From IMG/VR virus record IMGVR_UViG_3300007760_000056, positions 1-33,326 of that record: DNA of 33,326 nucleotides; one strand, given 5' to 3'. Within the stretch, counting starts at the first letter, position 1; each line of letters begins with the position of its first letter. Shown piece by piece: positions 1 through 33,326 of this stretch. The notes below the pieces were generated by a model, which did no database searches, had not been told where the DNA came from, and was given only the letters and a program-made list of their open reading frames with translations. The DNA comes from a virus. Position numbers and translations under genes: made by a program.

Positions 1-93
1 CTTCAATCGTTTTACAGAAATATCATTGAATACTGTTCCAAACAATACTACAATATTTCTTATATTTTTATTATATGAATGATAACCAAACAT
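1..93 (-). CDS. gp15: Tail sheath completion protein gp15, N-terminal fragment (partial)
   Basis: Only the first 31 codons are inside the window; the gene runs off the left edge. The start codon overlaps the gp14 stop by one base (TAATG). The visible peptide begins MFGYHSYNKNIRN and continues with VVLFGTVFNDISVKR. This resembles the start of T4 gp15 (MFGYFYNSSFRR, then GDLFSNIQIKR) in spacing and residues. In T4, gp15 caps the tail tube and sheath and joins the tail to the neck. Position directly after gp14 is the T4 order and supports the call. The match to gp15 is from memory of the T4 protein, and only a short N-terminus is available. Confidence 0.8.
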   Translation of the reverse strand, partial: MFGYHSYNKNIRNIVVLFGTVFNDISVKRLK

Positions 94-941
94 TATAAGT
101 CTCCTTCACTCCACGGATCCATTTCAGAAAAGTCTAATATGTTATCACCATCTGTTTCCAAAATCTTATTATCAGCATATGGAACTGTTGGTAACAATTG
201 ATCATCTGTTGCAGCTGATTGTGACCATACTGCACCACTTGTATTACCAGTAATATTTGTATTTATTGCAAATGTTCCAACAATATTATTAACTCTTAGT
301 GTTCTAGTACTGGATGTCCATGATGCAACTATTGCTGTACTAGTTGCTGTTGTTAGTGTTGCCCCTTGATATACTACTTCATCTATAGCATATGTTCCTG
401 ATCCACCAGTAGCCAATACTAAATCTACAGCATATGCATTATTTCTTTCAACTTTATCAACATCAGTACCAGCATCAATTTTTTCTTCACCGTATTGGAA
501 TACTTCACAAGTTAATTCAAAAACATAATTCTTTCCAATTTGGTAAAACGGTTGTTCATCTTCAACAAACTTAATTTCAAATGTACCTTTTGAATGTGGA
601 AAATATATTAAATCACCCTCAAGTGGCTTAGCCATATCTGTTGCAAACGTAAAAGATTCTGCGTGAACAACTAAAATAAGTTCATCACGAATATCTAAAC
701 CAAACTTAGAAATAGCATCATCCGGTCCACCAAAATTATCACTAGACTTAATATACATTTCAATTTGATACGCATTACTAAATTTAGACAAAACATCTTC
801 ATTAATTACTAAATCTTCTTTGACAAGAGTTCTCGGCAAATACATTACATCTATACCAGCCTGTTGAATCACTTCTCGATTAATTTCATTCAGTAAGTTC
901 TGATCTGCTAATGCGTTTTGGAAGTATATATTTGAGGCCAT
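93..941 (-). CDS. gp14: Neck protein gp14
   Basis: This 282-residue protein resembles T4 gp14, which with gp13 forms the neck joining the capsid portal to the tail. Shared marks with T4 gp14 are the 'YxPR' segment near residue 34, EGDLIYFP at about 108-115, the following FEI, and FYQIGKN at about 132-138 (T4 has FYQLGQN). The C-terminus is acidic, as in T4. Residues of about 170-245 are a Gly/Thr/Ser-rich insert (VGTFAIN, ITGNTSGA) not present in T4 gp14 as I remember it; a similar segment is in gp7 and in the giant structural protein of this window. The gene follows gp13 with 3 bases between them and is coupled to gp15 through TAATG. Confidence 0.9.
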   Translation of the reverse strand: MASNIYFQNALADQNLLNEINREVIQQAGIDVMYLPRTLVKEDLVINEDVLSKFSNAYQIEMYIKSSDNFGGPDDAISKFGLDIRDELILVVHAESFTFATDMAKPLEGDLIYFPHSKGTFEIKFVEDEQPFYQIGKNYVFELTCEVFQYGEEKIDAGTDVDKVERNNAYAVDLVLATGGSGTYAIDEVVYQGATLTTATSTAIVASWTSSTRTLRVNNIVGTFAINTNITGNTSGAVWSQSAATDDQLLPTVPYADNKILETDGDNILDFSEMDPWSEGDL

Positions 942-944
942 AAA

Positions 945-1688
945 TTACCCTATATATCCATCAGGTGGAAGTTCATATTTCATACTCATTTCTTCTTCAA
1001 TCTTTATAATTTCTTCAGTTGCTTCAGAAAAAATAGTCTGGCCGTCAAGTGAAATACCACCAGGCAAAGTAACACCGGTAAATTTCTTTAAGTTACTTCC
1101 CCATTGTTGTTTGATTAATGCTGTCGCATATTTCTTTAAGAACATATCATTATATACTTCTGTATATGTAGTAGGATCAAGGGCTCTATATGCTTCTATG
1201 ATAAGTATAGTTCCTACTGAAAATTTATTAGACCAATCTGTTTCCAAATACATTTTATTTTGTTTTCTATTAAATAATAATGTAGGCTGAATAGAAAACA
1301 AATGTTCCACTAATGAAAAATTAGTTTGAGACATAGCCCAATTAATCATTGTAGAACTTCGGAAATTCTCCAAATCATTTAACCGTAACTGATATTCTTC
1401 ATTAAAGAACCCAGTTTGAAAAGCATTAAAATTTGGAATAGGTAACACACGCAAAACACTAACAACTGGATCAACAACATCTATATACTCGTTATCAATA
1501 TCCGTCTGTGTTATTGTATGTTTTAGAAAAACTTTCTCTACACCGTCAAAGTGATACTCTTGAAAAAATTCAATAGCATCATCAATACGATCAGAAACTT
1601 GTTCGTCATCAACATTAATTTCTGTTACTGGCGCACCAAGCCTTCTTAAACAGTAATCAATAAGTCCTTGTCTAGTAGTTATAGCCAT
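945..1688 (-). CDS. gp13: Neck protein gp13
   Basis: This 247-residue protein matches the T4 gp13 neck family. Visible marks are LRRLGAP at residues 14-20, an acidic 'DDAIEFFQEYHFDGV' block ending near residue 50 (T4: ALELYGEYHFDGV), and TLPGGISLDG at about 207-216 (T4: MLPGGVTIDG). It ends in ELPPDGYIG, comparable to the T4 end in PPFGILVG. It is shorter than T4 gp13 (about 309 residues). In T4 gp13 acts in head completion and neck formation. The start is ATG preceded by TTAGGAT; that ribosome site lies in the last codons of the upstream 71-residue gene, suggesting translational coupling. Confidence 0.9.
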   Translation of the reverse strand: MAITTRQGLIDYCLRRLGAPVTEINVDDEQVSDRIDDAIEFFQEYHFDGVEKVFLKHTITQTDIDNEYIDVVDPVVSVLRVLPIPNFNAFQTGFFNEEYQLRLNDLENFRSSTMINWAMSQTNFSLVEHLFSIQPTLLFNRKQNKMYLETDWSNKFSVGTILIIEAYRALDPTTYTEVYNDMFLKKYATALIKQQWGSNLKKFTGVTLPGGISLDGQTIFSEATEEIIKIEEEMSMKYELPPDGYIG

Positions 1689-1694
1689 ATGATT

Positions 1695-1910
1695 TTATCC
1701 TAATGCAACAGCCATTACAATTGCTTTGGCAGTTGCTGTGGCTTCTGTTATACCACCAGCACTGGCAACTTCAACAATAGTATTGCTAGAATTTCTAATA
1801 TAAACTTTTTGATCTGCTGTATTAACTGCCATTTCACCGACAGCTAAATCACTCGTAGTTGGTACTGATAATGCTGTTTCACTTTTCTTTGGTTTTATTA
1901 CTGTTGCCAT
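1695..1910 (-). CDS. Short fibre-start-like structural protein (71 aa)
   Basis: The protein begins MATVIKPKKSETALSVPT and contains AVGEMAVNTADQKVYIRN, a segment commonly found at the N-terminus of marine phage fibre and head-decoration proteins (the 'GE-xAvN-xaDqkiYv' module). It stops after 71 residues, with an Ala-rich tail ending AIVMAVALG, so it looks like a fibre attachment module without a shaft or head. The first 32 bases overlap the end of the upstream coiled-coil gene, with GAGGATAAAGTAG as ribosome site. It lies just before gp13, where T4 carries wac (fibritin). A whisker or neck-fibre role is inference from position only. It may also be a truncated fibre gene. Confidence 0.75.
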   Translation of the reverse strand: MATVIKPKKSETALSVPTTSDLAVGEMAVNTADQKVYIRNSSNTIVEVASAGGITEATATAKAIVMAVALG

Positions 1911-2067
1911 CTACTTTATCCTCTTCTTGTAAAACCTTTGCTTCTTCTTGTAAAGTAAGTAACTTCGCTTCCAATTGAATATTCAATGCCACACTATCAT
2001 TCAATTTTGTTTGTAAAACATTAATCAATTGTTGTGCATACTTTAAGTCTTTTTCCATCTTTTCCAT
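1879..2067 (-). CDS. Small coiled-coil protein (62 aa)
   Basis: This is a charged, helical protein. From about residue 8 to 50 it has a heptad-like pattern of Leu/Ile/Val (INVLQTKL, LNIQLEAKLLTLQEEAKVLQ), followed by a polar tail rich in Lys, Asp and Glu. A GGAGTAAATT ribosome site precedes the ATG. I do not recognise a named family. It is co-oriented with, and overlaps by 32 bases, the 71-residue gene before gp13. Because T4 fibritin is a coiled coil encoded at this same position, a small neck-associated coiled coil is possible, but the lengths are very different and this is speculation. Confidence 0.7.
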   Translation of the reverse strand: MEKMEKDLKYAQQLINVLQTKLNDSVALNIQLEAKLLTLQEEAKVLQEEDKVDGNSNKTKEK

Positions 2068-2097
2068 AATTTACTCCATTATAAGTTATTATAAAAA

Positions 2098-3993
2098 TTA
2101 GAAGTTTCCACCGTCTACTACATTTGTCCAAGCAGGTGTTCCTGCATTACTATAAAGAAAATATCCAGTTGTTCCAGCGGCAGTGTTTTGAACTGCACCA
2201 GTACCATTACCATAAAGAATACCATTAGAGGTAAATGTTGAAGCACCAGTTCCACCAAATCCAACTGTTAATTGTGCTGGTGTTGACCAAGTACCACTAG
2301 TAACAATTCCAACACCAGTTGAACTTGAAGTATCTAAACCAGTTCCACCATACGTTGCACTAATGGCTGTTCCATTCCAAGTACCTGTTGTAATAGTTCC
2401 GAGAGTTGTTAAAGCAGTCTGTCCAGTCCATGTGGTATCAATAACAACATTATCAGTTGTAATAGTAATACCTGTTCCTGTATTAACAGAAAGTGTATTA
2501 GAACTTTTAGTTAAACCATCTCCTGCTGTAATTTGACCCGCACCTGAAAATTGTGAAAATACAATTGGGGTTGTTCCAAAAGTAATTGAGGTATCTTGAG
2601 TCATTACATAACCATTGTCTGCATTTGCAGAACCTTTTTCAACAAAGAAGAAAACACCAGAACTTAATTCACTAGCAGTATCAGCATCTGTTGTTCTTGT
2701 CAATACCCAATTAGTAGAACCATTACCAACTGTCGTAACTTCATAAATACCATTTTGTGCAGTAGATGTTTGGTCTTTTACCAATACTCTTTGATTTGCT
2801 GTAAGTGTTATATTATCAATTGCAATTGCGGCTTGTGAACCAGAATTTGTTAGTGTAGCACCAACACCCGCGGGTGTTCCATTACTATATGTAGCAGAAA
2901 GATTTGCTGTTGTTGCTACAACCGTCGAATCCTTTACTTCTAAACCTGATCGAGTATTATCAACATAAGTTTTTACTGCCAGTGCTGATGCAAGTGTAGT
3001 ATGTGTTCCAGCAACACTTGATATATCAGTATCAATAGCTGTTATACCATCTAACAGATTTAACTCTGCCGCTGTTGATGTTACTTGTGTTGCAGAACCA
3101 GAAGCACCAATATAAAAATTAGTTAATTTAACAGTATCAATATGTGAATTACTATCTAATACAACTGCTTTACTTGCCTGTGCTGAACCAGCTGTTGTTA
3201 CATCTACATAATTCAACTTAGCAGTTGTTGCAGTAACACCATCAAGTAAATTAAGTTCTGCTGTAGTTGCAGTAACACCATCAAGTAAATTAAGTTCTGT
3301 TGCTGTTGAAGTAACCAATGTTTCAGAACCGGAAGAACCTATTGATAATGCAGCTGTTTTAACAGCATCAATATGTGAATTTGCATCTAATACAACTGCT
3401 TTACTTGCAGTTGCTGTTCCCGGTGTTACATCTACATATTGCAATTCAGTTTGTGATGAACTCAGACCAGCAAGCTTATTAATTTCAGCAGCTGTTGCTG
3501 TTACTGCTGTTGCAGAACCTGAAGAACCAAGATGTAATGCAGTTGTTTTAACAGCACTCGTATGTGCATTAGCATCTAATACGACAGCCTTACTTGCAGT
3601 TGCAGTACCCGCAGTAACATCTACATAATTTAATTCAGCTGCAGTTGATGTTACTTGTGTTTCAGACCCAGATGAACCAATATGTAGAGCGGCAGTTTTA
3701 ACAGCATCAATATGTGAATTAGAATCTAAGAGAACAGCAGAACTAGCAGTTGCAGTTCCGGCAGTATGATCCAACATATCCATAAAGACTGAACCACCAA
3801 TTACATTAGCAGTACGACCAGATGCTAAACCATCCGCATGTCCAATATATAATTTTCCCGTTCCACTCTCATCTCCACTGCCATCCGCGGCTCTATAGCT
3901 ATAAACCAATTCACCTGCGGTAGCACTGTTGGCGCCAGTTGCACTCGCGGGGACAGTTGATGTTGTCGACCTTTTTATTTGAATAACACTCAT
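2098..3993 (-). CDS. Large repeat-shaft tail fibre / virion structural protein (631 aa)
   Basis: The N-terminus (MSVIQIKRSTTSTVP, then ATAGELVYSY, GTGKLYIGHADG) is the typical start of marine T4-like phage fibres and probably docks on the virion. Residues of about 70-310 contain about five copies of a roughly 45-residue unit: AELNYVDVT, then GTATASKAVVLD, then IDAVKTAAL, then IGSSGS, ending VTSTAAELN. A block at about 340-480 contains ANQRVLVKDQT, NGIYEVTTVG and WVLTRTTDAD, a module common in phage fibres. The C-terminal part is built of Gly/Thr-rich 'GTWNGTAI' and 'FGGTGASTF' strands and ends in DGGNF. No catalytic residues are apparent. The array function is inferred as an elongated trimeric fibre. 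Confidence 0.85.
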   Translation of the reverse strand: MSVIQIKRSTTSTVPASATGANSATAGELVYSYRAADGSGDESGTGKLYIGHADGLASGRTANVIGGSVFMDMLDHTAGTATASSAVLLDSNSHIDAVKTAALHIGSSGSETQVTSTAAELNYVDVTAGTATASKAVVLDANAHTSAVKTTALHLGSSGSATAVTATAAEINKLAGLSSSQTELQYVDVTPGTATASKAVVLDANSHIDAVKTAALSIGSSGSETLVTSTATELNLLDGVTATTAELNLLDGVTATTAKLNYVDVTTAGSAQASKAVVLDSNSHIDTVKLTNFYIGASGSATQVTSTAAELNLLDGITAIDTDISSVAGTHTTLASALAVKTYVDNTRSGLEVKDSTVVATTANLSATYSNGTPAGVGATLTNSGSQAAIAIDNITLTANQRVLVKDQTSTAQNGIYEVTTVGNGSTNWVLTRTTDADTASELSSGVFFFVEKGSANADNGYVMTQDTSITFGTTPIVFSQFSGAGQITAGDGLTKSSNTLSVNTGTGITITTDNVVIDTTWTGQTALTTLGTITTGTWNGTAISATYGGTGLDTSSSTGVGIVTSGTWSTPAQLTVGFGGTGASTFTSNGILYGNGTGAVQNTAAGTTGYFLYSNAGTPAWTNVVDGGNF

Positions 3994-4011
3994 TCTACTT
4001 CTCCTTTATTG

Positions 4012-4293
4012 TTAAGTAATCTGTCCACCATCAATAGTCATTGTGTTCCAATCTGTTGTTACATACTTTGAAGTAGTAGCATTCCAAAGTAGTATGCTTT
4101 GGTCTACAAGATTAGTCGTATCAACATCACCCATATCATTAACATTTGTTCCAGTTAAATTTGATGTAATATTTATAGTTCCTGATGGATTACCAGTAGT
4201 AGTTGATTTAACAACACCACCGGAATCAGAAGAAACTTTAATAACATCACTTGTATCACCAGTAAATTGTTTCTTGACGATTACATTTGCCAT
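4012..4293 (-). CDS. Small fibre-associated structural protein (93 aa)
   Basis: The sequence MANVIVKKQFTGDTSD is followed by a polar beta-rich middle (SGTINITSNLTGTNVNDMGD) and a C-terminal LLWNATTSKYVTTDW motif. 'LLWNxttxkYv' segments are common in shaft parts of phage fibres. The upstream 113-residue gene ends 5 bases away and the large fibre gene begins 18 bases downstream, so these form one translation unit. It is too short to be a complete fibre; a fibre accessory or a separated fibre module are both possible. I see no enzymatic motif. Confidence 0.7.
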   Translation of the reverse strand: MANVIVKKQFTGDTSDVIKVSSDSGGVVKSTTTGNPSGTINITSNLTGTNVNDMGDVDTTNLVDQSILLWNATTSKYVTTDWNTMTIDGGQIT

Positions 4294-4298
4294 TTATT

Positions 4299-4640
4299 CT
4301 ATGCCTTTGTTACATTAGGTTTAATGTGTATCTTTCCTTCCATGACTCTAGTAACGGTTCCACCACTGGATGTAATTTCAACATCATAATAATAATAACC
4401 AGCTTTAATTGCAGTTGTTTGTGTCGCTGTTAAGGTCATATTAATCTTACCTGAAGTAGCTGGTGATACAAGTGATGTTGTAAATGTATGATAAGCAGTT
4501 GATGTATAATTTTTTCTTATTTGTGATGCTACTGTAAAATCAGTAAGATTCATAGCCGTTACACCATCAGCCTGATAAACAGTAATAGCATTACTATAAG
4601 AAGTACCTTGATCAATTGTAAGATTTAATATTCCTGCCAT
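4299..4640 (-). CDS. Beta-sandwich virion protein, MAGILNLTIDQG family (113 aa)
   Basis: The protein starts MAGILNLTIDQGTSYS and has the pattern 'TIdqGxxf...DLTdftvasQIRkny' followed by 'INMTLTATQTTAIKAGYYYYDVEI' split over two strands, ending 'RVMEGKIHIKPNVT'. This is a compact all-beta protein that I recall as common in cyanophage and pelagiphage virion operons, comparable to small baseplate or fibre adaptor domains. A TATAAATA late-promoter-like box lies about 20 bases before its ATG and an AAGGACTTAAC ribosome site follows. It may therefore begin a separate late transcript running through the 631-residue fibre and the neck genes. Exact function is unknown. Confidence 0.8.
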   Translation of the reverse strand: MAGILNLTIDQGTSYSNAITVYQADGVTAMNLTDFTVASQIRKNYTSTAYHTFTTSLVSPATSGKINMTLTATQTTAIKAGYYYYDVEITSSGGTVTRVMEGKIHIKPNVTKA

Positions 4641-4659
4641 GTTAAGTCCTTTTTACTAT

Positions 4660-4667
4660 TATTTATA
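4660..4667 (-). promoter_or_regulatory. Candidate T4-type late promoter (TATAAATA)
   Basis: On the minus strand this reads TATAAATA, the late -10 box of T4-like phages read by the sigma-like gp55 system. It lies in the 39-base gap before the gene starting at 4640, about 20 bases from the ATG. The same octamer occurs by chance inside genes in this AT-rich DNA, so the placement, not the match alone, is the evidence. Confidence 0.55.
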
Positions 4668-4679
4668 AAGTAAGATTAC

Positions 4680-4988
4680 TTAATCACCCCATTGTACAAA
4701 AACTCTTGAATCATTATTTGATAATAATGGATTAAGTATATCACCTATTTCTTTTATAAAAACTTCTTTTGTATGTATATTTACTTTACGATTAAGATGT
4801 TCTTGATCTTTTTTATATCCTCTATCTTTATAATTTCCACCTACAATTTCATATGAATACGACACTTCATAATCATTGGTATTATTAAGACATTTTGCAT
4901 ATACATCCTTGAAGAAAAAAATAACACCAGCAAACTTTCCAGTTTCAATTTGAAAACAAATTAATGATTTTGATATAAAGTTACTCAA
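4680..4988 (-). CDS. Hypothetical protein (102 aa, TTG start)
   Basis: I do not recognise this protein. It has a hydrophobic N-terminal third (ICFQIETGKFAGVIFFFKD), then a Tyr/Lys/Asn-rich middle and a C-terminus ending RVFVQWGD. No ATG exists in the frame: an in-frame stop lies just upstream, so translation would start at the TTG at 4988 with only a weak ribosome site (AAGAATAAACC). It sits between a YPDIGDQLD-type small protein and a late promoter. Alternatively it could be the surviving 3' part of a longer gene. Its AT-rich codon use looks like the core genes rather than the GC-richer fibre array upstream. Confidence 0.55.
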   Translation of the reverse strand: MSNFISKSLICFQIETGKFAGVIFFFKDVYAKCLNNTNDYEVSYSYEIVGGNYKDRGYKKDQEHLNRKVNIHTKEVFIKEIGDILNPLLSNNDSRVFVQWGD

Positions 4989-5005
4989 GGTTTATTCTTA
5001 GTTAG

Positions 5006-5320
5006 TTATTTCTTTGGGTATTTATCTTTCACAGCTTTTAATTTTGCAGCCATATCTTCTGGAAAAGCACCAGCATGATAGAGCGCATCTAATTGATCAC
5101 CTATGTCAGGATAATCTGATCTCCTATCTCGTTGGTATTTATTTTTATCGTATTCTTCTTGTAGACGAGTTATCTCTGCTTGTATCTCTGCATCAGTTGG
5201 TTGTGTTTGTACTTCGTCAGCCCAATAAATTTGTACATTCGTACCATCATTTTCTTCACTTGCAGAAAAGTTAGCAGTAGGACAAAGAGATGTAAGTGCT
5301 TGTCCAGTTGTTATTCTCAT
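5006..5320 (-). CDS. Fibre-paired small protein, YPDIGDQLD family (104 aa)
   Basis: The N-terminal half is variable (MRITTGQALTSLCPTAN, then an acidic stretch with WADEVQTQPTDAEIQAEI). The C-terminal half has a helical DKNKYQRDRRSDYPDIGDQ segment followed by LDALYHAG and the ending LKAVKDKYPKK. This YPxIGDQLDxxYHAG motif is one I recall from small proteins encoded beside tail-fibre genes in many phages; its function is not established. It starts one base after the 205-residue fibre ends, so the two are probably co-translated. By analogy with fibre/chaperone pairs it may help fold or cap that fibre, which is inference. The same motif is in the 104-residue gene at 5939-6253. Confidence 0.8.
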   Translation of the reverse strand: MRITTGQALTSLCPTANFSASEENDGTNVQIYWADEVQTQPTDAEIQAEITRLQEEYDKNKYQRDRRSDYPDIGDQLDALYHAGAFPEDMAAKLKAVKDKYPKK

Positions 5321-5321
5321 T

Positions 5322-5939
5322 CTATGCTCCTATTTCAAATGCTGTAACCGACCCGATTGAATTTTCATTCAATGTTATTGTTCCACTATTTTTACGAGCT
5401 CGTATTTGATATGTAATAGCTGAAGTTGTAGATGGCGAATCTTTGTAATTCAAAGAAAGTTCACCTCTTCTATTTGTTGCACCAGATTCACCATAGTAAG
5501 CATAAGCTGTACTATCTGAATAAACATCAGTATTTGATCCTCCAACAGTTCGTCTAATAGTCATTGCCCAACCTGAATCACTACCTGCATAATAAAAATG
5601 AGTTCTAACCAATAACAATATAGTTGATGTTGTAGCTGACGGAGTAATAACAGCATTAAGATTGGTAACATCAGCATCACCAGAACCAACAGTATAATTA
5701 GTGGTTGTACTATTATGAACTACTTGCAAAATTTTTCCCCCACCAACCCCATCTATCTGAGTCTGTGCATTAGAAGAAAGTGTATTTATATATTGCAGTT
5801 CCGCTGAAGTTACTGACCCGTCAGCCAGTTTTGTCGCATCGATTCCAGTCGCCAGTGTGTCAGAATCTACTGACCCATCAGGCAATCCACCAGCACTAAG
5901 CCCAGTAATCGTACCATTGCCGTTTATTGCGATTGCCAT
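5322..5939 (-). CDS. Short tail fibre / adhesin (205 aa)
   Basis: The N-terminal module (MAIAINGNGTITGLSAGGLP) is almost the same as in the 229-residue fibre at 9132-9821 and is followed by a short AKI-type shaft (DATKLADGSVTSAELQYINT). From about residue 70 a different beta-rich head begins (KILQVVHNSTTTNYTVG, LLLVRTHFYYAG, TIRRTVGGS, YQIRARKNSGTITLNENS). A similar head, with 'Q(V)xxx..t..y' and 'itltaFEIGA' at the end, occurs in many phage tail proteins. The start overlaps the stop of the preceding small protein (TAATG). It probably binds the host surface; the ligand cannot be told from the sequence. Confidence 0.8.
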   Translation of the reverse strand: MAIAINGNGTITGLSAGGLPDGSVDSDTLATGIDATKLADGSVTSAELQYINTLSSNAQTQIDGVGGGKILQVVHNSTTTNYTVGSGDADVTNLNAVITPSATTSTILLLVRTHFYYAGSDSGWAMTIRRTVGGSNTDVYSDSTAYAYYGESGATNRRGELSLNYKDSPSTTSAITYQIRARKNSGTITLNENSIGSVTAFEIGA

Positions 5940-6253
5940 TAGTTAGCTCCCTTTGGGAATTTTTCTTTTACCCTTTTTATAGCCTCTTGAAATTCATCAC
6001 CACCAAAACCAGCGTGATATATCATATCAAGCTGGTCGCCTATGTCAGGGTATTCAGATTTGCGTCTTTCTCCATATGGCAATTGATTATTCATAGCCAC
6101 CGTCCATTCATCCTCAGTCCAATTTTCTTCGACTACTTCAAGATCAGCCTTATTTATATTGTGTGTAAAGACGGCATTATCAAGGGTTTTATCAGTATAA
6201 GGTGATTCTCTATGTATTATTTGTCCTGTTGATTTTTGTTTTATAAATTTCAT
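5939..6253 (-). CDS. Fibre-paired small protein, YPDIGDQLD family (104 aa)
   Basis: The protein begins MKFIKQKSTGQIIHRES, has an acidic middle with EENWTEDEWTVAMNN, and then the family signature ERRKSEYPDIGDQLDMIYHA with the C-terminal end AIKRVKEKFPKGAN. The C-terminal half is clearly related to the protein at 5006-5320 while the N-terminal half is not, so the partner-specific part is probably N-terminal. It follows the 231-residue C1q-like fibre after 8 bases and its stop overlaps the next fibre start (TAATG). A fibre assembly or attachment helper is inferred from this repeated pairing; no catalytic motif is visible. Confidence 0.8.
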   Translation of the reverse strand: MKFIKQKSTGQIIHRESPYTDKTLDNAVFTHNINKADLEVVEENWTEDEWTVAMNNQLPYGERRKSEYPDIGDQLDMIYHAGFGGDEFQEAIKRVKEKFPKGAN

Positions 6254-6261
6254 AATTTATC

Positions 6262-6957
6262 CTATGATAAGCGGTATACTTGCAACCAACATTTTCCACC
6301 ATCAAGAGTTTGCGTACTCCCCTTGAAATGCATAAAGAAAACTTCTAAGTAATCATTCTGTGCTAGAGGAACCACCACCGCATTTGAAACATTTATTGCT
6401 GAGGTTGTGCTTGTGTTATTCTCAGCGAATATTTGATTCAGCGGTGAAAATGCGGCCGCACCATTTTTATAGAGATGGGCGATGCCTCTTTGACTTGCAC
6501 CAAACCCAGTCTGCATACCTACAGAAAAACTTACAAAATATTTCCCTGCCGCAGGAGCAACATACCTCTCATTTGCTAAATCAAAATTTGAGTCATCGTC
6601 ATAAAGCTCATGTGTGAAAGATATTTTTGTTAAAGTCGTTGTAGCAATAGACTGATTTGTGGAAATACCAGTATGCCCTGCTCCTGCCGCAGAAGCGTAT
6701 GTTGAAACTGGCAAGCTCGTCAAACTAGCCCCCGATATGGCAGGGAGATTCCCAGTAAGTTTACTAGCGGTCAACGTAGAAATTCTTGCGTCAGCAACAG
6801 TACCCGTTGAAATATTAGAAGCATTAAGAGCAGTCAATCCAGAACCACTTCCTGCTAAATTGTGTCCTGACTGAACGGTTACTGTAGTGCCTGACTGTCC
6901 TCCGATTGTATCGGCAGAAATCTTTGAGTTTGTTCCATCTATGTCTATTTGTGGCAT
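6262..6957 (-). CDS. Short tail fibre with C1q-like head (231 aa)
   Basis: After a short start (MPQIDIDGTNSKISADTIGG) the protein has the shared shaft NASNISTGTVADARISTL followed by the SKLTGNLPA hinge. Its DNA in this part is identical over 81 bases to the fibre at 13977-15596. From about residue 90 the head resembles a C1q/TNF-like jelly roll: 'TLTKISFTHELYDDDSNFD', 'RYVAPAAGKYFVSFSVGMQT', 'AHLYKNGAA', and 'VVPLAQNDYLEVFF'. Such heads form compact trimers at fibre tips and can bind host surface molecules. The ribosome site GGAGACTAACTA comes from the end of the relic sequence upstream. The jelly-roll call rests on pattern only. Confidence 0.85.
   Translation of the reverse strand: MPQIDIDGTNSKISADTIGGQSGTTVTVQSGHNLAGSGSGLTALNASNISTGTVADARISTLTASKLTGNLPAISGASLTSLPVSTYASAAGAGHTGISTNQSIATTTLTKISFTHELYDDDSNFDLANERYVAPAAGKYFVSFSVGMQTGFGASQRGIAHLYKNGAAAFSPLNQIFAENNTSTTSAINVSNAVVVPLAQNDYLEVFFMHFKGSTQTLDGGKCWLQVYRLS
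6746..6826. repeat. 81-base perfect direct repeat, copy 1 (partner 15052-15132)
   Basis: The two copies match base for base by eye over 81 bases. Both are inside fibre genes, in the same frame, and encode the NISTGTVADARISTL and SKLTGNL shaft-to-hinge segment. The identity at third codon positions points to recent duplication or gene conversion between these two fibres, which have different heads and different starts. Confidence 0.9.
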
Positions 6958-6974
6958 TAGTTAGTCTCCTTCTT

Positions 6975-7133
6975 CTATCGTATTACCTTCAGCCACCCAT
7001 TCTTGAATCTCTTGGTAGTCACGGTCACCACTATACTTGCTTTCTCTACTCCGTTAGCTTGGAACTTTATATCTTTTGATGCCCCGTCTGCATTGAGGGT
7101 TAAATGTTCCGAGGAACTTTTTATTGTTGACAT
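6975..7133 (-). pseudogene. Mosaic mini-ORF: fibre start joined to relic of a fibre-paired gene (52 aa)
   Basis: An ATG with a clear AGGAGATATAA ribosome site opens a 52-codon frame. Residues 1-33 copy the MSTIKSSSEHLTLNADG start of the fibre at 10140-11378, up to GVEKASI. The remaining residues (VVTVTTKRFKNGW...) have no counterpart. In another frame the same bases, down to a stop at 6961, read DRDYQEIQEWVAEGNT, which resembles the QEWIDEGNTPE segment of the proteins at 9822-10127 and 13656-13964. I read this as a scar left when a fibre start was joined out of frame to a fibre-paired gene. It may still be translated because its ribosome site is intact. Confidence 0.6.
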
Positions 7134-7382
7134 TTATATCTCCTGACTTGCTCTAAAGTCTGCCCATGCCTGTTTAACCGCAGGGGTATGTATCGTATTA
7201 GCAACGTCTTTCACACGTTGATCTTCATTGCTGGTATCTGAATCTGGTTCTACAACGTGTCGGTGATAAGTACGGCTAATCTCTACACCATCACGTTCTA
7301 TAATCGTATCAGTCCTTACTTGTATTTGTCCCATTGGTAATACATTTATACTGCCAATTTCTGTTCGCTCTGTTAAAGCCAT
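7134..7382 (-). CDS. Fibre-paired small protein, MALTERTEIG type (82 aa)
   Basis: I place the start at the ATG at 7382, preceded by AGGAGCAAAATA; an upstream in-frame ATG exists but lies inside the preceding fibre gene and has no ribosome site. The protein has the pattern GSINVLPMGQIQVRTDTIIE, then RDGVEISRTYHRHVVEPDSD and 'IHTPAVKQAWADF'. I recall this type (QVRxaTvixrDGvEIsRxyHRhv) as a frequent small gene next to tail fibre genes in several phage groups, function unknown. It follows the 210-residue fibre after 10 bases, the same arrangement as the YPK-ending small proteins, although it lacks the YPK end. Its stop is followed at once by the mosaic mini-ORF. Confidence 0.8.
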   Translation of the reverse strand: MALTERTEIGSINVLPMGQIQVRTDTIIERDGVEISRTYHRHVVEPDSDTSNEDQRVKDVANTIHTPAVKQAWADFRASQEI

Positions 7383-7392
7383 TATTTTGCTC

Positions 7393-8025
7393 CTAAATGT
7401 AGAAAACACCAGACATTGTAAAGTCTGAAGTATTTGTAAACGATGCGTCAGTACACGATGCTTGAGCCACGTTATCACCGTATGCTCTTAAATGACAAGT
7501 TGTACCAGACAGATTACCTAAAAGTGAAGTATGGCTTGATCCCGGCCAATCTATAGCTGTAATACAATGCACAAGTATGGGATGTTCACCAGCCCCACTA
7601 TTTGCAGAAAAAGGCCACCCTGTCACATAGGCACTACCTGTAGAAGACCCCTTTGCACTCAAAGTAATACGAACTTGAATATGACATATCCTACCAATCT
7701 TATTATATATACCGCTTTGAGTTGTATAGGCCATCCCCGTTGAACCACCACCAAATAATAAACTTGGAGTCCAAGTCCCCTCCTCATAATCATCCAGAGT
7801 ATTAGCATCTGCACTAGCTACTTGTGTAGCAGGAAAAGCTACGTTGCCTGTATGTGCTGGCAAGCTCGTCAAACTACTCCCATCTATAGCTGGCAAAGCA
7901 CCACTCAGATTACCAGCTGGTAAATTAGTCAAAGATGCACCACTACCAGACAAAGGCCTATCAACAGTTATGTTTCCTGTGCCATCAGGTGTATCTATAT
8001 TTGTTACTTTGATAGTTGAAGCCAA
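7393..8025 (-). CDS. Short tail fibre / adhesin (210 aa)
   Basis: The N-terminus MASTIKVTNIDTPDGTGNIT is a common phage fibre start. It is followed by PLSGSGASLTNLPAGNLSG and the shared hinge ALPAIDGSSLTSLPAHTGN. Then comes a segment LDDYEEGTWTPSLLFGGG: 'LDDYEEGTWTP' is a well known joint between shaft and head in phage and prophage fibre proteins. The remaining 125 residues form a beta-rich head with GRICHIQVRITLSAKGSST and DFTMSGVFYI at the end; in related proteins this follows 'y.kiGr.v.v...' and is a compact receptor-binding tip. Its small partner gene follows after 10 bases. Confidence 0.85.
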   Translation of the reverse strand: MASTIKVTNIDTPDGTGNITVDRPLSGSGASLTNLPAGNLSGALPAIDGSSLTSLPAHTGNVAFPATQVASADANTLDDYEEGTWTPSLLFGGGSTGMAYTTQSGIYNKIGRICHIQVRITLSAKGSSTGSAYVTGWPFSANSGAGEHPILVHCITAIDWPGSSHTSLLGNLSGTTCHLRAYGDNVAQASCTDASFTNTSDFTMSGVFYI

Positions 8026-8036
8026 CTAATCTCTCC

Positions 8037-8375
8037 TTATACTATTGTCCAAGTTGAACCATTTGTTACTATTACCGAGTAATTATTTGCAACCGTAATA
8101 GGTCCTGCGGTCATTCCGTTTTCTGTTCCCACGAATGTTATATTCTCAGAAATTGTTTTAGCATTGGTACGAATAATAGAATCAGTTCCCAACGACGGTC
8201 CTCCCAATGTAACTGCATCATCTATCTTGGCAGCGGTTACTGCATCATCGGCAATCTTAACAGTTGTAATTGCATTACTAGCTATCTCTGCCGCTACTAC
8301 TGTTCCGTCCGCTATCTTCGCTGCGTTTATAGCACTATCTACTATTGCATCTCTTTCTATTCTTTGTAATGCCAT
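8037..8375 (-). CDS. Mini-fibre with AKI repeats and beta-cap (112 aa)
   Basis: Residues 1-60 are short repeats of the 'AkIaDgTVvaaeIAsnAITt' type, starting MALQRIERDAIVDSAINAAK. A spacer (LGGPSLGTDSIIRTN) leads to the end domain ISENITFVGTENGMTAGPIT and SVIVTNGSTWTIV. This 'NysigagxNgmsaGPvtvadgvsVtVpdGStWtIv' end cap is very common at the C-terminus of marine phage fibres and also ends the 198-residue protein at 12345-12941. A ribosome site (AAGGAATAAAGA) precedes the start. It is a complete but very short fibre; it may be a spike or a docking piece for other fibres. Confidence 0.8.
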   Translation of the reverse strand: MALQRIERDAIVDSAINAAKIADGTVVAAEIASNAITTVKIADDAVTAAKIDDAVTLGGPSLGTDSIIRTNAKTISENITFVGTENGMTAGPITVANNYSVIVTNGSTWTIV

Positions 8376-8397
8376 TCTTTATTCCTTTCTTTATTCC

Positions 8398-8526
8398 TTA
8401 GGAAACCTCTGCACCCATAAAAGACACACTGCTTAATGGCTCTGGCTCGATCACAATGGTTTGTTCCATTGGTATGTCAGTAGTGATTACTGCCGTAGAA
8501 CCGTTAGCAGTAATTTCTTTTTTCAT
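8398..8526 (-). CDS. Mini-ORF MKKEITANGSTAV (42 aa), possibly a mosaic
   Basis: The start overlaps the stop of the membrane protein gene by four bases (ATGA), a strong sign of translational coupling. The product reads MKKEITANGSTAVITTDIPM and then a Pro/Glu/Val-rich tail ending FMGAEVS. The segment NGSTAVITTD recurs in the 42-residue ORF at 15935-16063. The last bases (TTTCCTAAGGAATAA) equal the end of the 92-residue gene at 8841 apart from one base; read in the other frame they give QRFPKE, the ending of the fibre-paired small proteins. So the 3' end seems borrowed from such a gene. Function unknown. Confidence 0.6.
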   Translation of the reverse strand: MKKEITANGSTAVITTDIPMEQTIVIEPEPLSSVSFMGAEVS

Positions 8527-8837
8527 TTAGCCCCTCCCGTCTCAAGGTCTTCTATATCGTCCTTCATGTCTTCAACAGATTTCTGCAAATACTCAATTCG
8601 CAAGTCCTGTTTAGCGTCATCAGGTAATGCGCCAAGTTCGCCTCTAGGCCACTTAATGCGAAACTCCGTGTTCAGCGATAGAGAATCTTGCATCCTGACA
8701 ACATCTAATTGCAGTTGAGCAATCTGACCCTGCAATTTAAAGTACACCCCTGCTATGGACAGAATAATAACAACAATTCCAACTAATGTTTTCACATCCA
8801 GATTAATCTTGGATGTTTCGCTCAGATCAACGCTCAT
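8523..8837 (-). CDS. Single-pass membrane protein with coiled coil (104 aa)
   Basis: Residues 15-35 (VKTLVGIVVIILSIAGVYF) form one clear membrane segment with no signal-peptidase site. The rest is a charged helical domain (QGQIAQLQLDVVRMQDSL; then LRIEYLQKSVEDMKDDIEDL) suited to coiled-coil pairing, with a short RIKWPRGELGALPDD link between helices. The N-terminus MSVDLSETSKINLDVK is one I recall from small membrane proteins near tail or lysis genes of marine phages. A holin-like or other envelope role is possible, but one membrane segment plus a long coiled coil also fits a virion component. The preceding gene's stop supplies its ribosome site (AAGGAATAAATT). Confidence 0.75.
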   Translation of the reverse strand: MSVDLSETSKINLDVKTLVGIVVIILSIAGVYFKLQGQIAQLQLDVVRMQDSLSLNTEFRIKWPRGELGALPDDAKQDLRIEYLQKSVEDMKDDIEDLETGGAK

Positions 8838-8840
8838 AAT

Positions 8841-9119
8841 TTATTCCTTAGGATACCTCTGCTTTACAGCCAAACAATCTGCGATGTACTTGTCTATCTG
8901 TGCCTGATCCCCTTTGACTATGCCGTCAAGGTAATCCGTGGCTGGGGGGTATTCTGCTTTTCTATCTTCTTTATATTTTTCTTCTGCAACCCATTTATCG
9001 TAAGCATCACACTCGCTGTTATGTGAATCAACTTCTGCTTGTGTCATTGGTCTTATTTCTTCACCACTTGGAGTAACTACACTAACGATTGCATCTTCGT
9101 GGCCTATATTTAATCTCAT
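8841..9119 (-). CDS. Fibre-paired small protein, YPK-ending (92 aa)
   Basis: The N-terminus MRLNIGHEDAIVSVVTPSGE and the middle IRPMTQAEVDSHNSECDAYD are specific to this copy. From residue 50 the family part begins: KWVAEEKYKEDRKAEYPPAT, then DYLDGIVKGDQAQIDKYIA and the ending AVKQRYPKE. 'R(K)xEYPpxxDyLDgivkgD' is a well spread variant of the YPxIGDQLD family in phages. It follows the 229-residue fibre after 12 bases with a good AAGGAGTTAGT ribosome site. I infer a fibre helper role from the recurring pairing; no direct evidence of function is in the sequence. Confidence 0.8.
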   Translation of the reverse strand: MRLNIGHEDAIVSVVTPSGEEIRPMTQAEVDSHNSECDAYDKWVAEEKYKEDRKAEYPPATDYLDGIVKGDQAQIDKYIADCLAVKQRYPKE

Positions 9120-9131
9120 ACTAACTCCTTA

Positions 9132-9821
9132 TCATTTGTTTAGTCTATATGCGTAAATATCACCACCCTGCCATACCCCAGACCATTGTTTAAAATATAT
9201 ACCTGTGGATTCAAAACCACCTTTTCTTCCACCTGCAACGGATCTACCAAAATAATTACTACCGTGAGTATGATCCCAAACACAATCTGCTGTAACCATA
9301 TTTCGTGTGCCTCCATACCAGACCAACAAGTTACACCACAATGGAGCGGCATTAGAGGGAAAATTAGAAAGGTGCATAAAAGTATCTGAATTACTATTTG
9401 ATACAGTCCAAGATGAAGAATTACTATGCAAAACAGCATAGTTCCATTGATAACCAGATGTAGATAATGTATCACTTGCATCATAAAATTGTACGCCTAA
9501 ACCACCACCAGCATTATCCATTGACATCCCATTAAATACAAACATCCAACACGGATAGGTACTCCAACTGAAAATATTACGAAAACTACGAGCCGTTCCA
9601 GATGATGATGTAGAAACATATTCCCACGATCCAGTAGTTATTCCAGTCAAACTACTCCCGTCAATGACAGGTAAAGCACCAGTTAGCTTACTTGATGAAA
9701 GCCCTGTTATCTTTCCATCCGCTATGGATCCTGCAAGATCATCATTCAGAATACTGGAGTCAGGCAATCCCCCGGCACTAAGCCCAGTGATCGTACCACT
9801 GCCATTTATAACGATTGCCAT
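9132..9821 (-). CDS. Short tail fibre / adhesin with aromatic-rich head (229 aa)
   Basis: The start module MAIVINGSGTITGLSAGGLP is shared with the fibre at 5322-5939. A short shaft (DDLAGSIADGKITGLSSSKL) leads to the shared hinge GALPVIDGSSLTGITTGSW. The head from about residue 70 is unusually rich in Trp, Tyr, Asn and Ser: IFSWSTYPCWMFVFNGMSM, WNYAVLHSNSSSW, CNLLVWYGGTRNM, CVWDHTHGSNYFGR. Aromatic clusters of this kind suit carbohydrate binding, which is inference. It is followed after 12 bases by its own small partner gene. I do not recognise a specific head family. Confidence 0.8.
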   Translation of the reverse strand: MAIVINGSGTITGLSAGGLPDSSILNDDLAGSIADGKITGLSSSKLTGALPVIDGSSLTGITTGSWEYVSTSSSGTARSFRNIFSWSTYPCWMFVFNGMSMDNAGGGLGVQFYDASDTLSTSGYQWNYAVLHSNSSSWTVSNSNSDTFMHLSNFPSNAAPLWCNLLVWYGGTRNMVTADCVWDHTHGSNYFGRSVAGGRKGGFESTGIYFKQWSGVWQGGDIYAYRLNK

Positions 9822-10127
9822 TTAGTTAGTCTCCTTTGGGATATCTGATTTTACTTTTGCAATGTGAGCCTGATACACTTCCATCCCTTGCTCTCCGATC
9901 ATCTCGAATTGCTCGCCAGTTGTGCCATAGCCACCGTCTGCCATGTTAGCTAAACGCTTGTCTAGCCAAGTTGGTTCTGGTGCGACATATGGTTCTGGCG
10001 TATTGCCTTCGTCTATCCATTCCTGAACTGTATCGTTGTACTTAGCCCCCATTATTTGGGAAACTCCGTACTGATCGTTTACACAATAGCTTCCATCCGA
10101 TTGCATTTTTACTGTTTTAATTATCAT
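9822..10127 (-). CDS. Fibre-paired small protein, MADGGYGTTGEQ type (101 aa)
   Basis: The protein starts MIIKTVKMQSDGSYCVND and contains VQEWIDEGNTPEPYVAPEPT, then WLDKRLANMADGGYGTTGEQ, FEMIGEQGMEVYQAHI and the ending AKVKSDIPKETN. The C-terminal half is nearly identical, in DNA as well as protein, to the gene at 13656-13964; the N-terminal 35 residues differ. Its architecture (variable start, QEWxxEGNT linker, helical end with V-K-x-x-I-P-K) makes it a variant of the YPK-ending small proteins in this array. It follows the 412-residue fibre after 12 bases and abuts the next fibre start. Proposed role: fibre assembly or attachment helper (inference). Confidence 0.8.
   Translation of the reverse strand: MIIKTVKMQSDGSYCVNDQYGVSQIMGAKYNDTVQEWIDEGNTPEPYVAPEPTWLDKRLANMADGGYGTTGEQFEMIGEQGMEVYQAHIAKVKSDIPKETN
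9841..10022. repeat. About 182-base direct repeat, copy 1 (partner 13666-13847)
   Basis: By eye I count three differences between the two copies over about 182 bases. Each copy encodes the C-terminal two thirds of the fibre-paired small protein of its cassette. Upstream of the repeat, the N-terminal coding parts are clearly different, so the boundary is sharp near the QEWIDEGNT codons. Confidence 0.85.
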
Positions 10128-10139
10128 TGATTATATCCT

Positions 10140-11378
10140 CTAGTGTCTCGCATCTATTATAACTGTTCCAGCCACATTGTTGTTATTTCTCAATATTCCA
10201 CAATTTCCCGCAACCAGACCAGAGGAATGTGTTGTTACTAACCTACAATGATCTTTTCCTACAACTTCATAAACATTAGCTGATGAACAAGCAACTACAC
10301 CACCAGAGGCGTTCATAACCGAGTAATGTGATGCTGTACCACTTCCATTAGATATAGCAGGTATCACTCTTTTCGGTGAAAAGTGTAAGTTGATATATGC
10401 GGAGGTAGTAGACCTACAGAGGCCTGATGCAATATGGTCATAAGCTAAGTTTCCTCCAAACACTTGAATATAATACTCCACCTGATCTTTTACAGTAGCT
10501 ATCGGAGGTGACGTAAAGGTAGGTGCGTTAGAGCCTAATGTTAATTGAACTTGTGAGAAATACATATAGTTTGACACACTGCTTAATCCATTCACTTGAT
10601 TAGCTGTTGATTTTTCATTTGTATTCCTCCACGCACCTGCTGTCCCGTGCCAGTCTGAGCCTGCTTCAAGAACAAAAGTTATTGTCAACCCTATATCTGT
10701 ATCATCAAATAGCCAAGTACCCGAAGTATCTAACGTAAGCGTGATTGAAGCCTTCTCCCAAGTGTTTGTGGTTGTTTGAGTATATTCAGCAAGATAATGC
10801 CTGTTCCCTGCTGAATTTTGGAAATGAATACAGTATGTCCCTGTTACGGTATGGCGATGCCAGAAGCTTAACGTCACCTCTTGTCCGTGTAATGAAGAAT
10901 AATCTGTCCCTGTTATGTGATAAAAATATTCATAGTATGAAGCATTAGACGGAGAAGCATCCGCAGTTGTAACATCTAGCTCCAGAGAATATTTCGATTG
11001 GTAGCTACTCTCTGCCACCGTTGGCACGGTTGTGCTTCTATTCGCATTCCAGTTTGCCGTAGTATGCCCATTATACTCAAAGAGTGCAGAGGCATATTCT
11101 CCCGTTGCTCTGACTCGTGATGTCCCTTCAGGCCACTGCGTAAAATCTCCATCGATTATAAAATTACGTTTGTTTCCCGTAGTGATACCAGTCAAACTAC
11201 TTCCGTCAATGGCAGGGAGATTCCCAGTAAGAGCCGTAGCATCTATAGTCGTTGAGGTAAACGCACCAGCACTACTGATACTAGCCTTCTCTACCCCGTT
11301 GGCTTGGAACTTAATGTCTTTTGATGCCCCGTCAGCGTTAAGGGTCAAATGTTCCGAGGAACTTTTAATTGTTGACAT
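10140..11378 (-). CDS. Tail fibre with carbohydrate-binding-like head (412 aa)
   Basis: Residues 1-34 are the MSTIKSSSEHLTLNADG module seen again in two mini-ORFs. A hinge TALTGNLPAIDGSSLTGIT follows. From about residue 70 the protein has KRNFIIDGDFTQWPEGT, a version of the 'RNxliNGdFxxWqrGts' opening of carbohydrate-binding-like domains in phage tail proteins, continuing through YYEYFYHITGTDY, VTLSFWHRHTVTGTY and TTNTWEKASITLTLD. A further block (LGSNAPTFTSPPIATVKDQV) and a variable tip end in DARH. It is a paralogue of the fibre at 13977-15596 from the hinge onward. The start overlaps the preceding stop by one base (TAATG). Confidence 0.85.
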   Translation of the reverse strand: MSTIKSSSEHLTLNADGASKDIKFQANGVEKASISSAGAFTSTTIDATALTGNLPAIDGSSLTGITTGNKRNFIIDGDFTQWPEGTSRVRATGEYASALFEYNGHTTANWNANRSTTVPTVAESSYQSKYSLELDVTTADASPSNASYYEYFYHITGTDYSSLHGQEVTLSFWHRHTVTGTYCIHFQNSAGNRHYLAEYTQTTTNTWEKASITLTLDTSGTWLFDDTDIGLTITFVLEAGSDWHGTAGAWRNTNEKSTANQVNGLSSVSNYMYFSQVQLTLGSNAPTFTSPPIATVKDQVEYYIQVFGGNLAYDHIASGLCRSTTSAYINLHFSPKRVIPAISNGSGTASHYSVMNASGGVVACSSANVYEVVGKDHCRLVTTHSSGLVAGNCGILRNNNNVAGTVIIDARH

Positions 11379-11632
11379 TATTCAGCCCCCTTTGGGTATT
11401 TAGATTTTACTTCCGCTCTACGCCTATCAATCTCAGCTTTATCTTCAGGGTCGTAAAGGGCTACTACCAGTTCTTCTATTGTTGGATACTCTTCTTTGCG
11501 TTTGTCGTAGAAGGCTTTCAGTTCACGTTCGGGGGCTTTATCAGCCCACGCTTGTTCTTCTGCGTCACGGTGTGCTTCTTGTTCTGGTGTCCAATTTACA
11601 CGAACACCGTTTACCATACTGTGTCTAGGCAT
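11378..11632 (-). CDS. Fibre-paired small protein, YPK-ending (84 aa)
   Basis: This is an almost wholly charged, helical protein: MPRHSMVNGVRVNWTPEQEA, then HRDAEEQAWADKAPERELK and FYDKRKEEYPTIEELVVALY, ending DRRRAEVKSKYPKGAE. The KEEYPTIEELVVALYD piece corresponds to the YPDIGDQLDxLYHA signature of the 104-residue relatives, and the end matches their VKxKYPK. It follows the 229-residue fibre after 9 bases and is coupled by TAATG to the next fibre. I recall similar 'VRVxFTpEEExARDAEE' small proteins beside tail genes in several phages. A fibre-helper role is inferred from position. Confidence 0.8.
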   Translation of the reverse strand: MPRHSMVNGVRVNWTPEQEAHRDAEEQAWADKAPERELKAFYDKRKEEYPTIEELVVALYDPEDKAEIDRRRAEVKSKYPKGAE

Positions 11633-11641
11633 ATAGTCTCC

Positions 11642-12331
11642 TTATGATGTGGCTATGCCATACATCGTTATTTTCCCTGATGTTATGTTTCCAGAACTCT
11701 GTATAAAACGTACAGCGTCTACGTCCGCAATAGAATTACGCCTACCTGATCCTATTCCTATTAGATTTTTCCCAGTTTGATTTACCCAACTAGCCGTCCA
11801 AGAACACTTAGTTGTTGTAGAAGCATTTGATGGTTCGTACAAATAAACAATAGCACTCCCACTTTCACCAGAAGCATTACCCATTGACTGAGCAGAGCCT
11901 ATGATACGCATAATTGAATTCCCTACCCCAGTATAGGTGTTTTGGGCAGACCCAGCATCATCTAAACTTAAAGTCGCATAATAATAGTTTGCAGACGAAT
12001 TATCATAAGAACTACCGCCATCCGTTGATGTGAGCAAATTAAGCTCCGTTGTGTCCGTTGCTGGAACGATGTCACTCAGCACAAACGCATAAGTGCTATA
12101 TGTTGAATTAATCCCTGTAAAATCTAATGAAGAAGATGCTGACGCTGTTTGTGAAGTAATAACAGTCCAAGCACCGCCTACACCAGTCAAACTACTCCCA
12201 TCACCATCACTGTTCAGCAGAGTCCCTGTAGCATCTGGAAGTGTAATCGTGCGGTCAGTCGAGGTGTTCGGTGCTGTCACCGTCAAAACGCCTGTACCGC
12301 TAGCGTGTCCTGTAATTTTTACTTTTGACAT
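11642..12331 (-). CDS. Short tail fibre / adhesin (229 aa)
   Basis: The N-terminus MSKVKITGHASGTGVLTVTA, then NTSTDRTITLPDATGTLLNS is a very common phage tail protein start ('nTdrTitLPDatGtLl'). A shortened hinge SDGDGSSLTGVGG follows. The head (about residues 60-229) has SSSLDFTGINSTYSTYAFVL, ELNLLTSTDGGSSYDN, ANYYYATLSLDDAGSA, and the end GKITMYGIATS; a similar 'y.....t..l...n..Y.f.l.nv.PatD...L.lr.StdgG' head is widespread in phage and prophage tail fibres and probably forms a trimeric tip. Its small partner gene starts 9 bases later. Confidence 0.85.
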   Translation of the reverse strand: MSKVKITGHASGTGVLTVTAPNTSTDRTITLPDATGTLLNSDGDGSSLTGVGGAWTVITSQTASASSSLDFTGINSTYSTYAFVLSDIVPATDTTELNLLTSTDGGSSYDNSSANYYYATLSLDDAGSAQNTYTGVGNSIMRIIGSAQSMGNASGESGSAIVYLYEPSNASTTTKCSWTASWVNQTGKNLIGIGSGRRNSIADVDAVRFIQSSGNITSGKITMYGIATS

Positions 12332-12344
12332 TTATATATTGCTC

Positions 12345-12941
12345 CTATGCTATAACCCAAGTCGAGCCAGTGGGTACTGTAACTGATACTCCTGTGTCGA
12401 TTGTAACTGGGCCAGCAGTTAACGCATTATTGCCACTTGTTATTGAGTAGTTAGCACTAATCGTATGTGCGTGTTCGTATAACCCTTCGGTTGTTGAGTT
12501 GCCACTACCACTACCACCACTAATAGTGTCCCAATCAGTAGCATCCTGTGATATAAACATCACATTAGTACCGCTAGTTAATGAATAAGCGGTATTAGTA
12601 CCAGCTGCATCTATATTATCTCCAGTTGCAGGAAATACATCAGCATCATTAGCCCCATTATTAGCTATCACTACAACTTTACCAGCAGCAGCTGTAGGTA
12701 AAGTAACGGCATCGCCAGCATTAGCACAAGTAGCTATTTCATAGAAATATGTGGTAATAGGGTTATCACCTTGACTACTATTGGTATTAGCTGTATTACC
12801 TACAGAAACATCGTATGCTATCTTAGTTCCATCAATTGCATCATCAGCTATCTTAGCCGTTGTTACTGCACCATTAATTATCTTTGCTGTTGTTACGGTA
12901 TCATCACCAGGAACATCTGGTTTATATCCTATATATGACAT
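12345..12941 (-). CDS. AKI-repeat fibre with beta-cap end (198 aa)
   Basis: The start MSYIGYKPDVPGDDTVTTAK is the 'sYiGxxP' phage fibre start, running into repeats of the 'KIingAVTTAKIADDAIDGTK' type to about residue 45. The centre (TYFYEIATCANAGDAVTLPT, AGKVVVIANNGANDADVFPA, MFISQDATDWDTI) resembles a module frequent in phage structural proteins that ends in 'f....tdW.ti'. The C-terminal 50 residues (YEHAHTISANYSITSGNNAL, TAGPVTIDTGVSVTVPTG) are the same end-cap type as in the 112-residue mini-fibre. The gene follows the 110-residue protein by one base. Confidence 0.85.
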   Translation of the reverse strand: MSYIGYKPDVPGDDTVTTAKIINGAVTTAKIADDAIDGTKIAYDVSVGNTANTNSSQGDNPITTYFYEIATCANAGDAVTLPTAAAGKVVVIANNGANDADVFPATGDNIDAAGTNTAYSLTSGTNVMFISQDATDWDTISGGSGSGNSTTEGLYEHAHTISANYSITSGNNALTAGPVTIDTGVSVTVPTGSTWVIA

Positions 12942-12942
12942 T

Positions 12943-13275
12943 TTATGTAATCTCCATAATACTTAAAGCAATATCTGCACTATTGGTTGTATCACTTTGA
13001 ACTTTTAAAATATCTCCTGTTTCCATTACAACTTTTCCTGTTAATGCATTTAACGCACTGCCGGAGGGTATTGGAAGATTTTTACCAATATGAATATTAT
13101 CACCATCAGCATTTTCTAATTTTACGTCAGCAGTAATACTAGTATTTATAAGATTACTAATTGTCAAACCAATAATAATAGTAGTTGTTGAAGCAGGTAC
13201 AGTATAAACAGTTATATCTGTATTAGCCGCAGTTGCTCCACCTGTCTTTGTTACTGATTTAAATGTATTAGCCAT
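12943..13275 (-). CDS. Small beta-sandwich virion protein, paralogue 1 (110 aa)
   Basis: The protein reads MANTFKSVTKTGGATAANTD, then ITVYTVPASTTTIIIGLTIS, and ends IPSGSALNALTGKVVMETGD with ILKVQSDT and ALSIMEIT. The 'PiPxGsAlxxlxGkvvletGDixKVqSd' block is a signature of small structural proteins I recall in marine T4-like phages. It is a clear paralogue of the 108-residue protein at 15597-15923, with related start (NTFK), core and end. The two copies each precede an AKI-type fibre. An adaptor role between baseplate and fibre is possible; nothing in the sequence proves it. Confidence 0.8.
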   Translation of the reverse strand: MANTFKSVTKTGGATAANTDITVYTVPASTTTIIIGLTISNLINTSITADVKLENADGDNIHIGKNLPIPSGSALNALTGKVVMETGDILKVQSDTTNSADIALSIMEIT

Positions 13276-13281
13276 TTGTTA

Positions 13282-13608
13282 TTATCCTAATGCAATGCTT
13301 AGGGCTGCAGCTTCATCCTGTGCAATAGTCGTTGCTTGTGCTGAAGTTGTAGCGTTAACACTTGTTAATTCTCTACCCATATATATAATATATAATGATG
13401 TCCCTGTTTGTGGTGTACCTGTAAATGTAATAGTGCTACCAGTACAAGTATAACCAACACCAGGTTCTTGAATTACATTTCCATAGACTACCAAAATACT
13501 ATTTGCAGAAGCGGCATGTGTCATAGTAAATGCTGTTGTTAAACTATCAGGTGTTAAAGTTTGTTTTACAAACTCACCCCACTCTATTCCTCTTCCTATA
13601 TATGGCAT
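13282..13608 (-). CDS. Stand-alone fibre N-terminal domain (108 aa)
   Basis: Residues 1-85 (MPYIGRGIEWGEFVKQTLTP, then AFTMTHAASANSILVVYGNV, YTCTGSTITFTGTPQTGTS and LYIIYMGREL) match the pattern of the N-terminal domain of the fibre at 13977-15596 (MAYIGKAPDS, TVFTLTADVTIETDIVVAIN, NRTLTFTAGLTASDEVRVLH). This domain is normally the docking end of marine phage fibres. Here it stops after a short Ala-rich helix (SAQATTIAQDEAAALSIALG) with no shaft. Its last codons form the ribosome site for the next gene (GCATTAGGATAA). It could be a truncated fibre or a true small adaptor. Confidence 0.8.
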   Translation of the reverse strand: MPYIGRGIEWGEFVKQTLTPDSLTTAFTMTHAASANSILVVYGNVIQEPGVGYTCTGSTITFTGTPQTGTSLYIIYMGRELTSVNATTSAQATTIAQDEAAALSIALG

Positions 13609-13655
13609 TATTTATACCTTTGAAAAATATCTTTTGTCATTTGCCTTACTCTCTT

Positions 13656-13964
13656 TCATTTTGGTATATCTGATTTTACTTTTGCAATGTGAGCCTGATA
13701 CACTTCCATCCCTTGCTCTCCGATCATCTCGAATTGCTCGCCAGTTGTGCCATAGCCACCGTCTGCCATGTTAGCTAACCGCTTGTCTAGCCAAGTTGGT
13801 TCTGGTTCGACATAAGGTTCTGGCGTATTGCCTTCGTCTATCCATTCTTGGATCATTACACGATGGCGGTTGCCCATATCATCAGGAACGACAACTTGGT
13901 CAGTCGCACCGCTATTAACTATAAATGAACCGTCTATTTGTATTTTTACTGTTTTAATTTTCAC
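13656..13964 (-). CDS. Fibre-paired small protein, MADGGYGTTGEQ type, GTG start (102 aa)
   Basis: The start is GTG at 13964 with AGGAGATATAATCA as ribosome site; the sister gene at 9822-10127 has ATG at the same place. Residues 1-35 (MKIKTVKIQIDGSFIVNSGA, then TDQVVVPDDMGNRHRV) differ from the sister after the first few, whereas IQEWIDEGNTPEPYVEPEPT and everything after, to AKVKSDIPK, is nearly identical. It lacks the final three residues of the sister. It follows the 539-residue fibre after 12 bases. Because the fibres of both pairs are also paralogues, the fibre and this gene were probably duplicated together and then diversified at their variable parts. Confidence 0.8.
   Translation of the reverse strand: MKIKTVKIQIDGSFIVNSGATDQVVVPDDMGNRHRVMIQEWIDEGNTPEPYVEPEPTWLDKRLANMADGGYGTTGEQFEMIGEQGMEVYQAHIAKVKSDIPK
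13666..13847. repeat. About 182-base direct repeat, copy 2 (partner 9841-10022)
   Basis: This is the second copy of the block described at 9841-10022, with about three base differences. It lies 3825 bases away in the same orientation, so recombination between the copies would remove the four genes' worth of fibres in between. Confidence 0.85.
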
Positions 13965-13976
13965 TGATTATATCTC

Positions 13977-15596
13977 CTAGTGTCTCGCATCTGCCTGTAC
14001 CCAATCACCTGAATCAACTGTTCGCAAAATTACACCACCGTCACCAGCTAAACCAGATGACACAGTAACTAAAATTCTTGCCCCTTGTTTACTTATATTA
14101 CCGAATGTTATGGCAGTTGCATTATCGACACCAACTCCTTGATGGGCCTGTAAACAAGTTGCATCAAAACGTGTCATTGCTGGAGTGGCTCTCATAACTT
14201 TAGGAAATTTTAATAGACCATACGCATATAGACCATTTTCTGCCATCCCAGAACAAATATCGTGATTAGCAACCGTACCACCATACCTCTGCACATAGTA
14301 AGCCACCTGATCCTGCACAGTAGCTATCGGAGGTGACGTAAAGGTAGGTGCGGTTGAACCAAGATAGAGGCCGACCTGTGATAATCTAAAGAAGTTACTA
14401 GTCGAATCAACACTATTAACTTGATTGCTGGTAGCCCACTTACTTGTCTCCGTTAACCAAGTATCTTTAGCCCCTGCAATCTGGTGGTCTGTTCCAGCGG
14501 CTAACACAAACGCTATATCCAACCCCTTGTCTGCCTCTGTATAGAGAAATGTTGCCCCACTGTCAAAGGTAAAGGTTTCCGTATGCTGTTCCCATGTATC
14601 AGTAGTTGTTTGAGTATATTCAAATACATAACATTCTGTACTAGCAGAATTACCAAGACGGACACAATGTATACCTGTCTTTGTATGTTTATGCCAAAAT
14701 GACATGGTACATTGCTGTCCTTCAAGAGCCGTAAAATCGCTACCTGTTACAAAGTACCGCCACATAGTTCTATCACCAGTACCCATGGTATCTGATGTTG
14801 TGACATCTGTCTCAAAAGAATAAGCTGATTGATGTCCAGATTGAGCCACGGTAGGGACATCAGTTGAACGTGTAGCATCAACCACAGCAGAGCCAGAATT
14901 GAGTAACTCAAATAACGCTGGCCCATAACTACCACTAGATACTGAGGTGTTATCCGTCCCTTCAGGCCACTGCGTAAAATCTCCATCGATTATAAAATTA
15001 CGTTTTTCTCCCGTAGTGATACCAGTCAAACTACTACCATCAATGGCTGGCAGATTCCCAGTAAGTTTACTAGCGGTCAACGTAGAAATTCTTGCGTCAG
15101 CAACAGTACCCGTTGAAATATTAGAAGCATTAGTTGTATCCGTAGTCGCTGAAGCGGCTAGTCCATGTGAAGTAATTGAAGTAACTGCACCAGATACTTT
15201 TGATGTGGCTATAGCCGCACTTGCGTTGATGTCAGCGTTTACAATTTCACCATCCACAATTTTATCAGAAGTAACCGAGTTATCCGCTAACTTAGTTGTT
15301 GTTACAGTACCATCTGCAAATATGGTTGTAGTTGGTTTGAATCCAATATGCAAAACTCTTACTTCATCACTAGCTGTTAAACCAGCTGTAAAAGTAAGAG
15401 TTCGATTTCCAGTACCACCAACTCCGTATGCTGTACCAGATTGTAGTACACCATTGATAGCAACAACAATATCTGTTTCTATAGTAACATCAGCAGTTAA
15501 GGTGAAAACAGTTTGACCAGCAGTAGCAGTAAAAATATCTTCACTCGTACTTTGCCCTGTTACTAAACTATCTGGAGCTTTACCTATGTATGCCAT
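13977..15596 (-). CDS. Tail fibre with carbohydrate-binding-like head (539 aa)
   Basis: Domains in order: an N-terminal docking domain of about 90 residues (MAYIGKAPDSLVTGQ ... VLHIGFKP), AKI-type repeats (DGTVTTTKLADNSVTSDKIV) to about residue 160, the shared NISTGTVADARISTL segment, and the hinge LTGNLPAIDGSSLTGITTG. Then KRNFIIDGDFTQWPEGTDN opens a carbohydrate-binding-like head (MSFWHKHTKTGIHC, TTDTWEQHTETFTFD), with the block APTFTSPPIATVQDQVAYYV and a variable tip ending in DARH. From the hinge onward it is a paralogue of the 412-residue fibre at 10140-11378, whose start is different. It is followed by its small partner gene after 12 bases. Probably a receptor-binding fibre; ligand unknown. 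Confidence 0.85.
   Translation of the reverse strand: MAYIGKAPDSLVTGQSTSEDIFTATAGQTVFTLTADVTIETDIVVAINGVLQSGTAYGVGGTGNRTLTFTAGLTASDEVRVLHIGFKPTTTIFADGTVTTTKLADNSVTSDKIVDGEIVNADINASAAIATSKVSGAVTSITSHGLAASATTDTTNASNISTGTVADARISTLTASKLTGNLPAIDGSSLTGITTGEKRNFIIDGDFTQWPEGTDNTSVSSGSYGPALFELLNSGSAVVDATRSTDVPTVAQSGHQSAYSFETDVTTSDTMGTGDRTMWRYFVTGSDFTALEGQQCTMSFWHKHTKTGIHCVRLGNSASTECYVFEYTQTTTDTWEQHTETFTFDSGATFLYTEADKGLDIAFVLAAGTDHQIAGAKDTWLTETSKWATSNQVNSVDSTSNFFRLSQVGLYLGSTAPTFTSPPIATVQDQVAYYVQRYGGTVANHDICSGMAENGLYAYGLLKFPKVMRATPAMTRFDATCLQAHQGVGVDNATAITFGNISKQGARILVTVSSGLAGDGGVILRTVDSGDWVQADARH
15052..15132. repeat. 81-base perfect direct repeat, copy 2 (partner 6746-6826)
   Basis: This copy lies in the shaft-to-hinge part of the 539-residue fibre. 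It is identical by eye to the block in the C1q-like fibre at 6262-6957, about 8.3 kb away in the same orientation. Confidence 0.9.
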
Positions 15597-15923
15597 TTAG
15601 TTTACGTCCTCTAGGATTGAGGCTACAACATCTACTGCACCGCTTGATGTAACTTTAATTAAATCTCCTGTTTCTAAAATAACCTTTTGACCTGCTATAA
15701 CTTGTAATGCACTTCCAGAAGGTATTGGTGCATCTTTGACAAGATATGCTGTAGAAGTTGCAGAGGTATCTGTAACCTGTACGGAAGTTTGAACAACAGC
15801 TGTTGTAGTATTAGCAACATCCAATTCCAATAGAATAGAAGTTTTAGCAGACGGAGCAGTATATATTGTAGTAGCAGTTGTTATATTAGTTGCTTGTGCA
15901 TTTTTAAATGTATTTGTTCCCAT
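15597..15923 (-). CDS. Small beta-sandwich virion protein, paralogue 2 (108 aa)
   Basis: The protein starts MGTNTFKNAQATNITTATTI and contains YTAPSAKTSILLELDVANTT, APIPSGSALQVIAGQKVILE and TGDLIKVTSSGAVDVVASIL. It shares the 'PIPSGSALxxxxGxKVxxETGDxxKV' core and the two-part beta pattern with the 110-residue protein at 12943-13275. Its stop abuts the start of the 539-residue fibre, and the shared order (this protein, then an AKI fibre) is seen for both paralogues. A small adaptor or decoration protein is likely; the exact site on the virion cannot be told. Confidence 0.8.
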   Translation of the reverse strand: MGTNTFKNAQATNITTATTIYTAPSAKTSILLELDVANTTTAVVQTSVQVTDTSATSTAYLVKDAPIPSGSALQVIAGQKVILETGDLIKVTSSGAVDVVASILEDVN

Positions 15924-15934
15924 TCGTTATCTCT

Positions 15935-16063
15935 TTATTTTTTGATATTCGGTAAGTCAGTAGTGATTACTGCCGTAGAACCGTTAGCTTGGAACTTTAT
16001 ATCTTTTGATACACCATCGGCATTGAGGGTCAAATGTTCCGAGGAACTTTTAATTGTTGACAT
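15935..16063 (-). CDS. Hybrid mini-ORF: MSTIK fibre start joined to NGSTAVITTD module (42 aa)
   Basis: An ATG with a strong AGGAGATATAA site opens 42 codons. Residues 1-28 equal the start module of the 412-residue fibre (MSTIKSSSEHLTLNADG ... KDIKFQANG, one or two changes). From residue 27 on the sequence (NGSTAVITTDLP) equals residues 8-19 of the mini-ORF at 8398-8526, followed by NIKK and a stop. The switch falls at GCTAACGG, eight bases common to both parents, so the joint is in frame. It may be a translated stub or only a scar. No other function is visible. Confidence 0.6.
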   Translation of the reverse strand: MSTIKSSSEHLTLNADGVSKDIKFQANGSTAVITTDLPNIKK

Positions 16064-16072
16064 TTATATCTC

Positions 16073-17368
16073 CTAATAATTAACGGCCCAGCCGTGTAAT
16101 TGGGTTTCCATTGAACCACTAGCTTGACTTGCCCATACAGCTTTCATTGCTACTTGAGTGCCGGAGGTAACTGTAGTCTTACCCAACTTCACCTGTTTTG
16201 TAGTGCCACTAAATGTTTGTGCTGTTCCATAACTTGAGGCTTCAGTCCAGTTCGATCCGTTGTCTGCCGTGAAGTAAATCTTTAAGTGTGTTCCTAATGT
16301 GGCTGTGCCAACATTATCTTTATAGAGTATTACCCCTGATACTTCTGTCGTGGCTGATGGAGCAGTTTGTGTGTCTGATATTAGAGTACCTGTGGCACTA
16401 GCAGAACTGCTTGTTTCTTGCCAACTAATACCTGTATAATTCCGTGGGGCTGACCCACCACTACCAACACAAGTATACATATCGGCTGTAGTTTGACTAG
16501 TTAGTGTTGTTTTAACCACATTATCTACATAATAAGTAATGGTCGATCCTACTCTTGTGATTTTAAATACAGCACTAGTGGCTGGGTCAAATGAGGTTTG
16601 GACTGACCCTCCTTTATTTGTTCCATTTGTTACATATGCCCTACTTTCATAAGCTAGAAAATATGAATTTGTCATGCTAGCCATCGCACCATGCTCGTGA
16701 CCACTAGCGAATGTTCCTACCTCTGACGTTGGGAATACTCCCAACCAACCACCGTTACCATTGCCACCCCCTGTAAAAGTTCCAGTAAACTCAAAATCAC
16801 CAGACACAGAACTTGAACTCCTTATGGCTTTATCGCCAGCATTATGTGTAACAGTGCCAGCACCAACGGTTATTGTTGATGTTGACCCTGCCCAATCACT
16901 TAATGATGATGGAGTTGTTGTGGTAGTGCTAGTATAAACACTCGCCACATATTCACCAGTTGTCCTATCCACATTTGTTTCCGTAGTTATCCCAGTATCA
17001 TCTTCAAAGGTATCTATAAACGCATTAGGTAGATTATATGCCACTTTATTATCAGCGACACCCATATGTAAACCTAATGTAGCTATTGATTGGTTCACTG
17101 ATGTTAGGTCAACGTGTTGAGTTACTGCACTTGCAGGTATACGGGCGTTTGCTATAGTCCCAGATGTGATGTTTGAAGCATTAGTTGTATCAGTAGTCGC
17201 TGAGGTAACAAGACCAGCAACTTGAGCATTTGGAAGATCAACTATTCTGGCGTTAGGTAAAGTTCCAGTAGTTAAATCACTAGCACTTGTTGATTGATTA
17301 TCTAATGAACTACTAACAACATCACCACCAGCATCTAATAAATCTGCTAAATCTCTTGCTTTTGTCAT
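16073..17368 (-). CDS. Tail fibre with concanavalin-like lectin head in a shared frame (431 aa)
   Basis: The N-terminal part has a short start (MTKARDLADLLDAGGDV) and AKI-like repeats with LPNARIVDLPNAQVAGL and VNQSIATLGLHMGVADNK. The C-terminal 110 residues (ATGTLISDTQTAPSATTEVS ... ETQLHGWAVNY) resemble a beta-rich end domain. Both parts are nearly identical to the fibre at 30271-31620. The middle, about residues 140-322, is specific: GDFEFTGTFTGGGNGNGGWL, FKITRVGSTITYYVDNVVK and TADMYTCVGSGGSAP, which has the pattern of a concanavalin-A-like lectin sandwich. Glycan binding is inferred. The stop is TAG while its paralogue uses TAA. Confidence 0.85.
   Translation of the reverse strand: MTKARDLADLLDAGGDVVSSSLDNQSTSASDLTTGTLPNARIVDLPNAQVAGLVTSATTDTTNASNITSGTIANARIPASAVTQHVDLTSVNQSIATLGLHMGVADNKVAYNLPNAFIDTFEDDTGITTETNVDRTTGEYVASVYTSTTTTTPSSLSDWAGSTSTITVGAGTVTHNAGDKAIRSSSSVSGDFEFTGTFTGGGNGNGGWLGVFPTSEVGTFASGHEHGAMASMTNSYFLAYESRAYVTNGTNKGGSVQTSFDPATSAVFKITRVGSTITYYVDNVVKTTLTSQTTADMYTCVGSGGSAPRNYTGISWQETSSSASATGTLISDTQTAPSATTEVSGVILYKDNVGTATLGTHLKIYFTADNGSNWTEASSYGTAQTFSGTTKQVKLGKTTVTSGTQVAMKAVWASQASGSMETQLHGWAVNY
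16074..16402. repeat. 329-base conserved block, C-terminal end of lectin fibre (partner 30272-30600)
   Basis: The two copies align without gaps (constant offset 14198) and differ at scattered, mostly third-position sites. They encode the shared C-terminal domain of the two paralogous fibres and end sharply where the head domains begin. Confidence 0.85.
16951..17269. repeat. 319-base conserved block, shaft of lectin fibre (partner 31122-31440)
   Basis: Copies align without gaps (constant offset 14171) with few differences. They encode the shaft from LPNARIV to NVDRTT(G/S)EY. Together with the 329-base block they bracket the exchanged middle: 548 bases here and 521 bases in the partner, a difference of nine whole codons. 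Confidence 0.85.
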
Positions 17369-17381
17369 TAATTATCTCCTA

Positions 17382-18173
17382 TTACGCAAATACTTGAAAT
17401 TCAATTACATCGGTTGTAGCAACACCAGTAGTCAATACTACGCTAGTACCATTAGTTGCTGTAAAATCTGAACCATTAATTAATTTGACACCATTTAAAA
17501 ATACTGCAATTCTTCCTACTACATAATTTACATTCCAAGTTGTTTTTAAATTAGTAGGACTAGTATCAAGTATTTCTGTGATTACAGGAGCAAAACTTAA
17601 AGTACCAGAACCGTTTGTTTTTAAAACCTGACCTGTAGTTCCATCTGCTTGTGGATGTGATAAACCATCAAGAATAATTGAACCACTTCCGTTTGGTGTA
17701 ATGGCGATATCACCATTTGATACACTTATAATTGATTGACCATTGACATCTAATGAACCACCTAGCTGTGGAGAAGTATCCCCCAATACATCAGTATCAA
17801 CAGTTGCAAAAGAAAGTTGTCCTGCCCCATCAGTTTTTAAAAATTGGCCTGTAGTTCCATCTGCTTGTGGATGTGATAAACCATCTATAACTACTGAACC
17901 ACTTCCGTTTGGCGTAATAGTAATATCACCATTAGTTGTACTAGTAGTTATTGATCTAGCTAGTACATCTAAATTTCCACCGAGTTGTGGTGACAGGTCA
18001 TCAACAATATCTCCTAAACCACTTGTTGCCTTAACTTCATTAATAGCTGCAACAAGACTAACCTGTGTACTTGTAGTTAATGTCGCTAAGTCACCTTGAT
18101 TAGTACCAAGTGTATTTGTTTTGGTACGCCAATTCTCAAAAGTATCGGCTAAGTTTACTGTTATAAGTGCCAT
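17382..18173 (-). CDS. Repeat-type tail fibre / virion structural protein (263 aa)
   Basis: The start MALITVNLADTFENWRTKTN with LVAAINEVKA is the usual beginning of marine T4-like phage fibres ('nLaDtFeeWRtktN'). It is followed by two copies of a roughly 65-residue unit: LGDxSPQLGGxLDV, then NGDITITPNGSGSVVIDGLS, then HPQADGTTGQFLKT and GAGQLSFATVD. The C-terminal 60 residues (WNVNYVVGRIAVFLNGVKLI, NGSDFTATNGTSVVLTTG, VIEFQVFA) resemble the fibre docking/end domain with 'vfLNGvkL..gsDftat'. It is the first gene after tandem late-promoter boxes, so it may lead its own transcript into the fibre array. Confidence 0.85.
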   Translation of the reverse strand: MALITVNLADTFENWRTKTNTLGTNQGDLATLTTSTQVSLVAAINEVKATSGLGDIVDDLSPQLGGNLDVLARSITTSTTNGDITITPNGSGSVVIDGLSHPQADGTTGQFLKTDGAGQLSFATVDTDVLGDTSPQLGGSLDVNGQSIISVSNGDIAITPNGSGSIILDGLSHPQADGTTGQVLKTNGSGTLSFAPVITEILDTSPTNLKTTWNVNYVVGRIAVFLNGVKLINGSDFTATNGTSVVLTTGVATTDVIEFQVFA

Positions 18174-18195
18174 TTGTTATTCCTTGTTTTTCTAT

Positions 18196-18211
18196 TATTT
18201 ATATATTTATA
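18196..18211 (-). promoter_or_regulatory. Tandem T4-type late promoter boxes (2 x TATAAATA)
   Basis: The minus strand reads TATAAATATATAAATA, two adjoining copies of the late -10 octamer. They sit in the 58-base gap between the 205-residue gene and the fibre at 17382-18173, 23 bases from its ATG at the nearer box. An AGGAATAACAA ribosome site follows. Placement in a rare intergenic gap is the main support. Confidence 0.6.
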
Positions 18212-18231
18212 TCACTCTAGTTTTGTTTTTC

Positions 18232-18849
18232 TTATATATTTTCTTTTGATTCTAACGAATTTATACTATTCATCCTTTGTATTGTATGTAACGGACCAAA
18301 GACATTCAATGCTTCTGCTTGTGAAGAACCTGCTGTCATACAGTTTGATCTGTTTTGTAAAGTTAATAACAAAGATTCTTTCTGATGAGTATTTACATTT
18401 TTTGTATCAAAAGAACCATCATCTAATTCTTTTTTTATTTGTGACCACATTCTTACTTCTCTCATTCTATCAAACGCCGCGGCCTTCTGTCCTAACATAT
18501 TAAATTTATGTTGTTCTAAGTCAATTTCCAAATCTTCTTTATTAAGACCTGTTGCTTTTTTAAGTTTTGATTTTATTCTTTTTAATTCAACCTCAGCTTT
18601 TCTATACTGAAACCCCATATTAATTAATGCTTCAACCATTGCTGCTTGTTCACGAACTGCTTGCCAATATTTACTAGCAGAAGTTGGATGTTTACCATCA
18701 TTTAATACTGAAACTCTCATCTCTGTTTCAGTTCTAAATATTTGTTTTTTATTTAAAGTATCAATTAATTCTTCACTAATACTATTTAAATAATTTACTT
18801 CTTTTTTTGGTAATAAACCATTTTTATATATTAAGCTCAAATCAGTCAT
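18232..18849 (-). CDS. Conserved hypothetical helical protein (205 aa)
   Basis: I do not recognise a named family. The protein is mainly helical: MTDLSLIYKNGLLPKKEVNY at the start, EAQ-type helices with YWQAVREQAAMVEALINMG, then a strongly charged coiled coil (YRKAEVELKRIKSKLKKATG) and AAAFDRMREVRMWSQIKKEL. The end is Ser/Asn-rich with SSQAEALNVFGPLHTIQRM. The low-GC codon use matches the core genes and it looks like a conserved phage core protein rather than a fibre. It lies between the 87-residue protein and the tandem late promoter. A scaffold, chaperone or virion component are all possible. Confidence 0.75.
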   Translation of the reverse strand: MTDLSLIYKNGLLPKKEVNYLNSISEELIDTLNKKQIFRTETEMRVSVLNDGKHPTSASKYWQAVREQAAMVEALINMGFQYRKAEVELKRIKSKLKKATGLNKEDLEIDLEQHKFNMLGQKAAAFDRMREVRMWSQIKKELDDGSFDTKNVNTHQKESLLLTLQNRSNCMTAGSSQAEALNVFGPLHTIQRMNSINSLESKENI

Positions 18850-18858
18850 AAGATTCCT

Positions 18859-19122
18859 TTATGTTAATACCATTAAATCTGGTTCAGTAATAGCTGGCTT
18901 TGCAACTGTTGGTTCAAATGTATCTACTTGTAGATTTCTAATAATTGTTTGAGCTTCTTCTTTTGTTTTTATATTTCCATTAACTCTTGTAATCCATAAA
19001 TTACCTTCTGAATTATCTTCTACTTTCCAAATATTATTATATACACATTGAATATTAAAATTAGTTCTATCCTCATGTGTAATAAATCCTTTACCAGTAT
19101 GTGTTGCTTGTACATATAACAT
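18859..19122 (-). CDS. Hypothetical protein (87 aa)
   Basis: This small soluble protein starts MLYVQATHTGKGFITHEDRT with a TAGGGGAAGATATA ribosome site. It has a beta-like pattern followed by NGNIKTKEEAQTIIRNLQVD, a helix typical of small alpha/beta folds ('vxgxixTkeEAqxii'), and a polar Pro-rich end (FEPTVAKPAITEPDLMVLT). No family is recognised. It is 11 bases downstream of the kelch-like gene and 9 bases upstream of the 205-residue gene, in one co-oriented unit with core-like base composition. Confidence 0.7.
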   Translation of the reverse strand: MLYVQATHTGKGFITHEDRTNFNIQCVYNNIWKVEDNSEGNLWITRVNGNIKTKEEAQTIIRNLQVDTFEPTVAKPAITEPDLMVLT

Positions 19123-19133
19123 TATATCTTCCC

Positions 19134-20111
19134 CTATGGTGAAAAATTATCTGTTTGTGCTACTGCAGCTACTAAAGGATGTTCTCTATCTATAGACATC
19201 CCAAATCCTGTAGAAGTAGAACCACATCCTGGTTGCTCTTGGCCAAGACCAGTAGCACCTGCTGGAGCTGTTATTGCAAAAGTAGTAATAGACCATGTGT
19301 TTCCATCATATTTTTCTGTTATCCTTGAACCAGCAGTTGTATTTGAACCAAAACAAGCATACGCATTTGTTTGTGAGCCTACCTGCCAATGCCCCACGCG
19401 GGGGTGAGTCAACGTTCCACCATAAGCAGAACTAGTTCCATTATATTCTTCCGTTCGGTTTGCATTTCCCCAGTTAGCAGCACCACCACTTCCATTACTT
19501 TGACCCCAATAACCACCAACCATTAACCCTGCTGTTTGTGTACCACACGGTCCTGACTTACTATGCAACACGAATCCAAGACCACTTAAACATGACCCAC
19601 CAGTTGCCCAAGCTATACCATTATATTCATGAAAATTTGGATTATAATGAAAGTTATTCCCTATACCAGTACCATCATTTCCAGCTGCATAATAACAAGC
19701 TGTTGCTGTACCAGCAGTTGCTGAACCACGACAACCATTTCCTGAATGTGTACCAGGTCCAGAAGACCATGCAGTTCCATTCCATTCAGATACAGGGTTA
19801 CTGCCGCCGTATCCAAATACATTCGAATCATTCATAGCTATACCAGCAGAAGTTGTTCCTGCTCCTTGAGCAGAACCCCTGTGGGATGATGGAAGCGTGG
19901 GTGCCGTTGCCCAAGTACTTCCATTATATGATTCTGAAACATTCCACTGAAATGCCATTGCGTCTGTGTTGTCACCAAACCCGGCGCCACCACCCCAGTG
20001 GGAGCTTATTGCATTTGTACCTATAGCTATTGTATTACCACTTACAGACCACACGGGATCAAAACTTCTACCGTGACTACTAATATGATATGGGGATTGC
20101 AAAAATGACAT
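19134..20111 (-). CDS. Kelch-like beta-propeller virion protein (325 aa)
   Basis: At least five kelch-type units can be seen, each with an 'ExYNGxxW' strand: SESYNGSTWATAPTLP (about residue 59), VSEWNGTAWSSGP, FHEYNGIAWATGG, TEEYNGTSSAYGG and TEKYDGNTWSITT. Between them are Gly-rich 'AGxGTxxAGIxxGG' strands (GAGTTSAGIAMNDSNVFGYG; GTQTAGLMVGGYWG). This makes a beta-propeller likely. Similar proteins are common in marine T4-like phage tail regions and are thought to take part in host surface binding; that role is not shown here. The gene sits between the AKI fibre and two unknown genes, 2 bases after the fibre stop. There is no signal peptide. Confidence 0.85.
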   Translation of the reverse strand: MSFLQSPYHISSHGRSFDPVWSVSGNTIAIGTNAISSHWGGGAGFGDNTDAMAFQWNVSESYNGSTWATAPTLPSSHRGSAQGAGTTSAGIAMNDSNVFGYGGSNPVSEWNGTAWSSGPGTHSGNGCRGSATAGTATACYYAAGNDGTGIGNNFHYNPNFHEYNGIAWATGGSCLSGLGFVLHSKSGPCGTQTAGLMVGGYWGQSNGSGGAANWGNANRTEEYNGTSSAYGGTLTHPRVGHWQVGSQTNAYACFGSNTTAGSRITEKYDGNTWSITTFAITAPAGATGLGQEQPGCGSTSTGFGMSIDREHPLVAAVAQTDNFSP

Positions 20112-20113
20112 TA

Positions 20114-21382
20114 TTATACCTTACATTTCAAAGTAAACCGTACACCTTGTCCAGCAACCGTAGAACCAATAGCAGTTATTTTGAAAGTTATTCTATCACC
20201 AGCAGCAAATGTTGTTACTGAAAGAGTACCAGCTGTTAGACTATTACTACCCGCAGCAAATGATGGAGTATGTGGATTAGTAGTAGTGTATATAGTTGAA
20301 CCATTTTTAAATACGTCTACAGCAACAATAGAACCTGTTGGAGCAGTATCTATATAACCCGCCTCACCTTCAAATGTTCCTGCTCGTGCCATTACCAGTT
20401 CACCATAAGTTCTTACAGTAATATCTTCTTTTACCATATCTTTATCAAACCCAGCAAGGAATGCCATATCGTATGGCCGTTGACTCCAACTAGGATTTGC
20501 ACCAGTACCACCAGCTACCAAAGCATATCCTGAGGTACCCGCTGGAAGTCTTACCCAGTTCGTTCCATCATAATACATAACATCACCTTGAGTATCTGAA
20601 CCCAAAGCAATCTTTGTTCCATCAACATTACCACCTGCTATCAGTGCTGTTGTTATAGCATTGTCTGCTATCTTGACAGTTGTAATTGCATCATTAGCTA
20701 TCTTTGTAGCTGTTATTGCATCATTTGCAATTTTAACATTTGTTACTGCATCATTTGCAATTTTAACATTTGTTACAGAGTCTGTTGCCAATTTAGACTC
20801 TGTTACATTACCATCTAATATCTTAATAGCTGTAACAGCATTAGATGCTATATCACCTGCTACAATAGTTCCATCCAGAATTTTTGAACTTGTAACTGCT
20901 GAATCTGCTATCTTTGCATTTGTTACATTTGCATCTGTAATTTTTACAGTTGTTACGGAGTCTGTTGCCAACTTAGCGTCTGTTACATTTGCATCTGTAA
21001 TTTTAAGAGTTGTTACTGCATCTGTTGCTAACTCGGTTGTTCCAACAGCATCTGCAACTATCTGTGCATCACCTACTGTACCAGATAAGTCTCCTCCAAC
21101 AACAGCCGTAGTAGCATCAACTGTACTAAAACTTAATGTTCCACTTCCATTGGTAGAAAGTACTTGTCCATTAGTACCATCAGAAACATTCAGTTGTGTT
21201 ATACCAACAGCATTGGTAACATTATTCATGTCCTCTCTTGCTAATGGAAATCCACCTGCTTGTGCTCCGTTATGTATAACACCAGTATCCTTATCAGTGT
21301 CAACAGTAATTTCACCTACCGCACCGGTGAACGAACTGTGTTCTGATGTTGTACCTCTACGTCTTTGAACTCTCTTTGCCAT
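20114..21382 (-). CDS. AKI-repeat tail fibre with C-terminal beta domain (422 aa)
   Basis: The start MAKRVQRRRGTTSEHSSFTG with GAVGEITVDTDKDTGVIHNG is the classic 'RRGTtaeh..FtGa.GEvTvDtdk' docking module of marine phage fibres. Residues of about 65-90 hold TNGQVLSTNGSGTLSFSTVD. Residues of about 110-255 are more than ten copies of a 10-12 residue unit such as AVTTLKITDANVTDAKLATD, which form an elongated shaft. After YYDGTNWVRLPAGTSG the end domain (MAFLAGFDKDMVKEDITVRT, GSIVAVDVFKNGSTIYTT, RITFKITAIGS) is a compact beta-sandwich similar to ones at the tips of other T4-like marine phage fibres. The gene starts 1 base after the coiled-coil gene. Confidence 0.88.
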   Translation of the reverse strand: MAKRVQRRRGTTSEHSSFTGAVGEITVDTDKDTGVIHNGAQAGGFPLAREDMNNVTNAVGITQLNVSDGTNGQVLSTNGSGTLSFSTVDATTAVVGGDLSGTVGDAQIVADAVGTTELATDAVTTLKITDANVTDAKLATDSVTTVKITDANVTNAKIADSAVTSSKILDGTIVAGDIASNAVTAIKILDGNVTESKLATDSVTNVKIANDAVTNVKIANDAITATKIANDAITTVKIADNAITTALIAGGNVDGTKIALGSDTQGDVMYYDGTNWVRLPAGTSGYALVAGGTGANPSWSQRPYDMAFLAGFDKDMVKEDITVRTYGELVMARAGTFEGEAGYIDTAPTGSIVAVDVFKNGSTIYTTTNPHTPSFAAGSNSLTAGTLSVTTFAAGDRITFKITAIGSTVAGQGVRFTLKCKV

Positions 21383-21383
21383 A

Positions 21384-21572
21384 TTATTTCTCTAAAAGTT
21401 TTTTAACTATCTGTTTAAGTTCTTCTATTTCAACTTTCATATTATTTATAACATCAATCTCATCTTCTTTTTGTTTCTTGGCTGCTCTATAATTATCTAA
21501 AGCGTTTCGATTAGTATTCAATACAGCCTTTGATTCAATATCTCTTTCATATTTTGTATTTTTTATTTTCAT
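21384..21572 (-). CDS. Small coiled-coil protein (62 aa)
   Basis: The protein is highly charged and helical: MKIKNTKYERDIESKAVLNT, then NYRAAKKQKEDEIDVINNM and a C-terminal heptad-like KVEIEELKQIVKKLLEK. No named family is recognised; short coiled coils of this kind are often encoded just before AKI fibres in marine phages. It lies two bases after the giant structural protein and one base before the fibre. The gene resembles in size and position the 62-residue coiled-coil gene at 1879-2067, but the sequences are not obviously related. Confidence 0.75.
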   Translation of the reverse strand: MKIKNTKYERDIESKAVLNTNRNALDNYRAAKKQKEDEIDVINNMKVEIEELKQIVKKLLEK

Positions 21573-21574
21573 AA

Positions 21575-24500
21575 TTATGCCAATGCAATTACTCTTAAAT
21601 TTTTAATCAAAGGTATTTTAGTAGTATTAGCAGAAGTCATAACAATTTTTATAGCAAATACTTTAAAACTATTATATGTAACACTGTTTGATGTATAATC
21701 AGTATTACCAGTAGAAGGATTAAATTCTAATTCTAAATATTGGTTTCCATCATCAGAAGCAGAAACAGTATTCGTATTTGTTGTCTCACTCATTAATACC
21801 CAAGGACGATTATCAAAAGTATCAGCATCAAATTGTGATAATACTTTATGATAAACTGAAATAGCAGTTCCTGCTTGCCTATTAGCAGTCATGTATACTG
21901 ATAAATCAGTTGCATCAAAACCATCTTTTAAATTAACTCGTCTTGTAATATATCTCGCCGCAGAATCACCACCCTCAGCATTTGTTTCATCAGTTGTAAC
22001 ATTGTTAATATTATTTTCTACTGTAATAACACTATTTCTTTTCGTATCAATTACAGGTGAAATATAGGTACTGCTTGATGATAATGTGGCCTGTGATATA
22101 TAACTTCCAGCGCTTGTTGTAATCTTCTTTTGTGTAGAAAGTTTATGATTAGTATTTTGAATAATTTCAGAATAAGAAGTATCTAATACTCCTGTACCAG
22201 CATCAGACATTTTAACTCCCCAAAAAATAGAAGTCTTATTTAGTCTAACTTCTTCGGGAACAATTTGAATCACATCTGCTTTAACATCCGCTGCGGAAGT
22301 TCCGTCTTTAAAGACTGCATTAGCAGTAGCACCTGTAGTAAATACTGCCCTATTTAATTGAAATGTCAAATCTTGATTTTGATCAGCACTCCAAGTACTT
22401 GCATTTTGTGATTTAAATAGTACACCAGCATATGGTTGTTCTGATACTTTTCTTGTCGTTCCAAGAATGTTGTCACCCATTTCAGAAATATATACTTCAT
22501 ACTTCAAACTATTACTCAATGCAACAATTGCATACTCTCCGGGTGGTAGATAAACTAATGATGGAAAAGTAAATTTAGTAGCCAATGAGGCATCATCACT
22601 TATATTAACATCGGTTGGTAATTTATTAACTTCGGAAAATGGTATAATAGTTTTATCTGGATAACCATTCAAAGTACTTCTAATTTGTATGGTTACCGGA
22701 AGATTATCTGTATCTTTAGATTTAAAATATAATTCTAAATCTGTTAGAAAAATTCCATTTGGATAAATACCTCCATCAACCAAGAAGGTTTGAGCCAATG
22801 GATCAAACCATCCAATAACATTTGATCTTGTAAATATGTTTGATGTAGTTCTGAAATCAGTTGCTGAACCCATTCCTAAACTTTGTACTCTTGGAACTCT
22901 TGTAGATACAACTACATTTTCTTGTGTCTGTAACAATCCTTGTGCTTGATATACAACTTCACCATATGTTCCAGCACTTACTAAGTCTGCTGTTGTATTA
23001 TCAACCAATAAGAATTGTCTTTCACCAGTTCTAAATCTAAGAGTATCACTATTTGGAATGGAAAAAGTTAAACCAGTAATTGAACCAGATGAATCTGTAT
23101 AAACTGCATCACCCAAAGAACCTCCAGTTGGAGTACAATAAGCAGCTACATCAATACCATCAAAGAATGGATACACTCTTGTGTTTGGTTTCATTCCTGT
23201 TACAGATATAGCTATATCTCTTGCTCTAATAAAAGGAATAATAGAAACATCAACTACTCTATCACCGACACTATTTCTTACAGTATCAACTCCAGTAATT
23301 TCTGTACGAATTCCTGTTCTTGTCTGTAATACTTCATTTCGTACCGTTTGTCTTTGTAGTAGAGCATTTCCTTCTCGCCAAGTTGGACCAGATTCTAAAA
23401 CAGTTTCCCTACCAGTACCATTAATTGTTTCCCAATCATTAAATTGGGAACCAAATCCTAAACCAACTAAGGCAGCCCAACCATCATTCTCACCATTAAT
23501 ATTAACAACAACTTCAGGTCGTGTAGTAGTATCAATCCAATTATCATTTGGTGGTGTTAGGTCAACTGTTCCAATCCAAGCTAATACTGCGAATGGATTA
23601 ACATTAATTGATTTACTTGCCACTGTTTGTGTTACAAATGCTGTTGCAGTATACGGTAATGTAATTAGATCACCTGTTTTCTGTACACCACTAGAAGAAC
23701 TAGAATCATAAACCAAGTCCGTTAAATTAGAAGTGAATGGTGATCTTAATATTTTTTCATCAAAATCAATAGCAGCTTTGTAATCAGCAGATAAAACATT
23801 ACCAACACTATGCCCATTGAAACCATCTACAAGCATACCATTTTTAAATCTATCTAATCCAGCTGTATCTTTAATAACTAATTCTTCTGCTTCTTTTTCA
23901 AGTAATGAAAGTGTAGTATAATATTCTAAATTGTTAATTCGTTTTTCAAGTTTACCAATATCTTTCATTGTATATCGTTTATTCTCAATATATTTTGATG
24001 TTACATCACTTGAATTAAATGTATATGCTGGAATATAAATAGTATATAAATCCATTGTTCCATCAAGTTGTTGTGGAGGAACAGTATTTAATGATGGTAT
24101 ACCTTTATTCACTCCAAACTTTCTTTCTTTACTTAAAAATATTCTGTCTATTCTTGGGAGATAGTAACTATAATCAGCTTGCCAATTTGTATTTGGAAAA
24201 GGCAATTCAATATTTTCCATTATAGTTCCACCATCTGCTCGCCTTGGTCTAAAGTCAACACAATCTCTGAGTTCAACTTTAGTACCAGTAACAGGACTTG
24301 TGTAAGTTGGAATATTATCAAATCCAACTGCGGCTGTATATGAATCAGCTGAAAGATAACCAACACCAGAATGAGTAAAGTAATCATATACAATACCAAT
24401 TCTACCAGTCGGTCCTGTCTGTCCGGCTTTTAATTTTATTTGCCCATGATCATAAAAGTTATCTCGTTGACCTGTATCTAATTCATATCTTGTAGTAATG

Positions 24501-26944
24501 TCAGTATCACCCGTGGCGACAGAAGAAACTGTTTTTGTAAATCCACTTGTTCCTCCAGTAATTGTCTCGGCAACAAATGTACCAGATACTGGAACATAAG
24601 TAACAGTAGTTGTACTTCCTGCTCCAAGAACAACCGTACCCGTAGCACCTGATGTTCCTCCAGTAATTGTTTCACCGGGAGTCATTGTATCTGCTGTACT
24701 TCCGACAGTTAATGTAGGTAAAGTTGCATTTGAACCGGCAGCACCAGAATCATATACTGCGTGAATTTTATATACATCTGATTTATTTAAAGAATCGAAT
24801 GATAGTGCAGTTGTATTAGGTCCCGTAACATCAAGTACATTACTTTTTACAAGTGTTTTAACTCTCTCTTGTTTACTATCAATATTAAGTGTTGCAATAA
24901 TATCTGCCGTAAAATTACTTACTGAATTATCATAAAAAGTAACTGTAGTATTTGAAGGCGCATTAACTGTAATTGTTTGACTAGCTCCATCAAAAGCAAT
25001 TAAGTCATTTGCAAGATAACCAGAAGTACCAGCCGTTTTAACTGTAGTTGTATAATATTCCTTTTTGTTACTATTACTTAATGCACCACTACCAAAGAAA
25101 GTTTCAGAAGCACCAGCTGTTGATATTGTTGCGGTACCATTTGCAAATGAAACATTTTCAAAAGTTCTTTTAATAGTATAACTAGTATCAATAACACCAA
25201 GATCATCACGAATCGTTTTAATAGTATCCTGTGGTAATTTAAACACTAAACTATTATCAGAGGTTTCAAAAAGTTTTGCATCACCACCTACAACTCCACC
25301 GACCTTACCAGTATCATCAATATTTGCTTTTGCATTTACAACAACCGGTGTTGCCCCCGAATTAACAGGAACTACAATAGATTCAACAGAACCAAATGTT
25401 GAACTGGTCATTACAACATCAAACAAATACATATTAATAATTTGATTTGCCCCTGTCCCAGAAACATAATCGATATTTCTTACTTTAGCTGTTCCAATTT
25501 TTGTTGAGGAATATGTAGTGGGATTAGTTAATGTTATAGAAGTATGAACAGTATTATGTAAATCAACTGTTACCTGCTCAGAAATATCAAAATAACCTTT
25601 ATAATCTTTTACTACTGCATAATTACCATATTGCATTAACCTGTCAAAATTATTTACATTAATATAACTTCTCGCTCGATCTAATGTAATATCAGTTGAA
25701 GTAACTGTTTCATATTCGTGTCCTTCGATAAATGCTTTACCAGGATCAAGCCGAACAGTAAATTTAGTTGAATCAGATGTGTGGTCTTTTACTTGTGATG
25801 AAAATGCTCTTACAGTATAACTGCCAGACTCATCATGTGTCCTTCGAGCAAATGTTTCTTCTAGTACTGAATATACTGGTATTTTAACATCTTTTTCTTT
25901 AACCCCAGCATTAACTCTAAGCAATTCATAAAAATCTGTATCGTCTGTTGAAGTTAAAGTTTTCTTTGTAAGGGCAAGTGAATATTTTAATCTATCCGCA
26001 CCCGGTGCCGCAAAATTATATGAACCTTGAGCATTATCCAATAGTGTTGAATCAGTACCAGAATCAATTACTGTTTCAGTAACAGTCAATCCAGTTTTAT
26101 AAGAAGGCGTATTTGTATACTTATCAAGTATCAAAGTATGTGTTGATACATTAATAAAATTTCCTTTTATATAAAATACACCACTATTAATGGAAACTGC
26201 ACTACCTTTTCCCGTTGGTGAGGAACTTGCCGTTACTGCAGATATAGATAAATCAATCGCACTAATTCTTTCACCGGCAGTAAATGCAGCTGCAGTTGAT
26301 AATGTTGCTGCTGCCGTACCACCACTTCCACCACCACCTGAAATACTTACAGAAGGCAATGAAGTATAATCAGAGCCAGCAGTTGTTACATTAATTCCTG
26401 TAATAACACCACTACTATTAATAACAGCTGTTGCTGTTGCTCCTGTACCAGAACCACCGGTTATTGATACAGTTGGTGCTGTAGTATAACCTGTTCCCCC
26501 AGCAGTTACTGCTATCCCTTGAACACCATTAGTGACAGAATCTCCTGTAATATATTTTACAAAAACAGTATTAGGATCACCAGTAACAGAATCAATAGCA
26601 CTATTATTTAATACAAGTGCTTTAGCACCCGAAGTAGAACCTATAATTGTTTTACCAGCAAAAGTCGCAACATCAATATCTACACTATTATATTGCTGTT
26701 GCAACTTTACATATTCGTAATCAAGGTTAAGAATTAACTCACCACCAGTAACCTTACTACCATTTTGAAAAACATGATCACCAAACTTTTTAATTTGATT
26801 ACGAAGGATACTTTGTTCTTGTGTTAATTCTCTTGCTTGAACGGGTAATGCGGCCTTGTAGAGAACTTGATGAAAGTTTTTACTATCATCAAAATCATCA
26901 AAGTAAGGTGATTGATTTACATTTACATTTATATTTGCTGTCAT
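21575..26944 (-). CDS. Giant DUF4815-like baseplate/fibre-network structural protein (1789 aa)
   Basis: The N-terminus ([40 protein letters not shown]) and the segment at about 925-1010 ([37 protein letters not shown]) are typical of the DUF4815 family of phage structural proteins. Glycine-rich '[20 protein letters not shown]' units occupy about 145-220 and '[15 protein letters not shown]' modules about 755-806. A later part ([48 protein letters not shown]) is a beta-sandwich block common in marine T4-like virions. By position it stands where T4 has genes 9-10, so I infer a peripheral baseplate component that anchors fibres. It is the largest gene in the window and has no obvious enzymatic domain. 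Confidence 0.85.
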
Positions 26945-26971
26945 TTATTTAACCTTTTTTTATTATTTAAC

Positions 26972-28294
26972 TCAGAATTCTGCAACTATTTTTATATCTT
27001 CCGTTTGATCTGCTACCCTATTAATAGGTGTCCTGTATTCTACATATAAAATTTCCCCTGAGTCATCGTCCAACTCAGCGCCGGAATATGTTGATGCCGT
27101 TGCTGCAACTCCGCTTGCATTTGGATTTGCAATCAGAATAACTTTTCTGAAATCATCACCGACAACAAAGTCGCCGGAACCATCCGCACCAACTAAACGA
27201 GTATTCATCATTACAAAAGCACCACCCAATTCCGATACAGCATTTTTTCCATGTCCACCAGGAGGACCGAATCTAGGATCAAGTGTACAACCACTTCCAC
27301 TACCACCAGCAATTGATGCTGTACCTGAACGATAACCAGTTCCAACTGTAACCATAGAAACTTTTTTAATTGCCCCAGAAGCCATACTAGAAACTCTTGC
27401 TGTTGCACCTGTACCTTCAGTAGTCGTAATAGTTACTGAAGGCATTACTTCATAAACACTGGTAGCGTCCGGATTCGTAGTCCAAGTAGCCACTGTCGCA
27501 ACTTTTGTAGTTCCAACATAATCCGTTATAGTTCTCAATTGTCCACTACCAGTTCCTGATGTAATGTAAACTGACATCGTATTATAAAGATCATCTGTTG
27601 CCGAAGCCCCCGATGCTAATGTAATTGTTGTTGCTGTTCCGGTTTGTGCTGTTCCTGTATTATTAATATAACTTGTTCCGCCTGCAGTCACATCAATATG
27701 TTCCAACGCACCATCAACTGCAGCTATTTCAACTGCCTCTTGTGTCGTACCAGAAGTCGCTGGTGATTTCATAGAAATCCAATCTGATGTAACAAATTTT
27801 AAAATATCTGCTTGAGGAACTTCATACATAAATTTCCATCTATAATTATCTGCCGTTTCAATAATAGAAGTAGATGTGCCAGTAGGTTCTACTGTAGATG
27901 CGGCGCCATCATAATTACTGATACACTTATAAACTCTATATGCTGATGTAAATACAAAAAATGTTGTATCAATAATATCATCTGTTAAATGATTATATTC
28001 TTCATAAACTGTTCCTGTTGTCCAATTAGTTCTTTTTAAAACGTGTGATACATCTCCCAAACCAATCAACTTTGCCGCAATCATATCATTATGATGAATA
28101 TAAGGTGCTACAGTCGTATCAATTGGAGTCGGAATACTCGTATCAGAAAATCCTGATCCGGAATACTGCCCCGCGCCCGTGCTTGCCCATGCATCATTTT
28201 TACCAATCATTAGATAAATTTTATTTGTCCCAAAAGAACTAATAAAACTATCTGCATTATATTTCCTGAATAAATTTCCGACGATTGCTGTCAT
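26972..28294 (-). CDS. gp8: Baseplate wedge protein gp8
   Basis: The protein (440 residues) resembles T4 gp8 (334 residues). Shared marks are the N-terminal 'NKIYLMIGKNDAWAS' (T4: NTIFITFGRSEPWSS), HHNDMIAAKLIG, TTFFVFTSAYRVYKC, ETADNYRWKFMYEVP (T4: GDGYVWEYLFEIP), and the end SGEILYVEYRTPI ... DQTEDIKI (T4: SGEMIYMENRPPI ... DQTEEINI). gp8 is part of the baseplate wedge, acting with gp6, gp7, gp10, gp25 and gp53. The extra length is mainly a Gly-rich insert in the middle (SVTITTTEGTGATARVSSM, GTGYRSGTASIAGGSGSG). A TATAAATA box lies 30 bases before the start. Confidence 0.92.
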   Translation of the reverse strand: MTAIVGNLFRKYNADSFISSFGTNKIYLMIGKNDAWASTGAGQYSGSGFSDTSIPTPIDTTVAPYIHHNDMIAAKLIGLGDVSHVLKRTNWTTGTVYEEYNHLTDDIIDTTFFVFTSAYRVYKCISNYDGAASTVEPTGTSTSIIETADNYRWKFMYEVPQADILKFVTSDWISMKSPATSGTTQEAVEIAAVDGALEHIDVTAGGTSYINNTGTAQTGTATTITLASGASATDDLYNTMSVYITSGTGSGQLRTITDYVGTTKVATVATWTTNPDATSVYEVMPSVTITTTEGTGATARVSSMASGAIKKVSMVTVGTGYRSGTASIAGGSGSGCTLDPRFGPPGGHGKNAVSELGGAFVMMNTRLVGADGSGDFVVGDDFRKVILIANPNASGVAATASTYSGAELDDDSGEILYVEYRTPINRVADQTEDIKIVAEF

Positions 28295-28323
28295 AATATT
28301 TCCCTTTTATGTTAATTTACTTA

Positions 28324-28331
28324 TATTTATA
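28324..28331 (-). promoter_or_regulatory. Candidate T4-type late promoter before gp8 (TATAAATA)
   Basis: The minus strand reads TATAAATA in the 53-base gap between gp7 and gp8, 30 bases from the gp8 ATG, with an AAAAGGGAAATATT leader that carries a ribosome site. In T4, genes 6 to 8 are late genes, so a late promoter here fits. Confidence 0.55.
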
Positions 28332-28347
28332 AAACTTTTTTAATGAT

Positions 28348-30258
28348 TTACCAAGTAGGTGGTAAATTAGTACTCTGTGTTCCAGTTGTATATTGTGTAA
28401 TTGTGGCGTGTGTTACACGTCTTGTTTTCAATCCACCAAAATAAACAAATTCTGCTATTTGTTTATCTTTAAAAATTGATATAGGTGAACCCGTTTGTGT
28501 TCCTGTTCCTGTAGTCTGGCTATACCCACCCTGTCTATTAAATTTAAATCTATCTACATTTCTTCTTATTGGTCCTAGACGTGGTTGTGCCAATGTAGTT
28601 ACTAAATCGGCAGCTAAACCTATTACCTCATAATCATCTGATTCTGTAGCATTACCAGTTATTAAACCCCAATCCTCTAGTTCTGTTGCTGTCTCATTAA
28701 CAAATCTATAATCTTCAAAACCACCAGAAACTAATTCTTGTACTCCTAAATCTAATTCATATATTTGACATTTAGTTGGAATAGCTTCACCAACACAAGA
28801 ATCAACTTTTACATTTGCTATAACAGGTGCTATAGTTCCTTTATGGAACACAATTTTATAATAAAGTCTCTGAGGAATGCCAGTGATTTTTAAATTTAAT
28901 GTTGCTGTTGAAACAATTCTTAGTTTACCAAACAATGCAAGACCAGCAGGGTGATTAACTCTCTTTACAATATCTCTCCACTTATCAATTGTATTACTAG
29001 TAGTTAATACATATGAAAATGCCTGATAATATTTACTATCCTGTATATATTTAGCTGAAGAAAGAAATCCATCATCATTGGTAAATCCTATATTAAAATC
29101 ATCCTCATATGCACCAATGGTTGTTGTTGCTGTTGCCGTGCCATCACCTAAACTACTTAAATTTAGAGTAGGCGCAGTTGTATATCCAAAACCATTATTA
29201 ATAATTTTTAATGTTTTAATACCACCTATATTAATACCTGATAAAGTAATTAACGCACCAGTACCTGAACCACCACTAACTACTGGAATACCAGTATAAC
29301 CACTTCCGCTATTCTCAAATTCTAATGCTGTTATTTGTCCAGAACCCCCAACTGTCTTAACAAGTATACTGCAAGTTCTACCATTTATATCTTGTTTTCC
29401 AGTATTATCAATTATTAATTTATCACCAGCTACATACCCAGTCCCGGCATTAACAATAGTAGCTGTTGTAATACTACCAGATGTTAAACTATCAATCGTA
29501 ATATTAGCACCACCAGTACCTGATACAGGAACTATTGAACCAACAGTATAACCATTTCCAGTATTGGTTATATTATAATCGGTAACCATTCCGTTAAGTG
29601 TAGTGGTAATAGTTCCATTAGTTATAGTTTCGTTTATTGCAAATGTTCCTACTACATTAGAAACATAAATTGTTGAAACAACAAACGAACCAATATATTC
29701 CTTTAATATTGTTTCAACAATAGCAGTAGCGCCTGATGTTCCACCGGTAATTGTTTTACCAGTTAAACCAAAAATTACATCAGTTCCACTTGTATCAATT
29801 GATCTTAATATTTGTTCTTTTGTATATTTACCATCTGATGCTCTTAACATATCTACTGAAGGTAAATAAAAATCTATTTCTTCTTTGTACAATAATCTAA
29901 AAAGAAACTCAAAGGATTTTTGACTACCTTTGGAACGGTAAAAATCTCGGAGATGTTTTAGAACAAATGGTTTATTGGCATTGGTAAATATAGCTTCTGG
30001 AACATCTTCACCAAATTGTTTTTTGAAATACTGTAAAAAGTCATCTGTTGTCTTATCAAGGTTTGCATAGTTATTTAGATTTCCTATAATTTCATAAGGC
30101 TTACCAAGTTGTTCCATATACTCATAGTAAGCCTCTAGGAAAGCAACAAAGGTTGCATGATCCTGTTTTACAAATGCAGGAAGCTGTCCCTCTACCTTGA
30201 CGGATATTCTTTCGTCAAGTGTAGGATGTATTGGTTGATTTGGGCTTACTACTGCCAT
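28348..30258 (-). CDS. gp7: Baseplate wedge protein gp7 (short form)
   Basis: The 636-residue protein matches the C-terminal core of T4 gp7 (1032 residues). At 107-127 it has YRSKGSQKSFEFLFRLLYKE, where T4 has YSTKGIEASYKFLFKVLYNE. At about 424-442 KWRDIVKRVNHPAGLALFG matches T4 RWKSDVIRFVHPVGFGFIA. The N-terminal 100 residues (FVAFLEAYYEYMEQLGKPYE, DDFLQYFKKQFGEDVP) correspond to the T4 region FEAFCEAYIQYLSDGYG. It lacks the first 600 or so residues of T4 gp7 and instead carries a Gly-rich insert at about 160-385 ([10 protein letters not shown]; several GxGY units). gp7 joins gp6, gp8 and gp10 in the wedge. Confidence 0.88.
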   Translation of the reverse strand: MAVVSPNQPIHPTLDERISVKVEGQLPAFVKQDHATFVAFLEAYYEYMEQLGKPYEIIGNLNNYANLDKTTDDFLQYFKKQFGEDVPEAIFTNANKPFVLKHLRDFYRSKGSQKSFEFLFRLLYKEEIDFYLPSVDMLRASDGKYTKEQILRSIDTSGTDVIFGLTGKTITGGTSGATAIVETILKEYIGSFVVSTIYVSNVVGTFAINETITNGTITTTLNGMVTDYNITNTGNGYTVGSIVPVSGTGGANITIDSLTSGSITTATIVNAGTGYVAGDKLIIDNTGKQDINGRTCSILVKTVGGSGQITALEFENSGSGYTGIPVVSGGSGTGALITLSGINIGGIKTLKIINNGFGYTTAPTLNLSSLGDGTATATTTIGAYEDDFNIGFTNDDGFLSSAKYIQDSKYYQAFSYVLTTSNTIDKWRDIVKRVNHPAGLALFGKLRIVSTATLNLKITGIPQRLYYKIVFHKGTIAPVIANVKVDSCVGEAIPTKCQIYELDLGVQELVSGGFEDYRFVNETATELEDWGLITGNATESDDYEVIGLAADLVTTLAQPRLGPIRRNVDRFKFNRQGGYSQTTGTGTQTGSPISIFKDKQIAEFVYFGGLKTRRVTHATITQYTTGTQSTNLPPTW

Positions 30259-30270
30259 CTGTTATTCCTT

Positions 30271-31620
30271 TTAATAATTAACGGCCCAGCCGTGTAATTG
30301 GGTTTCCATTGTTCCACTGGCCTGACTGGCCCATACAGCTTTTATTGCTACTTGAGTGCCGGAGGTAACTGTAGTCTTACCCAACTTTACCTGTTTTGTG
30401 GTGCCACTAAAAGTTTGAGCCGTTCCGTAGCTGGATGCTTCAGTCCAGTTCGAGCCGTTATCAGCCGTGAAGTAAATCTTTAAGTGTGTTCCTAATGTGG
30501 CTGTGCCAGCGTTGTCTTTATATAAAATTACTCCTGATACTTCTGTAGTGGCTGATGGGGCAGTTTGTGTGTCAGAGATAAGAGTACCTGTGGCATTAGC
30601 AAAAGACAGGAGTTCATTCGCAAAAAACTGTACTTCAGCACAACGTATATAATTAGGTGAACCACCTGAAGTAAATTTTATCCAATGATAACGGTAAGCG
30701 GTAGAAGTTGTTAGTCCAGACAGTTTAGTATAATCAGCAACGTGATTATTTTGTCTAAAATTAAGTCCAGTTAAACCACCTAAATTAACCGCAGTTCCAG
30801 TATTATCAACCGAATTTCCAAAAAGTGTTAACGAACATCCAGAAGAAGCATTACCAGCATCGGTCATCCCATCATTATTTGTTGACCAACATTTAAAACC
30901 ATTTATTGTATTTGTATTTCCACTTCCCCAATCTTTGCCAAGCCACGCTACAGTAACACTCGCATCATGAACCGCAGAAGCATTATTTGATTGATTCGTT
31001 GTTCCATCAAATGCTGCGGCTAACCCACCATAAGCACTACCATCAAAAGTTCCTATAGGAGTTCCAGTTCCCTGTGCAATTTGAGCTTGACTACCCTCCA
31101 CTTCATATACCGATGCAAAATATTCACTAGTTGTCCTATCCACATTTGTTTCCGTAGTTATCCCAGTATCATCTTCAAAGGTATCTATGAAAGCATTGGG
31201 TAAATTAAATGCCACTTTATTATCAGCGACACCCATATGCAAACCTAATGTAGCTATTGATTGGTTTACTGATGTTAGGTCAACGTGTTGAGTTACTGCA
31301 CTTGAAGGTATACGGGCGTCTGCTATAGTCCCAGATGTGATGTTTGAAGCATTAGTTGTATCGGTAGTCGCTGAAGCGGCTAGTCCAGCAACTTGAGCAT
31401 TTGGAAGATCAACTATTCTAGCGTTAGGTAAAGTCCCAGTTAGTTTACTGGCATCAACACCTGTAGCCAAATGTGCATCATCAACACCACCATCAACTAA
31501 ATGTTCACTATTAACAACATCATCTGCTATCTTAGTTCCGTCAACTGCATCAGCATTTATCTTGGCTGTTGTTACTGCGTTATCTTCTATATTACTTGAT
31601 TTTATTCGTGTTAATGCCAT
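30271..31620 (-). CDS. Tail fibre with discoidin-like head in a shared frame (449 aa)
   Basis: The start MALTRIKSSNIEDNAVTTAK runs into AKI-type repeats (VDGTKIADDVVNSEHLVDGG). The shaft and the C-terminal 110 residues are nearly identical to the fibre at 16073-17368. The middle (about residues 167-339) differs: GTFDGSAYGGLAAAFDGTTN, SVTVAWLGKDWGSGNTNT, INGFKCWSTNNDG, and YRYHWIKFTSGGSPNY with CAEVQFFA. That pattern (FDGTT, WLGKDWG, Y-R-Y-H-W, AEVQFF) resembles discoidin/F5-8C-like or galactose-binding folds in phage adhesins, which is inference. The gene is inserted between gp6 and gp7, neighbours in T4, with 9 and 12 bases to each side. Confidence 0.85.
   Translation of the reverse strand: MALTRIKSSNIEDNAVTTAKINADAVDGTKIADDVVNSEHLVDGGVDDAHLATGVDASKLTGTLPNARIVDLPNAQVAGLAASATTDTTNASNITSGTIADARIPSSAVTQHVDLTSVNQSIATLGLHMGVADNKVAFNLPNAFIDTFEDDTGITTETNVDRTTSEYFASVYEVEGSQAQIAQGTGTPIGTFDGSAYGGLAAAFDGTTNQSNNASAVHDASVTVAWLGKDWGSGNTNTINGFKCWSTNNDGMTDAGNASSGCSLTLFGNSVDNTGTAVNLGGLTGLNFRQNNHVADYTKLSGLTTSTAYRYHWIKFTSGGSPNYIRCAEVQFFANELLSFANATGTLISDTQTAPSATTEVSGVILYKDNAGTATLGTHLKIYFTADNGSNWTEASSYGTAQTFSGTTKQVKLGKTTVTSGTQVAIKAVWASQASGTMETQLHGWAVNY
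30272..30600. repeat. 329-base conserved block, C-terminal end of discoidin-like fibre (partner 16074-16402)
   Basis: Second copy of the shared C-terminal block, in the same orientation, 14198 bases from the first. Recombination between the copies would delete or exchange the head and everything between, including gp7 and gp8, so deletion would be lethal but copy-to-copy conversion could move heads. Confidence 0.85.
31122..31440. repeat. 319-base conserved block, shaft of discoidin-like fibre (partner 16951-17269)
   Basis: Second copy of the shared shaft block. Upstream of it the two fibres have unrelated N-terminal starts, so the conserved frame is limited to shaft and end domain. Confidence 0.85.
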
Positions 31621-31629
31621 CTGTTATTC

Positions 31630-33326
31630 CTATATAATAGTTTCGGCAACCATATTGATAACAATTGATTCTGTATCTGTAACATCATAAGTTAATATTT
31701 GTTCCCTTAACGGTGTGATATCATTATTATTAACAGAAGGTGTTACTGTGAATTTAATATTTGTTGTTCCGTCTGTGATCGTATAAGGATTAAAGTTATT
31801 CAATACAACCTTTCCAGTAGTGTAATCAATCGTTCCCTGATTCTGTGTTCCGTCTGGTAATGTAAAATATACTGCCGGACTATCAACAACACCACTTGTA
31901 GTTCTTGCAACTTTCATAATACCCAAACCATCATCAACCAAAGAATATGTATTACCATCACTAGCTGTAAAGGAGGTGCTTACAACAGAACTTTTTGTTA
32001 ATGCATTATTAAAATTCATTGTATATGTTGAAGTTAATCCCAATGTAGCCGGTATAATTCTTTGTTGATATTTAACAGTTGTCTTATTATTTCTAATACT
32101 ATTATTTGTATTATCTATATCCTGTACAAGTTTTGAATATCTAAATTTTTGATCAAACTTTTCTAAGTTTGTTTGAAAGTAATTTTGTATTGAAGTATTT
32201 ATATTTGTCTTTAAAGTATTTTCATTTGTCAAGTTTGTAACAGGATCATAATTAACAGTAGTATCAATTAAAAGATAATACATTATAGGATCAATTAATT
32301 CTGGCATTACAGTAACAACATTATTTTTTTTAAGTATATCATTTTTAATAGATGTCTTTACTGCTGTACTATATGAAGTAGCCCCTGTTGGTTTCAATGC
32401 AATAAAAACTTTTCCATATTGAACCGGATCCGCATCTTCACCACCATATACTGTAATTGATTCAATATCAGGTCGTTGTTCTAAGAGCACTGCTTTGTAA
32501 TCATTTTTTGTAGTAGCACGTTTTTGTGCTTGGTATAATTTAGGTGCTTGAAACTTTAATGATGTTATTGTTTGAATATCTGCACCACCAGTAGCATTTG
32601 TATTTGTTGTCAAAGTATAATTAGCAGATGTTAAACCAGCAACAGAACCACTAGCAACATATGCACTTGCCTTGTTAGCTGTTGTTCCACTAGTAACAAT
32701 ATACTCAATGAAAATTATATTACCATCGGATAATTGTTTACCAACAGCTCCATCACCAAATGTAATTTCATACTTTTGATCTTCTACTTCTTGTAAGAAA
32801 TAAACTTTATCTGTTCCCTTGATAGTTGTAACATCAACTACATTACCATCTGTGTATGTAGCAACTGTTGAATCACTAGAAGAATTTTGAACTGTTACAG
32901 AAAGAGTTGTAGTATCTACATTCACATTTGGAATAATAAATCGTTGAGTAGCATCGGCAGAATTTACTGTATATGATTTTGAAAGTATTTTTCCTTCTTT
33001 GATTTCAACACCCGTTGCAGTATATGTTCCCGTAGTTGATCTCGGAACTGTCGTTGTTGTATTGGTTACAAACTTATAACTTACACCATTAACGCTTGAA
33101 GTGAACTTAGTATCCTTTGCAATCGTAAGTGAGGTCGGTGCACCTGACGGTGTAAAAGTAAAATCAAGTTTTGCTGTTGGTGATTTAACAGAAGTTGGAA
33201 TTACATTTAGATGTTTTGCATGAGATACAACTGAATCTCTCAAAGAGGAAGAGTCTAAGAACATTTCATTACCAAGCATGTTTGCATAATACGACATATA
33301 GTGCGTATTATAGGAGAGCAAATCAA
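31630..33326 (-). CDS. gp6: Baseplate wedge protein gp6 (5' end outside window)
   Basis: The frame is open through the right edge of the window, so the true start lies beyond it; a TTG at 33321 is probably not the start, since NLL-like context (DLLSYNTHYMSYYANMLGN) continues upstream. The segment YKAVLLEQRPDIESITVYGG with EDADPVQYGKVFIALKP resembles T4 gp6 (VSVWGGEDNDPPIYGRVFISLKP-like). MPELIDPIMYYLLIDTTVNY and NLEKFDQKFRYSKLVQDID match T4 'IPEIIDPE' and 'NLGKFDGVFRYSKLV'. gp6 forms the core ring connector of the baseplate wedges. About 565 residues are visible; T4 gp6 has about 660. Confidence 0.92.
   Translation of the reverse strand, partial: DLLSYNTHYMSYYANMLGNEMFLDSSSLRDSVVSHAKHLNVIPTSVKSPTAKLDFTFTPSGAPTSLTIAKDTKFTSSVNGVSYKFVTNTTTTVPRSTTGTYTATGVEIKEGKILSKSYTVNSADATQRFIIPNVNVDTTTLSVTVQNSSSDSTVATYTDGNVVDVTTIKGTDKVYFLQEVEDQKYEITFGDGAVGKQLSDGNIIFIEYIVTSGTTANKASAYVASGSVAGLTSANYTLTTNTNATGGADIQTITSLKFQAPKLYQAQKRATTKNDYKAVLLEQRPDIESITVYGGEDADPVQYGKVFIALKPTGATSYSTAVKTSIKNDILKKNNVVTVMPELIDPIMYYLLIDTTVNYDPVTNLTNENTLKTNINTSIQNYFQTNLEKFDQKFRYSKLVQDIDNTNNSIRNNKTTVKYQQRIIPATLGLTSTYTMNFNNALTKSSVVSTSFTASDGNTYSLVDDGLGIMKVARTTSGVVDSPAVYFTLPDGTQNQGTIDYTTGKVVLNNFNPYTITDGTTNIKFTVTPSVNNNDITPLREQILTYDVTDTESIVINMVAETII

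Follow-up and report, generated by a model that had tools for sequence, protein, structure and literature searches.

A hybrid 42-codon reading frame in the tail-fibre array of a T4-like marine phage, probably a recombination scar with a copied patch

How did a reading frame of 42 codons come to join the start of a tail-fibre gene to part of another small ORF, and does the phage make use of the product? The frame, ORF A (15935-16063), lies in the virus record IMGVR_UViG_3300007760_000056 of an uncultured marine phage, analysed here over its full 33,326 bases (the window); the minus strand carries all the main genes of the window and every feature located below, and on it ORF A reads MSTIKSSSEHLTLNADGVSKDIKFQANGSTAVITTDLPNIKK. 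The setting is T4-like in its structural genes, with the baseplate wedge families phrog_219 and phrog_438 on the right side of the window and relatives that include the Methylophilales phage Melnitz (classed in Kyanoviridae). Fibre-like genes form a long array in alternation with small genes, several of them with matches to phrog_9114 and a terminal ...YPK; the array genes have relatives in Pelagibacter, Methylophilales and cyanobacterial phages. Exact direct repeats of at least 16 nt number 47 in the window, against 0-1 in each Markov-shuffled version of it. Within this array ORF A stands between a fibre gene upstream (16073-17368) and the gene 15597-15923 downstream, with gaps of only 9 and 11 nt. 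Elsewhere a fibre gene of full length (10140-11378) retains its MSTIK head intact and precedes a small gene (9822-10127). Neither the Rfam nor the tRNA scan of the whole window gave a hit, and the complete fibre 10140-11378 had no match in a PDB search.

The first 28 codons of ORF A (15980-16063) form an MSTIK head, 27 of whose 28 residues equal those of the heads of 6975-7133 (ORF C) and 10140-11378, with V18 in place of A18 as the sole exception. The sequence-only reading had regarded these codons as a copy of the module in those two genes, which stands for the protein but not for the DNA, as no exact head is present in the window: over the first 83 nt, ORF A differs at 6 positions from ORF C, at 9 from 10140-11378 and at 5 from the allele of ORF C in contig L008. 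Synonymous and nonsynonymous differences stand at 6:1 between ORF A and ORF C, 9:1 between ORF A and 10140-11378, and 9:0 between the latter two, the lone amino-acid change among the three window heads being that in ORF A. This almost wholly synonymous divergence looks as if it had been gathered while the heads belonged to working fibres. The second piece, at 15956-15988, equals 8476-8508 in ORF B (8398-8526) over 33 of 33 nt, or 37 of 38 if extended to 15951 through the next proline, so that the source had been named correctly, whereas its extent had not: codons 26-36 of ORF A correspond to codons 7-17 of ORF B, not to codons 8-19. The alignment that had been proposed gives an exact match of 30 nt between 15981-16010 and ORF C (7051-7080) and one of 33 nt with ORF B, overlapping by the 8 nt GCTAACGG (15981-15988), which occur on the coding strand at exactly three places, 15981-15988, 8501-8508 and 7051-7058. 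The switch at eight bases shared by both parents accordingly holds for ORFs B and C; the equivalent site in 10140-11378 reads GCCAACGG and shares just 5 contiguous bases with the joint, and this gene, with its 9 differences from ORF A, was rejected as the donor of the head. The microhomology of 8 nt thus bounds one end of the insert, its head side, and the donor of the patch persists in the genome.

The joint in ORF A is confirmed as real. In 30 Markov-shuffled windows the longest exact repeat was 19 nt, as against the 30 and 33 nt at the joint, and a blunt join would give at least 8 bases of flanking identity with a probability of about 2e-4. Between two genes of such lengths, however, some four matches of 8 nt are to be expected, so the homology at the joint was available but not unique. 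Convergence of the patch at the protein level was also considered and rejected, since its 11 codons could be spelled in about 1 million synonymous ways, yet the DNA matches exactly. Two further IMG/VR contigs, L005 and L006 (metagenomes 3300009008 and 3300007509), carry ORF A letter for letter.

The direction in which ORF A was formed is clear from the comparison of the sequences, with ORF B as the donor. The patch differs from the ORF B of the window at 0 of 33 positions and from that of L051 at 3 of 33, which argues that it was copied after those lineages of ORF B had split. In agreement with the unjoined state that had been expected in other phages, the ORF B segment occurs without an MSTIK head in L051 and L293, and nearly all other heads run on as VEKAS (VEKASI) before entering a wide variety of fibre bodies; together with the identity between the patch and the phage's own ORF B, this shows that head and ORF B were combined in this lineage. 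ORFs B and C are themselves recombinant debris, broken fusions with fragments of small genes. ORF B, of 42 residues, is a truncated relative of a 67-residue protein found amid lysis-type genes of another phage (L051; L293, 110-313), and it has lost the C-terminal hydrophobic segment of that protein, with 22 differences from L051 in the first 108 nt and 15 in the last 21 nt. Its end, GCAGAGGTTTCCTAAGGAATAAA (8390-8412), agrees at 22 of 23 nt with 8840-8862, where the small gene 8841-9119 ends, but is read in another frame. ORF C (6975-7133), a second orphan MSTIK head, continues, out of frame, into a piece of a further small gene; in frame +2 this piece reads SGDRDYQEIQEWVAEGNTIEEGD (6964-7035) and is related to small proteins in L099, L103, L127 and L130. 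Neither Pfam nor PHROGs yielded a family for ORF A or ORF B, and tblastn of each against annotated phages gave no matches even at E=10.

On its other side, the head is accompanied by its ribosome-binding leader, AGGAGATATAA (16064-16074). Leader and head together match 7123-7144 exactly over 22 nt and, in the L008 allele of ORF C, over 43 nt (16032-16074). The end of the upstream fibre (16074-16113) equals 30272-30311 exactly over 40 nt, and the identity with this paralogue ends at 16074, the first base of the leader. As the fibre-end match stops where the 43-nt match starts, the travelling unit consists of leader and head. In all, 35 distinct MSTIK head sequences were found, with many different bodies and upstream neighbours; in L035 and L046 an altered frame cuts the head short, and in L047 (4413-4475) an independent orphan head runs for 20 codons and terminates immediately ahead of a holin-like gene. 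A near-palindrome, AAAAGTTCCTCGGAACATTT, is identical in all three window heads (7102-7121, 11347-11366 and 16032-16051); more distant heads do not keep it, and it probably reflects recent copying rather than a site. It is conceivable, although rather unlikely, that leader and head constitute a mobile gene-start cassette, each landing or collapse of which, sealed by a patch, seeds a new translatable mini-ORF; such a cassette would offer a natural and directly readable route to new small phage genes. Small shared gene-start segments tied to gene shuffling are also known from T4-like phages as PeSL cassettes, mobile units of promoter and stem-loop (Arbiol 2010, Comeau 2014, cited in PMC4503421). 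That model does not fit ORF A: a scan for sigma-70-type promoters gave 2 promoter-like sites against 2.9 in shuffles, the gaps to the neighbours are only those noted above, and the single weak terminator-like stem (0.7 expected) falls within the terminal part of the upstream fibre gene rather than in the shared leader.

ORF A ends in a tail, GAATATCAAAAAATAA (15935-15950), whose origin may be seen in L054, a relative 81% identical over the large gene 21575-26944. In L054 an intact small gene, ending DKYPKE / ALKVVKDKYPKE, lies just before the orthologue of 15597-15923, and the last bases of ORF A with the following gap, AATATC--AAAAAATAAAGAG, align with the end of that gene, AATATCCTAAAGAATAAAGAG. 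The resemblance is no more than suggestive of the end of a lost small gene, since in a control 13 of 957 TAA-ended 24-mers of the window score as high; on this reading, the gene formerly in the slot would end close to TTACCGAATATC..AAAAAATAA. No genome was found with an MSTIK fibre, a small gene and 15597-15923 in succession, as the slot would have stood before the scar. The sequence-only reading had built ORF A from two parents and had placed both of them, with the recombinant, in the window. ORF B is there effectively unchanged, but an exact donor of the head is not, and ORF A appears to be composed of at least four pieces rather than two, namely the fibre-gene end, the leader with the head, the ORF B patch and the small-gene-like tail.

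Taken together, ORF A is probably a scar of recombination, filled by a copied patch and left in a tail-fibre array that is shuffled by short homologies. The start unit of leader and MSTIK fibre head would once have headed a full fibre gene in this slot, with a small fibre-adjacent gene next to it, and the fibre body and nearly all of the small gene would then have been lost. At the break, 25-30 nt would have been copied from the phage's own ORF B, entered through the eight shared bases GCTAACGG, after which copying would have returned to the final codons of the small gene, both switches being made in a single event. The reading frame would have been kept by chance, as expected one time in three; the sister scar in ORF C is out of frame. 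Regarding the chemistry, template switching during replication and short-homology annealing by a phage recombinase fit equally well. The microhomology-driven joining suggested at the outset is borne out as a short-homology joint between head and ORF B and is plausible as a mechanism, although copying through annealing by a recombinase would leave the same trace. The small-gene fragments that ORFs B and C carry in the same way as ORF A, the 20-codon orphan head of L047, and the deletion and conversion-like tract of L005 described below count in favour of a scar. The shortness of the tail match to L054 counts against it, as do the tight spacing and the good ribosome-binding site, both of which a genuine small gene could equally have.

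The main rival to the copied patch is a history in two steps and with no filler copy, in which a second copy of ORF B lay beside the MSTIK fibre in this slot and deletions fused first head to ORF B and later ORF B to the small-gene end. The orphan head of L047, which directly precedes a holin-like gene, is in line with such an arrangement, as is the ORF B of the window, which adjoins a gene with weak holin-like matches. Nevertheless, this history needs an extra and recent copy of ORF B (0 of 33 differences) of which only about 38 nt would be left, and no such duplicate was seen in any contig, so that it is considered unlikely.

A different possibility is that selection has retained the hybrid as a working small gene, its product being, for example, a shortened fibre head that acts as a cap or competitor when fibres are assembled. 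An intact ATG with a good ribosome-binding site, the tight spacing to both neighbours, and a reading frame that is kept and identical in three contigs would all agree with this; however, along the extended aligned parts the identity to the window is 99.97% for L006 and about 99.3% or more for L005, indicating that both belong to the same species, and identity over 129 nt within a species of at least 99% says nothing about conservation. Moreover, ORF A holds the only amino-acid change among the three heads, it matches no family, and the sister orphan heads (ORF C and the 20-codon head of L047) end out of frame or at once, and thus no common short product is preserved. Conservation of the 42-residue protein as a unit across distant phages, which would have marked it as an ancestral gene, was looked for among viral contigs with exact degenerate patterns, which may overlook distant relatives that differ in these residues, and only the contigs of the same species were recovered; no phage outside this species was found to have it. 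The pattern KFQANGSTA had three hits in genome contigs, all rejected as relatives of ORF A, since one (L297) has the peptide in an unrelated frame of 52 codons and the other two lack it. No evidence of function was found, and a functional role for the hybrid seems improbable; as judged from its sequence, the peptide is probably not needed, although the ribosome-binding site makes translation possible.

An assembly artefact is very improbable as the source of the joint: although repeats of 30-40 nt are plentiful in this region, the matches at the joint are shorter than typical reads, and the window shares the joint with contigs of two further metagenomes, which is not what a one-off misassembly would give.

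With the copied-patch scar as the preferred reading, exchange between slots may still be going on in this species. L005 is joined from 15052-15132 to 6746-6826 within an exact repeat of 81 nt and is thereby 8,306 bp shorter, and the resulting chimeric fibre ORF stays open over 342 codons (L005 3158-3265 corresponds to 15025-15132 and 6719-6826 of the window). In a conversion-like tract of the upstream fibre (17069-17249), all 12 differences of L005 equal the paralogue 31240-31420. Homologous exchange between slots would account for the two of them; they could also be assembly chimeras, as they lie in repeats.

The process behind ORF A is of a known kind, here unusually legible. The shuffling of tail-fibre adhesin modules by recombination is described for T4-type phages (Tetart et al. 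1998, cited in PMC3797505). In T4-like fibre genes, as here, short stretches common to otherwise different genes serve as crossover points and chimeric fibres result, such as that of L005; the same module occurs with different partners, as the 35 MSTIK heads do, and the crossovers fall in shared sequence, as at the GCTAACGG overlap and the 81-nt repeat. Such crossovers are reportedly placed at short conserved motifs. In contrast to adhesin shuffling, the exchange here involves paralogous slots of one genome, and what results is a short, patched scar rather than a functioning adhesin. Phage mosaicism has also been attributed to relaxed homologous recombination by Rad52-like recombinases, including in side-tail-fibre genes (De Paepe et al. 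2014, PMC3945230), and exchange through short or diverged homologies is common to both cases; the phage-prophage homologies used there are much longer (one region spans 700 bp), whereas here they amount to 8 nt within one genome, and no recombinase was recognised in the window. Templated insertions at microhomology joints (MMBIR/MMEJ) have been described in eukaryotes, with enzymes of their own (PMC8421209, PMC11724301), and likewise carry a short stretch copied from another place in the genome and bounded by a few shared bases, although the resemblance lies in the trace only and implies no such enzyme for this phage.

ORF A is thus most likely leftover debris of ordinary tail-fibre shuffling and not a new working gene, a warning that short ORFs between fibre genes can be debris even when they have good ribosome-binding sites. 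Mosaicism in phages usually has to be deduced from genomes with lost ancestors; in this case donor, product, sister scars and two further exchanges all occur within one virus species, and the lengths of homology (8 and 81 nt) and the size of the patch can therefore be read directly. Elsewhere in the array, 113 bases are identical between 13666-13778 and 9841-9953, in the small-gene paralogues 13656-13964 and 9822-10127, pointing to a probable conversion or duplication of very recent date.
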